Assembly: GCF_001506165.1 (NCBI RefSeq)
Contig: NZ_CP011427.1
Location: 620,001 to 684,000, forward strand
Source of the DNA: Pantoea vagans
GTDB taxonomy: Bacteria; Pseudomonadota; Gammaproteobacteria; Enterobacterales; Enterobacteriaceae
Direction of reading: 5' to 3'
DNA: 64,000 nucleotides
Under the pieces are notes generated by a model. It ran no database searches. It saw only the letters and a program-made list of their open reading frames with translations, and was not told the DNA's origin. This document shows positions 1 through 64,000 of the stretch, one piece after another (the stretch's first letter is position 1; the number at the start of each line of letters is the position of its first letter). The position numbers and the translations under genes were made by a program.

Positions 1-771
1 TGCAGTGCTCCCGGTTTTATACTGAGTTACAATAACACCTATATTGGTCGGTGTATTACTTAAGACATCAATCATTAAGTCAAGTTGATTTTTATAATTA
101 GTCTCACTAAGGAATGAATATTGATCTGTAATTTGAAGCGGAAGTAAAATTAATTTTTCAAATTCAGATTCTGGATCTAATTCACAGCGTTCAAAGGGAT
201 TATGTTCTTCAATGAAGCTTAACAAATCATTTCTAATGTAGCCCAGTAGCTCTGCAGATTTTGGGTTTGCTTTATAATTCGAAATGTCAGAGTTAATTTT
301 ACCTTTATTGAATAGTCCTTCACTATCAAATGTTAATAGTTCTGGGAATGGCACTCTGCTTAAAAAACCGGGCATTTGATGAACGAGAAGGGTATTAGGA
401 TAATCGTGTTTTAAAAAATCAATGGGTGTTTCCCATGAAATGATACAGTCTAAATCTAGTGGGATTTTATCTCTCAATAATTTTTTTAATTCAAGTTCTG
501 TTTCAAAGCAATTCTCATAAAGATTTTTTTCAACATTAACATTTTTTAGATTAGAGTTGGATATATCACACTGCTTGATTGGAATTATTGTTGCGAAAGG
601 TACTTGTTCTTCAGCCAACTTTTGGCTGTATTCATTTGTGAGTATATATATATCACAATTGTTTGCGTAAAGCTTAGCCGCTTGTTTAGCAATTTTCTTT
701 TTAATAGCACCATCATAAAATGCTGGGTTGCCTCTGACAAAAAATGGATTTATATAGAAAAGTATTTTCAT
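1..771 (-). CDS. Partial glycosyltransferase-like capsule biosynthesis protein (3' end beyond window)
   Basis: An open reading frame of 257 codons runs from an ATG at 771 to the window edge without a stop, so the C-terminus is missing. The product starts MKILFYINPFFVRGNPAFYD and has no signal peptide. Segments such as LLVHQMPGFLSR and LILLPLQITDQYSF resemble capsule-type glycosyltransferases of the Kdo-transferase/GT99-like kind; that is recollection of family style, not a search result. It lies only 22 bases after the kpsM stop on the same strand, so it is almost surely cotranscribed under the same JUMPstart leader. In E. coli group 2 loci kpsT follows kpsM, but here this gene takes that place. 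The AT-rich composition (about one third GC) contrasts with the rest of the window and suggests transfer. Assignment as a polysaccharide gene is fairly safe; the exact enzyme activity is not. Confidence 0.6.
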   Translation of the reverse strand, partial: MKILFYINPFFVRGNPAFYDGAIKKKIAKQAAKLYANNCDIYILTNEYSQKLAEEQVPFATIIPIKQCDISNSNLKNVNVEKNLYENCFETELELKKLLRDKIPLDLDCIISWETPIDFLKHDYPNTLLVHQMPGFLSRVPFPELLTFDSEGLFNKGKINSDISNYKANPKSAELLGYIRNDLLSFIEEHNPFERCELDPESEFEKLILLPLQITDQYSFLSETNYKNQLDLMIDVLSNTPTNIGVIVTQYKTGSTA

Positions 772-793
772 TTTTATCTCTTTGTTTTGTTAG

Positions 794-1573
794 TTACTTG
801 CTCATAAGCATTTTTTTCTCATTAACGCGATACATCGTTAGGCTGAGAAATAATATAGCTAATGTGCAAAATGCTAGATAATTTAAGCTTATCCCTTCGC
901 TGATATAACCGGGCATTACAGATTCCCTGCTTAGCTCAACCACATGGACAATGGGGTTCCATAAAAAATAGGGCCAATATTCTCGTGGAATAGTATGCAA
1001 TGGATACATTATGCATGATAAGAAATACAATGGCTTTAATATAATTGGCAGGAACTTTTGTGTTTCCTTATATTCATTTCCTATCACCATAAATATAATA
1101 CCGATGCTGCTTGAGTATATTATCAAAAGCATCCATGAGGATATTAATTGTAATAGATTGGTTATTGAGAAATATTCCCCGGCAATGCTAACTGAAAGCA
1201 TTAAAATCGCATATACAAATATGTAAATTAGAGATTCGAGAGTTGCTCTTGCAATTATCGTATCAATAGGTTTTACGGGACGGTAATTAAATAGCCCCTG
1301 ATTTGCCTCAATTGCTCCCACTGAGCGATTACTGATATTACTGAAAATAAAGTAAGGGATAATTCCATTTAGCAAAAAAACCGGAAATGATATGTCAGGC
1401 ATTGTGCGATGCATAATAAAACCGAAGATACCTAACAAAACTAATAAATGCGCAGCAGGTTCCAATATCGCCCAAAAATAACCCAGCCGATATTTTCCAA
1501 ATCGTGTTCGTATTTCGCGTAGAAAAAGTGCCTTAACGGCAGCTTGCTGGACTTCAAATCCACTTCTGGCCAT
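794..1573 (-). CDS. kpsM: Capsular polysaccharide ABC exporter permease KpsM
   Basis: 259 residues, the usual KpsM length. The protein is the inner-membrane permease of the ABC-2 type exporter that moves group 2 capsule polysaccharide across the cytoplasmic membrane with the ATPase KpsT. The N-terminus (MARSGFEVQ, then LFLREIRTRFGKYRLGY) and internal segments PDISFPVFLLNG, NYRPVKPIDTIIARA and HVVELSRESVMPGYISEG match the E. coli KpsM sequence as I know it. About six hydrophobic membrane segments are visible. No kpsT follows directly; a glycosyltransferase-like gene does. The ATG at 1573 has only a weak ribosome site but agrees with the family start. The gene is AT-rich and is preceded by a JUMPstart element, implying RfaH control. 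Confidence 0.92.
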   Translation of the reverse strand: MARSGFEVQQAAVKALFLREIRTRFGKYRLGYFWAILEPAAHLLVLLGIFGFIMHRTMPDISFPVFLLNGIIPYFIFSNISNRSVGAIEANQGLFNYRPVKPIDTIIARATLESLIYIFVYAILMLSVSIAGEYFSITNLLQLISSWMLLIIYSSSIGIIFMVIGNEYKETQKFLPIILKPLYFLSCIMYPLHTIPREYWPYFLWNPIVHVVELSRESVMPGYISEGISLNYLAFCTLAILFLSLTMYRVNEKKMLMSK

Positions 1574-1607
1574 TTCAAAAACTCATTATCGTTGGGTTGA
1601 ATTTGTG

Positions 1608-1646
1608 CACGCTACCGCCCTTGGCTCAATAGCTACCAATGCACTG
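1608..1646 (-). promoter_or_regulatory. JUMPstart element with ops site upstream of kpsM
   Basis: Read on the minus strand, this 39-base stretch starts CAGTGCATTGGTAGC and ends with the ops core GGCGGTAGCGTG (1608-1619). It matches the JUMPstart sequence that precedes long polysaccharide operons in enterics. RfaH is recruited at ops to paused RNA polymerase and suppresses termination. It lies about 35 bases before the kpsM start, the expected place in the leader. Confidence 0.93.
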
Positions 1647-2166
1647 GGTACAATTCGGGCGGTGTAGGGGAGAGGGTGGGGTTTTCAAGACGAGAGGGTG
1701 TGCTGAATAATTCAGCATATTTACGCAAATTCAGATTATGAGTTCTGATCAATACGTGGAAATGGTGACGCTAATGCGTTCAATAGGATGCTTTCGTTAC
1801 GAAATTATTGCATCCATGTGAATCGCCATTCCCTGCTTGTCTGTAAGAATTTCCCTAATTTAGAGGCTGTACGTTACAGAGCATGTCAAAATAATCCTAA
1901 ACGTTTTCCTCTATTAATATTCTGCAAATAATTAGTAAATCCTATTAAATGTCTCTGTTACTTGTTTTTTGTTTATCACATTGATTTTTATGGTTTTATT
2001 TTAACGCGCTGGTTTTTGTATGGTTGAATCTTTTGAGGTTGCAATCAATTCGGCTAATGAATCCCATGGCGATATAATTCACTGTTTTTTACAAAAAGTA
2101 GTAGTTGGAGCGATTCGTAAGTGCCGATTGCAGATAGCGGGAATCTTGGCGATAATCAGCTTCAAC
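1647..2166. other. Protein-free AT-rich spacer between capsule locus and speB
   Basis: No convincing coding sequence is seen. The stretch must hold the capsule promoter (minus strand). It contains a perfect inverted repeat, TGCTGAA-TAA-TTCAGCA, at 1701-1717, and on the plus strand a good -10 box TATAAT at 2073-2078 without an obvious -35 at standard spacing. speA, which precedes speB in E. coli, is not present here. Confidence 0.5.
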
Positions 2167-2212
2167 AAATCCCTTCCTCGTCGGGCCTAACGACGCGGAG
2201 GGGATTTTTTTT
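2167..2212 (+). terminator. Strong intrinsic terminator or attenuator ahead of speB
   Basis: Arms 2167-2183 and 2191-2207 form a 17-bp stem with one G·U pair and one mismatch and a 7-base loop. A run of eight T (2205-2212) follows directly. It lies 50 bases before the speB start. It could end an upstream transcript, attenuate speB, or end a small RNA started near the TATAAT at 2073. Confidence 0.8.
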
Positions 2213-2261
2213 ATCTATATTTTAGTGACTAACCGACTCACGGATCTAAAGAGGACAAGTT

Positions 2262-3182
2262 ATGTATAACACCCTGGGCAATCAGTACGATAACTCCCTG
2301 GTTTCCAATGCCTTCGGTTTCATGCGCTTCCCGGTAAACTTCCAGCCTTATGACAGCGATGCTGAGTGGGTGATTACCGGTGTACCTTTCGATGCGGCGA
2401 CCTCGGGCCGTCCGGGCAGCCGTTTAGGACCAGGCGCGATTCGTCAGATCTCCACTAACCTCGCGTGGGAAGGCTGCCGCTGGCCGTGGGATTTCGATCT
2501 GCGTCAGCGTTTGAACGTGGTGGACTGCGGTGATTTGGTTTATGCGTTCGGTGATTCACAAGATCTGTCAGACAAACTGCAGGCGCACGCTGAAAAGCTG
2601 CTGGCTAACGGTAAACGTATGCTGACCTTCGGCGGTGACCACTACGTCACGCTGCCGCTGCTGCGTGCGCACGCCAAGCATTTCGGTAAGATGGCGCTGG
2701 TGCACTTCGATGCGCACACCGACACCTACTCTAATGGCCCGACGTTTGACCACGGCACCATGTTCTTCACCGCGCCGAAGGAAGGATTGATCGATCCTAA
2801 CCATTCAGTGCAGATCGGTATTCGTACCGAGTTTGATAAGAGCCTCGGTTTTAACGTACTTGATGCGGCGCAGGTTAACGATCGCAGCGTTGACGATATT
2901 CTGGCTGAAGTGAAGCGCACCGTGGGTGACTTGCCGGTGTACCTGACCTTTGACATTGATTGCCTTGATCCGGCTCATGCACCAGGCACCGGTACGCCAG
3001 TGATTGGCGGCCTGACCAGCGATAAAGCCACTAAGCTGATTCGTGGTTTGCAGGGGATGAATATTGTCGGGATGGACTTGGTGGAAGTGGCGCCAGGTTA
3101 CGATCACGCAGACCTCACTTCTCTGGCTGCGGCTACGCTGGCGCTGGATATGCTGCATGTGCAGGCGGCGAATAAAGGTTAA
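2262..3182 (+). CDS. speB: Agmatinase (agmatine ureohydrolase)
   Basis: 306 residues, the normal SpeB length. It hydrolyses agmatine to putrescine and urea in the cytoplasm, the second step of the arginine decarboxylase route to polyamines. It is an arginase/ureohydrolase with the binuclear Mn ligands in [18 protein letters not shown] and TFDIDCLDP, and the family tail motif APGTGTP. The beginning [19 protein letters not shown] is nearly identical to E. coli SpeB. The start has a good AGAGGAC ribosome site. speA (arginine decarboxylase) is not upstream in this window; an AT-rich capsule locus lies there instead, so speB appears to have its own transcription unit behind a terminator-like hairpin. 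Confidence 0.97.
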
Positions 3183-3613
3183 GTGGGGCAGTGAATTAAG
3201 CGGCTTAAGAGCTGCCCTGGGGCGCGCCAAGGTGCGCGCCTACAGGAACAAAATCAGCATCAGGATTTGGCTGGCCTTTGATCAGTAATCGTTGTCTACA
3301 TCATTAATGGTTGAACGTAAAAAATGGCGTCCGGCACTCGCCATAATCGCTACAGCGGTCACAATCTGTATTGTCAGCATTCAACGCTCCTGGGCTCTCT
3401 AAGAGCCAACCACGCAAGATAAAATCTTTTCTGCCCTAACTGACTTTGCCACACTCACTTTCTGCTGTTTCACGCCATCGTCACGTTTCTGCTTTTTTCT
3501 TTCCCAACGAATCTTCAACTACTTAAGGTTATCGACAACGTCTGGTCGGGGTTTATGGATGTTTAATGAATATGTGATGTGTGTTGGGTTGCTGCGGGTC
3601 AAGCTGCTGACTT

Positions 3614-3635
3614 GCGCGATAAATCGCGCCGCTAC
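3614..3635. repeat. Short palindromic repeat, GCGCGATAAATCGCGC type
   Basis: GCGCGAT-AA-ATCGCGC followed by CGCTAC. Related units occur at 33470-33590, 36735-36759, 57746-57768 and 63903-63964. It is an intergenic REP/BOX-like family in this genome. Confidence 0.7.
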
Positions 3636-3719
3636 GATTCACTGCGAAGAAGATAAAGAAGGGGAAAAATGAGAGGGAAACTGATGGGGCGTTCCTTTGC
3701 CCTCGACGTCCCCGGTTCC

Positions 3720-3824
3720 TTAATAATCGTCATTTATGTCCTGCGAAGCGGAGCGTATCACCAGATACACGCCCAGCAGCACAATTGCGATGACGACGGC
3801 GATGATGATCAGAATGGTCAGCAT
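3720..3824 (-). CDS. Small single-pass membrane protein (34 aa), hypothetical
   Basis: The frame starts ATG at 3824 and ends TAA at 3720. The product begins MLTILIIIAVVIAIVLLGVY and continues LVIRSASQDINDDY: one hydrophobic helix (residues 2-23), then a short polar acidic tail. An AGGAG lies 11 bases before the ATG, slightly far but plausible. The amino-acid pattern is typical of enteric micro-membrane proteins. I do not recognise a named family and no function is claimed. Confidence 0.55.
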   Translation of the reverse strand: MLTILIIIAVVIAIVLLGVYLVIRSASQDINDDY

Positions 3825-4125
3825 AGTATGTGATGCTCCTGTGACTCTCTCTGATGTCGCCTGCTAGCTATAAAAAGGTCATTGTAGACCATGCTAAATA
3901 TGACATGGCCCGGACTGCTTTGTTCCAACCATTATCACGTTCTGTACATCAACACTTCGACAATTGAATAGTGTCAAATCGTTATCGGCGGTGTATGGCT
4001 ATACTTTGGGGCGGTAAGTGAAAATCGCATGCGCTCCGGTTCTGCATGGGCGCGCCAAGGCATGCCCCTACGTTACAGTCAGCTATTTCGCAGGGGAAAC
4101 AGTTACATAATCTTCGGAGGTCACC

Positions 4126-4542
4126 ATGGGCTTTCTGGATGAATTAGTCGGTTCGCTGGGGAACAGCAACGGTAACGGGCAGGGCAATCAGTTGGGTCAA
4201 CTGGCGGCTATCTGGACCTGGGTGCAGGAGCAGGGCGGGGTTGAAGTGCTGCTGCAGAAGTTTCAACAGGGCGGGTTGGGTGAAGTGCTGAGTTCATGGA
4301 TTGGGACCGGCGGCAATCAGCCGATTGGTGGCGGTGAGATTCAAAATGCCTTTGGCCAGAATGAGTTGCAGTCGCTAGCCGATAAGTTGGGCACCGATGT
4401 GAATGGCGCGTCGGGTACGTTGGCGGCGCTGTTACCACAGTTGATTGATAAGATGTCGCCACAAGGGCAGTTGGATGAGCAGAGTGTGAATAACAGCCAG
4501 ATGGATTTGGGTTCGATGGTGGATGGGTTGTTTAAGCGGTAA
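4126..4542 (+). CDS. YidB-like DUF937 family protein
   Basis: 138 residues. It begins MGFLDELVGSLG and contains WVQEQGGVEVLLQKFQQGGL, which parallels E. coli YidB (WVEEQGGIQVLLEKLQSGGL). The family is DUF937, small cytoplasmic proteins without an established biochemical role. A Gly/Asn/Gln-rich stretch (residues 10-25) separates the N-terminal helix from the conserved core. The ribosome site CGGAGG is excellent, 8 bases before the ATG. In E. coli yidB sits elsewhere, so this copy between speB and loiP is lineage-specific. The family call is confident; function is unknown. Confidence 0.85.
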   Translation: MGFLDELVGSLGNSNGNGQGNQLGQLAAIWTWVQEQGGVEVLLQKFQQGGLGEVLSSWIGTGGNQPIGGGEIQNAFGQNELQSLADKLGTDVNGASGTLAALLPQLIDKMSPQGQLDEQSVNNSQMDLGSMVDGLFKR

Positions 4543-4587
4543 GGGATCGGGGCGACCTGAAAAGCCGCCCCTGCAACATCTAAACCG

Positions 4588-5343
4588 CTATTTCCCGTCG
4601 GCCGCAATGCGATCGCGGATGTGCTGCGCGCGTGCGGCGGAATCAGGGTGTGAATCAAACATCGAGCTGGTTTGGCCCTGCTGCATTTTCGCCAGCTTCT
4701 CGAAACTGGTGGCTAAGCCCAACGGATTGATGCCGCGTTTCTTCATCAGATCGTAAGAGTAGTCATCGGCCTGCGATTCCTGTGTCTGCGAGAATTGCGC
4801 GTTAACCAATTTCTCACTCAGGTCTCCAAGCTGTGACTGCGAAAGCTGGCCAATCACACCACCCACCGATGCCGCGGCGGTGCGCGCAGCCGTGGTGGCG
4901 TAGGCGACCTGCATCGCCTTGCGTGTATGGCCTAGCGCCACGTGGCCCATTTCATGGCCGAGCACGCCCTCCACTTCATTATCCGTCATCATATCCATCA
5001 AGCCGCTGTAGACGCGGATGCAGCCGTTCGCCATCGCCCACGCGTTCACATCTTTGGTCAGATAGACTTTGTAGTTGGCCGGAACACCGTTGATGTTATC
5101 GCCCAGCGCGGCGGCGATTTTGTTCAGGCGCTGCTGGTATTCGCTGTTAGCCGGGGCAACCTGATTATCTTTGTCCATCTGGGCACAGGACTGGTCGCTC
5201 AACTGCTTCACCTGTGAATCATTCAGGGTATAAGCCTGATAGGCCTGCGCGCCCGATTGCAGCAGCGCGTTATTGTCCATCCCTTCGCAGCCGCTCAGCA
5301 GCGAAGCGATTCCCACAGCAAGTATGGTGGCGCGGATTTTCAT
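4588..5343 (-). CDS. loiP: Outer-membrane M48 metalloprotease lipoprotein LoiP
   Basis: 251 residues. The N-terminal signal ends in the lipobox LLSGC with Cys19, so the mature protein is a lipoprotein. The M48 zinc motif HEMGH is at residues 130-134, followed by a second conserved region FSQTQESQADDYSYDLM that carries the third zinc ligand (Glu). In E. coli LoiP (YggG) is an outer-membrane-associated protease induced at low osmolarity and processed with the help of BepA. Its position beside tktA matches E. coli. It is transcribed divergently from tktA with about 270 bases between them. Confidence 0.95.
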   Translation of the reverse strand: MKIRATILAVGIASLLSGCEGMDNNALLQSGAQAYQAYTLNDSQVKQLSDQSCAQMDKDNQVAPANSEYQQRLNKIAAALGDNINGVPANYKVYLTKDVNAWAMANGCIRVYSGLMDMMTDNEVEGVLGHEMGHVALGHTRKAMQVAYATTAARTAAASVGGVIGQLSQSQLGDLSEKLVNAQFSQTQESQADDYSYDLMKKRGINPLGLATSFEKLAKMQQGQTSSMFDSHPDSAARAQHIRDRIAADGK

Positions 5344-5616
5344 TTAGAGGTCCTTTGCGTAACAAGGTAGAGAAAACAAACACCTGAAATTGAGATCGGT
5401 GTTCAAACGCTTTGGTTATAGCCTGCATCTTGTTCACTGGCTAGCAGACAAGCCCCGAATTGCAACCGTTTACCCGCTATTTAGCACGTCGACGCATGTA
5501 CTTTTGCCCCGATATTCATGTACATTGATGTGCGACTTTTTTCTCGCTTCGCCTGATAACTGATTAATTACAATACGTTAAGCGCGGCGGAGCATTAATC
5601 CGACCTGGAGTAGAAG

Positions 5617-7608
5617 ATGCCCTCTCGTAAAGAGCTTGCCAACGCCATTCGCGCGTTAAGTATGGATGCAGTACAGAAAGCCAAATCGGGACATCCGGGT
5701 GCCCCTATGGGCATGGCGGACATCGCTGAAGTGCTGTGGCGTGATTTCCTGAACCACAATCCGACTAACCCGCTGTGGGCAGATCGTGACCGCTTCGTGC
5801 TGTCTAACGGTCACGGCTCAATGCTGATCTATAGCCTGCTGCACCTCACCGGTTACGACCTGCCGATGAGCGAACTGCAGAACTTCCGTCAGCTGCACTC
5901 TAAAACTCCAGGCCACCCGGAATACGGCTACACCGCCGGCGTTGAAACCACCACCGGTCCACTGGGCCAGGGTATCGCTAACGCTGTGGGCTTCGCGATT
6001 GCAGAGCGCACGCTGGCGGCACAGTTCAACCGTCCTGGCCATGACATCGTCGACCACAACACCTATGTGTTCATGGGCGACGGCTGCATGATGGAAGGCA
6101 TCTCACACGAAGTGTGCTCCATCGCCGGTACCCTGAAGCTGGGCAAACTGGTTGCTTTCTATGATGACAACGGCATCTCTATCGACGGTCACGTTGATGG
6201 CTGGTTCACCGACGACACCGCGATGCGTTTCGAATCCTACGGCTGGCACGTGGTGCGTGGCGTAGACGGTCACGATGCTGAAGCGATTAAGAAAGCGGTA
6301 GAAGAAGCGAAAGCGGTTACCGATAAACCTTCACTGCTGATGTGCAAAACCATCATCGGTTTCGGTTCGCCGAACAAAGCAGGCACCCACGATTCACACG
6401 GCGCACCGCTGGGTGATGACGAAATCGCACTGACCCGTAAGCAACTGGGTTGGAACCACGCGCCGTTTGAAATTCCTTCAGACATCTATGCGCAGTGGGA
6501 TGCAAAAGAAGCTGGCCAGGCAAAAGAATCTGCATGGGATAAGAAATTTGCCGCGTATGCCGCTGCACATCCTGAACTGGCTGCTGAGTTCACCCGTCGT
6601 ACTAACAACGAGTTGCCAGCAAACTGGGAAACTGAGTCGCAGAAGTTCATCGAACAGCTGCAGGCTAACCCCGCTAAAATCGCCAGCCGTAAAGCCTCTC
6701 AGAATGCTATCGAAGCCTTCGGTAAGATCCTGCCAGAGTACCTGGGTGGATCCGCTGACCTGGCACCCAGCAACCTGACCATGTGGTCTGGCTCTAAGCC
6801 GATCAACGAAGATGCTGCCGGTAACTATATCCATTACGGCGTGCGCGAATTCGGTATGACCGCTATCGCCAACGGCCTGGCGCTGCACGGTGGTTTCCTG
6901 CCGTACACCGCAACCTTCCTGATGTTTGTTGAATACGCGCGTAACGCCGCTCGTATGGCTGCACTGATGAAGATCCGTCAGATCATGGTCTACACCCACG
7001 ACTCAATCGGTCTGGGCGAAGATGGCCCAACGCACCAGCCGGTTGAGCAGATGGCCAGCCTGCGCGTGACGCCAAACATGAGCCTGTGGCGTCCATGTGA
7101 CCAGGTCGAATCTGCTGTGGCGTGGAAGTACGCAATTGAGCGCGTAGACGGCCCATCAGTCCTGGTGTTCTCACGTCAGAACCTGGCGCAGCAGGATCGT
7201 ACTGCTGAGCAGCTGGCTAACGTGGCACGCGGTGGTTATGTGCTGAAAGACAGCGAAGGTACGCCAGAGCTGATCCTGATCGCCACCGGTTCAGAAGTGG
7301 AACTGGCTGTCGCCGCTTACGAGCAACTGACCGGCGAAGGCCGTAAAGTGCGCGTGGTGTCTATGCCGTCTACCGATGCCTTCGACAAGCAAGACGCGGC
7401 TTACCGTGAGTCTGTGCTGCCGAAAGCGGTTGCAGCGCGTGTGGCTATTGAAGCCGGTATCGCCGATTACTGGTTCAAATACACCGGCCTGAACGGCGCT
7501 ATCGTGGGCATGACCACCTTCGGTGAGTCTGCTCCGGCAGAGTTGCTGTTCAAAGAGTTCGGCTTCACCGTAGAAAACGTAGTGAAGACCGCGAAATCGA
7601 TTCTGTAA
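5617..7608 (+). CDS. tktA: Transketolase A
   Basis: 663 residues, the standard length. This thiamine-diphosphate enzyme of the non-oxidative pentose phosphate pathway moves two-carbon units between sugar phosphates, and supplies erythrose 4-phosphate for aromatic amino acids and for Epd. Visible motifs are the N-terminal [14 protein letters not shown], the ThDP/metal-binding [18 protein letters not shown] (about residues 155-172), and the pyrimidine-domain segment around [11 protein letters not shown]. The start has a GGAG site 9 bases upstream. A strong hairpin terminator follows at 7654-7684. Context loiP-tktA-epd is the enteric order. Confidence 0.98.
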
Positions 7609-7613
7609 TCCGT

Positions 7614-7633
7614 GGTCGCCATAAATGGCGACC
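7614..7633. repeat. Short palindrome, GGTCGCCAT type
   Basis: GGTCGCCAT-AA-ATGGCGACC. The same unit recurs at 12433-12456, 18469-18496, 43979-43999, 44044-44064 and, as one arm with flank, at 52707-52726. Confidence 0.75.
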
Positions 7634-7653
7634 CTACAGATTCCGATAGCCGT

Positions 7654-7684
7654 AAGGTGCGCATTTATGCGCACCTTTGTTTTA
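7654..7684 (+). terminator. Intrinsic terminator after tktA
   Basis: A perfect 10-bp stem, AAGGTGCGCA-TTTA-TGCGCACCTT, is followed by TGTTTT. Confidence 0.8.
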
Positions 7685-7959
7685 TCCGACTTTCCATCTC
7701 CCACCTGAAACGCTTCAATTATTCCTGCAGTAATAATTTTTTATCGCGAAATTTGTGACGTAGATCCAATAATCAGCAGCGCAATTGATCGCAATCATTC
7801 CTGTTATTCCTTGCATGCTTTATTCTGGCTGAACCGTTTCAGTCGTAATGCAGTGGCATCATTTTGCAACGTTAAGCGGGCAATAATTCCCTGTACAAAA
7901 CGCAGCGAAACGCTCAAGGTATTTGGCACGTTTTTTTGGGTGTTGTTGCAGGAAGTGAG

Positions 7960-8979
7960 ATGACCATTCGCATCGCAATTAATGGTTTTGGCCGTATCGG
8001 ACGCAATGTGCTGCGTGCGTTGTATGAAACCGGTCGCCGCGCGGAGATTACCGTGGTGGCCATCAACGAACTGGCGGAAGCCACCGGCATGGCGCATTTG
8101 CTGAAGTACGATACCAGCCATGGCCGTTTTGCCTTTGATGTGCGCCAGGAGCGCGATCAACTGTTCGTCGGCGATGACACCATCCGCATTCTGCATCTGG
8201 CCGAGATTGATGCGCTGCCGTGGCAGGAATTGAACGTCGATATCGTGCTGGATTGCACCGGCGTCTACGGCAGCCGCGCAGACGGTGAAGCCCATCTGCA
8301 AGCAGGCGCGAAGAAAGTGTTGTTCTCGCATCCGGGCGGTAACGATCTGGATGCCACCGTGGTGTTCGGCGTGAACGAACAGGCTCTTAAACAAACTGAC
8401 CGCATTGTCTCCAACGCATCCTGTACCACCAACTGCATTATTCCGGTGATCAAGTTGCTGGATGACGCCTTCGGCATTGAGTCGGGCACTGTGACCACGA
8501 TTCACTCGGCGATGCACGACCAACAGGTGATTGACGCCTATCACAGCGATCTGCGTCGTACGCGTGCGGCCAGCCAATCGATCATCCCGGTGGATACGCG
8601 TCTTGCTGCTGGCATCACCCGTATTTTTCCGAAATTTAACGATCGTTTTGAAGCCATCGCTGTCCGTGTGCCCACCATCAACGTGACAGCCATTGATTTG
8701 AGCGTTTCGGTACGTGAAGCGGTGAAGGCCTGTGAGGTCAATGCGTTGCTGCAAAACGCGTCAGAAGGGGCGTTTCGTGGTATAGTTGACTATACGGAAT
8801 TACCGTTAGTCTCAGTAGATTTTAACCATGATCCGCACAGTGCCATTGTGGACGGCACACAAACGCGGGTCAGTGGTCACCACCTGATCAAGACCTTGGT
8901 CTGGTGTGACAACGAATGGGGCTTTGCTAACCGCATGATCGACACCACGTTAGCAATGGCCGCAAGCGGTTTCAGGTAA
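7960..8979 (+). CDS. epd: D-erythrose-4-phosphate dehydrogenase
   Basis: 339 residues from the ATG at 7960, chosen because GGAAGTGAG precedes it and the protein then begins [20 protein letters not shown], the family start. It is an NAD-dependent GAPDH-like enzyme that oxidises erythrose 4-phosphate to 4-phosphoerythronate, the first step toward pyridoxal 5'-phosphate. The Rossmann motif NGFGRIGRN is at residues 7-15 and the catalytic Cys lies in ASCTTNC. It heads the conserved epd-pgk-fbaA cluster, with 51 bases before pgk. A TTG eight codons upstream could extend the frame but has no ribosome site. Confidence 0.96.
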
Positions 8980-9030
8980 GACGCGGACTGCGTCTGGCAA
9001 AACTTATGAGAATCAACGAGAGGGTTCACC

Positions 9031-10194
9031 ATGTCTGTAATTAAGATGACCGATCTGGATCTTGCTGGTAAACGTGTTCTGATCCGTGCCGATCTCAACG
9101 TGCCAGTAAAAGAAGGGAAAGTGACGTCAGATGCACGTATTCGTGCTTCTCTGCCTACCATCGAAGCGGCGTTGAAACAGGGCGCGAAAGTGATGGTTAC
9201 CTCTCACCTGGGTCGTCCGACCGAAGGTGAATACAATGAAGAGTTCTCCCTCCTGCCTGTTGTTAACTACCTGAAAGACAAACTGAGCGGCACGACTGTG
9301 ACCCTGGCCAAAGACTACCTCGACGGCGTTGAAGTCGGCGCGGGTGAGCTGGTGGTGCTGGAAAACGTGCGCTTCAACAAAGGCGAGAAGAAAGACGAAG
9401 AGACCCTGTCGAAGAAATATGCCGCCTTGTGCGACGTCTTCGTCATGGATGCCTTCGGCACCGCTCACCGCGCGCAGGCTTCTACCCACGGTGTCGGCAA
9501 GTTCGCGCCTATCGCGTGTGCCGGTCCGCTGCTGTCAGCTGAGCTGGAAGCACTGGGCAAAGTCATGAGCAACCCACAGCGCCCACTGGTGGCGGTGGTG
9601 GGTGGTTCTAAAGTGTCTACCAAGTTCGACGTGCTGCAGTCTCTGGTGAAAATCGCGGATACCGTGATCGTCGGTGGCGGTATCGCTAACACCTTCGTGG
9701 CTATCGACAACAACGTCGGTAAATCACTGTACGAGCCAGACTTCGTTGAAGCGGCAAAAGGCCTGCGCGATCAGTACGGCATTCCGGTTCCAACCGACTC
9801 TCGCGTTGGAACGGAATTCTCTGAAACTGCACCGGCAACCGTGAAAAAGGCTTCCGAAGTGGCAGATAACGAAGAGATTATGGACTTCGGTGACGAAACC
9901 GCACTGGCGATGGCAAAACTGCTGAAAGATGCAAAAACCATCCTGTGGAACGGTCCAGTTGGCGTGTTCGAATTCCCGAACTTCCGTAAAGGCACCGAAA
10001 TCATCGCTAACGCGATTGCAGACAGCGAAGCGTTCTCTGTAGCGGGTGGCGGCGATACTCTGGCAGCGATTGATCTGTTCGGTATCGAAGACAAGATCTC
10101 CTACATCTCTACCGGCGGTGGCGCATTCCTCGAGTTCGTGGAAGGCAAAAAACTGCCAGCAGTAGCGATGCTGGAAGAGCGCGCTAAGCAGTAA
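9031..10194 (+). CDS. pgk: Phosphoglycerate kinase
   Basis: 387 residues, the normal bacterial length. It catalyses the reversible transfer of phosphate from 1,3-bisphosphoglycerate to ADP in glycolysis. The signature [11 protein letters not shown] lies near residues 19-29, the substrate-binding [11 protein letters not shown] near 58-68, and the nucleotide-binding [12 protein letters not shown] and GGGDTLAA segments follow. The AGAGGG site is well placed. It sits between epd and fbaA as in E. coli; a short TTCG hairpin lies between pgk and fbaA, which could tune relative expression. Confidence 0.98.
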
Positions 10195-10202
10195 TTTTTG
10201 GG

Positions 10203-10222
10203 GGCGGCGCTTCGGCGCCGTC
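10203..10222 (+). other. GC-rich TTCG hairpin between pgk and fbaA
   Basis: GGCGGCGC-TTCG-GCGCCGTC, eight pairs including a G·U. No T-run follows, so it is more likely an mRNA-stabilising or processing hairpin than a terminator. Confidence 0.5.
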
Positions 10223-10296
10223 TGAAGGCTTGCCCATCCTGGGCAAAAAATCGACGTCCCTTTGTGGGATGAACGGTAACGAAACAGGACACAACC

Positions 10297-11376
10297 ATGT
10301 CTAAAATTTTTGATTTCGTAAAACCCGGCGTTGTCACTGGTGATGACGTTCAGAAAGTTTTCCAAGTAGCGAAAGAAAACAAATTCGCTCTGCCTGCAGT
10401 TAACTGCGTCGGCACGGACTCCATCAACGCGGTACTGGAAGCTGCGGCCAAAGTTAAAGCGCCGGTCATCGTTCAGTTCTCCAATGGTGGTGCTGCCTTC
10501 ATCGCCGGTAAAGGTTTCAAAACCGACAAGCCACAGGGCGCGGCAATCTTCGGCGCTATCGCCGGTGCGCACCATGTGCATCTGATGGCTGAACAGTACG
10601 GCGTACCAGTGATTCTGCACACCGACCACTGCGCCAAGAAACTGCTGCCGTGGATCGACGGTCTGCTGGATGCCGGTGAAGAGCACTTCAAGAAAACCGG
10701 TAAGCCACTGTTCTCTTCTCACATGATTGACCTGTCTGAAGAGTCACTGGAAGAGAACATCGAGATCTCTTCTAAGTACCTGGCGCGCATGGCGAAAATC
10801 GACATGACCCTGGAAATCGAACTGGGTTGCACCGGTGGCGAAGAAGATGGCGTGGACAACAGCCACATGGACGCTTCTGCGCTTTACACCCAGCCAGAAG
10901 ACGTTGATTACGCGTACACTGAGCTGAGCAAAATCAGCCCACGTTTCACCATCGCGGCTTCTTTCGGTAACGTTCACGGCGTGTACAAGCCAGGCAACGT
11001 GAAACTGACCCCGACCATCCTGCGTGATTCTCAGGAATATGTGACCAAGAAACACAACCTGCCGCACAACGCGCTGGACTTCGTGTTCCACGGTGGTTCT
11101 GGTTCTTCTGCGGCAGAAATCGAAGAGTCTATTGGTTACGGCGTCATCAAGATGAACATCGATACCGATACCCAGTGGGCAACATGGGACGGTATTCTGC
11201 AGTACTACAAAAAGAACGAAGACTATCTGCAAGGCCAGTTGGGTAACCCAAATGGCGTAGATAGCCCGAACAAGAAATACTACGACCCACGCGTATGGCT
11301 GCGTTCTGCACAGGCTTCAATGGTTGTGCGTCTGGAGCAGGCTTTCAAAGAGCTTAACGCTGTCGACGTGCTGTAA
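10297..11376 (+). CDS. fbaA: Class II fructose-1,6-bisphosphate aldolase
   Basis: 359 residues. It is a zinc-dependent aldolase that splits fructose 1,6-bisphosphate into DHAP and glyceraldehyde 3-phosphate. Zinc ligands are visible in HTDHCAKK and later in ASFGNVHG and DFVFHGGSGS, the class II pattern. The beginning SKIFDFVKPGVVTGDDVQKV is the enteric FbaA N-terminus. The ribosome site is a weak AGGA. It is the last gene of the epd-pgk-fbaA cluster, closed by a strong terminator at 11393-11419. Confidence 0.98.
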   Translation: MSKIFDFVKPGVVTGDDVQKVFQVAKENKFALPAVNCVGTDSINAVLEAAAKVKAPVIVQFSNGGAAFIAGKGFKTDKPQGAAIFGAIAGAHHVHLMAEQYGVPVILHTDHCAKKLLPWIDGLLDAGEEHFKKTGKPLFSSHMIDLSEESLEENIEISSKYLARMAKIDMTLEIELGCTGGEEDGVDNSHMDASALYTQPEDVDYAYTELSKISPRFTIAASFGNVHGVYKPGNVKLTPTILRDSQEYVTKKHNLPHNALDFVFHGGSGSSAAEIEESIGYGVIKMNIDTDTQWATWDGILQYYKKNEDYLQGQLGNPNGVDSPNKKYYDPRVWLRSAQASMVVRLEQAFKELNAVDVL

Positions 11377-11392
11377 TTTTTCCTTACAGTAC

Positions 11393-11419
11393 AAAAAAGG
11401 CCCGAAAGGGCCTTTTTTT
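11393..11419 (+). terminator. Intrinsic terminator after fbaA
   Basis: AAAAAAGGCCC-GAAA-GGGCC followed by seven T. It can work in both directions because the stem is flanked by A and T runs. Confidence 0.92.
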
Positions 11420-11564
11420 ATGCGTTTCATTCAGAATAGTGAGTAAATTCAGGCCATCTTTGGCGCTTCGTCACATTTTTGTTTACCCTTGTACACGGGA
11501 GTGCCGGATTAATTCTGGCCGTTTTTGCATTTTCCTGCGGGAAACTCAACAACAGGGCTAACAA

Positions 11565-12425
11565 ATGGAAGACTTAAATGTCGTTGACGGCATCAACAGT
11601 GCCGGCGGCTGGCTGGTACGTAATCAGGCGCTGATTCTGAGCTACGCGGTGAATATCGTTGCCGCGATCATCACCATCATCATCGGTATGTTCATCGCGC
11701 GCCTTATCTCTAACGCGGTGAATCGTGTTCTGCAGGCGCGGCATATTGATGCCACCGTCGCTGACTTTCTCTCTGCACTGGTGCGTTATGGCATCATCGC
11801 CTTCACCTTAATTGCCGCCTTGGGGCGCGTCGGGGTGCAAACCGCATCGGTTATTGCCGTGTTGGGTGCCGCCGGTTTGGCCGTGGGTCTGGCACTGCAA
11901 GGTTCGCTGTCGAATCTTGCGGCAGGCGTGCTGTTGGTGACCTTCCGTCCGTTCAAAACCGGTGAGTTTGTCGATCTCGGCGGCGTGATGGGTACAGTCC
12001 AGAACGTGCAGATTTTCTCCACCACCATGAAAAGCGCTGACGGCAAAATCGTTGTGGTGCCAAACGGTAAAATCATTGCCGGTAATATCATCAACTATTC
12101 CCGCGAACCGATTCGTCGTAATGAGTTCATCATTGGCGTGGCCTACGATGCGGACGTCGATAAGGTGATTGCGCTGTTCCAGGAAGTGGTGGAAGCCGAC
12201 GAGCGCGTGTTGAAAGATATGGGGATCCAGATCGGTCTGAACGAACTGGCCGCATCATCGCTTAACTTTGTCGTGCGTTGCTGGAGCAAAAGCAGTGACC
12301 TGCAGAACGTATACTGGGATCTGATGAAGAACTTCAAGCGCACGCTGGATGCTAACGGCATCGGTATTCCGTACCCGCAGATGGATGTGCATCTGCATCA
12401 GGTGAAAAGCGAGCAGCAGGCTTAA
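11565..12425 (+). CDS. mscS: Small-conductance mechanosensitive channel
   Basis: 286 residues, matching E. coli MscS. It is a homoheptameric inner-membrane channel that opens under membrane tension and releases solutes after osmotic downshock. Three membrane helices lie in the first ~125 residues. The pore-lining third helix is recognisable in [20 protein letters not shown], with the alternating Gly/Ala pattern, followed by the cytoplasmic beta domain ([13 protein letters not shown] onward) and the C-terminal alpha/beta cage. It stands alone, with terminator hairpins on both sides, between fbaA and argO as in E. coli. Confidence 0.96.
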
Positions 12426-12432
12426 ACCTTGT

Positions 12433-12456
12433 AAGGTCGCCATTTATGGCGACCTT
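12433..12456 (+). terminator. Palindrome after mscS, GGTCGCCAT repeat family
   Basis: AAGGTCGCCAT-TT-ATGGCGACCTT. The long stem has only a weak T stretch after it. It is the same repeat unit as at 7614 and 18469. Confidence 0.6.
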
Positions 12457-12554
12457 ATTAGTTTATCTAATGCCCAATTAAATCTTTCAATTTCCTCTAA
12501 TAACCTCGCGTCACTATACTGCATCGCATTATCTCGTTATTCAGGACTATCGCT

Positions 12555-13178
12555 GTGTTATCTGTTTACTTACAAGGGCTTGCCCTCGGGGCGGCACTCA
12601 TTCTGCCATTGGGTCCGCAAAACGCGTTCGTGATGAATCAGGGCATTAAACGCCATTACCACTTAATGACGGCAGGATTGTGTACCCTCAGCGATATCGC
12701 GCTGATCTGCGGCGGCATCTTCGGCGGCAGCGCGTTACTGAGTCAGTCGCCGATTCTGCTGATGCTGATCACCTGGGCTGGCGTGGCCTTCCTGCTGTGG
12801 TACGGTTGGGGCGCTCTACGTAGTGCCTGGCTGGGCGATGTCACCCTGGGGACTGATGCGGCGATGAAGCAGGGGCGCTGGCGGATTATTGCTACCATGC
12901 TGGCGGTGACCTGGCTCAACCCACATGTCTATCTCGATACCTTTGTGGTGCTGGGTAGCCTCGGTAGTCAGTTGCCTTCAACCGAAGCACGGCAGTGGTT
13001 TGCTTTGGGCACGGTCAGCGCCTCGATTATCTGGTTCTTTGGTCTGGCACTGCTGGCCGCATGGCTGTCGCCACGGCTGCGCACGGTGCGTGCACAGCGC
13101 ATCATCAACCTGCTGGTGGGCGGCGTGATGTGGTTTATCGCTATCCAACTGGCGCGTCAGGGCATCGCTGCTTTCTGA
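12555..13178 (+). CDS. argO: Arginine exporter ArgO (LysE family)
   Basis: 207 residues. It is an inner-membrane exporter of the LysE superfamily with about five to six hydrophobic segments. The N-terminal [20 protein letters not shown] is the LysE/ArgO signature. In E. coli it exports arginine (and canavanine) and is switched on by ArgP; argP is present at 18495-19397. The start ATG at 12555 has only a weak ribosome site. Its last 22 bases overlap the 3' end of the convergent FAD oxidoreductase gene, a tight junction created where the accessory block was joined to the core. Confidence 0.93.
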
Positions 13179-15436
13179 TGCAGATGCAGGCCGTACAGTG
13201 CGGGCACCGCGCCCGCACTGGCAATCAGTTCTAAGCGTATTTGCCGAAAACTCACGCCTGGCGGCACCGGGTGATGGCAAAGCGAGTGATGGTTATCCGT
13301 TACTTCATCTAACAACATCTCATCCAGCCAGAGCCGATAATGCGTGGTGCAGTGCGGCGTTACCGCCTGCGCATGGCCCATCTGCACCGTCTCCATCGCA
13401 TGATCGAAATCGTTATCGAACATTAGCGTGATTTGCTGCGCTTGTTGCCGTTCATCCCAACGCCAGGTGACGTTCGGCTGCACATCATCCAGTGCCGGAA
13501 CCCAGCAGTTGGTGTGCTGCTCAGGACGCAGTTTGCCGTTGAGCAGATAGTCGCGATGCCAGAGTTTCAGCGGCGTTTCCAGCGCGAAGGCCAACAGGAT
13601 CTGATGCGGTGCTCGGCGCGGCAGCCAAAAATCAAACTCATCCACGCCGTAATCGCCATCGTTAATCTGGCGGGTGCGTTTGGCGACGCGCGGGTTGAGG
13701 CTATTAAACACCATCATCACCCCCGGCAGGCGTTGACGCGTCAGGGCCACTTCAATCGCGGGATTCTCCTCAAAGGCGATAAACAGGTAGCGATCGACAT
13801 CAGCCCGATAATCAAAACTCAGGCGATAGTTGCCCTGTTCATTCACAGTAAGAGTTTGACTGGCGAGCAGACGGTCGCCGCAGGTATTTGCCGGGTTGTC
13901 GCTGGTGAGCAACGAAATCTGCAATCTCTGCGCCTGTGCCGCACGCAAACGCAGCGACAGGGCTGGCAGACGCTCGCCCGCTTTTAACGGCAGCAGCAGG
14001 GCGCAGCGAGACTGTAAGGCGTGCCAACCGGCATCGGCGGGCAGGGCGCTCAGTTGCAGCGTGCTGCTGACGTCAATGCGCGCGTCATTAACCGGATTCT
14101 CTAACACCTGTCGCGGGATAAATGCACCCTGGCGCAGCAATTGCTGTTGCAGCTGCGGCACACGTTCCGGCTGCGCAAGTTGTGCTGGCGTGAGCTGTTG
14201 CTGGTGGCAGATGGCGGCGGCACGTCCCACCACTTCGCCCAATACGCCGCAGGTGCACATCACCCGTGCGCTGCCAAAGGCGACATGGGTGGCAGAGATC
14301 AAACGGCCGGTCAGCAGCAGGTTATCCAGTGACTGGCTGTAAAGCGCGCGAAACGGAATGGTGTAAGTGCCTTTGCTATGAAACTGGCGGCAGCCGTCGT
14401 GCTCACTGTAGACGCCATCGGCCGGATGCAGGTCAATCGACCAGCCACCGTACGCCACCGCATCATAGTGATCGCGCTGTTCGATGATGTCCTGCTGGCA
14501 CAGCAAAGTATCGCCGAGGAAGCGGCGGCTCTCGCGCTTGCCGGGGATCAGGCCAACCCACTCAATAGTCAGCGTATCCGCATCCGGGAATTCACCGGAG
14601 TTTTTGATGTAATCCCACACCCCCCAAACGATTTTCCACAGCTCCCATTTGATGGTTTCACTTTCGTGCACCGTATCCAGCCGTCCACCCCATTCCAGCC
14701 ACCACAGATCGCAGCCGTTAAGATCGGAGGTCAAACGTTTGTAGCGGGGAATGGCAGTGATCTCTTTCAGGGCGAAAGAGGGCGGCACGAAGCGCACCGG
14801 CTGCGTGGTGCGTTTGGTGTAGAAGTAAATCGAGTGGCCGAGTTTGTGACCGAAATGCTCGCCTGGCGCCATCTTCTCGCCAAACTCCTCCACGGTTTCA
14901 GCACCTATGCGGTGCGCCGCACCGGCCAGATAACCCAGCACCCCATCGCCGCTGGCATCGATAAACTGACTCGCCCGCACGTGATAGCGCATCTGGTTGA
15001 TGGCGTTGAAAGCCTGCACCGCGTTGAGTCGTCGGCCGGATTTCTCCGCATCGCTCACCACGGTGTTCAGCAGCAGCGTTAAGCCGGGCTGAGCCTGCAC
15101 GATATCCAGCAACACCATATCGAACAGCACCGGATTGCCCTCCTTGTTGCGCCACAGGTTCTCCTCCATGATTTCGCCCATGATGCCGCCTTCACGCGCC
15201 CAGCGATTGTTGTTGCCCATATGCGAGGTGGCACCGTTGGCCCACAACCGCACTTCGCTGGAGGCATTCCCGCCCAGCACGGGACGATCCTGAATCAGTA
15301 CCACCTGAAGCCCGTCACGTGCCGCCGCCAGTGCCGCACACACGCCCGCCAGACCGCCGCCCGCCACCAGTAAATCGGCCTGAAGCTGCTGTTGTGGGAA
15401 GTGGCGCGCATTTTGCGAGGAGAAATTCTGCATCAT
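13157..15436 (-). CDS. FAD-dependent oxidoreductase (PF12831-type), substrate unknown
   Basis: 759 residues. The N-terminal Rossmann fold has the dinucleotide motif [19 protein letters not shown] (about residues 25-43), then [20 protein letters not shown], a pattern of the FAD_oxidored family often found beside carbohydrate catabolic genes. The FAD half extends to about residue 440; the remaining ~320 residues look beta-rich and may bind a ligand or polysaccharide, but no motif is recognised. No signal peptide is seen, so it is cytoplasmic. The ribosome site AGGA precedes the ATG at 15436. It is divergent from the IclR-family gene; together with the MFS transporter they probably form one catabolic unit. 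Confidence 0.8.
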
Positions 15437-15492
15437 TTGCTTCCTGTCATGCTGGAGCTAAGATTGGTGTTTTGAGCGCCACAGGGTGAACT

Positions 15493-16191
15493 ATGTCTTC
15501 TCAACCCAACCAAAGCCTGATTGATGGGATTCGCTGCCTGCAGTATCTGGTTTCCAGCGATAAAGCGGTGGGCTGCCGTGAACTGGCGCGACAAATGGGA
15601 ATGAACAGCACACGCGTTAACCGTTTGCTGATGACCATGGCGTCGATAGGCCTGACGATACAGGATGAGCATCGGCGCTACTTGCCCGGTCCGGGTATTC
15701 ATGCGCTGGCGGCGCAGTCTATCCGGGGTTCTTCGCTGTTTGCCCAGGCACTGCCACAACTGGAAGTCCACGCGCCGCGCGATATCGTGGTGGCCTTGGG
15801 CGTGCTGTGGGAGGATCAGGTGATCTACATCTGGCACTCCGAGCCGGGTGAGCGCACCAATGCCAGCCAGGCACTGGCAGGATTCCGCATGCTGCCCGCC
15901 TGGCAGTCGGTGATTGGTGTGTCGCTGCTGGCCGCTGAGAGTGATGAGGCACTTCGCCCGCGTTTTAGCGATGAACAGTGGGCGCAGATTGCGCCGCTGC
16001 TGACGCGCAAACGTGAAGAAAGTTATTTGATCTGGCATCGCGATGACGGGGAAGTGAGTATGGCGCAGCCGATCAACAACAACCGTGCTGCCATCGCCTT
16101 TGCCAAAATCTGGCAGGCCGATGACGCTCACCTGCAGCAGCGCTTGAAGCAGTTGCAGGCGCTGGCGAAGATTTTGCTCAGCGCGCGCTGA
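15493..16191 (+). CDS. IclR-family transcriptional regulator
   Basis: 232 residues. An N-terminal winged helix-turn-helix (about residues 8-65, with GCRELARQMGMNSTRVNRLL as recognition part) is followed by an effector-binding domain, the IclR arrangement; it is slightly shorter than the usual ~250. It is divergent from the FAD oxidoreductase (56 bases between starts) and its 3' end overlaps the MFS gene by 14 bases in opposite orientation. It most likely controls both neighbours. A palindrome typical of this family lies ahead of the MFS gene at 17502-17520. The ligand is unknown; a sugar acid is a reasonable guess from the transporter type. Confidence 0.85.
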   Translation: MSSQPNQSLIDGIRCLQYLVSSDKAVGCRELARQMGMNSTRVNRLLMTMASIGLTIQDEHRRYLPGPGIHALAAQSIRGSSLFAQALPQLEVHAPRDIVVALGVLWEDQVIYIWHSEPGERTNASQALAGFRMLPAWQSVIGVSLLAAESDEALRPRFSDEQWAQIAPLLTRKREESYLIWHRDDGEVSMAQPINNNRAAIAFAKIWQADDAHLQQRLKQLQALAKILLSAR

Positions 16192-17476
16192 CATGCTCAA
16201 TTTTCCCAACGATAAACAGATAACTGCAGATGCCAATCGCCGCCAGTACGGCGATAAAGCCGAGGGCCGGGGCGAAGTTGTCGCCATCGATTAAGGCACC
16301 AATCGCGATGGGCACCACAATCGCGGAGAGCGCGCCGGTAAAGTTGAATACGCCACCGGCGAGGCCAATCAAATGACGTGGCGCCAGTGCGGTGACAAAC
16401 ACCCAGGTAATGGTCGCCAGCCCGTTGCCAAAGAATGCCAGCGACATAAACAGGATGATCAGCGTGGCGTCGTCAGTGTAATTTGCGCCGAGGATAAACA
16501 GCGTCAGGAACAGGCCGAGGATCACCGGCAGTTTGCGTGCCACGCTGGCTGACACGCCGCGTCGGATCATGCGGTCGGAGGCAAATCCCGCCAGCAACAC
16601 GCCACAGAATGCCGCGAAGTAGGGCACCGAGGCGACATAGCCGCTTTTGATAAAGCCCATATGGCGATATTCCACCAGGTAAGTGGGGAACCAGGTCAGG
16701 AAGAACCAAAAGGTGGCGGAGATGGTGAACTGGCCGATGTAGATCCCCACCAGTTTGCGGCTGCGGAACATCTGCGCCAGGTCGCGCCAGCGGGCCTTGG
16801 GCTGTTGATGGTTTTTCAGCAGGGCACCGTTGCTGGTTAGATAATTCAGTTCGGCCTCAGACACGCCTTTGTGTTCATGCGGTTCGCGATACAACAGATA
16901 CCACACCAGCGCCCAGATCATTCCGGCGATGCCGGTGATTAAAAACAGGCCACGCCAGCCCCATGCATCCTGCACATGAAACAGCAGCGGGGTCATACAG
17001 GCGAGACCGACAAACTGAGCAGACGAATAAATGCCGATGGCGCTGGCGCGCTCCTGCTCGGGGAACCAGCTGGAGATTACCCGGTTGTTGGCGGGCATGA
17101 CCGGGGCTTCAAAGGCACCAACACCCAGCCGCAGGCCAAACAGCGCACCAAAACTGCTGGCCAACGCGTGTAAAGCGGTGATCAACGACCAGGCAAACAG
17201 CCCCACGCCATACACCAGACGGGCACCGAGTCGGTCAATCAGAAAGCCGCCGGGAATTTGCAGCGCGGCGTAGATCCAGCCAAATGCGGAGAAGATCAAT
17301 CCCATCTCCATCGGCGTGAAACGCAGTTCGCCAGCCATTTGCGTGGCTGCCACCGAAAGATTGGTGCGATCCATGTAGTTGATGATGATGTTGATAAACA
17401 CCAGGGCGAGCATCAGGAAACGTGTGCGCCCTGCGCGGACGCCCACAGCGGTTTGGCTAAGTGGCTGTTCTGTCAT
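16178..17476 (-). CDS. MFS transporter, anion:cation symporter type (GudP/ExuT-like)
   Basis: 432 residues with about twelve membrane segments. The N-terminal half contains NYMDRTNLSVAATQM and GWIYAALQIPGGFLIDRLGAR, the pattern of the ACS subfamily that takes up hexuronates, glucarate, galactonate and similar organic anions with protons. It lies with an IclR regulator and an FAD oxidoreductase. Transcription runs minus strand, convergent with the regulator. A 7-5-7 palindrome 26 bases before the start is a candidate operator. Substrate cannot be decided from sequence. Confidence 0.88.
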   Translation of the reverse strand: MTEQPLSQTAVGVRAGRTRFLMLALVFINIIINYMDRTNLSVAATQMAGELRFTPMEMGLIFSAFGWIYAALQIPGGFLIDRLGARLVYGVGLFAWSLITALHALASSFGALFGLRLGVGAFEAPVMPANNRVISSWFPEQERASAIGIYSSAQFVGLACMTPLLFHVQDAWGWRGLFLITGIAGMIWALVWYLLYREPHEHKGVSEAELNYLTSNGALLKNHQQPKARWRDLAQMFRSRKLVGIYIGQFTISATFWFFLTWFPTYLVEYRHMGFIKSGYVASVPYFAAFCGVLLAGFASDRMIRRGVSASVARKLPVILGLFLTLFILGANYTDDATLIILFMSLAFFGNGLATITWVFVTALAPRHLIGLAGGVFNFTGALSAIVVPIAIGALIDGDNFAPALGFIAVLAAIGICSYLFIVGKIEHVSAR

Positions 17477-17501
17477 TTACAACTCTCCCAGAGGCTAGAA
17501 T

Positions 17502-17520
17502 TGTTTCTTTAATAGAAACA
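17502..17520 (-). promoter_or_regulatory. Candidate IclR-family operator ahead of the MFS gene
   Basis: TGTTTCT-TTAAT-AGAAACA is a perfect 7-bp inverted repeat with a 5-base spacer. GTTTC/GAAAC half sites are common in operators of IclR-type regulators such as KdgR. It lies between MFS and yggE and could act on the MFS promoter. Confidence 0.6.
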
Positions 17521-17694
17521 TCAAGGCGTGCTTTGAGCGAATCTGTCAGCATCGTTTTGCGATCGCGGATACGTTAAAACATCCCTTAATCCGAACTTTT
17601 TGGTGATTTCAAACTCAGACCATCACGCATAGTAATGTGTTTTAGGTTTAGCCATAGTGGCGACCTGCAAATTGAACCCTCAAGGAGGACTTTC

Positions 17695-18423
17695 GTGAAA
17701 CTGAAAGCACTGGCGCTGGCCGCCTTAATGAGCACGGGCGCTCTGTCCGCCATGGTACAGGCGGGTGAAGTCCCGAATGGCCCACATGTTGTGACTTCAG
17801 GACAGGCCAGCGTAGACGCCCGTCCAGATATCGCGACGCTCTCAATCGTGGTGAATGTTTCGTCGAAAGACGCGGCCGATGCGAAAAAGCAAGCGGATGA
17901 CCGCGTGGCGCAATATTTCGATTTCCTGCAAAAGAACGGTATCGAGAAGAAAGATATTGATGCGGCAAACCTGAGCACGCAACCGGAGTATGATTACACC
18001 AAAGAGGGTAAGTCGGTACTGAAAGGCTATCGCGCGGTGCGTCAGGTGCAGGTGACACTGCGCCAGTTGGATAAACTGAATGAGTTGCTGGATGGTGCGT
18101 TGAAGTCCGGCCTGAACGAAATCCGTTCCGTCGAGTTGGGCGTGGCGAATGCGGATAACTACAAAGAGCAGGCACGTAAAGCAGCAATTGCCAATGCAAC
18201 GCAGCAAGCAAATGCTTTAGCTGAAGGCTTTAACGCCAAGTTAGGTTCGGTGTACAGCATCCGTTACCACGTGGCCAACTATCAGCCGATGCCAATGGCG
18301 CGCATGTACAAAGCCGCTGCGGCACCAGCGGATACCACCGCGCAGCAAACCTATGAACAGCAGAGCATTCACTTCGATGACCAGGTGGATGTGGTGTTCG
18401 AGATCAAGCCGAATACGCCTTGA
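17695..18423 (+). CDS. yggE: Periplasmic oxidative-stress protein YggE (SIMPL domain)
   Basis: 242 residues from a GTG at 17695, chosen because AAGGAGG lies just upstream and a clean signal peptide follows (KLKALALAALMSTGALSAMVQA). The mature part is a SIMPL/DUF541 domain, seen in VVTSGQASVDARPDIATLSI. E. coli YggE lowers reactive oxygen damage by an unclear mechanism. Gene order yggE-argP matches E. coli. A terminator with the GGTCGCCAT repeat ends the transcript, its T-run touching the convergent argP stop codon. Confidence 0.93.
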   Translation: MKLKALALAALMSTGALSAMVQAGEVPNGPHVVTSGQASVDARPDIATLSIVVNVSSKDAADAKKQADDRVAQYFDFLQKNGIEKKDIDAANLSTQPEYDYTKEGKSVLKGYRAVRQVQVTLRQLDKLNELLDGALKSGLNEIRSVELGVANADNYKEQARKAAIANATQQANALAEGFNAKLGSVYSIRYHVANYQPMPMARMYKAAAAPADTTAQQTYEQQSIHFDDQVDVVFEIKPNTP

Positions 18424-18468
18424 TGTGACCCGGTGCGCATTAAGGTGCAAACCACGCACGATCGGTGT

Positions 18469-18496
18469 AAGGTCGCCATTTATGGCGACCTTTTTT
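18469..18496 (+). terminator. Terminator after yggE built from the GGTCGCCAT repeat
   Basis: AAGGTCGCCAT-TT-ATGGCGACC followed by TTTTTTTT. It is an example of the dispersed repeat serving as an intrinsic terminator; its T-run overlaps the argP stop codon. Confidence 0.85.
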
Positions 18497-19400
18497 ACGC
18501 CGTCACATCATCCTGACGCAACACGCGATGACCATGCGCGATCAATGCGTCGGTCACGCTGCGCATCAATCGGCTCTCCGGCGCGAAGCGGTGCCAGTAA
18601 AGCATACGGCGCTGATACAGGCCTGGCGTCAAATCCACCAAATCCCCTTGTGCCAGTTCGCGTTCAATCTGCAGGTGCGGAATCATACAGCACACCGAAC
18701 CCTGACGCGCCAACTGCACAAAGGCTTCTGACGAGTTAACAATGTGGCACGGCACGCTGCCGGGCGACAGGTCAAAGTTCTGCTGTAAAAACGCCTGATG
18801 CATATCATCAAGGTGGTCAAACGCCACCGCTGGGGCTTTCAGCAAAGCAGAACGCGTCACACCATTGGGGAAGTAACGTGCGGCGAAGTCGGGCGAAGCA
18901 CAGAACAGATAATCCAGCGCACCTAACTGATCCACCAGGCAGCTTGGCAGCGGCTGTGGCTGGATACTCACTGCACCCACCACTTCACCGCGACGCAGAC
19001 GTTCCTGAGTGCGGGTTTCGTCTTCTACCTGCAAGTTCAGGCGCACTGGCGAATCAGCCAGCACATCTTTCAGCGCGGGCAGCAGCCAGGTGGCCAGACT
19101 GTCGGCGTTGACCGCTAGTGACAGCAACAATGGCGTGCCGCCGCTGTTGTCATCACCCAGCCACTCCTCTTCCAGCAGCTCAACCTGATGCAATAACGCC
19201 AGCAGTTTCTGCCCTTGTTCTGTCGGACGCGGCGGCACGGTGCGCACCAGCAGCGGCTGACCAAATAAATTCTCTAACTGTTTAATGCGCTGAGACACCG
19301 CGGACTGCGTGATGCAGAGTTTTTGGGCGGCGCGCTCAAAGCCGCGCTCGCGAATCACAGCATCCAGCGCCTGAAGCGTTCGATAATCCGGGCGTTTCAT
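18495..19400 (-). CDS. argP: LysR-type regulator ArgP (IciA)
   Basis: 301 residues. The N-terminal winged HTH ([20 protein letters not shown], residues about 19-38) and the [10 protein letters not shown] segment are diagnostic for ArgP. It activates argO with arginine and represses or modulates lysine-related genes when lysine is bound; it was first described as the replication inhibitor IciA. argO lies 5.3 kb away, separated here by the accessory FAD/IclR/MFS block and yggE. It is divergent from rpiA, about 180 bases between starts, as in E. coli. Confidence 0.95.
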
Positions 19401-19580
19401 TTTTTTCTCTCTCGTTCAGGATGGAAAGTACTATGCCACAAAACGGTAATATTGTGCTGCGGTGGTTTTTTGCGGGCTGGCTTCCAAAGGATTAAATCGA
19501 TGCATCAACAGCCGCGCAATTTTACGACGCCTTGTTTTATACTACGCGCACTTCGATGTCGCACAGGTTTTAAACATATC

Positions 19581-20240
19581 ATGACCCAGGATGAACTGAA
19601 AAAAGCAGTAGGTTGGGCAGCGTTGCAGTACGTTGAGCCAGGCACAATTGTGGGCGTTGGCACCGGTTCTACTGCGGCGCATTTCATTGATGCGCTCGGC
19701 ACCATGAAGGATCAAATTGAAGGCGCGGTTTCCAGCTCGGAAGCCTCGACCGAAAAACTCAAAGCGTTAGGCATCCATATCTTTGACCTCAATGAGGTGG
19801 ATGAGCTGTCGGTTTATGTCGATGGTGCTGATGAAATCAATCCACAGATGCAGATGATCAAAGGCGGCGGTGCCGCGCTGACCCGCGAGAAAATCGTGGC
19901 GGCGGTGGCGAAGAAATTCGTCTGCATCGCAGATGCCTCCAAAGAAGTCGATGTGCTGGGTCATTTCCCGTTACCGGTGGAAGTGATCCCGATGGCGCGT
20001 TCGTTTGTGGCACGTGAACTGGTGAAGCTGGGTGGCTTGCCAGAGTATCGCCAAAACGTGGTCACTGATAACGGCAACATTATTCTCGACGTGCATAATC
20101 TGCGTATTCTTGACCCGATTGCATTGGAAAAAACCATCAATGCGCTGCCTGGCGTGGTGACGGTTGGCCTGTTTGCCGCGCGTGGGGCCGATGTTGCGCT
20201 GATCGGCACCGCAGATGGCGTGAAAACCATCACTAATTGA
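19581..20240 (+). CDS. rpiA: Ribose-5-phosphate isomerase A
   Basis: 219 residues from the ATG at 19581, which gives the family start [18 protein letters not shown]. It interconverts ribose 5-phosphate and ribulose 5-phosphate. The phosphate loop [16 protein letters not shown] and the catalytic region [25 protein letters not shown] are clear. A longer open frame upstream overlaps argP and is not used. A GC-rich hairpin follows at 20246-20266. Confidence 0.97.
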
Positions 20241-20245
20241 TCTGT

Positions 20246-20266
20246 CCGGCGCGCAGCCCGCGCCGG
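20246..20266 (+). terminator. Hairpin after rpiA
   Basis: CCGGCGCG-CAGCC-CGCGCCGG followed by TTATTTCC: strong stem, modest T content. Confidence 0.6.
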
Positions 20267-20519
20267 TTATTTCCATTCGCAAAACATCTTTTCTCGCCAG
20301 GGTGAAATTTGGTGACTTATGTCACAAAAGATTCATCAATCGCGGGTTCGTACTTCACGGAACACGCATGTCACGATTTTGTACGGCATTGTGCTGCCTG
20401 AGCGTGGGCGCATGCTGGTGGTGAGGCAATCGTTTGTATTGCTGCGCACGAAATTTTTGATATTTTGGCAGAAGGCTAGCTTATGGTAGTCCTCATTGAA
20501 TTCAGAATAGGGTCGGGAA

Positions 20520-21758
20520 ATGGCAAAGGTATCACTGGAAAAAGACAAGATTAAGTTCCTGCTGGTGGAAGGCGTTCACCAGAGTGCACTGGATAATCTG
20601 CGCGCTGCAGGTTACACCAACATCGAATTCCATAAAGGGGCACTGGATGCGGAGTCGCTGAAGTCCTCGATTCGCGATGCGCACTTCATTGGTATCCGTT
20701 CCCGTACCCAACTGACCGAAGAGATTTTTGCGGCAGCTGAAAAGCTGGTGGCTGTAGGTTGCTTCTGTATCGGAACCAACCAGGTTGACCTGGGTGCAGC
20801 AGCGAAACGCGGTGTGCCGGTATTCAACGCGCCATTCTCTAACACCCGTTCAGTGGCTGAGCTGGTGATTGGTGAAATGTTGCTGATGCTGCGCGGCATT
20901 CCTGAAGCCAACGCCAAAGCGCACCGTGGTATCTGGAATAAAGTGGCCAACGGCTCCTATGAAGCGCGTGGTAAGAAGCTGGGTATCATTGGCTACGGTC
21001 ATATCGGTATGCAGTTGGGCGTGCTGGCAGAAAGCCTGGGCATGCACGTCTTCTTCTACGATATCGAGACTAAACTGCCACTGGGTAACGCGACTCAGGT
21101 GCGTCATCTGTCTGACCTGCTGAATATGAGCGATGTGGTCAGCCTGCATGTGCCAGAAAACCACACCACGCAAAATATGATCGGTGCTGATGAGCTGGCG
21201 CTGATGAAGCCGGGTTCACTGCTGATCAACGCCGCACGCGGCACCGTGATTGATATCCCGGCGCTGTGTAATGCGCTGGCGAACAAACATCTGGCAGGCG
21301 CGGCGATCGACGTGTTCCCGGTTGAACCAGCGACCAACAGCGATCCGTTCAACTCGCCGCTGTGTGAGTTCGACAACGTGATCCTGACGCCACACATTGG
21401 TGGTTCTACTCAGGAAGCGCAGGAAAATATCGGTCTGGAAGTTTCTGGCAAGCTGGCGAAGTACTCTGACAACGGTTCTACGCTGTCTGCGGTTAACTTC
21501 CCGGAAGTATCACTGCCGATGCATGCCGCCAGCGCCAGCCGCTTACTGCACATCCACGAAAACCGTCCAGGTGTGTTGACTGCGATTAACCAGATCTTTG
21601 CTGAGCAGGGCATCAACATTGCCGCCCAGTATCTGCAAACATCCCCGCTGATGGGCTATGTGGTTATCGACATTGATGCGGAAGAAGATGTGGCGGATAA
21701 AGCGCTGCAACTGATGAAAGCCATTCCGGGCACCATTCGCGCTCGTCTGCTGTACTGA
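20520..21758 (+). CDS. serA: D-3-phosphoglycerate dehydrogenase
   Basis: 412 residues. It is the first enzyme of serine synthesis, oxidising 3-phosphoglycerate with NAD and inhibited by serine. The NAD motif GIIGYGHIGMQLG (about residues 157-169), the catalytic His in TPHIGGSTQEAQ and the C-terminal ACT domain (HENRPGVLTAINQIFAEQ) are seen. It has two more residues than E. coli SerA, in the ACT linker. About 280 bases of leader separate it from rpiA, room for regulatory input such as Lrp. It is convergent with ygfA across a GC-rich hairpin. Confidence 0.98.
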   Translation: MAKVSLEKDKIKFLLVEGVHQSALDNLRAAGYTNIEFHKGALDAESLKSSIRDAHFIGIRSRTQLTEEIFAAAEKLVAVGCFCIGTNQVDLGAAAKRGVPVFNAPFSNTRSVAELVIGEMLLMLRGIPEANAKAHRGIWNKVANGSYEARGKKLGIIGYGHIGMQLGVLAESLGMHVFFYDIETKLPLGNATQVRHLSDLLNMSDVVSLHVPENHTTQNMIGADELALMKPGSLLINAARGTVIDIPALCNALANKHLAGAAIDVFPVEPATNSDPFNSPLCEFDNVILTPHIGGSTQEAQENIGLEVSGKLAKYSDNGSTLSAVNFPEVSLPMHAASASRLLHIHENRPGVLTAINQIFAEQGINIAAQYLQTSPLMGYVVIDIDAEEDVADKALQLMKAIPGTIRARLLY

Positions 21759-21770
21759 TTTGCTGCTATC

Positions 21771-21790
21771 GGGCGCGTCTTGGCGCGCCC
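21771..21790. terminator. Bidirectional hairpin between serA and ygfA
   Basis: GGGCGCG-TCTTGG-CGCGCCC lies between the convergent stop codons. No long T-run. Confidence 0.5.
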
Positions 21791-21801
21791 CTCTCAAACC
21801 G

Positions 21802-22401
21802 CTACGCGTTATCCCACTGCCACAATTTTGACGGTGTCAAAATGGCGGGCAACGGCACATCCCACGCAGCTATCGGCAATGCCTCCACGCGCTGGCAATC
21901 GTGGGCAATACCCATCGGTAAAAAACCATGCTGCTGCCAGTTTTGCAGCGTGCGATCGTAAAATCCGCCCCCCATCCCCAGACGCTGTCCCTGATGGTCA
22001 AATGCCACTAACGGCACCAGCATCACATCTAACTGGTCAAGTGTGGCCATCTGGGTGATATCCAGAGGTGGCTCGGGAATGCGTAATTTGTTGGGATTGA
22101 GCGGCGTATCTGGGGTATAGCGCAGAAACAACAGATTGCCCGGCGCAAAGGGGTGCAGTACTGGCAGGTAAACCTGTTTTTTTTGCTGCCAGAGTTTGGC
22201 AATCAGTGGGCGAGTGCTGATTTCGCCATCTACAGACAAGAACAGTGCGATGCGCTGTGCGTTGGCAATGGGTGCGAAATTAATAGCGTGCTCAGCCAGC
22301 AGATCGGCGGCGTGTTCCTGTTGCTCAGACGTGAGATTGCGGCGCAGATGGCGCACATGCTGACGGATGTCCTGACGGTCGAGAAGGGAGGGTGCTGACA
22401 T
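21802..22401 (-). CDS. ygfA: 5-formyltetrahydrofolate cyclo-ligase
   Basis: 199 residues. It converts 5-formyl-THF to 5,10-methenyl-THF with ATP, recycling a side product of glycine/serine one-carbon metabolism. The family signature is present in PLVAFDHQGQRLGMGGGFYDRTL (residues ~131-153). It lies directly downstream of 6S RNA, as in E. coli, where ssrS and ygfA (fau) are cotranscribed. No separate promoter is obvious in the ~70 bases between them. Confidence 0.95.
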   Translation of the reverse strand: MSAPSLLDRQDIRQHVRHLRRNLTSEQQEHAADLLAEHAINFAPIANAQRIALFLSVDGEISTRPLIAKLWQQKKQVYLPVLHPFAPGNLLFLRYTPDTPLNPNKLRIPEPPLDITQMATLDQLDVMLVPLVAFDHQGQRLGMGGGFYDRTLQNWQQHGFLPMGIAHDCQRVEALPIAAWDVPLPAILTPSKLWQWDNA

Positions 22402-22473
22402 GATAACCCCGGCAGAGTCGGCTGTTGCCAGCCACTATATCATACCGGGAATTAACAGGTTGGAACTAAGAGA

Positions 22474-22657
22474 GGATCTCCGAGATGCCGCCGCAGGCTG
22501 TAACCCTTGAACCCATGGTTCAAGGTGAACATGCCGTCACAATTATTAGGCTTCTCGGACGGACCGAGCATGCGCACAAATTGTGGATCGTCACATTCTG
22601 TTGGTATTAAATATCGGCTCAGGGGACGGGCCCGCTTGCAAACATCTCAGAGAAAAT
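22474..22657 (-). ncRNA. ssrS: 6S RNA
   Basis: About 184 bases read on the minus strand. The 5' part (TTTCTCTGAGATGTTTGCAA) pairs with the 3' part (GGCGGCATCTCGGAGATCC) to close the rod; in between are the conserved CGGGCCCGTCCCCTGAGCCGA and GCATGCTCGGTCCGTCCGAG segments around the large central bubble. 6S RNA mimics an open promoter and holds sigma-70 RNA polymerase in stationary phase. Position between zapA and ygfA matches E. coli. Ends are estimated by alignment from memory and may be a few bases off. Confidence 0.95.
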
Positions 22658-22695
22658 TGACTTCACCGTCACTCTACCACGAGTACCATGAAGTG

Positions 22696-23025
22696 TTATT
22701 CGAATTTAGGGCCCTGGCGATCAGTTATGCGACCTTGCTCAACTAATGCTTGTTCAATCGTCTGCTGCAGCATGCGGATACGTTGTTCCATGTTTGCTGC
22801 ATAGTCGCGCGTTTTGCCTTTTTCCTGTGCCAATTCATGGCAGATGTTTAAGGCGGCGATGAACACCAGCTGCTCTGTATTGGTGACTCTAGTGCGAACT
22901 TTTAAATCTTGCAACCGTTGATTGAGATCCTCTGCTGCCAGATTCAGCGCTTCTTGCTGTTCAGGCGGACAATTCACTCTCAATGAACGACCAAAAATCT
23001 GAATATCTACCGGTTGTGCAGACAT
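22696..23025 (-). CDS. zapA: Cell division protein ZapA
   Basis: 109 residues. It is a small cytoplasmic protein that crosslinks FtsZ protofilaments at midcell. It begins [20 protein letters not shown]; an N-terminal globular part (1-45) is followed by a long coiled-coil helix ([20 protein letters not shown]). An AGGATGG site precedes the start. It is divergent from ygfB and upstream of ssrS on the same strand, the enteric arrangement. Confidence 0.96.
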
Positions 23026-23194
23026 GCCACCATCCTAACTGATTACTTCGTTCGCTCTCCCTTACCGTTCAATGGGTTGGGAGGTGCGCAACTATATATA
23101 CCCGAGTTATAAGTTACAACCCCTTTTCTGGAAACTCAGAGGCACCTGGTGGTAGCATAACACGAACTTATTCTGCCAACGACGACCAAAGCTT

Positions 23195-23776
23195 ATGTCA
23201 TTACAGAACGCAACTCCTGGTTACAACGCGCTTGCCGCGGCACTCTCACAGCAAGGTGTCGGTATGACACCTGCCGAAATGCACGGATTACTCTCTGGCA
23301 TTTTGTGCGGTGGTAATCAGGACACCAGCTGGAAAACCCTGGTCCATGACCTCACCAACGAAGGCATGGCGTTTTCGCAAAGCCTGTCTCAGCCTCTGCA
23401 GGCGCTGCATGAGAGCCTGGCAAGTACGCTGGAAGACGAAGGATTTATGTTCCAGTTGATGCTGCCGGAAGATGACGACATCACTGTGTTTGACCGTGCC
23501 GATGCACTTGCGGGCTGGGTGAATCACTTCCTGCTGGGATTAGGGGTGACGCAGCCTAAGCTGGAAAAAGTGACCGGCGAGACCGGTGAAGCCATTGACG
23601 ATTTGCGCACTATCGCGCAACTCGGTTATGACGAAGACGAAGATCAGGAAGAGCTGGAGCAGTCACTGGAAGAGGTGATTGAGTATGTGCGCGTGGCAGC
23701 GTTGTTGTGCCATGACACCTTCGCGCGCGCGCAAACGCCAACCGCACCTGAAGTTAAAAAGCCTACGTTACACTAA
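23195..23776 (+). CDS. ygfB: UPF0149 family protein YgfB
   Basis: 193 residues. It begins [19 protein letters not shown] and contains [18 protein letters not shown], typical of YgfB/YecA-like proteins. The helical, very acidic C-terminal half has a run of Asp/Glu near residues 148-165. The biochemical role is not settled in enterics. It starts the ygfB-pepP-ubiH-ubiI series as in E. coli; pepP follows after 47 bases. Confidence 0.93.
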
Positions 23777-23823
23777 GCGCGTCATTGCGGGCGGAGGTGC
23801 CCGTTTCAACAGGGAGTGCAAAC

Positions 23824-25146
23824 ATGATTACACTGGAAACTTTCCAGCAACGTCGTCAGGCGCTGATTGCCCGTATGGCGCCTGGCAGTGCCGCTTTGAT
23901 TTTTGCTGCACCTGAAGTGACGCGCAGCAACGATACCGAATATAACTTCCGCCAAAACAGCGACTTCTGGTATTTCACGGGCTTCAATGAGCCGCAGGCG
24001 CTTTTGGTGTTGATCAAAAGTGACGACAAGCATAATCACAGCGTGCTGTTTAACCGTGTGCGTGACCTGACGGCAGAGATCTGGTTTGGTCGCCGTCTTG
24101 GACAAGACGCCGCCCCCGCCAGGCTGGGTGTCGATCGCGCCTTGCCATGGGATGACATCGGGGAACAGCTGCATCAATTGCTGAATGGTCTGGATGTGGT
24201 CTATCACGCCCAGGGTGAGTATGCAGAATCTGATCAGCTGGTGTTCAGCGCGCTGGAAAAACTGCGCCGTGGATTCCGTCAAAATCTGAGCGCACCGGCC
24301 ACGGTCACCGACTGGCGTCCGTGGGTGCACGACATGCGCCTGTTTAAAAGCGAAGAAGAGATCGAGATTCTGCGCCGCGCTGGCAAGATCAGCGCGTTGG
24401 CACATACCCGCGCGATGCAAACCTGCCGCCCCGGTATGTTCGAATATCAGCTGGAAGGCGAAATTCATCATGAATTCAATCGCCACGGCGCGCGCTTCCC
24501 GTCTTACAACACCATCGTCGGCTCGGGTGAAAACGGCTGCATCCTGCATTACACCGAGAACGAAAGTGAAATGCAGGATGGTGACCTGGTGCTGATTGAT
24601 GCCGGCTGTGAGTTTCACGGTTATGCCGGTGATATCACCCGTACCTTCCCGGTGAACGGCAAATTCACCCAGCCACAGCGCGAGATTTATGACATCGTGC
24701 TCGCCTCTCTCTACAAAGCACTGTCAATGTTCCGTCCAGGCATTAGCATCCACGACGTTAATGACGAAGTGGTGCATATCATGATCACCGGCCTGGTTGA
24801 TCTCGGCATTCTTGAAGGCAACATCGATACCTTGTTTGAAGAGCAGGCACATCGTCCCTTCTTCATGCACGGTTTGAGCCACTGGTTGGGGCTGGATGTA
24901 CATGATGTTGGCCATTACGGCACGCCGAGTCGTGACCGTATTCTGGAGCCGGGCATGGTGCTGACGATTGAACCGGGTCTGTACATTGCGCCCGATGCTA
25001 AGGTGCCTGCGCAATATCGCGGCATTGGTATTCGTATCGAAGATGACATCGTGATTACAGCGGACGGCAATGAAAACCTCACCGACAGCGTCGTCAAAGA
25101 CGCCGATGCGATTGAAGCATTGATGGCGGCGGCACGTCACGCATGA
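23824..25146 (+). CDS. pepP: Xaa-Pro aminopeptidase P
   Basis: 440 residues from the ATG at 23824, preceded by GGGAG, giving the family start MITLETFQQRRQALIARM. It is a dinuclear Mn exopeptidase that removes an N-terminal residue next to proline. The creatinase-fold ligands are visible: LIDAGCEFHGYAGDITRTFP (two Asp), HGLSHWLGLDVHD (His), and two Glu in LTIEPGLY and GIRIEDDI. It ends with a 4-base overlap (ATGA) with ubiH, so translation is likely coupled. Confidence 0.97.
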   Translation: MITLETFQQRRQALIARMAPGSAALIFAAPEVTRSNDTEYNFRQNSDFWYFTGFNEPQALLVLIKSDDKHNHSVLFNRVRDLTAEIWFGRRLGQDAAPARLGVDRALPWDDIGEQLHQLLNGLDVVYHAQGEYAESDQLVFSALEKLRRGFRQNLSAPATVTDWRPWVHDMRLFKSEEEIEILRRAGKISALAHTRAMQTCRPGMFEYQLEGEIHHEFNRHGARFPSYNTIVGSGENGCILHYTENESEMQDGDLVLIDAGCEFHGYAGDITRTFPVNGKFTQPQREIYDIVLASLYKALSMFRPGISIHDVNDEVVHIMITGLVDLGILEGNIDTLFEEQAHRPFFMHGLSHWLGLDVHDVGHYGTPSRDRILEPGMVLTIEPGLYIAPDAKVPAQYRGIGIRIEDDIVITADGNENLTDSVVKDADAIEALMAAARHA

Positions 25147-26321
25147 GCATTGTAATTGCAGGTGGCGGCATGACCGGCGCCACCCTCGCATTGGCGATTT
25201 CGCACCTTACGCAAGGTCAGCTGCCCGTCACCCTGATCGAACGCAGCCTGCCGGATAGCCGTGCACATCCCGGCTTTGATGGACGCGCGATTGCGCTGGC
25301 AGCGGGCACCTGCCAGCAGTTGGCGGATATTGATCTGTGGCGTTCACTCGCCGATTGCGCTACGCCCATCACCGATATTCACGTTTCCGATCGCGGTCAC
25401 ACCGGCTTCGTCCAGTTGCAGGCGGATGACTATCAGCTCCCGGCACTCGGCCATGTAGTGGAGTTATACGATGTGGGACAGCGCCTGTTTCAGCGTCTGA
25501 AAAGTGCGCCGGGCGTGACGGTGCGTTGCCCCGATTATGTCACCGCAGTATCGCGCAGTGCAGAGTCGGTGCAAGTGACGCTCAACAGCGGCGAACAGCT
25601 GGAAGCTGCGTTACTGGTGGCGGCAGACGGTTCTCGTTCGCCGCTGGCAGCCTCTTGCGGCATCACCTGGCAGCGCGACGATTACCAGCAGCTGGCGGTG
25701 ATTGCCAATGTCACCACGCAATTGCCGCATCAGGGGCGTGCGTTTGAGCGCTTTACGCAGCACGGCCCACTGGCGTTGCTGCCGATGTCTGGCAATCGTA
25801 TGTCGCTAGTGTGGTGCCATCCGGTTGAGGCGGAAGCAGACATTAAACAGTGGGATGATGCTACTTTTCTGCGCACGCTCCAGCAGGCATTTGGCTGGCG
25901 GCTGGGGCGTTTTACCCACACCGGGCAGCGCGAAGTCTATCCGTTGGCACTACAAACCGCCGAACGTCAGGTGGCACACCGTCTGGCGCTGGTGGGCAAT
26001 GCGGCACAGACGCTGCATCCTATCGCGGGCCAGGGCTTTAATCTGGGGCTGCGTGATGTGATGTCTCTGGCGGAAACGCTGGCAAGTGCGCATCGTCGTC
26101 AGCAGGACGTTGGGAGTTATGGTGTGCTGCACCATTTTGCCGCGCGTCGCCAACCGGATCGGGCCGCGACCATTGGTGTCACCGATGGCCTGGTGCGGCT
26201 GTTTGCCAACCGTTATGCGCCCTTAGTGGCGGGAAGAAATCTTGGGCTGGTGGCAATGGACCATCTGCCATGGCTGCGAAACCCACTTGCCGCGCGCACG
26301 CTCGGCTGGGTCAAGCGTTAA
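25143..26321 (+). CDS. ubiH: 2-octaprenyl-6-methoxyphenol hydroxylase
   Basis: 392 residues. It is an FAD monooxygenase of ubiquinone synthesis (C1 hydroxylation in E. coli). The N-terminal GxGxxG-type motif IVIAGGGMTGATLALAI is at residues 3-19, and the second FAD motif LVGNAAQTLHPIAGQGFNLG near residue 280. It overlaps pepP by four bases and is followed after 20 bases by the paralogue ubiI. Membrane-associated through the Ubi complex rather than by helices. Confidence 0.96.
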   Translation: MSIVIAGGGMTGATLALAISHLTQGQLPVTLIERSLPDSRAHPGFDGRAIALAAGTCQQLADIDLWRSLADCATPITDIHVSDRGHTGFVQLQADDYQLPALGHVVELYDVGQRLFQRLKSAPGVTVRCPDYVTAVSRSAESVQVTLNSGEQLEAALLVAADGSRSPLAASCGITWQRDDYQQLAVIANVTTQLPHQGRAFERFTQHGPLALLPMSGNRMSLVWCHPVEAEADIKQWDDATFLRTLQQAFGWRLGRFTHTGQREVYPLALQTAERQVAHRLALVGNAAQTLHPIAGQGFNLGLRDVMSLAETLASAHRRQQDVGSYGVLHHFAARRQPDRAATIGVTDGLVRLFANRYAPLVAGRNLGLVAMDHLPWLRNPLAARTLGWVKR

Positions 26322-26341
26322 GCATGAATTAAGGGGCAGCA

Positions 26342-27544
26342 ATGCAAACATTTGATGTGGCCATCGCCGGTGGCGGCATGGTAGGTCTGGCCGTCGCCTG
26401 CGGATTGCAGGGCAGTGGCTTGCGCGTTGCCGTGCTGGAAAAAGCACCTGAGCCACAATTTGATCCCGCGAGCGCCGCGTCGATCCGTGTGTCTGCCATC
26501 AACGCGGCCAGCGAACGTCTGCTGCAAAAACTGGACGTCTGGTCCAGCATCCTCGCGTTGCGTGCCAGTGCTTATCACGGCATGGAAGTGTGGGACCAAG
26601 ATAGCTTTGGTTCGATCAGTTTTGATGATGAGCAGCAGGGGCTGTCGCACCTTGGACACATCATTGAAAATGAGGTGATTCACAGCGCGCTATGGCAGCG
26701 CGCCAGCCAGTGCAGTGATGTGACCTTATTTGCTCCAGCGCAGTTGCAGCAGGTGGCATTTGGCGATAACGAAGCCTTTGTCACACTGCAGGACGGCAGC
26801 ATGATGAGTGCGCGCTTACTGATTGCCGCAGATGGCGCCAATTCCTGGCTGCGAGATAAAGCAGATATTCCAGTCACCTTCTGGGATTACGATCACCATG
26901 CGCTGGTGGCGAATATTCGCACCGACATGCCGCACGATGCGATTGCGCGACAGGTGTTCCACGGTGACGGCATTCTGGCGTTTCTGCCGATGCAAGACCC
27001 GCACCTGTGCTCCATCGTCTGGTCTCTCTCGCCACAGGAAGCGGCGCGGGTACAGTCCATGCCGGAAGCCTTGTTCAATCAGCAACTCTCCGTTGCCTTT
27101 GATATGCGCCTCGGGCTGTGCCACGTTGAAAGTGAGCGCAAAACCTTCCCGCTGATGGCACGTTACGCGCGTAATTTTGCCGCACATCGTCTGGCCTTGG
27201 TTGGCGATGCTGCGCACACCATCCATCCACTGGCGGGGCAGGGGGTGAACCTCGGCTTTATGGATGCCGCTGAACTGATTGGTGAAATTCGCCGTTTGCA
27301 GCAGGAAGGTAAAGATATCGGTCAGCATCTGTATCTGCGTCGCTATGAGCGCAGCCGTAAACACAGCGCCGCCATGATGCTGGCAGGGATGCAGGGATTC
27401 CGCGAGTTATTTGCCGGCACCCATCCAGCAAAAAAACTGCTGCGTGATGTCGGATTGAAACTGGCCGATACGCTGCCGGGCGTAAAACCGATGATGCTGA
27501 AACAGGCAATGGGGCTGAACGATATGCCCAGTTGGATCCGCTAA
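26342..27544 (+). CDS. ubiI: 2-octaprenylphenol hydroxylase UbiI (VisC)
   Basis: 400 residues. It is the C5 hydroxylase of ubiquinone synthesis and a paralogue of UbiH. FAD motifs: FDVAIAGGGMVGLAVACGL at residues 3-21 and LVGDAAHTIHPLAGQGVNLG near residue 285. It is preceded by AAGGGG. It ends the ygfB-ubiI operon; a perfect TTCG hairpin lies 17 bases after the stop. Confidence 0.96.
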   Translation: MQTFDVAIAGGGMVGLAVACGLQGSGLRVAVLEKAPEPQFDPASAASIRVSAINAASERLLQKLDVWSSILALRASAYHGMEVWDQDSFGSISFDDEQQGLSHLGHIIENEVIHSALWQRASQCSDVTLFAPAQLQQVAFGDNEAFVTLQDGSMMSARLLIAADGANSWLRDKADIPVTFWDYDHHALVANIRTDMPHDAIARQVFHGDGILAFLPMQDPHLCSIVWSLSPQEAARVQSMPEALFNQQLSVAFDMRLGLCHVESERKTFPLMARYARNFAAHRLALVGDAAHTIHPLAGQGVNLGFMDAAELIGEIRRLQQEGKDIGQHLYLRRYERSRKHSAAMMLAGMQGFRELFAGTHPAKKLLRDVGLKLADTLPGVKPMMLKQAMGLNDMPSWIR

Positions 27545-28050
27545 CGTCCCCCTTTCTGTCCGGGCGGCCTTCGGGCCGCCCTCTGAGCCACGACCTACAC
27601 TCATTTCATCCCTGTAAGTGGGCCCTTAAGCCGCTCGCTGGCGCCCGCCCGAACTCCTGATAAAAACGTCTTCGCACCACGCTGGTGCGCACCTGCACCC
27701 AAATTGCGCCTCGTTTGATTTATTCTAATTTCACCCATTAATTCGCATTAGTTTATCTCATGCTAATGCTTGCGGGTTACCGAACCATTTCCGCGCCTTA
27801 GGACATGAGTTCCATTATCTGGCTGGTTTAATGTATCAGTAACGTATTTTGTGCGCGGTTAATCACAAAATTGCAGTGAATTATGCTGATTGATATTCGG
27901 TGTATCACGGAATGATGGTAGTGTTTCGCCCTCGTTTTCCTTATGGTTAATCGCCGCATTCGGTGGTAACTTCAGCACAAAGAGAACGTTTGCGTCAGCC
28001 TGAAAAGGCGACGCAGGCGCGTCACGCTCACTTGTTTTCACAGGATGGTT
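27545..28050. other. 506-base leader region upstream of gcvT
   Basis: No gene seen. A hairpin (27562-27581) lies near the ubiI end. The remaining AT-rich stretch (27715-27900) is where GcvA, Lrp and PurR act in E. coli. I could not recognise a glycine riboswitch or assign individual operators. Confidence 0.5.
27562..27581 (+). terminator. Perfect TTCG hairpin after ubiI
   Basis: GGGCGGCC-TTCG-GGCCGCCC, 8-bp stem. The following TCTGAGCC has few T, so termination strength is uncertain. Confidence 0.6.
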
Positions 28051-29148
28051 ATGACTCAGCAAACGCCTCTATTCGAACAGCATCAGGCATGCGGTGCTCG
28101 CATGGTGGACTTTCATGGCTGGATGATGCCACTGCATTACGGCTCACAAATGGATGAGCACCATGTGGTGCGTAACGATGCCGGCATGTTTGATGTTTCC
28201 CACATGACCATCGTCGATCTGCGCGGTGCGCGTACGCGCGAATTCTTGCGCTATCTGCTGGCGAATGATGTCGCCAAACTGACCCAGCCGGGTAAAGCCC
28301 TGTATACCGGCATGCTGAATGCTTCTGCTGGCGTCATTGATGATTTGATTGTTTACTTTATGACCGAAGACTTTTTCCGTCTGGTGGTGAACTCCGCCAC
28401 GCGTGAGAAAGATTTGGCATGGATTAAGCAGCATGCACAGCCGTTTGGCGTTGAACTCACTGAGCGTGATGATCTGTCGCTGATTGCCGTGCAGGGCCCT
28501 AATGCACAGCAGAAAGCCCAAACGTTATTCAGCGATGCACAGCGTCAAGCCGTTGCCGGAATGAAACCTTTCTTCGGGGTACAGGCGGAAAACCTGTTTA
28601 TCGCCACCACCGGTTATACCGGGGAAGCGGGTTACGAAATCGCTATGCCTAACAGCGAAGCGGCTGATTTCTGGCAGAAACTACTGGCCGCTGGGGTAAA
28701 ACCTGCGGGTCTGGGCGCGCGCGACACGCTGCGTCTGGAAGCCGGTATGAACCTGTATGGCCAGGAGATGGACGAAGGCGTTTCACCGCTGGCTGCCAAC
28801 ATGGGCTGGACGGTCAGTTGGGAACCCAGCGATCGTCATTTTATCGGCCGTGAAGCCCTTGAATCCCAACGTGCTAAAGGCACTGAAAAGCTGGTTGGAT
28901 TGATCATGACCGAAAAAGGGGTGCTGCGTAACGGCTTGCCGGTACGCTTCACTGACGAACAAGGTCAGCCGCAGCAGGGTATTATTACCAGTGGTTCCTT
29001 CTCCCCGACGCTGGGTTGCAGCATTGCGCTGGCACGTGTGCCAGCGGGCATTGGTGAGCAAGCGATTGTAGAGATCCGCAATCGTGAAATGCCGGTGAAA
29101 GTGACTAAACCGATTTTTGTTCGCGCCGGTAAGCCGGTCGCTCAGTAA
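28051..29148 (+). CDS. gcvT: Glycine cleavage system T protein (aminomethyltransferase)
   Basis: 365 residues starting at the ATG at 28051, six bases after AGGA; an ATG two codons earlier is too close to that site. The protein begins [20 protein letters not shown]. The T protein moves the methylene carbon from lipoyl-bound aminomethyl to tetrahydrofolate and releases ammonia. The folate-binding region and the catalytic Asp lie in [11 protein letters not shown] and [11 protein letters not shown] segments; the C-terminal beta-barrel is typical. First gene of gcvTHP, 21 bases before gcvH. Confidence 0.97.
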
Positions 29149-29169
29149 TTTTTTTCAGGAGAAATGGCG

Positions 29170-29556
29170 ATGAGCAATGTGCCTAATGAATTGAAATACC
29201 GCGATAGCCACGAGTGGGTGCGTAAAGAAGCCGATGGCACCTTTACCGTGGGTATCACCGAACACGCGCAAGAACTGCTGGGCGACATGGTGTTTGTTGA
29301 CCTGCCCGACGTTGGCGCGACTTACGCTGCCGGTGACGACTGTGCCGTGGCGGAATCCGTTAAAGCCGCATCCGATATCTATGCCCCACTGAGCGGTGAG
29401 ATCGTGGCGGTTAACGAAGCCTTAGCTGACGCGCCGGAGCTGGTGAACAGCGAACCCTACGCAGAGGGTTGGCTGTTCCGTATCAAAGCCAGCGACCTGT
29501 CAGAACTTGACTCAATGCTCGATGCCGATGCGTACAAAGGCGCCATCGACGAGTAA
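29170..29556 (+). CDS. gcvH: Glycine cleavage system H protein
   Basis: 128 residues from the ATG at 29170, chosen because AGGAG sits 8 bases before it; the ATG at 29164 would be only two bases away. The H protein carries the lipoyl arm that shuttles intermediates between P, T and L proteins. The lipoylated Lys is K65 in [13 protein letters not shown]. Between gcvH and gcvP there is a complete terminator-like hairpin (29568-29599). Confidence 0.97.
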
Positions 29557-29567
29557 CCGGTAGCCAC

Positions 29568-29599
29568 AGAAGGTGCTGCATTGCGGCACCTTCTTTTTT
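29568..29599 (+). terminator. Terminator-like hairpin inside the gcvTHP operon
   Basis: AGAAGGTGC-TGCATTGCG-GCACCTTCT followed by TTTTT lies between gcvH and gcvP. It probably lets only part of the transcripts reach gcvP, adjusting H:P ratio. Confidence 0.8.
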
Positions 29600-29654
29600 A
29601 TCTGCCTGATTTTATGCCGTTTTGTCACCCAGCCCGATTCAGGATTTACTGCAA

Positions 29655-32528
29655 ATGACCCAGACTCTCAGCCAGCTTGAACACAACGGTGCTTTCATTG
29701 AGCGCCACATCGGTCCTACCCCCGCGCAGCAGGCCACCATGTTGGAAGCGATTGGTGCCAGTTCGCTGTCATCATTGATCAGCGCGATTGTTCCTGCCGA
29801 CATCCAACTGCCAGGCCCGCCTGCGGTAGGTGATGCCGCGACCGAGCAGCAAGCGCTGGCAGAGTTGAAAGCTATTGCCAGTCAGAATCAACGTTACAAA
29901 TCCTGGATCGGCATGGGCTACAGTGCGGTGATCACTCCGCCGGTTATTCTGCGTAACATGCTGGAGAACCCAGGCTGGTACACCGCGTATACCCCTTATC
30001 AGCCTGAAGTGTCACAAGGCCGCCTGGAAGCGCTGTTGAATTTCCAGACCCTGACGCTCGATTTAACCGGACTGGATATCGCCTCCGCTTCACTGCTGGA
30101 CGAAGCCACTGCCGCCGCTGAAGCGATGGCAATGGCAAAGCGCGTCAGCAAACTGAAAAACGCCGGTAAATTCTTTATCGCCGACGATATCCATCCGCAA
30201 ACGCTGGACGTGGTGCGTACCCGTGCTGAAACCTTTGGTTTTGAGCTGATCATCGATCGTGCCGACAAAGCGCTGGATCATGACGATCTGTTCGGTGTGT
30301 TGCTGCAGCAGGTCGGCACCAGCGGTGAAGTACACGATTACCGCGCGCTGATGACTGAGCTGAAAAGCCGCAAAGTGGTGGTCAGCGTTGCCGCTGATTT
30401 CATGGCGCTGGTGCAGTTAGAAGCTCCGGGCAAACAGGGCGCGGATATTGTCTTTGGTTCTGCACAGCGTTTTGGTGTGCCGATGGGCTATGGCGGTCCG
30501 CACGCCGCCTTCTTTGCCAGCCGTGATGAGCACAAGCGTTCCATGCCGGGCCGTATCATCGGTGTCTCGCGTGATGCAGCAGGCAACACCGCATTGCGTA
30601 TGGCGATGCAAACCCGTGAGCAGCACATTCGTCGCGAGAAGGCGAACTCCAACATCTGTACTTCACAGGTGCTGCTGGCCAACATCGCGGGTCTTTATGC
30701 GGTCTATCATGGCCCTGATGGCTTGAAGCGCATCGCTTCACGCATCCACCGTTTGACCAGCATTCTGGCCGCCGGTCTGCAAAATGGCGGCTTGAAACTG
30801 CGCCACGCCAGCTGGTTCGATACTTTGACCGTTGAAGTGGCTGATAAGGCCGAAGTGCTGAATCGTGCGCTGAGCTTCGGTGTTAACCTGCGTAATGACG
30901 TGCTCAACGGCGTGGGTATCACCCTTGATGAAACTACTTCACGTGAAGATGTGCAGGCGCTGTTCGCCATTCTGCTGGGTGATGCGCATGGTCAGGATAT
31001 TGACGCGCTGGATGCCAGCGTTGCCGCTGAAAACAGTGCTATTCCAGCGGGTATGGTGCGTGAAAGCGCCTTCCTGACCCATCCGGTGTTCAATCGCCAT
31101 CATAGCGAAACCGAGATGATGCGCTACATGCACAGTCTGGAGAAAAAAGATCTGGCGCTGAATCAGGCGATGATCCCATTGGGCTCATGCACCATGAAAC
31201 TCAACGCCGCAGCGGAAATGATCCCGATCACCTGGCCTGAATTCGCCGATCTGCATCCGTTCTGCCCAGCCGATCAGGCCTCAGGTTATCTGCAAATGAT
31301 TGGCCAGCTTTCTCAATGGCTGGTGCAACTCACCGGTTACGATGCACTCTGCATGCAGCCGAACTCCGGTGCGCAGGGTGAGTATGCCGGTCTGCTGGCG
31401 ATTCGTCGCTATCATGAGAGCCGCAACGAAGGTGGACGTAATGTTTGCCTGATCCCAAGTTCTGCTCACGGCACCAACCCTGCATCTGCACAGATGGCGG
31501 GCATGGCGGTGGTTGTGGTGGCCTGTGATAAACAAGGCAACATCGACCTGGGCGATCTGCGCGAGAAAGCGGCTCAGGTGGGTGATGAGCTCTCTTGTAT
31601 CATGGTGACCTATCCTTCGACGCACGGTGTTTACGAAGAAACTATTCGTGAAGTGTGCCAGATCGTGCATCAGTATGGCGGCCAGGTGTACCTCGATGGC
31701 GCCAACATGAACGCTCAGGTGGGCATCACTACCCCAGGTTACATCGGCGCAGATGTCTCGCACCTTAACCTGCACAAAACCTTCTGCATTCCACACGGCG
31801 GTGGCGGTCCGGGTATGGGTCCAATCGGCGTGAAAGCGCATCTGGCCCCGTTCGTACCTGGCCACAGTGTTGTGCAAATTGATGGTGTGCTGACGCAACA
31901 AGGTGCGGTTTCCGCGGCACCGTTCGGTAGCGCCTCCATTCTGCCGATTAGCTGGATGTACATCCGCATGATGGGCGCGGAAGGCCTGAAGCAAGCCAGC
32001 TCGGTTGCGATCCTTAATGCCAACTACATTGCCAGCCGTCTACAATCCGCTTATCCGATCCTGTATGCGGGTCGTGATGGTCGCGTCGCGCACGAATGTA
32101 TTCTCGATATTCGTCCTTTGAAAGAGCAAACCGGTATCAGCGAACTGGATATTGCCAAGCGCTTGATCGATTACGGCTTCCATGCACCGACCATGTCATT
32201 CCCGGTGGCGGGCACGCTGATGGTTGAGCCAACCGAATCGGAAAGCAAAATCGAGCTGGATCGCTTTATCGATGCGATGCTGTCTATCCGCATGGAGATT
32301 GACCGCGTGGCCGATGGCGAATGGCCAGCCGATGACAACCCGCTGGTGAACGCGCCGCACACGCAGATGGAGATCGTCGGCGACTGGGCGCACCCCTACA
32401 CCCGTGAGCTGGCGGTGTTCCCGGCAGGCAGCGCTAACAAATACTGGCCAACCGTGAAGCGTCTGGATGATGTGTTTGGTGACCGTAATGTGTTCTGTTC
32501 ATGTGTTCCGATGAGCGAATACATTTAG
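29655..32528 (+). CDS. gcvP: Glycine dehydrogenase (decarboxylating), P protein
   Basis: 957 residues from the ATG at 29655, the standard length and start ([20 protein letters not shown]). The PLP enzyme decarboxylates glycine and hands aminomethyl to the H protein. It is a fused dimer of two aminotransferase-like halves; the PLP Lys is K708 in [17 protein letters not shown]. The glycine-rich loop follows the Lys directly. The start site is a rather distant AGGA. The gene ends shortly before a strong terminator (32666-32687). Confidence 0.97.
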
Positions 32529-32665
32529 TCGTCATAGTTTGAGCCGCAGCGGCGTTGGCTGCGCGCGTTCACCACGGCCACTTACTGATCCGTGGATGAA
32601 CGCGCTTGCCGCCTTGCTGCAACGCAAACTATTTAGGCTAAACTGCTTCAGTGGAAAAATCCTGA

Positions 32666-32687
32666 GGGCCGAGTAATCGGCCCTTTT
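32666..32687 (+). terminator. Intrinsic terminator after gcvP
   Basis: GGGCCGA-GTAA-TCGGCCC followed by TTTT. It lies only 15 bases before the ygfF start codon, so ygfF expression may depend on read-through or a promoter in the 140 bases after gcvP. Confidence 0.85.
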
Positions 32688-32702
32688 CATTTTGGAGGCA
32701 TC

Positions 32703-33446
32703 ATGGATCTGGCATTAGTGACTGGCGGTAGCCGGGGTATTGGACGGGCGACGGCGCTTCTCTTGGCGCAGGCTGGCTATCGGGTGGCGGTCAATTATCG
32801 CCAGCGTGAAGCTGAGGCTCAGCAAGTGGTTGCCGAAATTGCAGCGCAAGGCGGCAGTGCTTTTGCCGTGCAGGCGGATATCGCGGATGAAGCTCAGGTG
32901 ATGCGCATGTTTCAGCAACTTGATCAACAAGATGGCAATCTGCGCGTGCTGATCAACAACGCCGGAATTTTGTTTACCCAGTGCCGCGTTGAGGATCTCG
33001 ACGCCGAACGTATTCAACGCGTATTCGCCACTAACGTCACCGGAACCTTTATCTGCTGTCGTGAAGCGGTCAAGCGCATGAGCACCGCGCATGGTGGGCA
33101 GGGCGGCGCGATTGTTAATGTGTCTTCTGCTGCCTCACGCCTGGGGGCGCCAGGCGAATACGTTGATTACGCGGCGTCAAAAGGTGCGATGGATACCCTG
33201 ACCAAAGGCTTATCACTGGAGGTGGCGGCACAGGGCATTCGCGTCAATAGCGTGCGGCCCGGATTGATCTACACCGAGATGCATGCCGATGGCGGTGAAC
33301 CGGGAAGGGTGGATCGGGTCGCTGGCTCTCTGCCAATGGGGCGCGGCGGTCAGGCCAAAGAAGTCGCCGAGGCAATTCTCTGGCTGGCGAGTGATGCCGC
33401 TTCCTACGTGACAGGCACCTTTATTGATGCGGCGGGTGGTCGTTAA
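32703..33446 (+). CDS. ygfF: SDR-family oxidoreductase YgfF
   Basis: 247 residues. Classical short-chain dehydrogenase: cofactor motif TGGSRGIGRATALLL (residues 7-21), NNAG at 86-89 (INNAGILF), and the catalytic Ser and YxxxK in VSSAASRLGAPGEYVDYAASKG. A Arg near the glycine motif suggests NADP(H). Gene order gcvP-ygfF-bglA is as in E. coli. Substrate is not known. The GGAGG site is excellent. Confidence 0.9.
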   Translation: MDLALVTGGSRGIGRATALLLAQAGYRVAVNYRQREAEAQQVVAEIAAQGGSAFAVQADIADEAQVMRMFQQLDQQDGNLRVLINNAGILFTQCRVEDLDAERIQRVFATNVTGTFICCREAVKRMSTAHGGQGGAIVNVSSAASRLGAPGEYVDYAASKGAMDTLTKGLSLEVAAQGIRVNSVRPGLIYTEMHADGGEPGRVDRVAGSLPMGRGGQAKEVAEAILWLASDAASYVTGTFIDAAGGR

Positions 33447-33469
33447 ATTTTGCCCCATAACCGTAATCC

Positions 33470-35036
<1,567 letters not shown>

Positions 35037-35058
35037 TTACACTGTTTGCGAAATAACT

Positions 35059-35072
35059 CACTGCCTGCAGTG
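35059..35072. promoter_or_regulatory. Inverted repeat between the RpiR-type regulator and bglA
   Basis: CACTGC-CT-GCAGTG, a 6-2-6 palindrome 29 bases before the bglA start. Candidate operator for the adjacent regulator; not tested. Confidence 0.4.
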
Positions 35073-35150
35073 TAACCTGCTAATAATGGAAGTCACGATA
35101 TAACACCATTAATAAAAAGGTGATTTGTCACAGCTAAAAAACAGGGTGTT

Positions 35151-35897
35151 TTATACGGCAGTGGCGCGAGAAATATAGCGGCCCAGCGTTTCCAGAATAT
35201 AGATTACCGGTACTTGTGTGGTGATATTGAGACGGTCACCCAGTTTCATCTGCGGCATATGATACGAAAGATTGAAGTCCGCCATTTTAGCCAGTGAGCA
35301 GCTCTCATGGTTGGTTATCGAAATGATTTTGCAGTGATTGAGGCTAAACTGGCTGGCAAAGCGCAGGATCTCTTCAGTCTCGCCCGATACCGATAAAATA
35401 ATGGCCAACGCATTTTCGTACGCGCTTTTACTCACAGGATAATAAGGATCATCAATGTGGTGGCTGAATTTCCCGATATTAGAAAAGTAGCGTGCGCCAT
35501 ATTTACCCAGGCTGCCAGATGTACCCGCCCCAATAAAGAAAATATGCTCGGCTTGCATAATCATCTGCGCGGCTTGGGCTATCTGCTGCTCAAACTCATC
35601 GTTATGAATACTTTTGAAAAAGCTGAGCATTTCACCGACGCCAGACGGCATCAACTCAGGCGCTGCTTGCTCCTGTGCCAGACGAAAACGGATGCGGAAT
35701 TCTGACCAGCCTTCACAGTGCATTTTGCGGCAGAAACGCAGCACGGTGGTGGTGGAAACCGCTGCCTGAGCGGCCAGCTCGCGAATCGTCATATAACTGA
35801 CACTTTCCCGATGTTTGATGATGAAGTGGTAAACCTGCATCTCAAGGTCATTCAGGCTGGACAGATCGCGGTGTGAAAACATGCAGGCGGCACTCAT
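35151..35897 (-). CDS. RpiR/MurR-family regulator with SIS domain
   Basis: About 248 residues from an ATG at 35897; ATG at 35882 is an alternative, and neither has a clear ribosome site. The N-terminal HTH_6 domain (MTIRELAAQAAVSTTTVLRFCRK) is followed by a SIS sugar-phosphate isomerase-like domain (IFFIGAGTSGSLGKYGARYF), the RpiR layout. Such proteins sense phosphosugars. Its tandem position upstream of bglA suggests it senses a phosphorylated beta-glucoside or glucose 6-phosphate and controls bglA. This is inference from context. Confidence 0.82.
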   Translation of the reverse strand: MSAACMFSHRDLSSLNDLEMQVYHFIIKHRESVSYMTIRELAAQAAVSTTTVLRFCRKMHCEGWSEFRIRFRLAQEQAAPELMPSGVGEMLSFFKSIHNDEFEQQIAQAAQMIMQAEHIFFIGAGTSGSLGKYGARYFSNIGKFSHHIDDPYYPVSKSAYENALAIILSVSGETEEILRFASQFSLNHCKIISITNHESCSLAKMADFNLSYHMPQMKLGDRLNITTQVPVIYILETLGRYISRATAV

Positions 35898-36058
35898 CGG
35901 CAAAATGAGTGGTCAGTGTAACAGATTGAATGTTCATCGGGGGGTTACAACCCTACACAGAATAATTTTAGCGTACAGGTGTACACTGAAATTTTTCCCG
36001 GTTACTCTGGTGCACAGAAAAAGCACAGCTCTCTCTACATTGTTCAGGAATGAAGCGC

Positions 36059-36712
36059 ATGGCACAGAATCGACTTATCGCTCAGGGCTACTCGTTAGCT
36101 GAAGAGATTGCCAACAGCATTAGCCACGGAATCGGCTGTATTTTCGGGGTGGTTGGCTTGGTGTTGCTGCTGACTCAAGCGGTTGAAATGCGCGCCGATA
36201 TCACCGCCATCACCAGTTACAGTCTGTATGGCGGCAGCATGATCTTGCTGTTCCTCGCCTCGACGCTCTATCACGCGATTCCGTATCAGAAAGCGAAGCA
36301 CTGGCTGAAAAAATTCGACCATTGCGCCATCTACTTATTGATTGCGGGCACTTACACACCTTTCCTGCTGGTGGGGCTGAAATCGCCGCTGGCACAAGGG
36401 TTGATGGTGGTGATCTGGAGTCTGGCGCTGGCGGGGATTATCTTCAAACTCACCATCGCGCACCGTTTTAAAATACTCTCGCTGGTGACCTATCTCAGCA
36501 TGGGATGGTTGTCGCTGGTGGTGATTTATCAGCTTGCCACCAAGCTGGCAGCGGGCGGGGTTTGGCTATTGGCTGCGGGTGGGATTGTCTATTCGTTGGG
36601 TGTGATTTTCTATGTCTCGCGCCGCATTCCCTACAACCACGCTATCTGGCACGGTTTCGTCTTGGGCGGCAGCGTATTGCACTTCTGCGCGATCTATTTT
36701 TATGTGACGTAA
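36059..36712 (+). CDS. trhA: Hemolysin III/PAQR-family membrane protein YqfA (TrhA)
   Basis: 217 residues from the ATG at 36059, 9 bases after AGGA; this matches the E. coli start. Seven hydrophobic segments. Conserved family residues are seen in [33 protein letters not shown] and the C-terminal [16 protein letters not shown] with the metal-binding His. E. coli TrhA has been linked to membrane homeostasis. Gene order bglA-yqfA matches E. coli. Confidence 0.93.
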
Positions 36713-36734
36713 AAGCAAATTGCAGCACGAAAGC

Positions 36735-36759
36735 GTAGCGGCGCAATTTATTGCGCCGC
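36735..36759. repeat. Short palindromic repeat between trhA and ygfZ
   Basis: GTAGCGGCGCAAT-TT-ATTGCGCCGC, located between convergent genes; member of the GTAGCGGCGC family. Confidence 0.75.
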
Positions 36760-36767
36760 GACCACAT

Positions 36768-37751
36768 TTAATCCACTAACGAATACGGCAACGGCTGAAT
36801 CGTCAGCTTACCGCCTTCATCCCCTTCCACACGCAGCACGCTGTCTGGCTCCAGATCGTTGTTCATCACCACTTGCACCCACACGCTGCCATCATCCAGC
36901 TGGACGCCGCTCAGCACGGTGCCGGTACGACGCCATTTATCGCCCATCTGCAGCTCCATTGAACCGTCAGCCTGGGGGACTTTGCTGGCCGTGCCTGCCA
37001 ACCAATAGAGGGCGCGCTTGTTGGCACCACGGAATTTCGCACGGGCCACCATCTCCTGACCGGTGTAACAGCCTTTTTTGAAGCTGATCGCGTCAAGGGC
37101 TTGCAGGTTAGTGGCCTGCGGAATCAACTGCGCACTGGTCGCGCTTTCGATCACCGGAATACCTGCTTCAATGTCCAAAGCCAGCCACTGTTGGCTGTCA
37201 TTAAACTGTGCGGTTCCCGCCAGCTTCTCTTTTAAAGATTCTGCCTGCGCTCGGGTGGTCACCAGCAGGAAGCGCTCGGCAGGTTGGGCGAACCACAGCA
37301 GCGTGCTGTCATCCTGCTGCACCACCGGTGTTTCAGCATCCGGCAGTACCGGGAACAGGTCCGCCAGTGCGGCGCGTGCCTGGAAGCCCGCGACACCCAG
37401 CAGTACGGCTTCGTTATCCGCAGCAATAGTGACTTTGGCAAACACCGCGTATTTCTTCAGTTCGGTAAGCTGCTGTTCATGCAGATTACGGCGCACGATA
37501 TAGGCATAACCCTCACCGCGATGGAACAGACGCAGGTTGCTCCACATTTTGCCTTTGGCATCACAATGCGCGGCAGGGCGATGCTGCGTAGCGTCCATTG
37601 CGGCGACATCCAGCGTCAATTGACCTTGCAGATAAGACGTACTGTCTTTGCCCTGCACGGCAACCAGCGCCCACTCATCAAGCGACATCAGGGTTAAAGG
37701 CAAGCGTGACGCCGCAGCAGGCTGGCGTGGTGGAAGGGTAAAAATCGGCAT
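36768..37751 (-). CDS. ygfZ: tRNA-modifying/iron-sulfur folate-binding protein YgfZ
   Basis: 327 residues from the ATG at 37751, 9 bases after AGGA; a longer frame upstream is not used. It is a folate-binding GcvT relative that supports iron-sulfur enzymes such as MiaB. The diagnostic motif KGCYTGQE with its conserved Cys is present. Cytoplasmic. It is divergent from sdhE, as in E. coli. Functionally it fits with the folate and one-carbon genes earlier in the window, though not cotranscribed. Confidence 0.95.
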
Positions 37752-37969
37752 GTGTGCATCCTGATTAATAACGATAATGCTTCCAATGTTAAAAGAGCAG
37801 TGCGGGTTTGCAACCTGTTTACCGAATCTGGCGCACAAATCGCGTGATAACCCTGCAATGGGTGAAACTGCTTTGCGTCATATCGCGCAGCATGAGGCAC
37901 AGCGCCTGCAGTGTTTTCAAAAAGCAGGTACACTGAGCGCCACTGTTTTCAGCCATGGAAAAATGACAC

Positions 37970-38236
37970 ATGGATATTCATGATAAAGCTCGCGTTCAGT
38001 GGGCGTGCCGCCGCGGCATGCTGGAGCTGGATGTCTCCATCATGCCGTTCTTTAAGTTCGAGTATGATTCGCTGACCGACACCGACAAGCAGGTGTTTAT
38101 TGCTCTGCTGAAGAGTGACGATCCTGACCTGTTTAACTGGTTGATGAATCACGGTGAACCGGCCGATCCCGAGTTCAAACGCATGGTGCAACTGATCCAA
38201 CAGCGCAACCGTGAACGCGGTCCGGTACCAATGTGA
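37970..38236 (+). CDS. sdhE: FAD assembly factor SdhE
   Basis: 88 residues. Small cytoplasmic protein required for covalent flavinylation of succinate dehydrogenase and fumarate reductase. The conserved RGMLELD motif (RGxxE) is at residues 15-21. Its stop overlaps the ygfX start by 26 bases, so the two are translationally coupled, as in other enterics. Confidence 0.96.
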
Positions 38237-38627
38237 TTTGCAGGCGTCACGCAGTGCCAGAGCACTGAACGTGGCGCTGTTTTTACTGGTCGCTGGCGTG
38301 TTGATGAGCCTCCGTTGGCCTGCCGAATGGCAATGGGGGCAAGTGCCTGTATTGCTGCTCCTGCTGCTTGAGTGCTGGCACAACGAACGAAGCTTGATGC
38401 AGCGTACCGGTCGTTTAGTGCTGGATGATCAGGGAAACTGGCTGTGGCGTGGAGAGCACTGGCGATTGGCGCGAAAAGCGGACTGGCTAGCCTGCGGCGT
38501 ACTGCTGGAGTTGCGTAATCCGCAAGGCAAACGCTGGCGGCTATGGTTGATGCATGACAACCTGCCGCCAAACGAATGGCGCACATTGCGCGCCTGCTGT
38601 TTGCTTCGAGAGGGCGCTGCGGCCTAG
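38211..38627 (+). CDS. ygfX: Inner-membrane protein YgfX (CptA)
   Basis: 138 residues from a GTG at 38211 inside sdhE. Two hydrophobic segments (about residues 20-52) are followed by a soluble C-terminal part ending [20 protein letters not shown], similar to the E. coli protein (LWLAADSMDEAEWRDLRR). Reported as a membrane toxin acting on FtsZ/MreB with SdhE, though that role is debated; in Serratia it affects pigment production with SdhE. The start codon is uncertain. Confidence 0.88.
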
Positions 38628-39142
38628 AGCAGCGCAGCCGTTTCGGTCAGAACCTGTTCACACCACTGTTCAACCCGCTCTTCACTCAGTTCGAACTGAT
38701 TGACATCATCGAGCGCCAGGCCGACAAACTGGGTGCCGTCAGCGGTGAGCGGTTTCTTGCTGGTAAACTCGTAGCCTTCTAATGGCCAGTAACCGACAAA
38801 CTGCACGCCCATCGGTTGCAGCAATTCATGCAGCATCCCCAGCGCATCCAGGAACCACTCCGCGTACTCCATTTGGTCGCCCATACCGTACAGCGCCACA
38901 ATTTTGCCTTGCAGATTGAGCGCGGGCAGCTGCTGCCAGATGGCTTCCCAGTCTTCCTGCAATTCGCCAAAATCCCAGGTTGGAATACCAAGGATCAGCA
39001 AATCATACTGCTCCATCAACGAGGGATCATCATCTTTGAGGTTGTGCAGTGTGACTAATTCTTCACCGATGAAGTCGCGAATCTTCTCCGCCGTCATCTC
39101 GGTGTAACAGGTGCTGGAACCGTAAAACAGACCGATATTCAT
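38624..39142 (-). CDS. fldB: Flavodoxin 2
   Basis: 172 residues from the ATG at 39142, the family start [20 protein letters not shown]. The FMN phosphate loop is GSSTCYTEM (residues 8-16), and the FMN-stacking segment [13 protein letters not shown] is clear. A small electron carrier, SoxRS-inducible in E. coli. It is convergent with ygfX, overlapping it by 4 bases, and divergent from xerD. Gene order matches E. coli. Confidence 0.95.
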
Positions 39143-39244
39143 GCAATTAATGCTCTGACTGATACTCACTTTGGCGCAATTGTACCAGAAGCAGGTGACT
39201 TTCAGGCATAATGAGCACGATTTCACACGCGCTGGAGGGGAACC

Positions 39245-40138
39245 GTGCAGGACAGCGATCTGATAGAACAGTTTCTGGATGCGCTCTGGATTGAGCGAAA
39301 TCTGGCGCAAAACACCCTTGCGTCGTATCGCCAGGATCTGCAAACGCTCACCGGCTGGTTACATCATCACGAACGAACCCTGGTGACGCTGGAAGCGCCC
39401 GATTTACAGCAGTTTCTCGCCGAACGCGTCGAGGGGGGTTACAAAGCCACCAGCTCTGCCCGCACGCTCAGCGCTATACGCCGCCTGTTCCAATATCTTT
39501 ATCGTGAAAAGCTGCGCAGTGATGACCCCAGCGCGCTGCTTTCTGCACCAAAACTGCCACAGCGTCTGCCGAAAGATCTCAGTGAAAAACAGGTCGAAAG
39601 GCTGTTGCAGGCACCGAGTATCGACGTTCCGCTGGAGCTGCGTGACAAAGCGATGCTGGAACTGCTGTATGCCACCGGCTTGCGCGTGTCGGAGCTGGTG
39701 GGGCTCACCATCAGCGATATCAGTTTGCGTCAGGGTGTAGTGCGCGTGATTGGTAAAGGCAACAAAGAGCGCCTTGTGCCGTTAGGTGAAGAAGCCATTT
39801 ACTGGCTGGAGCATTATATGGAGCACGGGCGTCCCTGGCTGCTAAACGGCCAAACGCTGGATGTGATGTTCCCCAGTAACCGTGCGCAACAAATGACCCG
39901 ACAGACCTTCTGGCATCGCATCAAGCACTATGCCACTCTGGCAGAGATTGACAGCGAAAAACTGTCGCCGCACGTGCTGCGTCACGCATTTGCCACACAT
40001 TTACTGAACCACGGCGCGGATTTGCGCGTCGTACAGATGTTGCTGGGCCACAGTGACCTCTCGACAACCCAAATTTATACGCACGTTGCTACCGAGCGCC
40101 TGCGTCAGTTACATCAACAGCATCATCCGCGCGCCTGA
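39245..40138 (+). CDS. xerD: Site-specific tyrosine recombinase XerD
   Basis: 297 residues from a GTG with a strong GGAGGGG site. With XerC it resolves chromosome dimers at dif under FtsK control. The catalytic tyrosine-recombinase residues appear in [12 protein letters not shown] (Arg), [15 protein letters not shown] (His, Arg), [13 protein letters not shown] (His) and the nucleophile Tyr278. Followed after 22 bases by dsbC, and likely cotranscribed with dsbC and recJ. Confidence 0.97.
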
Positions 40139-40160
40139 GCAGCGGCAACAAGGATTAGAG

Positions 40161-40874
40161 ATGAAAAAACAGTTAACGATGCTGGCATTGTTGGTCAGCG
40201 CCTTTACCGGTCTGGCTCATGCCGATGACAGCGCCATTCAGCAAGCTTTGAAAAAACTCGGGCTGCAACAGGTTGAAATCCAGCCATCACCGTTGCCGGG
40301 GATGAAAACCGTATTAACCGAAAGTGGCGTACTGTACGTCAGCGAAGACGGTAAACACATGATCCAGGGGCCACTGTACGATGTCAGCGGTGCACAACCG
40401 GTGAACGTCACCAACCAGCTGCTGGACAAAAAAATCAGTGCGCTGGCACCGGAAATGATCGTCTACAAAGCGCCAAAAGAGCAGCATGTGATTACCGTGT
40501 TCACCGATATCACCTGTGGCTACTGCCGTAAGCTGCATGAGCAAATGGCGGACTACAATGCGCTGGGCATCACCGTGCGCTACCTGGCTTTCCCGCGTGA
40601 AGGGCTGCATGGTCAGGTGGAAAAAGCTATGCGCGCTGTTTGGTGCAGTGCCGATCGCAATAAAGCGTTTGATGCAGCAATGAAAGGTGATGCGCCGCAA
40701 ATGGAAGCGCCAGAGACCTGCAAAATCAATCTTGATAAACACTATCAGCTCGGCATCCTCTACGGGATTCAGGGCACGCCTGCGATCCTGACGGATACCG
40801 GCGCGATGATCCCTGGCTATCAAGGCCCGCAAGAGCTGAAACAGGTACTTGATGGTCAGAAGCGGGGCGGTTAA
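40161..40874 (+). CDS. dsbC: Periplasmic disulfide isomerase DsbC
   Basis: 237 residues from the ATG at 40161. Signal peptide MKKQLTMLALLVSAFTGLAHA is followed by the dimerisation domain and a thioredoxin fold with the active-site CGYC at precursor residues 119-122. It reshuffles wrong disulfides in the periplasm and is kept reduced by DsbD. It lies between xerD and recJ as in E. coli; the recJ start is 6 bases after its stop. Confidence 0.97.
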   Translation: MKKQLTMLALLVSAFTGLAHADDSAIQQALKKLGLQQVEIQPSPLPGMKTVLTESGVLYVSEDGKHMIQGPLYDVSGAQPVNVTNQLLDKKISALAPEMIVYKAPKEQHVITVFTDITCGYCRKLHEQMADYNALGITVRYLAFPREGLHGQVEKAMRAVWCSADRNKAFDAAMKGDAPQMEAPETCKINLDKHYQLGILYGIQGTPAILTDTGAMIPGYQGPQELKQVLDGQKRGG

Positions 40875-40880
40875 TTCACA

Positions 40881-42608
40881 GTGATTCATTCTGTCGAACT
40901 GCGTCGGCGTGAAGCCCAGGCCGACGCCAGCTTACCCGATCATTTACCGCCGCTGCTGCGTCGTCTTTATCTGCAACGCGGTGTGCAGGATGCCGCTGAA
41001 CTTGAGCGCGGTGCTAAACATCTGCTGCCATGGCAAACGCTGGGTGGCATAGAACAAGCCGTGACGTTGCTGCATCAGATGCTGGAATCGGGCCGCCGCA
41101 TTGTGGTGGTGGGTGATTTCGATGCAGATGGTGCCACCAGTACGGCACTCACCGTGCTGGCGCTGCGCAGTCTGGGCGGCAACGTCGATTATCTGGTACC
41201 CAACCGCTTTGAAGATGGTTATGGCCTGAGTCCGGAGGTGGTGGAGCAGGCGCGTGCACGTGGTGCGGAGATGATTCTCACCGTGGATAACGGCATCTCT
41301 TCCCATGCTGGCGTCGACACCGCGCATCAACACGGTATTCCGGTCTTGGTCACCGATCACCACTTGCCCGGCGACACGCTGCCACAGGCTGAGGCGATCG
41401 TTAACCCCAATCTCAACGACAGTGAATTTCCTTCGCGCTCGCTGGCGGGCGTAGGCGTGGCGTTTTATCTGATGCTGGCGCTGCGGGCCCATTTACGGCA
41501 AAAGAACTGGTTCAGCGATGGCCGTGCCGAACCCAATCTGGCGGAGTTGCTCGACTTAGTTGCGCTGGGCACCGTGGCTGACGTGGTCCCGCTGGATGCC
41601 AACAATCGCATTTTGGTGTGGCAGGGCTTAAGCCGTATTCGTGCCGGGAAATGTCGTGCCGGCATACGTGCGCTACTGGAAATCGCCAACCGCGATGCCA
41701 GACAACTCGCGGCCAGCGATCTCGGTTTCGCCGTGGGGCCTCGCCTGAATGCGGCGGGCCGTCTGGATGATATGTCGGTAGGGGTGGCACTGCTGCTCAC
41801 GGAAGATATTGCCCAGGCGCGTATGCTGGCTAACGAACTTGATGCGTTGAATCAAACACGTAAAGAGATTGAGCAAGGCATGAAAAGTGAGGCGCTGGCG
41901 CTGTGCGATGAGCTGGAGCGCCAGCACACGGATTTGCCGCTTGGCCTGGCGTTTTACCATCCCGAGTGGCACCAGGGTGTGGTGGGGATTCTGGCATCAC
42001 GCTTAAAAGAGCGTTTCCATCGCCCGGTGATCGCCTTCGCGCCCGCTGGAGATGGCACTCTGAAAGGCTCAGGCCGTTCGATTACTGGTTTGCATTTGCG
42101 TGATGCGCTGGAACGCCTCGATACGCTCTATCCGGGTATGATGATCAAATTTGGTGGTCACGCCATGGCCGCCGGTCTGTCACTGGAGACCGAGAAGTAC
42201 GATCTGTTCCGTGAGCGTTTTGCCGCGCTGATTGATGAGTGGCTGGATGGCGAAGCGTTACAGGGCGTGATCTGGTCCGATGGTGAACTGCATGCGCAGG
42301 AGTTCAGCCTGCACACCGCCGAAATGCTGCGTGAGGCCGGTCCCTGGGGCCAGGCGTTCCCGGAACCGGTATTCGACGGACAGTTCAAACTGCTGCAGCA
42401 GAAGCTGGTGGGTGAGCGTCACCTGAAAGTGATGATTGAACCGCTGGGTGGTGGCCCGCTGCTGGATGGCATCGCCTTCAACGTTGATACCACCCTGTGG
42501 CCAGACACCAGCGTGCGCCAGGTGAAACTCGCTTATAAACTGGATATCAATGAATATCGCGGCAACCGATCGGTGCAGCTGATTATTGACCATATCTGGC
42601 CTCAATAA
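40881..42608 (+). CDS. recJ: Single-strand 5'-3' exonuclease RecJ
   Basis: 575 residues, GTG start 6 bases after dsbC with a weak ribosome site, so probably coupled. DHH-family nuclease used in RecF recombination, base excision and mismatch repair. Motifs DFDADGATST (I), VTDHHLPG (DHH) and the C-terminal DHHA1 segment GRSITGLHLRDAL and KFGGHAMAAGLSL are visible. An IS481-family element starts 34 bases after its stop, separating it from prfB. Confidence 0.96.
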   Translation: MIHSVELRRREAQADASLPDHLPPLLRRLYLQRGVQDAAELERGAKHLLPWQTLGGIEQAVTLLHQMLESGRRIVVVGDFDADGATSTALTVLALRSLGGNVDYLVPNRFEDGYGLSPEVVEQARARGAEMILTVDNGISSHAGVDTAHQHGIPVLVTDHHLPGDTLPQAEAIVNPNLNDSEFPSRSLAGVGVAFYLMLALRAHLRQKNWFSDGRAEPNLAELLDLVALGTVADVVPLDANNRILVWQGLSRIRAGKCRAGIRALLEIANRDARQLAASDLGFAVGPRLNAAGRLDDMSVGVALLLTEDIAQARMLANELDALNQTRKEIEQGMKSEALALCDELERQHTDLPLGLAFYHPEWHQGVVGILASRLKERFHRPVIAFAPAGDGTLKGSGRSITGLHLRDALERLDTLYPGMMIKFGGHAMAAGLSLETEKYDLFRERFAALIDEWLDGEALQGVIWSDGELHAQEFSLHTAEMLREAGPWGQAFPEPVFDGQFKLLQQKLVGERHLKVMIEPLGGGPLLDGIAFNVDTTLWPDTSVRQVKLAYKLDINEYRGNRSVQLIIDHIWPQ

Positions 42609-42642
42609 CGGCACAACACATCCAGATGCGCATAAAGGTGCA

Positions 42643-43925
42643 AACCGGGCACATGGGTAACACTTTAGACCGGGCACATGGGTAACAGTTATAAATTGGC
42701 ATAGCAGAGGAGACTCACTATGCCCTGGACTGAGACTGTTACCATGCAACGCCTTCACTTCATCCTCGCCTGCCAGGCAGGCGATAAATCCATGACCGAG
42801 CTTTGCCACCTTCACGGCATTAGTCGAAAAACCGGTTATAAATGGCTTAAGCGTTTTAATGCTGAAGAGCTCTCCTCTGTTGAAAATCGCTCCCGTGCCC
42901 GTCTCACGCAGCCAGAAAAAATCCCTCCGGATATCGCCGAACAACTCGTCCTCTTTCGCCAGCAGCATCCCGACTGGGGGCCTAAAAAAATTCGCCACTG
43001 GTTCCTCAATAACAACGCTGACTTCATTGTTCCCGCTGCCAGCACGATAGGGGACCTTTTGAAAGAAGAAGGGCTGGTGTCTCCACGGATAAGGCGCAAG
43101 CGTACGCCGGGAAATCTGAACGAACTCACCGATGCGAACAGAAACAATCACGTCTGGAGCGCTGACTTTAAGGGCCGCTTTCGCCTGAAAGACGGCAGCT
43201 GGTGCCGCCCGTTCACCCTCACCGACAACCACAGCCGCTACCTCCTGTGCTGTGAGCCCGGCACGTCAGAGACCACGACATTCGTGCGTGGCTGTATGGA
43301 AGCCGCCTTCCGCGAAGGTGGACTCCCCGACATTATCCGCACCGATAACGGCTCTCCCTTCGTCGCGCCGGGCATCCTGGCGCTGACACAGTGGAGCGTG
43401 TGGCTGATGAAGTTGGGTATTAAAACAGAAAGAACCACGCCGGGATGTCCGGGGCAAAATGCCCGTCACGAGCGCATGCATCTCTCGATGAAAACCGCGA
43501 TGAGCCACCATGATGTGTTTGGCTCGCTGTCGGAACAACGGGTGTGGTGTAACGGATGGCGTAATGAGTTCAATCAGGAAAAGCCGCATGAGGCTCATGG
43601 ACAGGTACCGCCTGCAAAAATATGGGTGCCCTCACCGCGAAGTTGGGATGGAAAAGTGCCTGAGGTGAACTATCCGGAGGGGGCAAAGCTATATAAAGTC
43701 GGGGAAAAAGGTGACCTGAGCCTGAACGGGCGCACGTTCCTGAGTTCGGCATTACGGGGTGAGTACGTGAGGTTCCTGGAAGTGGATGACGGAGTTGACG
43801 TCATCCTCTTCGACAGGGTGATACTGGCGTATTATGACCGGGCAGAAAGAAGTATTATTCGAATCGACTGAGCACAAAAGTGTTACCTATGTGCCCGGTC
43901 TGATCTGTTACCCATGTGCCCGGTT
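42643..43925 (+). mobile_element. IS481-family insertion sequence with doubled terminal repeats
   Basis: The ends are inverted repeats of about 45 bases. Each end contains two copies of the 19-mer ACCGGGCACATGGGTAACA with a 25-base period: left at 42644-42662 and 42669-42687, right (complement) at 43881-43899 and 43906-43924; only the right inner copy differs by one base. A single transposase fills the inside. No clear target duplication is seen. The flanks (ATGCGCATAAAGGTGC and GTACCTAAATGCGCACC) are roughly inverted copies of each other, as if the IS had landed in a short hairpin of the GGTGCGCATTTATGCGCACC kind. Element boundaries are good to a few bases. Confidence 0.9.
42720..43871 (+). 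CDS. IS481-family transposase
   Basis: 383 residues. An N-terminal HTH (SMTELCHLHGISRKTGYKWL, residues about 25-44) is followed by a second HTH_29-like region and the rve integrase core. DDE residues are plausible in VWSADFKGRF (first Asp), IIRTDNGSPF (second Asp) and NARHERMHLS (Glu). The frame is intact and has GAGGAG 9 bases before the ATG, so the element could be active. It is the only transposase recognised in the window. Confidence 0.94.
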   Translation: MPWTETVTMQRLHFILACQAGDKSMTELCHLHGISRKTGYKWLKRFNAEELSSVENRSRARLTQPEKIPPDIAEQLVLFRQQHPDWGPKKIRHWFLNNNADFIVPAASTIGDLLKEEGLVSPRIRRKRTPGNLNELTDANRNNHVWSADFKGRFRLKDGSWCRPFTLTDNHSRYLLCCEPGTSETTTFVRGCMEAAFREGGLPDIIRTDNGSPFVAPGILALTQWSVWLMKLGIKTERTTPGCPGQNARHERMHLSMKTAMSHHDVFGSLSEQRVWCNGWRNEFNQEKPHEAHGQVPPAKIWVPSPRSWDGKVPEVNYPEGAKLYKVGEKGDLSLNGRTFLSSALRGEYVRFLEVDDGVDVILFDRVILAYYDRAERSIIRID

Positions 43926-43978
43926 GTACCTAAATGCGCACCCTACAACATGGCCTTACCTATCCCTGGGCATGTTGT

Positions 43979-43999
43979 GGGGCGCCATTTATGGCGACC
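43979..43999. repeat. GGTCGCCAT-family palindrome upstream of prfB
   Basis: GGGGCGCCAT-TT-ATGGCGACC. A second copy follows at 44044-44064; the two lie 65 bases apart in direct orientation in the prfB upstream region. Confidence 0.7.
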
Positions 44000-44043
44000 A
44001 AAAGCATAAGATGGGCATCTAACAACATGCTCCGATCTCTGTA

Positions 44044-44064
44044 GGGGCGCCATTTATGGCGACC
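44044..44064. repeat. Second GGTCGCCAT-family palindrome upstream of prfB
   Basis: GGGGCGCCAT-TT-ATGGCGACC, same unit and orientation as at 43979-43999. Confidence 0.7.
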
Positions 44065-44169
44065 GAAAACAACCGGGGAGCAATGCTACAAACTGAGCGT
44101 GCTTTCGGGTAAACTACCGCGTTACGTTTTATCTCCTATCACCGATTCGTCAAAAAAGACTGAAAAGCC

Positions 44170-45268
44170 ATGTTTGAAATTAATCCGGTCAAAAATCGTA
44201 TTCAGGACCTCAGCGAGCGCAGCGACGTTCTTAGGGGGTATCTTTGACTATGATGCCAAGAAAGAACGCCTCGAAGAAGTAAACGCCGAGCTGGAACAAC
44301 CTGACGTCTGGAACGAACCAGAACGTGCTCAGGCGCTGGGCAAAGAACGTGCTTCACTGGAAGCCGTGGTGGAAACCTTAGACCACATGCGTCAAGGCCT
44401 GGAAGATGTGCAGGGCTTGCTCGATCTGGCCGTTGAAGCCGACGACGAAGAGACCTTCAACGAAGCCGTTGCTGAACTCGATGCACTCGAAGTGAAACTG
44501 GGCGAACTCGAATTCCGTCGCATGTTCTCCGGCGAATATGACAGCGCTGACTGCTACATGGATATCCAGGCCGGTTCTGGCGGCACCGAAGCGCAAGACT
44601 GGGCCAGCATGCTGCTGCGCATGTACCTGCGCTGGGCGGAAGCCAAAGGTTATAAAACCGAAATCATTGAAGAGTCTGACGGTGAAGTTGCGGGCACCAA
44701 GTCTGCCACCATCAAAATCATCGGTGACTACGCATTTGGCTGGCTGCGCACGGAAACCGGTGTCCATCGCCTGGTGCGTAAGAGTCCGTTTGACTCCGGC
44801 GGCCGTCGCCACACCTCATTCAGTTCGGTGTTTATTTACCCGGAAGTGGATGACAACATCGATATCGATATCAATCCAGCCGATCTGCGTATCGACGTCT
44901 ACCGTGCCTCGGGCGCGGGTGGTCAGCACGTTAACAAAACCGAGTCTGCGGTGCGTATTACCCACTTGCCGACCAATATTGTAGTGCAGTGCCAGAACGA
45001 CCGTTCACAGCATAAAAACAAAGATCAGGCTTTCAAGCAGCTGCGTGCAAAACTGTACGAATATGAGATGCAGAAGAAAAACGCTGACAAGCAGGCTGCG
45101 GAAGATAATAAATCCGATATCGGCTGGGGCAGTCAGATTCGCTCTTACGTGCTCGATGATTCACGTATCAAGGATCTGCGCACCAGCGTAGAGACGCGCA
45201 ATACTCAAGCGGTGCTGGATGGCGACATCGACCGTTTTATTGAAGCAAGTTTAAAAGCAGGGTTATAA
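44170..45268 (+). CDS. prfB: Peptide chain release factor 2, with programmed +1 frameshift
   Basis: The true start is ATG 44170 ([18 protein letters not shown]). Codon 26 is an in-frame TGA (44245-44247) inside AGGGGGTATCTTTGAC, the classic RF2 autoregulatory site: the internal Shine-Dalgarno AGGGGG and slippery CTT cause a +1 shift, and reading continues from GAC at 44246. The joined product has 365 residues. RF2 recognises UGA/UAA; the GGQ motif appears in [15 protein letters not shown] and the anticodon-like SPF in [10 protein letters not shown]. When RF2 is scarce, frameshifting increases. lysS follows after 9 bases, as in E. coli. Confidence 0.98.
44233..44248 (+). promoter_or_regulatory. 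RF2 programmed frameshift site
   Basis: AGGGGGTATCTTTGAC: internal Shine-Dalgarno, slippery CTT and TGA stop in the +0 frame. The ribosome slips one base forward at CTT-T. Confidence 0.97.
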
Positions 45269-45277
45269 GGAACCGAC

Positions 45278-46798
45278 ATGTCTGAACAACAACCGCAGAG
45301 CGCTGATGCCGCCCTTGAGTTAAACAACGAACTGAAAGCGCGTCGCGAAAAACTCAGCGCGCTGCGTGAAAAGGGCATCGCGTTTCCCAATGATTTCCGT
45401 CGCGATACCACCTCCGATGTGCTGCACGCCAGCTATGACGCCAAAGAAAACGAAGAGCTGGAAGCACTCGGCGTCGAAGTGAGCGTTGCAGGTCGTATGA
45501 TGACGCGTCGCATCATGGGTAAAGCCTCCTTCGCCACGCTGCAGGATGTTGGTGGCCAGATTCAGATCTACGTTTCACGTGACGATCTGCCAGAAGGCGT
45601 TTACAACGAGCAGTTCAAGAAGTGGGACCTCGGCGATATCCTCGGCGCGCGCGGTAAGTTGTTCAAGACCAAAACCGGTGAGTTGTCGATTCACATCACT
45701 GAGCTGCGTCTGCTGACCAAAGCATTGCGTCCGCTGCCGGATAAATTCCACGGTCTGGCCGATCAGGAAACCCGTTATCGCCAGCGTTATCTGGATCTGA
45801 TCTCGAACGACGATTCACGTAACACCTTCAAAGTGCGTTCTAAAATTATGGCCGGCATCCGCCAGTTCATGGTTAACCGTGACTTTATGGAAGTGGAAAC
45901 CCCAATGATGCAGGTGATCCCTGGCGGTGCGTCTGCCCGTCCGTTCATCACCCATCACAATGCGCTCGACATCGATATGTACCTGCGTATTGCGCCAGAG
46001 CTGTACCTGAAGCGTCTGGTGGTCGGTGGTTTTGATCGCGTATTCGAGATCAACCGTAACTTCCGTAACGAAGGTATTTCGCCACGTCATAACCCAGAGT
46101 TCACCATGATGGAACTCTACATGGCGTATGCGGATTACAAAGATCTGATCGAACTGACCGAAAGCCTGTTCCGTACTCTGGCGCAAGACGTGCTGGGCAC
46201 CACCGAAGTGCCTTACGGTGACCACACCTTCGATTTCGGTAAGCCGTTTGAGAAGCTCACCATGCGTGAAGCGATCAAAAAGTACCGTCCAGAGACTGAC
46301 CTGAACGATCTGGAAGACTTTGATAAAGCGGTCGCGATTGCCAAGTCGCTGCACATCAAAGTGGAAAAGAGCTGGGGTCTGGGCCGCGTGGTCACTGAGA
46401 TCTTCGAAGAGACCGCAGAAGCAAGTCTGATTCAGCCGACCTTCATCACTGAATATCCGGCTGAAGTGTCACCGCTGGCACGTCGTAACGACGAGAACCC
46501 AGAAATCACTGACCGCTTTGAGTTCTTCATTGGCGGCCGTGAAATCGGTAACGGCTTCTCCGAGTTGAACGATGCAGAAGATCAGGCTGAGCGTTTCCTG
46601 CAGCAGGTGAATGCCAAAGATGCTGGCGATGACGAAGCGATGTTCTACGACGAAGATTACGTCACCGCACTGGAGCACGGCCTGCCGCCAACCGCAGGTC
46701 TGGGTATCGGTATCGACCGTATGGTGATGCTGTTCACCAACAGCCACACCATCCGTGATGTGATCCTGTTCCCAGCGTTGCGTCCGACCGGTAAATAA
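45278..46798 (+). CDS. lysS: Lysyl-tRNA synthetase
   Basis: 506 residues. Class IIb synthetase that charges tRNA-Lys. N-terminal OB-fold anticodon-binding domain (about residues 65-145), then the class II catalytic core with motif 2 in [22 protein letters not shown] and motif 3 in [13 protein letters not shown]. Followed by two hairpins in tandem, the second a good terminator at 46849-46873. Cotranscribed with prfB. Confidence 0.98.
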
Positions 46799-46801
46799 TC
46801 G

Positions 46802-46873
46802 GGTGGCCTCTAGGCCGCCTCGACACAGGTATGACATATTGCACGCGTAAGGGCGGCCTTTTAGGCCGCCCTT
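46802..46873 (+). terminator. Tandem hairpins after lysS
   Basis: GGTGGCC-TCTA-GGCCGCC at 46802-46819 and AAGGGCGGCC-TTTTA-GGCCGCCCTT at 46849-46873. The two stems are related in sequence. The second is likely the main terminator. Confidence 0.75.
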
Positions 46874-46962
46874 ATTCATTTCCGCTCATTCCCCAACAAA
46901 ATTCCTGATGACAACCCGGCACGCTCTGTGCAGGATAGTTTTTTTATTTTCAGGGAATCACC

Positions 46963-47814
46963 ATGAGTGCAAAAGCGGCAACGTTAGAGGGCCGGATACA
47001 ACAGCACTGGGATCAACTCTCCAGCCATGAACAGAGACTGGCCGACGTGCTGCTGGCCGCACCGGGTCAGTTGGCGATGAACACCGCCACCGAACTGGCG
47101 CAGAGCGCGGGGGTCTCCAAGGCCACCACAACGCGTTTTTTCCGCCATTTGGGCTACGAAAGCTACGAAGCCGCACGCCGCCAGGCGCGTGAAATGCAGA
47201 GCAGTGGTTCGCCGCTTTATCTGCAAGCCGTACCCACCGCGTCACCGCTCGCCAGTATCATGCAGCAGCATCTGGAGCGAGAAATCGCCAATCTGGTCAA
47301 CAGCTATCGCACGCTGGACAGCGAACAACTGCAGCAGGCGGTGAGCGCGATTGCTCAAGCACGCCGTGTGGTGGTGATGGGCTGGCGTCATAGCCAGACT
47401 ATCGCACAGCTGATTTACCGCGATCTGGTGCATATCCATGCCGATGTACGGCTGTTACCTCGTCCCGGCGACTCGCTGGCTGAACACCTCGCCGCGCTCA
47501 ATAAACAAGACGTGGTGATTTGTGTTGGCCTGCGCCGCCGCATGCCCGCGCTGGAAGCGGCGATGAATGCACTGGCTGAGCGTGACGTGCCGATGCTCTA
47601 CATCGCGGATGTGCTCTCTGGCAAACCCGCGCGCCACGCGCAGTGGGTGGTGCGCTGCCACACTGACAGCAGTTTAATCTTCGACAGCACCGCCGCGCTC
47701 TCTGGCGTGTGCAATCTACTCTGTTCACTGGTGGCCCGACAAATGGGCAAAACCAGTAATGACCACCTCGCACAAATCGAAGCGTTGCACCAATCTCTCG
47801 ACGAACTCGAATAA
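46963..47814 (+). CDS. RpiR/MurR-family regulator of the DUF1989/transporter operon
   Basis: 283 residues. HTH_6 domain (MNTATELAQSAGVSKATTTRFFRHLGY, residues about 44-70) and a C-terminal SIS domain (QARRVVVMGWRHSQTIAQLI onward). The ribosome site AGGGA is good. It lies just upstream of, and in the same direction as, the binding-protein/DUF1989/permease operon, with 240 bases between. A perfect palindrome in that gap (47931-47946) is a candidate binding site. The usual ligand of SIS regulators is a phosphosugar, which does not fit the likely nitrogen-compound transporter; some RpiR-type regulators do control amino acid or nitrogen operons. Confidence 0.85.
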   Translation: MSAKAATLEGRIQQHWDQLSSHEQRLADVLLAAPGQLAMNTATELAQSAGVSKATTTRFFRHLGYESYEAARRQAREMQSSGSPLYLQAVPTASPLASIMQQHLEREIANLVNSYRTLDSEQLQQAVSAIAQARRVVVMGWRHSQTIAQLIYRDLVHIHADVRLLPRPGDSLAEHLAALNKQDVVICVGLRRRMPALEAAMNALAERDVPMLYIADVLSGKPARHAQWVVRCHTDSSLIFDSTAALSGVCNLLCSLVARQMGKTSNDHLAQIEALHQSLDELE

Positions 47815-47930
47815 CGCCCCATTCTGGCGCACCTTGCGCCAGAGATTGCCCCAAAAGCGTGCGTGTACGCTGGCGCTCGTTTCTCACATTCTCTCGCCAG
47901 TGAAACTGTAGAAACTAAAATTAAATACAA

Positions 47931-47946
47931 AGAAACATATGTTTCT
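47931..47946. promoter_or_regulatory. Perfect 16-base palindrome, candidate operator
   Basis: AGAAACATATGTTTCT, fully symmetric, about 110 bases before the binding-protein start. Extra GTTTC/GAAAC half sites are seen upstream near 47879 and 47902-47915. Suited to a dimeric or tetrameric HTH regulator such as the adjacent RpiR-type protein. Confidence 0.65.
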
Positions 47947-48054
47947 CACTGATTTTATTCAATAAAGACTCAACTGGATTGAGTGCATTCCTGAATGGTG
48001 AAAAAACTGGCACAAAATATGCTCAGTAGAAAAAGACATTTCACCAACACCATA

Positions 48055-48891
48055 ATGAAAAAAACAGCACTGCTGATCGCCGCACTTCTCTCCGTTGGCA
48101 CCATGGCACAGGCGCAAGCCGACACCCTGAGTGACATCAAAAGCAGCGGCAAAATCACCGTTGGGATCGATCCAACCTTTCCTCCATACGAATACACCGA
48201 CGACAAAGGCGAGATCACCGGCTACAGCGTGGCGATCATGCAATCCTTCGCCAAAGATCTCGGTGTAAAAGTTGAGTTTCAAAAAACCGCTTTCAGCGGC
48301 ATTTTGCCGGGCCTGATCTCCGGCTCGTTCAACGCGGAAGGTTCCTCTCTCAACCTGACGGCTGAACGCGCGAAGAAAGTGCTGTTCACCGTGCCTTACA
48401 GCAAAACCGTTAACGGCGTATTGATGCGTGACGATGGGGCGAAAGCGTTCAGCGGCAAAACCCTGACGCCAGAGAGCCTGTCGGGCCTGCGTGGTGCCGT
48501 GAAAACTTCCAGCGTGCCTGAGCAGTTGCTGAAAGGGTTCAATGAGCAGCTGAAGAAAGAGGGCAAAAAACCGATCACCATCATCAACGTGGATTCGCTG
48601 GACCAGACCGTCAGCACCCTGATGACCAAACGCGCTGACTTCGTCTATGACGATATCTCGGTGCTGGCGCCGGTAGCGAAAAAATACAGCGGCAAAGTAG
48701 CACAGGTGGGTGAAGTCGGGCCATCGCAGTGGATGGGTTGGGCAACGCGTAAAGAAGATGGCAGCCTGAACAAAGCCATCAGCGACCATATTCTGGCGAT
48801 GCAGAAAGACGGCGAGCTGACCAAACTGCAGCAGCAGTATCTCGGCACCACCTTTACCGTTCCCGCCAGCGATTTCATCCCTCAGGAGTAA
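48055..48891 (+). CDS. Periplasmic amino-acid-type solute-binding protein
   Basis: 278 residues from the ATG at 48055, the start that leaves a clean signal peptide (MKKTALLIAALLSVGTMAQA). The mature protein has the family 3 pattern of polar amino acid binding proteins: GKITVGIDPTFPPYEYTDDKG, then FSGILPGLISGSFNAEGSSL. No ribosome site is obvious for this start; an ATG at 47995 would add 20 residues that spoil the signal. It is first in an operon with three DUF1989 genes and two permeases. The ligand is unknown; a guanidino, urea-like or amino compound is suggested by its neighbours. Confidence 0.88.
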   Translation: MKKTALLIAALLSVGTMAQAQADTLSDIKSSGKITVGIDPTFPPYEYTDDKGEITGYSVAIMQSFAKDLGVKVEFQKTAFSGILPGLISGSFNAEGSSLNLTAERAKKVLFTVPYSKTVNGVLMRDDGAKAFSGKTLTPESLSGLRGAVKTSSVPEQLLKGFNEQLKKEGKKPITIINVDSLDQTVSTLMTKRADFVYDDISVLAPVAKKYSGKVAQVGEVGPSQWMGWATRKEDGSLNKAISDHILAMQKDGELTKLQQQYLGTTFTVPASDFIPQE

Positions 48892-48893
48892 TT

Positions 48894-49526
48894 ATGTGCC
48901 AGTGCAACCTGACGGTGCCTGCGGGCCATGGCAAAACCTTCCGCGTGCGTAAGGGCCAGTTTATTACCGTGATTGACAGTGAAGGGCAGCAGGCGGCCGA
49001 TTTTGTCGCGGTGAATGCCGGTGACCTGAACGAAAAGCTGTCGCCGGTGCATACCCGTCAGCATCTGCGTTCGCTGTTCTTCAAGCCGGGCGATGCGCTC
49101 TGGTCGAGTGAAAACCGTCCGATGCTGCGCATTCTGGCTGACAGCATCGGCATTCACGATGCCAACGTGCCTGCTTGCGATCGCACCCGTTTTAGCGTGG
49201 ATTTCGGTGTCGAAGGGCACCGTAACTGCGTGGATAACCTGCTGGAAGGCATGAAAGAGTTTGGTGTGACCTACTTCTCGCTACCAGAGCCGTTCAACCT
49301 GTTCCAGAACGGCCCGGTCACCGCCGATGGTCGTATGGAAGTGACCGATCCCAACAGTAAAGCCGGCGACAGTATTACTTTTGAAGCGCTGTGCGATCTG
49401 ATCTGCTCTGTCTCGTCCTGCCCGCAGGACATCATTCCGGGCAACGGTTTGCAGGTTACGCCGATTGATATCGTGGTGAGTGACCATTTTCACGCTGAGG
49501 AGATGATTCATGCTGTTAATGCGTGA
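48894..49526 (+). CDS. DUF1989 (urea carboxylase-associated) family protein, copy 1
   Basis: 210 residues, starting two bases after the binding-protein stop. The DUF1989 pattern is clear: GQQAADFVAVNA near the N-terminus, HRNC at residues 109-112 and SSCPQD with Cys176. The family includes the two subunits of carboxyguanidine deiminase (CgiA/CgiB) found with guanidine carboxylase, and otherwise uncharacterised proteins of urea-amidolyase loci. No carboxylase or allophanate hydrolase is present in this window. Its 3' end overlaps copy 2 by 17 bases, implying coupled translation and perhaps a heteromeric complex. Confidence 0.85.
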   Translation: MCQCNLTVPAGHGKTFRVRKGQFITVIDSEGQQAADFVAVNAGDLNEKLSPVHTRQHLRSLFFKPGDALWSSENRPMLRILADSIGIHDANVPACDRTRFSVDFGVEGHRNCVDNLLEGMKEFGVTYFSLPEPFNLFQNGPVTADGRMEVTDPNSKAGDSITFEALCDLICSVSSCPQDIIPGNGLQVTPIDIVVSDHFHAEEMIHAVNA

Positions 49527-50157
49527 AAGTTTTGAAGAGACCGCCGAGCGTACGCTGGCACCGTCGGTCACGGTAAAGCCGGGAAGCGTTGGATCGATCA
49601 AGGTGCTGCGCGGCCAGTTGCTGCGGATCACCGCGCAGGGCGACGGCGCGGTAGCCTCGCTGTTTGGTTTTAGTCTGGCCGATCCAGCGGTATGGCTGTC
49701 GGTGCATCACACCCGCGTGTTCAGCAACAGCTATCTGTTGGGTTCTGGCATGCGTCTGGTGAACAACCGTCGCCGTCCGATGATGGTACTGGGCAAAGAC
49801 AGCGTGAAACGTCATGACCTGCTGCTGCCAGCCTCGACCTCGGCGTTTCTTGCCGAGCGTGGTTATCAGGGCGAGGGTTGCCTCGAAGCGGTCAGCGCGG
49901 AACTGGCGCGACTGGGAATGGCGGTGCCGAAGCTACCGGACCCCATCAACCTGTTTATGCACGTCAAGCTGACGCGTGCGGGTGACTTGCTGCCTGAGCC
50001 GAACCTGACCAAAGCCGGTGACAGCATCACCTGCCGTGTGGTGATGGATACCCAGTTCATTGTCTCTGCCTGCAACACCGGCATCGAAGGTAACGATCGT
50101 CCGGCACCGCTGCTGCTGTCGGTGGCGGAGAACCTGCACGACTTTAACGCGGAGTAA
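49510..50157 (+). CDS. DUF1989 family protein, copy 2 (divergent)
   Basis: 215 residues. The ATG at 49510 lies inside copy 1 with GAGGAG just upstream. The fold-level pattern of DUF1989 is kept, including Cys124 (in QGEGCLEA, aligned to the HRNC cysteine) and Cys188 (in VSACNTG, aligned to the SSCPQD cysteine), but His-Arg-Asn before the first Cys is lost. It resembles the UAAP1-type partner that is commonly paired with a UAAP2-type protein. It may be the non-identical subunit of a copy 1/copy 2 enzyme. Activity is unknown. Confidence 0.8.
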   Translation: MLLMRESFEETAERTLAPSVTVKPGSVGSIKVLRGQLLRITAQGDGAVASLFGFSLADPAVWLSVHHTRVFSNSYLLGSGMRLVNNRRRPMMVLGKDSVKRHDLLLPASTSAFLAERGYQGEGCLEAVSAELARLGMAVPKLPDPINLFMHVKLTRAGDLLPEPNLTKAGDSITCRVVMDTQFIVSACNTGIEGNDRPAPLLLSVAENLHDFNAE

Positions 50158-50160
50158 CGC

Positions 50161-50811
50161 ATGGGGCTGGATCAACAGGTAGTGGCCGCGCTGCCGGAAC
50201 TCGGACACGGCCTGCTGATGACGCTGGTGCTCACCGTACTGGCCTCATTAGTCAGCGTGGTGATGGGGCAGCTCGGCTGCTTCCTGCAACTGCGCCGTGC
50301 CTGGATCTGGCGTTTCATCGGTCGGTTATATGTCAGCCTGATGCGCGGGACACCGGCCATCGTGCAGCTATTTGTGGTGTTTTTCACCTTGCCGCGTTTG
50401 GGCTTGGGCGGTCAGCCAATGCTGGCCGCGGTGGTCGCCATCGGCCTCAACAGCGGTGCCTATGTGGCGGAAATTTTGCGTGTGAACCGCTCGTTAGTGA
50501 CGCGTGGCCAGCTCGAAGCGGCACGTACCTTGGGCTTAAGCCGCTTTATGACCTGGTGGTATGTCATCAATCCGCAGGTGATGCGCGCCAGTCTGCCGAT
50601 GCTGGTCAATGAGTTCACCATTCTGCTGAAAACCACGCCGCTAGCCTCGGTGGTGGCACTCACTGAGTTGACCTATGCCGGGCAAATTGTCATTGCGCGC
50701 ACCTATGAGGCCACGCAAGTGCTGTTGCTGGTGGCGGCAGGTTATCTGTTGATCGCCATGCCATTGATTGCCGCTGCACGGCGTCTGGAAGTGAAACGGA
50801 GGAGTGCGTAA
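50161..50811 (+). CDS. Amino-acid-type ABC transporter permease 1
   Basis: 216 residues with about five membrane helices. The HisM/HisQ-type permease signature appears in RGTPAIVQLFVVFFTLPR and the cytoplasmic EAA loop in QLEAARTLGLSRFMTWWYVINPQ, the ATPase-docking site. GGAG precedes the ATG. It shares its last base with the first base of the next permease start (TAATG), so the two permeases are made together as a heterodimer. Confidence 0.9.
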   Translation: MGLDQQVVAALPELGHGLLMTLVLTVLASLVSVVMGQLGCFLQLRRAWIWRFIGRLYVSLMRGTPAIVQLFVVFFTLPRLGLGGQPMLAAVVAIGLNSGAYVAEILRVNRSLVTRGQLEAARTLGLSRFMTWWYVINPQVMRASLPMLVNEFTILLKTTPLASVVALTELTYAGQIVIARTYEATQVLLLVAAGYLLIAMPLIAAARRLEVKRRSA

Positions 50812-51476
50812 TGGATTGGCAGGCAATTCTTTCATCACTTCCCTCGCTCGGCGATGGTCTGATCGCCACGCTGCAACTGTGTATCGTGGCCGCGCTCTGC
50901 TCACTGGCATGGGGCGGGCTGATGGCGCTGCTGCTGATGCGCGCTTCGCCGTTCTGGCTGCGCTTGCTCAATCTCTACAGTGGGTTAACGCTGGCGTTGC
51001 CGCTGCTGGTGGTGATCTATCTGCTCTATTTTGTGCTGCCGGAATATGACATCACGCTGTCATCACCGGTGGTCGGCGTGCTGGCATTGACGCTTTATTA
51101 CGCGCCTTATATCGCGCAGGTGATTCGCGCCGCGATTGAAGCCTTGCCGAAAGGGCAGTGGGAAGCGTGTCGGGTACTGGGTTTGAGCCGCACGGAGCAG
51201 CTGCGCGATGTGGTGCTGCCGCAAACCTTGCCGCAGATGCTGTCACCGCTGGTGGGGCTGATGATCGGGTTGATCAAAGACTCGGCGCTGCTCTCAATCG
51301 TCTCGGTGCAGGAGTTTATGTACGCCGCGAAACAGGCGATTTCGGATACCTACGCACCGCTGGAGATCTACCTCACTGTGGCGGTGTGTTACTGGGTGCT
51401 CAACAGTCTGATCGACTGGCTGGCGCGCCGCCTTGAATCTCGCATGACGCGCTATCGCCGCGGCATGCAGCATTAA
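50811..51476 (+). CDS. Amino-acid-type ABC transporter permease 2
   Basis: 221 residues. Same family as the preceding gene: VVIYLLYFVLP in the position of the RGTP region, and the EAA loop in GQWEACRVLGLSRTEQLRDVVLPQ. The EAA loop is intact, so an ATPase partner is expected, yet none is encoded next to it. The GGAGGAG ribosome site sits in the end of permease 1. Followed after 13 bases by the third DUF1989 gene. Confidence 0.9.
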   Translation: MDWQAILSSLPSLGDGLIATLQLCIVAALCSLAWGGLMALLLMRASPFWLRLLNLYSGLTLALPLLVVIYLLYFVLPEYDITLSSPVVGVLALTLYYAPYIAQVIRAAIEALPKGQWEACRVLGLSRTEQLRDVVLPQTLPQMLSPLVGLMIGLIKDSALLSIVSVQEFMYAAKQAISDTYAPLEIYLTVAVCYWVLNSLIDWLARRLESRMTRYRRGMQH

Positions 51477-51489
51477 TCAGGAGAATATT

Positions 51490-52161
51490 ATGTCGGCTGA
51501 ATTTCAGCATCGTGAAGTGATCACCATCCCCGCACGCTACGGTAAAGCGGTGCGTTTGAAAAAAGGCGAAGCGGTGCAGGTGATCAACACCCACGGCACC
51601 CAGGTGGTGGATTGCTGGGCTTACAACGCGCACGACGTCAGCGAATATATGTGTATGGAAGCCACGCGCGTGTGGAACCAACGGCTGAACCCCAAAGTCG
51701 GTGACAGCTTTATCACCAGCCAGCGCCACCCGATTCTGACTTTAGTGGCGGATACTTCACCCGGCGTGCATGACTCTTTTATGGCCGCATGCGATGCGCG
51801 TCGATATGAGCTGCTGGGCTGTACGGAGTATCACCGTAACTGCCACGATAACCTGTTCGAGGGCATGCGCGAATTGGGCGTGGATTTACCGCATGGTAAT
51901 CTGGCGTCACTGAATATTTTCATGAACATTCAGGTGCAGCCGGATGGCATCACCCTGAAAACCTTGCCGGTGGTGACCAAGCCGGGCGACTACATCGTGC
52001 TGCGCGCCGAGATGGATTGCTTTGTGGCGTTTTCAGCCTGCCCGCAGGATATTGTGAGTATTCAGGGGCAGGGCGATAACACCCCGCGCGATGCCGAGTT
52101 GCGCATTCTGACCGCAGGTTTCCCGCAGCTGCAGCTGCAAGGGGCGTGGGTGCCCGCGTAA
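51490..52161 (+). CDS. DUF1989 family protein, copy 3
   Basis: 223 residues with an ideal AGGAG site. It is most like copy 1: GTQVVDCWAYNAHD near the N-terminus, HRNC at residues 115-118 and SACPQD with Cys184. It closes the operon; directly after its stop begins the structured non-coding region. Three DUF1989 proteins in one operon with a permease pair but no carboxylase is not an arrangement I know. It may act on the imported compound or on a product of copies 1 and 2. Confidence 0.85.
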   Translation: MSAEFQHREVITIPARYGKAVRLKKGEAVQVINTHGTQVVDCWAYNAHDVSEYMCMEATRVWNQRLNPKVGDSFITSQRHPILTLVADTSPGVHDSFMAACDARRYELLGCTEYHRNCHDNLFEGMRELGVDLPHGNLASLNIFMNIQVQPDGITLKTLPVVTKPGDYIVLRAEMDCFVAFSACPQDIVSIQGQGDNTPRDAELRILTAGFPQLQLQGAWVPA

Positions 52162-52195
52162 TGCTTGTCAGTCAAGCGACTGACGATAACGCCGT

Positions 52196-52638
52196 CTGGG
52201 GCCGCACCGGGGCTGGCGGTCCTCGCGCCGCTACGCGGTGCCTTCACTTCACTCGTCTGCCTTAACGGACCGGTGCCGATGGAACATCCATGTTCCAGCG
52301 CCACCTTTCGCCCGCGTCCTGCGGGCTCTCCTGGCATACTCGCTCAGCTCAGCGCTGCGGAATGCCTGCCCCGGTGCGGCCCCAGCCAGCTCATGAGCTT
52401 CAGTGCGTGTTGTTAAAAAGGGCACATTTCCTGAGGCGATGACGCCACTACTGCCCCCTCAGGGCTATCCGCAGCGCTGAGACTTTTACGTTGTGCCAGG
52501 AGCCCCACGCGGGGAGGCGTGGGGCAGTTCGCGGCCGACCATGGATGGTCATCCGCGAACGGTCCGTCCGGCACGACGTGGAAGTTGAAGGCACCGCGTT
52601 AGCGGCGCGAGGACGGCCCAGAGGGGGCAGTAGTGGCG
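52196..52638 (+). ncRNA. Candidate structured non-coding RNA or foldback element, unknown family
   Basis: Domain 1 is closed by a perfect 18-bp helix (52196-52213 with 52368-52385). It encloses hairpins 52225-52241 (7 bp, one G·U), 52280-52297 (TGGAACA-TCCA-TGTTCCA) and 52310-52326 (GCCCGC-GTCCT-GCGGGC). Domain 2 is closed by 52443-52460 with 52621-52638 (18 bp), continued after one A·A mismatch by 52462-52465 with 52616-52619. Further in lie a 15-bp helix with three G·U pairs (52483-52497 with 52570-52584) and hairpins 52502-52525 and 52528-52559. The G·U pairs work only if the plus strand is transcribed; on the minus strand they would be A·C mismatches. That favours an RNA over a plain DNA palindrome. 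No known family was recognised. Confidence 0.5.
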
Positions 52639-52710
52639 GCAGAGCCCGCACAGAAAAGTCAGGCCACTTATCAATAAGCAGTCTAAGTTCTTAACTGACA
52701 ATCATTACGC
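52600..52710 (+). repeat. 111-base dispersed repeat, copy 1
   Basis: From TAGCGGCGCGAGGACGGCCC to CATTACGC. It matches 57638-57748 at 102 of 111 positions with no gaps; the first 59 bases are identical. Its first part contains the 3' strand of the long domain 2 helix of the structured element. Confidence 0.92.
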
Positions 52711-52745
52711 CATTTATGGCGACCTTGATAATGATCGCACCGAAC

Positions 52746-53372
52746 TCAAGACTTCACCACCCCATCCAGCCATGCCTGAAAGCGCGCATAGGGCACATAC
52801 AGCGCGACATCTTTGTACAACGTCTTACCCGTCTTGTTGTCATCAATCTGGCTGCTGTAACCGACAATCACACCCGCTAAGGTATCGTCGCTGGCGTTAT
52901 ACACCGCGCCGCCAGACATGCCTTTCACCACGCCCGCATTGGCGGCAACCACCACGCAACTTGGTTTATTCCAGTCATTCGCCAGTGTGGTATTAATCAA
53001 ATTCTTGCCGCTGGAAGCTACCGGCATGGCAGAGATAAAGCTGTAACCGTAGAGATTCACGTTGTCGCCAATATGGCTGTTACGGAACGGCGGGGGCAGG
53101 TTAGTTTCGCTGTTTTTGTGGTACACCACGGCGATGTCACACTCCGGATGCCAGGCTTTCACCCGGTACATCGAGTATTTCGCCACGTGCGCCGCCGTCA
53201 GGCTGTATTCGGGGGTCAGAGGGATGGTGGTGCCCAGCGCACCAATACCCAGCACGGTAGGAATGCCGGTCACGGTCATGTCGACGCGTTTAGCCGCTTC
53301 TGAGCTGTATTCATAATGCCCAACCGAGCAGCCGCTTAAGCAACTTACTGTCAGTACGATCAGCCATCGCAT
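52746..53372 (-). CDS. Trypsin-like serine protease lipoprotein
   Basis: 208 residues from the ATG at 53372, preceded by AGGGGG. The signal ends in the lipobox LSGC with Cys15. A chymotrypsin-like triad is visible: His62 in SLTAAHV, Asp79 in ECDIAVVY and Ser153 in GMSGGAVYN. No PDZ domain is present and the length is that of a bare protease domain. Residue +2 is Ser, so an outer-membrane or periplasm-facing lipoprotein is expected. It is divergent from an MFS gene; a near-perfect CRP site lies in between. Physiological target unknown. Confidence 0.82.
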   Translation of the reverse strand: MRWLIVLTVSCLSGCSVGHYEYSSEAAKRVDMTVTGIPTVLGIGALGTTIPLTPEYSLTAAHVAKYSMYRVKAWHPECDIAVVYHKNSETNLPPPFRNSHIGDNVNLYGYSFISAMPVASSGKNLINTTLANDWNKPSCVVVAANAGVVKGMSGGAVYNASDDTLAGVIVGYSSQIDDNKTGKTLYKDVALYVPYARFQAWLDGVVKS

Positions 53373-53736
53373 AGGTCTTTCCCCCTGCATTTTTGACACC
53401 ACATTACCGGGCAATCCATTGGGGTATCGGCAATGTGCGCGCATCCTTTACTGATTGATTTCTCGCCAAAAGCTGAGCCGCTGTGACAGCGATCACATCT
53501 GTATCAAGCGTAGCGCGAAAAGTGCGATCTGTCTCAGTGGTCAGGTGAGGTCACTTTTTCACGTGGGGATTATTGCGTTGCAAGCAAAAATGCCTTGCAG
53601 CACACAGGCTGGTTGAGCCGCCAAGGCTGTGCTTTAATCGGAATGTGACGCAGTTCAAATATTATTAAGCGTCAGCTGTAACCGTTCTGCATTCGCAGTG
53701 CGGCCCGCCTGCATAATTATTTTAGGAGAGAGTGTT
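53373..53736. other. Divergent promoter region, protease lipoprotein / MFS exporter
   Basis: 364 bases, no gene. It holds the CRP site at 53482-53497 and a good AGGAG site for the MFS gene near its end. Confidence 0.55.
53482..53497. promoter_or_regulatory. CRP binding site candidate
   Basis: TGTGACAGCGATCACA has both CRP half sites (TGTGA-N6-TCACA) complete. It lies 110 bases from the protease start and 240 bases from the MFS start. Confidence 0.75.
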
Positions 53737-54900
53737 ATGCCTGTTGCATTACTGGCGCTGGCGCTGAGTGCGTTCGCCATCGGCACCACGGAGTTCGTCA
53801 TTATGGGATTACTGCCGGAAGTGGCGGGCGATCTGCAGGTGTCGATTCCTTCAGCAGGATGGCTGATCAGCGGGTACGCGCTGGGTGTGGCCATCGGTGC
53901 ACCGATCATGGCGCTGTTGACCGCCAAACTGCCGCGTAAACGCACGCTCATTCTGCTGATGATCATCTTCATCATCGGTAACGTACTCTGTGCGCTGGCT
54001 TACACCTACAACCTGTTAATGCTGGCGCGCGTGGTGACTGCACTCTGCCATGGAGCCTTCTTCGGTATCGGTTCGGTGGTGGCGGCGAGCCTGGTGGCAC
54101 CCAGCCGTCAGGCCTCTGCGGTGGCGCTGATGTTCACCGGCTTAACCCTGGCAAACGTGCTGGGCGTGCCGCTCGGTACCTGGTTTGGTCAGCTGTTCGG
54201 CTGGCGCGCCACCTTCTGGGGCGTCGCGATTATCGGTATCCTCGCCTTTATCGCCTTGATCGTCAGTCTCCCGACCAACAAAGAAGAGAAACCGGTACAT
54301 CTGGCCAGTGAAGTGAGTGCGCTCGCCAACGGCAAACTGTGGCTTTCATTGCTGATGACGGTGTTCTTCGCGGCTGCGATGTTTGCCCTGTTCAGCTACA
54401 TTGCGCCCCTGTTGTTGCAGGTGACGGGGATTACCGATCGTGGCGTGAGCTGGACGCTGTTCCTGATTGGTGCGGGCTTAACCGTGGGCAATATTCTGGG
54501 CGGTAAACTGGCCGACTGGAAAGTCTCCTTCAGCCTGATCCTGAGCTTTGTGCTGATCGCCGTCTTCTCGCTGCTGTTCAGCTGGACCAGCCATGCACTG
54601 TGGCTGGCCGAAATCACCCTGTTCCTGTGGGCGATGGCGACTTTTGCCACCGTGCCAGGTTTGCAGATTAACGTGGTGCGCCACGGTAAAGAGGCACCGA
54701 ACCTGGTCTCTACCCTGAACATCTCGGCGTTCAACGTCGGGAACGCGCTCGGTGCCTGGGTCGGTGGTGCGGTGATTGATAAAGGTTACGGCCTGACCGC
54801 TGTGCCGGTGGCGGCGGCTGCGCTGGCGGTGGTCGGGCTGGTGATCTGCCTGATCACCTTCCGCAAGTCGGGAGGGCAGGGCGAAGCGGTACGCGCTTAA
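53737..54900 (+). CDS. MFS efflux transporter, AraJ/YdhP-like (DHA1)
   Basis: 387 residues from the ATG at 53737 with TAGGAG upstream. About twelve membrane helices. The beginning LALALSAFAIGTTEFVIMGLLPEVAGDLQVSIP and the segment HGAFFGIGSVVAASLV match the sugar-efflux-like DHA1 group of AraJ, YdhP and NepI. Substrate unknown; purines, sugars and drugs are all known in the group. Convergent with lysR, overlapping by 4 bases. Confidence 0.88.
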   Translation: MPVALLALALSAFAIGTTEFVIMGLLPEVAGDLQVSIPSAGWLISGYALGVAIGAPIMALLTAKLPRKRTLILLMIIFIIGNVLCALAYTYNLLMLARVVTALCHGAFFGIGSVVAASLVAPSRQASAVALMFTGLTLANVLGVPLGTWFGQLFGWRATFWGVAIIGILAFIALIVSLPTNKEEKPVHLASEVSALANGKLWLSLLMTVFFAAAMFALFSYIAPLLLQVTGITDRGVSWTLFLIGAGLTVGNILGGKLADWKVSFSLILSFVLIAVFSLLFSWTSHALWLAEITLFLWAMATFATVPGLQINVVRHGKEAPNLVSTLNISAFNVGNALGAWVGGAVIDKGYGLTAVPVAAAALAVVGLVICLITFRKSGGQGEAVRA

Positions 54901-55817
54901 ACCAGACGATCGGCAATGCGTTGGGTAAAGGTGGCCACCTGCTGCTGCAGGTGGTCGCAGAAGTGATCAACCAGTGCCGATGCGGGACGATGTTGCGGCC
55001 GCACCAGGCTGACGGTGAACGGCACGGCAACGCTGAAGCGACGCATCACTACCCCGCTGTCGGCGTAATCCAGCGCCGTCAGCGGGTTCACAATCGAAAT
55101 CCCCACCCCCGCCCGCACCATGGCGCACACCGACGCGGCACTGTGCGTTTCCAGCACTAAACGACGCTCAACCTCTTGCTCATGAAACAGCGAATCCAGT
55201 AACTGACGATAGCTGTCACTGCGCGACAGGCTGACGTAATTTTCCCCGTGGAAATCCTGTGGCGTCAGGACGTCACGCTGGCACAACGGATGCTGCGGCG
55301 GCAACACGCACACTTCATCGCAGGTCAGCAGCGGCAGACGATCAGTGCCTGCGGGCGCGTGTTGGGTTTCGGTCAGGCCGAGATCGTAGCGTTGCGCCGA
55401 CAGCCACTCTTCCAGCAGCGGTGACTCCTGCGGAATGATGTTCAAACTCACCTGTGGATAGCGTTGCAGGAAAGGTTGTAACAACGGTGGCAGCAGTGAC
55501 TGGGAAAACACCGGCAGACAGGCAATCGACAGTTCGCCCTGACGAAACTGGCGCAGCCCTTCTGCGGCATCCATGATGCGGTCCAGTCCATACCACGAAC
55601 GCTGCACCTCTTCGTACAGCCGTAAGCCTTGTACTGTCGGTTGTAAACGCCCACGCACCCGTTCAAACAGCTGTAAGCCTAGCTGTTGTTCCAGCCTTGC
55701 AAGCTCGCGGCTGACCGTGGGCTGCGAGGTATGCAGCAGCGTAGCCGCCTGCGTCAGGTTACCGCTGGTCATCACCGCATGAAAAATTTCGATAAGTCGC
55801 CAGTTAATTTTTGCCAT
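54897..55817 (-). CDS. lysR: LysR-type activator of lysA
   Basis: 306 residues. The founding LysR protein: HTH in NLTQAATLLHTSQPTVSRELARLE (residues about 20-43), and nearly identical to E. coli LysR through ELSIACLPVFSQS and ETHSAASVCAMVRAGVGIS. It activates lysA when diaminopimelate is present and lysine is low, and represses itself. It is divergent from lysA with 109 bases between starts, the classic arrangement. Confidence 0.96.
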   Translation of the reverse strand: MAKINWRLIEIFHAVMTSGNLTQAATLLHTSQPTVSRELARLEQQLGLQLFERVRGRLQPTVQGLRLYEEVQRSWYGLDRIMDAAEGLRQFRQGELSIACLPVFSQSLLPPLLQPFLQRYPQVSLNIIPQESPLLEEWLSAQRYDLGLTETQHAPAGTDRLPLLTCDEVCVLPPQHPLCQRDVLTPQDFHGENYVSLSRSDSYRQLLDSLFHEQEVERRLVLETHSAASVCAMVRAGVGISIVNPLTALDYADSGVVMRRFSVAVPFTVSLVRPQHRPASALVDHFCDHLQQQVATFTQRIADRLV

Positions 55818-55926
55818 CAGTTCCTCCGCCCATCCATATCATATTTGTATAGATGTCACTAAAACAGATATTTTTATGAATCGATGTGCTGTGGCTAAAT
55901 AGTCGCAAAGACACAGGAGAATTGAG

Positions 55927-57180
55927 ATGCCACGTCCACTGAACAACACTGAAACGGCGCTGACTGCCGCCAACTTACTGCCGCTGGCCCAGCGCTATGC
56001 AGGTCCCTTCTGGGCTTACGATGCCGCGATTATCCAGCAGCGTATCGCGCAGCTCAGCGCTTTTGACGTGGTGCGTTTTGCGCAGAAAGCCTGCTCCAAC
56101 ATCCATATTCTGCGTTTGATGCGTGCTGCAGGTGTAAAGGTTGATTCAGTTTCGCTGGGTGAAATTGAGCGCGCGCTGGCCGCCGGCTTCCAGCCGGGTG
56201 GCGAGGATATCGTCTTCACCGCAGACGTACTGGATGAACCTACGCTGGCACGTATCGCCGAACTGAAAGTGCCGGTCAATGCCGGATCGGTGGATATGCT
56301 GCATCAGCTCGGTGCGGTGTCCGCAGGACACAAAGTGTGGCTGCGTATTAATCCGGGCTTCGGTCACGGTCACAGCCAGAAAACCAACACCGGCGGTGAG
56401 AACAGCAAGCACGGCATCTGGCACAGCGATCTGCCGCTGGCGCTGGCCGCGATTCAGCAGCACGGCTTGAAATTAGTTGGCCTGCATATGCATATCGGTT
56501 CCGGCGTGGATTATGGCCACTTGCAGCAGGTGTGTGACGCGATGGTCGATCAAGTGGTGGCCTTTGGTCAGGACCTGGAAGCAATCTCTGCCGGTGGTGG
56601 GTTATCGATTCCGTACCGTTTCGGCGAAGAAGCCATTGATACGCAGCACTATTTCGGTCTGTGGAACGGTGCGCGCGAACGTATTGCGGCGCATTTGGGC
56701 CATCCGGTGAAACTGGAAATCGAACCCGGCCGTTTCCTGGTCGCAGAGTCAGGTGTGCTGGTGTCACAGGTGCGTGCGGTGAAAGAGATGGGCAGCCGCC
56801 ACTTTGTGCTGGTGGATGCGGGCTTCAGCGATTTGATGCGTCCGTCGATGTACGGCAGCTATCACCACATCTCCGTGCTACCAACTGATGGCCGTGCGTT
56901 GAGCGATGCGACGGTAGATTCGGTAGTGGCGGGTCCTCTGTGTGAATCGGGTGATGTGTTTACCCAGTTGGAAGGCGGCAAAGTCGAGACACGCGCACTG
57001 CCTGCTACCCAGGTGGGAGATTACCTGGTGTTCCACGATACCGGCGCGTACGGTGCATCCATGTCATCTAACTACAACAGCCGCCCGTTGATCCCGGAAG
57101 TGCTGTTTGAGAATGGCACGCCACGTGAGATCCGTCGTGCGCAGACCATTCAGGAGCTGCTGGCGCTGGAGCTGATGTGA
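55927..57180 (+). CDS. lysA: Diaminopimelate decarboxylase
   Basis: 417 residues. PLP enzyme that makes lysine from meso-diaminopimelate, the last step of the pathway. The PLP Lys is in VVRFAQKACSN, the HIGSG phosphate region in GLHMHIGSGVDYG, and the substrate/PLP segment in AGPLCESGDVF. It is controlled by the divergent lysR. A GNAT gene starts inside its stop codon (GTGA overlap) and is thus translationally coupled. Confidence 0.97.
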   Translation: MPRPLNNTETALTAANLLPLAQRYAGPFWAYDAAIIQQRIAQLSAFDVVRFAQKACSNIHILRLMRAAGVKVDSVSLGEIERALAAGFQPGGEDIVFTADVLDEPTLARIAELKVPVNAGSVDMLHQLGAVSAGHKVWLRINPGFGHGHSQKTNTGGENSKHGIWHSDLPLALAAIQQHGLKLVGLHMHIGSGVDYGHLQQVCDAMVDQVVAFGQDLEAISAGGGLSIPYRFGEEAIDTQHYFGLWNGARERIAAHLGHPVKLEIEPGRFLVAESGVLVSQVRAVKEMGSRHFVLVDAGFSDLMRPSMYGSYHHISVLPTDGRALSDATVDSVVAGPLCESGDVFTQLEGGKVETRALPATQVGDYLVFHDTGAYGASMSSNYNSRPLIPEVLFENGTPREIRRAQTIQELLALELM

Positions 57181-57632
57181 TCAAGATTGTCGCGCTCAGC
57201 GAGGTGCCACATCACGCCAGTCACATCACCGACTGGCTGTGGCAGGCGTTTGGCGAAGGGACCTCGCGCGAGTTTTATCACAGCATTGTGCGTAGTAGCC
57301 TGAATGGTGCCGACTATCCGGTGACCTTTGTGGCACTGGATGGTGATGTGCCTTTGGGCACGGTTGGGTTCTGGCGCTGCGATTTGATCAGCCGTCAGGA
57401 TCTTTACCCCTGGGTTGCCGCGCTCTATGTCGATGAACCTGCGCGCGGTCAGGGATTGAGTGAAGCACTGCAGCAGCATGTGATTGATTTTGCCCGCCAG
57501 CGCGGGCATGAGAAGTTATGGCTGTGGTCAACCTTTGGCGGCTACTACGAGCGCTTTGGCTGGGATTATCAGTGTGATGCGCTGGAGTTCCCGGACGTGC
57601 GGGTGAAGGTGTATTCGCAGGATTTGGCGTAG
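57177..57632 (+). CDS. GNAT-family N-acetyltransferase
   Basis: 151 residues from a GTG overlapping the lysA stop. The acetyl-CoA binding motif A is VAALYVDEPARGQGLSEAL (residues about 80-98). The coupling to lysA suggests, but does not prove, an amine or amino acid substrate. It ends six bases before the second 111-base repeat. Confidence 0.85.
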   Translation: MIKIVALSEVPHHASHITDWLWQAFGEGTSREFYHSIVRSSLNGADYPVTFVALDGDVPLGTVGFWRCDLISRQDLYPWVAALYVDEPARGQGLSEALQQHVIDFARQRGHEKLWLWSTFGGYYERFGWDYQCDALEFPDVRVKVYSQDLA

Positions 57633-57637
57633 AGCGG

Positions 57638-57748
57638 TAGCGGCGCGAGGACGGCCCAGAGGGGGCAGTAGTGGCGGCAGAGCCCGCACAGAAAAGAAAG
57701 GCCACTTATTAATACGCAGCCTGAGGTCTTAACTGACGAGCATTACGC
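57638..57748 (+). repeat. 111-base dispersed repeat, copy 2
   Basis: Matches 52600-52710 at 102 of 111 positions; the nine differences all lie in the last 52 bases. Here the upstream part of the structured element is missing, so the 5' strand of its long helix has no partner: a partial copy. It follows the GNAT stop by five bases. Confidence 0.92.
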
Positions 57749-57790
57749 AATAAATTTCGCCGCTACGGATTGCACGGCGCTTTTATCTCT

Positions 57791-58792
57791 TCAACCCGGC
57801 CCGCTCACCGAATGTCGTCTCACCAGCGTCGGGCTAAACATATTGGTCACTTCCGGCATTGCCGTGCCGTTGGCTAATGCCAGCGCCAGTTGCGCTGCCT
57901 GCTGCGCCATGGTGACAATCGGATAGCGCACCGTGGTCAAACGTGGGCGCACATAGCGTGATACCAGCACATCATCGAAACCAATCAACGACATCTCTTC
58001 CGGCACGCGCACGCCATTGTCACTCAGTACCGCCAACGCGCCTGCCGCCATCGAATCGTTGTAGCAGGCCACGGCGGTAAATTGTTTACCGCGACCTAAC
58101 AACTCGGTCATTGCCTGCTCGCCGCCGACTTCATCCGGTTCTCCCCAGGCCACTAAGCGATCGTTTGACGGCAAACCATGCTCTTTCAGTGCATCGTAAT
58201 AGCCTTGCAGGCGATCTTCGGAGTCCGAAATCGGGTGGGTGGAGCAGATAAAGGCGATCTGTGTATGGCCTTGCTGAATCAGATGGCGTGTCGCCAGCCA
58301 GGCACCGTAACGGTCATCCAGCGCGATACAGCGCGATTCAAAGCCTTTCAATAAACGGTTCAGCAGCACCATGCCCGGCACCTGCTTCATCAGCACTTCT
58401 AAATCCGCATCAGGGATTTTCTTGGCGTGCACCACTAAGGCATCACAGCGGTGACGCATCAGCTGTTCAATCGCCTGGCGCTCTTTTTGCTCGTTGTGGT
58501 AACCGTTACCAATCAGCAGGAAGTTGCCGGTGGCACCTGCCACTTCATCGACCGCTTTCACCATCGCGCCAAAAAAGGGATCGGAAACGTCACCCACCAC
58601 CAACCCTAAGGTTTCGGTGGACTGCTGCGCCAGGGCGCGTGCGTTGGCGTTCGGGTGATACTGCAACTGCTCCATTGCCTGGGTCACGGCGAGGCGTGAA
58701 CTCTCGCTGGCTTTGGGCGAATTATTGATGACGCGGGAAACGGTCGCGACCGACACCCCCGCCATGCGGGCAACATCCTTAATGGTAGCCAT
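57791..58792 (-). CDS. galR: Galactose regulator GalR
   Basis: 333 residues from the ATG at 58792, the family start MATIKDVARMAGVSVATVSRV. LacI-type HTH (residues 4-23), hinge helix and periplasmic-binding-protein-like core (TLGLVVGDVSDPFFGAMVKAV). It represses galactose transport and metabolism until galactose binds. Its position near lysA/lysR matches E. coli. A good gal-type operator lies in its own leader at 58809-58824, between galR and the divergent bisC-type gene. Confidence 0.94.
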   Translation of the reverse strand: MATIKDVARMAGVSVATVSRVINNSPKASESSRLAVTQAMEQLQYHPNANARALAQQSTETLGLVVGDVSDPFFGAMVKAVDEVAGATGNFLLIGNGYHNEQKERQAIEQLMRHRCDALVVHAKKIPDADLEVLMKQVPGMVLLNRLLKGFESRCIALDDRYGAWLATRHLIQQGHTQIAFICSTHPISDSEDRLQGYYDALKEHGLPSNDRLVAWGEPDEVGGEQAMTELLGRGKQFTAVACYNDSMAAGALAVLSDNGVRVPEEMSLIGFDDVLVSRYVRPRLTTVRYPIVTMAQQAAQLALALANGTAMPEVTNMFSPTLVRRHSVSGPG

Positions 58793-58808
58793 GCGGTTAC
58801 TTGCATCC

Positions 58809-58824
58809 GGGAAAACGTTTACAC
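58809..58824. promoter_or_regulatory. Gal operator candidate
   Basis: Read on the minus strand it is GTGTAAACGTTTTCCC, matching the GalR/GalS operator pattern GTGKAANCGNTTNCAC except at the last two bases or so. It is 17 bases upstream of galR, suitable for autoregulation. Confidence 0.75.
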
Positions 58825-58987
58825 ATGCCACCAGTGTTACGGAAAACAGTACCTGTAGCAACCCGCGAGAATGCCAGCGCTGTCGCAAAAGCGCGGAAAT
58901 TAAGGGGATTCAGCCAGGCTTTAGCCCGGCCGCACCCTCATGTTATGCTGCCACTATTATTCATACCTGCCTGCCGGACCCAAAACC

Positions 58988-61249
58988 ATGAAATCACGCG
59001 TGCCGCACCTGGCGCACTGGGGCGCTTTTACTGCTGTTACCGAAAACGATCGCCTCATTGGCTGCGAACCTTTCTTTGCCGATGCCGATCCTTCGCCGAT
59101 GCTCAATACCATCCCAGAGCTGGTCTATTCGGATAAACGTATTCGCCAGCCGATGGTGCGCCGTTCGTGGCTGAAATCGCGTGAAAACAGTGACCGTACC
59201 CTGCGCGGGCGGGAAGACTTTGTGGCGGTGGATTGGGACACCGCGCTGGATCTGGTGGCAGAAGAGAACCGTCGCGTGCGCGATCGTTATGGTGCCTCCG
59301 GCATTTTCAACGGCTCTTACGGCTGGTCTTCCGCTGGGCGCGTTAACCACGCCCGTACCCTGATTCGTCGTTTCTATTTCCAGGGCGGCGGTGGGGTTGA
59401 CCAGCAGGGCAACTACAGCTGGGGCGCCGCGCAGTTCTTCCTGCCCTATGTGATCGGTACATACATGCCGCTCACCGGCCGCGTGACAGACTGGCCTGAC
59501 GTGGTGGAACACGCCGAAATCTTTATCGCTTTTGGTGGACTGGCGCTGAAAAATGCCCAGGTCGCGTCCGGCGGGGCAGGGCAACACAGCCTGAAACCGG
59601 CGCTGGAACAGCTGACCGCCAAGGGTACGCCGATTATCAACATCAGCCCGATGCGCGATGACTGCCCAGCCTTCGTTAATGCAGAGTGGATCCCGATTCG
59701 GCCTAACACCGACGTGGCGCTGATGCTGGCGCTCGGTTTCGAGATCACCCGTCGCCAGGCGGTGGATGAAAACTTCCTTGCCAGCCACTGCACCGGTTGG
59801 TCGCAGCTGCGCGCCTACCTGCTGGGCGAAAGCGATGGCATCGCCAAAACCCCGGAATGGGCCAGCGATATCACCGGCATTCCGGCGGCACGTATTGCGT
59901 TGCTGGCGCAGCAGCTGATCGGTAAACGCAGCTTCATTACTTGCTCCTACTCGGTACAGCGCGCCCATCGTGGCGAGCAGCCGTACTGGATGATGATTGC
60001 GCTCTCTTCGATGCTTGGTCAGCCGGGTTTGCCAGGCGGCGGTTTCTCCTTTGGTCACGGCTCGATGAACAGCGTCGGCAATCCGCGCCAGGAAGGGCCG
60101 GCGCCAATGATGAGCACCGGACCCAATCCGGGCAATCACTCGATTCCGGTGGCGCGTATCAGCGACATGCTACTCAATCCGGGCCAGCCTTACCGCTTCC
60201 AGGGTGAGACCTTGCACTATCCGGATATCCATCTGGTGCACTGGGCGGGCGGCAATCCTTTCCACCATCATCAGCAGCTCAACCGTTTAGTCGAAGGCTG
60301 GCAGCGTCCGGATACCGTCATCGTGCAGGACATCGTCTGGACGCCAGCGGCGCAAATGGCCGATATCGTGCTGCCCGCCACCACCACGCTGGAGCGCAAC
60401 GACATTGGCGGTTCATCGCGTGACCGCTTCGTGTTTGCCATGCATCAGGCGGTCAAACCTCAGCATCAGGCGCGAAATGACTTCGACATCTTTGCCGATA
60501 TCGCCGATCGCCTCGGCTATCGCGATGTCTTCACCGAAGGGCGCAATGAGATGCAGTGGATTGAGCACCTGTATCAGCAGTGTGCCGTGGCGCATGCGCG
60601 TAAAGACATCCACTTCCCAGAGTTTGGTGAGTTTTGGCAGCGTGGCTTTGTCGAGATCCCGGAAGGCGGCAAACCCTATGTGTTTATGGACGATTTCCGC
60701 GCTAACCCGACTCAACACCCGATTCAAACTGCCAGCGGCAAAATTGAGCTGTTCTGCCAGACCATTGCCGACTATCAACTGGATGATTTTGCCGGGCATC
60801 CCGAGTGGCGTGAGCCGCAGGAGTGGCTAGGTGCGCCCTTGAGTGAGGAATTCCCGCTGCATATGATCTCCATCCAGCCGTCGGATCGCCTGCACAGCCA
60901 GATGGATGCCACCGCCACGGTGCAGGCCAATAAAACCGCCGGACGCGAAACGTTGTTTATGCATCCGCAGGATGCGCGTGCGCGAGATATTGCCGATGGC
61001 GATGAGATTGAAGTCACCAATACACGAGGACGCATGCTGGCAGGCGCACGTATTACTGACGGCTTAACCCCTGGTGTGGTGATCATCGCCACCGGTGCCT
61101 GGTTCGATCCCGGCTTTGGCCAAGCGTGGCAGCCATGGGATCGCGCAGGCAACCCGAATGTGCTGACGCTGGACATCGGCACCTCGTCATTGACGCAGGG
61201 ACCTAACGCCATGAGTTGCCTGGTGCAAATCAAAAAACATTTGATGTGA
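58988..61249 (+). CDS. bisC: Molybdenum-dependent S/N-oxide reductase, BisC-type
   Basis: 753 residues from the ATG at 58988. DMSO reductase family (bis-MGD cofactor): MTAAHWG-like start region (PHLAHWGAFTAV), the Mo-ligand Ser in FNGSYGWSSAGR (around residue 110), ITCSYSVQRAHRGEQPYWM and LPATTTLERNDIGG. No twin-arginine signal and no iron-sulfur cysteines at the N-terminus, so it is a cytoplasmic one-subunit enzyme like biotin or methionine sulfoxide reductase. Length is slightly below E. coli BisC. Divergent from galR. The precise substrate is uncertain. Confidence 0.87.
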   Translation: MKSRVPHLAHWGAFTAVTENDRLIGCEPFFADADPSPMLNTIPELVYSDKRIRQPMVRRSWLKSRENSDRTLRGREDFVAVDWDTALDLVAEENRRVRDRYGASGIFNGSYGWSSAGRVNHARTLIRRFYFQGGGGVDQQGNYSWGAAQFFLPYVIGTYMPLTGRVTDWPDVVEHAEIFIAFGGLALKNAQVASGGAGQHSLKPALEQLTAKGTPIINISPMRDDCPAFVNAEWIPIRPNTDVALMLALGFEITRRQAVDENFLASHCTGWSQLRAYLLGESDGIAKTPEWASDITGIPAARIALLAQQLIGKRSFITCSYSVQRAHRGEQPYWMMIALSSMLGQPGLPGGGFSFGHGSMNSVGNPRQEGPAPMMSTGPNPGNHSIPVARISDMLLNPGQPYRFQGETLHYPDIHLVHWAGGNPFHHHQQLNRLVEGWQRPDTVIVQDIVWTPAAQMADIVLPATTTLERNDIGGSSRDRFVFAMHQAVKPQHQARNDFDIFADIADRLGYRDVFTEGRNEMQWIEHLYQQCAVAHARKDIHFPEFGEFWQRGFVEIPEGGKPYVFMDDFRANPTQHPIQTASGKIELFCQTIADYQLDDFAGHPEWREPQEWLGAPLSEEFPLHMISIQPSDRLHSQMDATATVQANKTAGRETLFMHPQDARARDIADGDEIEVTNTRGRMLAGARITDGLTPGVVIIATGAWFDPGFGQAWQPWDRAGNPNVLTLDIGTSSLTQGPNAMSCLVQIKKHLM

Positions 61250-61346
61250 ATGGTGCGCTAACAATCTCACTGCTGGTTACATTTTGCGGGTAACTGTTGC
61301 GTTTGAGAGATGGTCTCCTCATCAGCCACCTTGCTAAAGTCAGGGT

Positions 61347-61422
61347 CCCAGAGGTATTGATGGGTGAACATCAAAAAGTTTTCTTGATTACACCGACCTG
61401 CGCAGATGCGCAGGTTTTTTTT
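61347..61422 (+). ncRNA. omrA: OmrA/OmrB-type small RNA, first copy
   Basis: 76 bases. The 5' end CCCAGAGGTATTGATGGGTG is the conserved targeting region of OmrA/OmrB. The 3' end CACCGACCTGCGCAGATGCG continues to CAGG and eight T, the Hfq-type terminator with stem CCTGCGC-AGAT-GCGCAGG. In E. coli these OmpR-activated RNAs repress outer-membrane proteins (for example OmpT, CirA, FecA, FepA) and csgD, and lie as a pair next to galR. Which copy is A or B is not decidable, so the symbol is provisional. Confidence 0.93.
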
Positions 61423-61535
61423 GCCCGCACGTTTCGCTAACGAACTGAAACACAGTTTTCCTGTTATCACTCTCAAGCTTTCTTTATAACTGCAGATAAC
61501 AAGCTTAGATTCACCCTTTATCGCAGCGGAATGCT

Positions 61536-63266
61536 ATGCCCCCGATTAAAAAATTTCTGGGAAAAGACCAGATTAAAGCCCCATTTAACCCTTTTCGCTT
61601 TCGCCTGATTTGTCTGGGTGTCCTTGGCTGCATGGTGCTGCTGCTGATTTTCGTCGGTGACTTGCAACTGATTAAACATCCGATGCTGGAACATGAAGCC
61701 GACCAGCGCTCGCTGCGCACTGTCACGCTGCCGACGAACCGCGGTACCTTACTGGATCGTGATGGCCAGGCGCTGGCGCTGAGCGTGCCCGCGCGCGATA
61801 TCATTGCCGATCCGATGCGTGTGTTAGAAGCCAACCCTGATTTCACCAGCGCCAAATGGGCCTATCTGGCGGCCGCACTCAGCATGCGACCGGAAGAGAT
61901 CCGTGCACAAATCACCGCCAACCCGAAAAAGCGCTTCCTCTATCTGGGGCGCAAGATTGAGCTGGGTATTGCTAAAGACATCGCTGAACTGCACCTGAAA
62001 GGGATCAGTTCGGTGTACAACGACAGCCGCTTCTACCCGATGAGTGAAGCGGCAGCGCCGTTAATCGGCATCGTGGGGGCGGACAGCAATGGTCTGAATG
62101 GACTGGAAAAAGGCTTTGATCATGTGTTGCAGGGGGAACCCGGCAAAGAGGTTTATCGTCAGGATGGCGATGGCCATATCATTTCGATGATCGACTACGA
62201 TCCGCCTAAGCAGCCGCCCACGGTGCAGCTGAGTATCGATAAATTTGACCAGTTCACGCTCTACAGCAAACTGCGCGATGGCGTGCTGTTGAACAAAGCT
62301 GACTCGGGTGCGGCGGTGTTGATCAAAATCGATACCGGAGAAATTTTAGGGATGGCGTCATACCCGTCGTTCAACCCTAACAACTACGAAAACGCCACGC
62401 CTGCGCAGATGCGCAACACGGCGATCAATGACAGCTATGAACCCGGATCAACGGTGAAACCGCTGGTGGTGCTGGAAGGACTGGAGCGACATTTGATTCG
62501 CCCGGATTCGGTGCTGGATACCTCGCCTTATACGGTCAACGGCCACTTGATTCGTGACGTGGGCCACTGGCCGCGCCTCACAGTGACCGGCATCCTGCAG
62601 AAATCGAGTGATACCGGAGCGTCCCATATTGCGTTAGCGATGCCCGCTGATGCGCTGGTCAACACCTATCAGGCATTTGGTTTGGGTAAACCGACTGGAT
62701 TAGGGCTGACTGGCGAAAGCGTGGGCTATTTCCCTGCGCATCGTCAGCGCTGGGCCGATATCGAACGCGCAACCTTTGCCTTTGGCTACGGATTGCGTGT
62801 TACGCCGCTGCAAATCGCACGTGAGTACGCCACGCTGGGCAGTTATGGCATCTATCGTCCGCTCTCGATTACCAAAGTGACGCCACCGGTGGTGGGCACG
62901 CAGGTGGCGAATCCGGTAACGGCGGAAATTGTTGTTCACATGATGGAGAGTGACGTGCTGCCCGGCGGTTCAGGATTGCGTGCTAACGTGCCGGGCTATC
63001 GTCTGGCGACCAAAACCGGTACCGCTGAAAAGATGGGGCCGAGTGGCAAATATGATGGCGGCTATGTCAACTACACCGCAGGCGTGGCTCCCGCCAGCCA
63101 TCCGGAAGTAGCGCTGGTGGTGATCGTGAACCATCCCACTGCGGGTGACCACTTCGGGGGAACCGTGGCGGCACCGATTTTCGGCAATATCATGGGGCCG
63201 GTGCTGAAGCACATGAACATCGCACCTGATGCGATTTACAACAAGCCACCTTCGGATAAATCTTAG
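61536..63266 (+). CDS. FtsI/PBP3 paralogue, peptidoglycan transpeptidase with SSD motif
   Basis: 576 residues. N-terminal membrane anchor (about residues 22-42), then the class B PBP dimerisation domain and a transpeptidase domain. Active-site motifs: S305-T-V-K308, then SSD at 357-359 where FtsI has SSN, then K493-T-G-T. The rest of the catalytic domain is strongly FtsI-like (GILQKSS..., ERATFAFGYGLRVTPLQIA, HMMESDVLPGG). The cell-division ftsI sits in the mur/fts cluster in all relatives, so this is a second copy comparable in idea to Salmonella PBP3SAL. It stands alone between the two Omr-type sRNA genes. Confidence 0.9.
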   Translation: MPPIKKFLGKDQIKAPFNPFRFRLICLGVLGCMVLLLIFVGDLQLIKHPMLEHEADQRSLRTVTLPTNRGTLLDRDGQALALSVPARDIIADPMRVLEANPDFTSAKWAYLAAALSMRPEEIRAQITANPKKRFLYLGRKIELGIAKDIAELHLKGISSVYNDSRFYPMSEAAAPLIGIVGADSNGLNGLEKGFDHVLQGEPGKEVYRQDGDGHIISMIDYDPPKQPPTVQLSIDKFDQFTLYSKLRDGVLLNKADSGAAVLIKIDTGEILGMASYPSFNPNNYENATPAQMRNTAINDSYEPGSTVKPLVVLEGLERHLIRPDSVLDTSPYTVNGHLIRDVGHWPRLTVTGILQKSSDTGASHIALAMPADALVNTYQAFGLGKPTGLGLTGESVGYFPAHRQRWADIERATFAFGYGLRVTPLQIAREYATLGSYGIYRPLSITKVTPPVVGTQVANPVTAEIVVHMMESDVLPGGSGLRANVPGYRLATKTGTAEKMGPSGKYDGGYVNYTAGVAPASHPEVALVVIVNHPTAGDHFGGTVAAPIFGNIMGPVLKHMNIAPDAIYNKPPSDKS

Positions 63267-63691
63267 TAAAATCAGGATGTAACTGCACAGTCTTGCTTTT
63301 CACACCTCGTTGCATTTCGCCGAACTCGGTTGCGATTTGCGGCTGTTCTCTTTCACTGCTTTCGGCGACGATGAAAGTCCCAGAGGTATTGATGGGTGTG
63401 ATGAGCGGCTGCTGCGGCAGCGATACCTGTCTTCAGGTATTCACCCTGTTCTGTTGCACCGACCCACGCAGATGCGTGGGTTTTTTTTGTCTTAAATTTA
63501 CCGGCACGCGAACTCGCTCACACCTCTTGTCTGAGTCTTAACACTTCCCCAGCAACATAAAAATATCTCGCCGTGTAACCTATATTCAACGCACCGCGAT
63601 GCCGCATTCCATTTCGGTTCGCCAGCCCTGGGCCGTGTTGGTAGCACGGTGCTGGGGCGTATTAATTTGTTATTCGTTGAGGACATCAGTG
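63267..63691. other. Region between PBP3 paralogue and the small DNA-binding gene
   Basis: Contains the second OmrA/B-type sRNA (63379-63488). The 200 bases after it hold no gene; an imperfect hairpin (GCCGTG/GCACGGT, near 63627-63650) is the only other structure. Confidence 0.6.
63379..63488 (+). ncRNA. omrB: OmrA/OmrB-type small RNA, second copy
   Basis: About 110 bases. The 5' CCCAGAGGTATTGATGGGTG is identical to the first copy for 20 bases. Internal hairpins are CGGCTGCTGCGGCAGCG and ATACCTG-TCTTC-AGGTAT-like pairs. The end is CCCACGC-AGAT-GCGTGGG plus eight T. The middle is longer and unrelated to copy 1. The terminator stems of the two copies differ at paired positions while keeping pairing (CCTGCGC/GCGCAGG against CCCACGC/GCGTGGG), which is compensatory and supports a real RNA. 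Copy name is provisional. Confidence 0.92.
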
Positions 63692-63880
63692 ATGCCAAAA
63701 ACCAAAGACTGCACCCCGAAAGGGGAAGGCCGCTCCTCGGCGTTTCAGTTACGTATTCATCCTGAGTTGCACGAGCAACTGCGCGAAGTCACCGAAGATG
63801 ACAACATCACCCTGTCATGCTGGCTGAAAGATCTGGCCCGGCGGGAATTGCGCCGTAGAGGGATTGAGCCGAAAGGTTAG
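63692..63880 (+). CDS. Small putative DNA-binding protein (ribbon-helix-helix-like)
   Basis: 62 residues from the ATG at 63692, with GAGG upstream. The pattern SAFQLRIHPELHEQLREVTEDD (beta strand then helix) and NITLSCWLKDLARRELRRRG (second helix) fits a ribbon-helix-helix or HicB-C-terminal-like DNA-binding module. No toxin partner is seen next to it before the window end. Longer upstream start codons in the same frame have no ribosome site. Function not known. Confidence 0.6.
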   Translation: MPKTKDCTPKGEGRSSAFQLRIHPELHEQLREVTEDDNITLSCWLKDLARRELRRRGIEPKG

Positions 63881-63902
63881 CGGCGAGATTTATCACTTGA
63901 AT

Positions 63903-63964
63903 GTAGCGGCGCGATTTATCGCGCGTTGTTCACCCAAGAGACACGCCATTCATTGCGCCGCTAC
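63903..63964. repeat. Pair of short palindromic repeats at the window end
   Basis: GTAGCGGCGCGATTTATCGCGC at 63903-63924 is followed by a complementary-orientation copy ending CATTGCGCCGCTAC at 63964. Together they form a larger inverted repeat, as BIME-like elements do. Confidence 0.7.
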
Positions 63965-64000
63965 CCTTCCGCAATCATCATCAAAAAACCGCAAAAAGCT

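Follow-up and report, generated by a model that had tools for sequence, protein, structure and literature searches.

What is the long, multiply folded segment that directly follows a DUF1989 gene in Pantoea vagans? In the window, i.e., the whole stretch of 64,000 nucleotides analysed here, positions 52196–52638 had been predicted from the letters alone to comprise two domains with long closing helices and to be a candidate novel non-coding RNA or an RNA-based mobile element rather than just a DNA palindrome, representing either the 3' UTR of the DUF1989 operon or an independent gene. An Rfam search and a count of compensatory changes in the long helices had been proposed as checks.

A family of dispersed elements with IS4-type ends

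Alignment of related copies, which was used to set the ends, places the segment in the interior of a 549-bp element (52159–52707, plus strand) bounded by 18-bp terminal inverted repeats of the IS4 type. The left repeat, TAATGCTTGTCAGTCAAG (52159–52176, plus strand), has near-identical counterparts at the ends of IS4-family insertion sequences of the genus, and its TAA serves the DUF1989 ORF as stop codon; the right repeat (52690–52707), found in an end-pattern scan, reads TAATGATTGTCAGTTAAG on the minus strand. Together with the dispersed copies and with the orthologous site, where the stretch examined is free of any match to the element in each of the 15 Pantoea genomes (the upstream gene was matched in 28 genomes, the window's own included, and 16 loci were compared), this alignment leaves very little doubt that the element is an IS4-type MITE, i.e., a non-autonomous transposon. 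Transposase sequences were sought in the ORFs 52165–52416 (plus strand) and 52062–52337 (minus strand), neither of which has a Pfam match at E ≤ 0.01; the protein-coding reading is accordingly rejected, in agreement with the original prediction.

A DNA search of the own genome yielded 10 matches of more than 400 bp (93–100% identity) and many partial copies, and half elements with a single module are present among the aligned copies of this genome. The end pattern TAATGCNNNTCAGTTAAG, with at most 2 mismatches, occurs 30 + 25 times in the genome vs 4 + 1 times for the reversed control pattern. The recurrence noticed earlier near position 57638 is real: it is the right-end remnant of a second copy (57634–57745, plus strand), located just 3' of the ORF 57177–57632, with 94% identity over 57634–57718 and the terminal repeat at 57728–57745. 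The terminal repeats, the genome-wide repeat family and the relationship between the domains, the second repeating the first in inverted orientation (~75% identity), had all been overlooked.

For comparative purposes, 48 copies of 500–640 bp were aligned out of 99 candidates, the set being gathered by DNA similarity; ten candidates were left out by hand for wrong or doubtful ends, one as a duplicate, and the rest for lack of an end or a deviating length. The 48 copies are not all independent because some are orthologous insertions (L064 and L277 share flanks).

Locus L009 (G000:C1:698974-699035) contains two left ends in tandem, perhaps through nested insertion or duplication. Two copies of the own genome (L028 54-1500 with L025; L029 with L010) are broken by ~1.45 kb at the same hairpin apex, equivalent to ~52277–52283, and the insert in L028 includes an rve integrase ORF and an HTH ORF; we take this insert to be IS3-like and perhaps an insertion sequence that targets the hairpin of the element.

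For the IS4 subgroup, PMC2266710 gives ends of the form -AATR--------WTW (Table 1) and target repeats of 10–13 bp. Compared with this listing, the right end of the window copy fits, the left end departs at one listed position (C for T), and the ends of most other copies fit; the duplication length expected from the same paper is observed in the family but not in the window copy. Among the 14 Nterm_IS4 loci of the genus, 12 bear both TAATGCCGATCAGTTAAG and TAATGCTTGTCAGTTAAG ends (two of the 12 overlap, L081 and L086 being the same place), and several copies of the element likewise have TAATGCTTGTCAGTTAAG as their left end. The annotated IS4 of E. coli has the ends TAATGCCGATCAGTTAAG and TAATGCCAGTCAGTTAAG; P. 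agglomerans copies of the element, e.g., L064 and L068, have TAATGCCAGTCAGTTAAG as their left end, too. Nterm_IS4 has a match in five of 60 genomes of the genus and none in the own genome. We infer that an IS4-family transposase would move the element in trans.

The IS4 subgroup (E. coli IS4 and its relatives) and the element are alike in ends, in duplication length and, by eye, in hairpin targets, given that the flanks of the IS4-family loci of the genus also look palindromic. They differ in that the former are ~1.4 kb long and encode a transposase, whereas the element is ~0.55 kb long, without a transposase and with an unrelated RNA cargo. Mobile insertion cassettes and MITEs of IS231, an IS4-family sequence of Bacillus, similarly have IS4-family ends without a transposase but carry protein genes or little cargo, and are not known to carry conserved RNA modules.

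Mobility and hairpin targets

Empty and filled versions of the same site can be compared on plasmids. At the 3' end of ugpC in P. agglomerans, the element of L064 lies between duplicated (C)GCCAGCGGC inside a terminator, which in L069 is uninterrupted (AAACCCGCCAGCGGCGGGTTTTTT); in P. vagans L070, the terminator is likewise uninterrupted, with a different sequence. Internally deleted elements are found at this site as well, L073 being devoid of domain 1 and L072 also of the spacer and part of domain 2. At a second plasmid site, L068 and L077 carry the element and L074 and L075 lack it; by the stem measure (stem 1 for L068), this site is not a hairpin.

With mismatches and a displacement of the right end by at most 2 bases allowed in the scoring, 33 of the 48 copies reach a target duplication score of at least 6, compared with 91 of 2256 swapped flanks. 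The duplications in these 33 copies are 8 (1 copy), 9 (1), 10 (2), 11 (6), 12 (12), 13 (3) and 14 bp (8) long, so that 29 fall within 11–14 bp. A stem of at least 7 in the reconstructed target was found for 32 of 48 copies vs 93 of 960 control stretches, and 18 of 48 combine a stem of at least 5 with a T-rich right or an A-rich left side. The empty sites and target duplications show that the element is mobile, and hairpin targets, some of them intrinsic terminators, are shown to be preferred.

The window copy has no target duplication. Its right flank contains the right part, CGCCATTTATGGCGACC (52708–52724), of a presumed target palindrome the left arm of which is missing, and near the orthologous site, L459 has an uninterrupted palindrome, GGTCGCCATTCATGGCGACC, of the GGTCGCC...GGCGACC type. 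Palindromes of the GGTCGCCATnnATGGCGACC type recur at insertion sites (52708–52724 and the flanks of several copies) and have the appearance of a dispersed repeat of the genus in its own right.

Two divergent modules with GGA loops

Pair counts and folding delineate two modules, which correspond to the domains of the original prediction: module 1 (52196–52385), with the GGA-sense on the minus strand, and its inverted copy, module 2 (52443–52638), with the GGA-sense on the plus strand. Both 18-bp closing helices (52196–52213/52368–52385 and 52443–52460/52621–52638) are recovered in the sequence and in the folds, and the 15-bp helix 52483–52497/52570–52584 with its three G-U pairs is likewise confirmed. 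Relative to dinucleotide shuffles, the fold energy corresponds to z of -14.3 for 52443–52638 (plus strand), -7.5 for 52196–52385 (minus strand) and -11.3 for the whole element (plus strand).

Over the 48 full-length copies, the helices together with the hairpin 52225–52241 have standard pairs in 90.9% of the cells, and the proposed count of compensatory changes yields 22 of 58 pairs altered on both sides. The covariation score is 0.182 vs a shuffled mean of 0.069, and is reached in 0 of 500 shuffles (at most 0.050 when partners are slid), which is not to be read as a probability because the copies are related; moreover, compensating stem changes can also arise by palindrome correction at the DNA level. 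One pair is unpaired in 34 of 48 copies in the 15-bp helix and one in 25 of 48 in the first 18-bp helix, and in the 7-bp hairpin 52225–52241 no pair has changed on both sides and one is broken in 36 of 48 copies.

The earlier argument that the structure is valid only for a plus-strand transcript holds for domain 2 but fails for domain 1, where the loop GGAs are on the minus strand. When G-U is allowed in the predicted structure, G-U exceeds A-C in both domains (162 vs 28 in domain 2; 150 vs 17 in domain 1); when it is forbidden, the cells in the GGA-sense number 24 vs 30 and 51 vs 17, respectively, and when the structure is predicted and counted on the opposite strand, 40 vs 26 and 17 vs 31. 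Because the biased count rested on a structure predicted on the same strand and the neutral counts are mixed, we do not use the G-U bias as support, and a plus-strand-only structure is rejected.

Each module contains two GGA-loop hairpins 30 nt apart. In module 1, the apical-loop GGAs (TCC on the plus strand) of the ACATGGATGT hairpin (52287–52289, minus strand) and the GCAGGACGC hairpin (52317–52319, minus strand) are kept, column by column, in 48, 48 and 46 of 48 copies and in 48 of 48 throughout, respectively; in module 2, the GGA of hairpin 1 (52513–52515, plus strand) is kept in 48 of 48 in all three columns and that of hairpin 2, CCATGGATGG (52543–52545, plus strand), in 47, 48 and 48. 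Thus, all 12 loop-GGA columns are retained in 46–48 of 48 copies, whereas six of the eight columns beside them are at 0.42–0.77, one at 0.88 and one at 1.0. Loops of the AYGGAY type are present on two hairpins per module, with strict AYGGAY not kept in every copy because the letters around the GGA vary. The window copy has two loop GGAs per module in the GGA-sense and 0 on the opposite strand; exactly two were counted in 44 of 48 copies for module 2 and 32 of 48 for module 1, a single one in 1 and 2 copies, and three or four in the remainder.

Conservation of GGA alone is modest evidence since many interior triplets are conserved (a quarter at 0.95 or above in each column) and few isolated ones are loop GGAs (three of the nine conserved interior triplets that are flanked by variable columns). 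In the alignment, what matters is that GGA is kept in all four apical loops.

The Rfam search matched module 2 to RF01731 (TwoAYGGAY) at 52472–52595 on the plus strand, with 49.1 bits, over the gathering score of 43, and module 1 at 52261–52333 on the minus strand, with 42.9 bits, just below this score. The motif was therefore already in Rfam, and the designation of the RNA as novel has to be abandoned. The own genome has 32 such matches, 25 of them over the cut-off. Our model of the module core, R1, scores 69.8 bits for module 1 (52257–52342, minus strand) and 64.4 bits for module 2 (52489–52575, plus strand), the window copy being among its building sequences. In 39 cores from Pantoea and other genera (alignment A2), the hairpin 1 stem is altered on both sides in 18–20 sequences at four pairs and its closing C-G is present in 39 of 39, with GGA conservation in this alignment being partly selected because 27 of the 39 rows were found with RF01731. 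We consider it probable that the element carries a conserved RNA cargo. The near-invariant loop GGAs and the compensatory stems suggest that a conserved structured RNA motif is a better reading than a bare DNA palindrome, as originally proposed; mobility is upheld too, but not RNA-based mobility, the element being a DNA transposon of the IS4 type.

The other RNAs of the window identified by Rfam are 6S (22473–22656, minus strand), two OmrA-B genes (61347–61422 and 63379–63488, both plus strand) and JUMPstart (1608–1646, minus strand).

The element was matched in 36 of 61 Pantoea genomes, and blastn gave no match in phages or E. coli. At the family level, 22 of 149 genomes have RF01731, 13 of them over the cut-off, and at the class level 24 of 369 have it, 16 of them over the cut-off, the own genome being counted each time; of 14 control genomes, none has it. 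Re-scored with the model, two first-scan loci from Clostridiales and Clostridia (L321, L327) gave only E 0.49 and no match, respectively. In an 18-mer scan of genome contigs, the matches listed mix Pantoea with apparent chance matches in GC-rich genomes; the same 18-mer matched 13 stretches in viral contigs.

At 123 of the 126 model-match loci, modules within 700 bp of each other are divergent in 57 cases (16 other genomes), convergent in 6 and tandem in 14; the 6 convergent pairs are found only in genomes G086 and G087, where divergent pairs stand in tandem. L109 (G086) and L132 (G087) are tandem arrays of divergent module pairs with a spacing of ~550 and 650 bp, and L117, L120 and L123 of the 3.8-Mb genome G145 have same-strand tandem modules ~330 bp apart; no IS4-type ends were noticed where L117 and L121 were read. 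P. agglomerans L15 has, at the 3' end of ugpC (L071, 842–922), a small lone GGA-loop module (27.1 bits with R1, E 0.00012), around which no IS4-type ends were seen, in the place where others have the MITE or the bare terminator.

When the 30 loci L033–L062 were scanned for IS4 ends with 4 mismatches allowed, only L039 (G009) had two ends at no more than 1 mismatch, and the idea that TwoAYGGAY generally comes with IS4 ends is rejected on this ground; by reading, IS4-type ends were recognized in L196, L198 and L201 (G017) and in L133 (G009). Because such ends are rare among the loci checked, repeats of more than one type seem to carry the module.

Gene context and the link to CsrA

The DUF1989 gene (PF09347, 51490–52161, plus strand) runs directly into the element, which, as originally suggested, could be its 3' UTR. 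The other suggestion, an independent gene, did not survive: a consensus scan of 52100–52760 found no promoter-like or terminator-like site, and an independent sRNA gene is not supported and was rejected on this account. Of the 30 own loci, 21 were scored for context, with genes taken as the longest ORFs rather than from annotation and with approximate extents for half copies. All 21 have a neighboring ORF pointing in, which in 18 ends within 100 bp; the left ORF reads in at 20, the arrangements being 11 convergent, 9 L+R+, 1 L-R- and 0 divergent. A gene reads into the element in all six annotated plasmid copies. The copies L012, L013 and L014, which consist of module 1 only, lie between co-directional plus-strand ORFs, so that read-through would yield the module antisense.

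We propose that an IS4-family transposase acts in trans on the element and that insertion into a terminator hairpin would part its arms. Transcription of the upstream gene, or of a convergent downstream gene, would pass the split terminator and the element would become the 3' UTR; the last module met would be read in the GGA-sense and join the 3' UTR of that gene. As the modules point away from each other, transcripts entering from either side would end in a GGA-sense module. Each of these, with its two GGA hairpins, could hold one CsrA dimer, and the copies would add CsrA-binding capacity, making host mRNAs CsrA-responsive. Transcription of the element and CsrA binding are both inferred from sequence. 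We lean, with some hesitation, toward this whole chain, that is, a mobile MITE that through read-through would make candidate CsrA-binding modules in 3' UTRs.

The involvement of CsrA is suggested by an earlier proposal on TwoAYGGAY, by the SELEX consensus and by a clan shared with CsrB. TwoAYGGAY was described as a candidate RNA in 2010 and presented in 2014 as a family of unknown function, for which a CsrA-binding motif and CsrA binding were proposed (PMC4333381). The SELEX consensus for CsrA is RUACARGGAUGU, with GGA in a hairpin loop in 51 of 55 ligands (PMC7652899), and paired GGA motifs suit one CsrA dimer, as described for pairing in general (PMC4383904). CsrB and TwoAYGGAY (RF01731) belong to the common Rfam clan CL00106. 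The csrA gene is present in the own genome and in all 44 other genomes that have RF01731 matches, which is a weak test, though one able to refute, because CsrA is common.

Several observations count against the proposed chain. The SELEX ligands mostly have no more than 4 contiguous pairs, and a very stable structure might be disadvantageous (PMC7652899); the stems of the modules are longer. The window copy has two loop GGAs per module vs 6 in loops, out of 20 in total, in the own csrB. The promoter-like site that was not found, the mixed G-U bias, the antisense-giving L012–L014 and the two conserved columns adjacent to GGA point in the same direction. Like CsrB, CsrC, RsmY and RsmZ, the element has GGA in hairpin loops, but it differs from them in its two loop GGAs per module, dispersed copies and lack of a detectable promoter; judging from the consensus scan and the loop-GGA count, it is, unlike CsrB-type sRNAs, not a dedicated many-site transcript with its own promoter. 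When the genome was searched for CsrB, the csrB locus was the sole match, and R1 had no match there.

DNA palindromes can stay perfect without selection on RNA, and the element could be a structural MITE without RNA function, in which the inverted repeats are kept by palindrome correction or slippage and the GGA loops are passively inherited. The well-supported IS4-type mobility, the internally deleted alleles L073 and L072, the mixed strand-specific wobble counts and the quarter of interior triplets that are conserved regardless are all compatible with this, but the near-fixation of GGA in four loops beside six variable columns out of eight is not readily accommodated, nor is the module in repeats of other genera and families, found with a GGA-favoring model, where most checked loci have no recognizable IS4 ends; we regard a purely structural role as rather unlikely.

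A bidirectional, REP-like 3'-end element that restores or replaces the split terminator and shields mRNA 3' ends without CsrA appears improbable: the absence of scored own copies between divergent ORFs (0 of 21), the frequency of hairpin targets and the high stability of the folds speak for it, yet a stable hairpin needs no GGA in every loop, and the scan found no terminator-like site in the window copy. An independent trans-acting sRNA gene with its own plus-strand promoter would agree with the strong plus-strand fold of domain 2 and with the excess of co-directional L+R+ over L-R- contexts (12 vs 1; 9 vs 1 for own and 3 vs 0 for plasmid copies), but is highly improbable given the lack of promoter-like or terminator-like sites in the scan, the opposite GGA-sense strands of the two domains and the dozens of dispersed full and partial copies. 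Against the candidate CsrA-binding MITE itself, which we still favor, we count the second site that is not a hairpin, the window copy without a duplication and the own genome without an Nterm_IS4 match.

The TwoAYGGAY motif and the CsrA proposal were already known; to these, the present analysis adds the transposon, its target and the arrangement of the modules in pairs. The modules share the two-hairpin core with GGA loops with TwoAYGGAY, which in the literature consulted is a single RNA motif, whereas here two inverted copies of it diverge within a mobile element of the IS4 type. Judged by titles and abstract openings, the open-licence papers listed contain no description of a MITE with a CsrA motif.

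The findings suggest that RF01731 matches in these genomes point to repeats and not to single cis-regulators, and that the cargo of a transposon may consist of possible sites for a global RNA-binding regulator instead of a protein. As a tentative extension, elements of this kind might be mobile CsrA sponges, which, through divergent modules and insertion into terminators, could turn 3' UTRs into CsrA sites, may have spread repeatedly in Gammaproteobacteria, and could bear on lifestyle shifts controlled by Csr. If true, transposition would be a route to the rewiring of a post-transcriptional regulon, and the divergent pairs that recur in dispersed repeats, and that in Pantoea have IS4-type ends and empty sites, offer a directly testable case.
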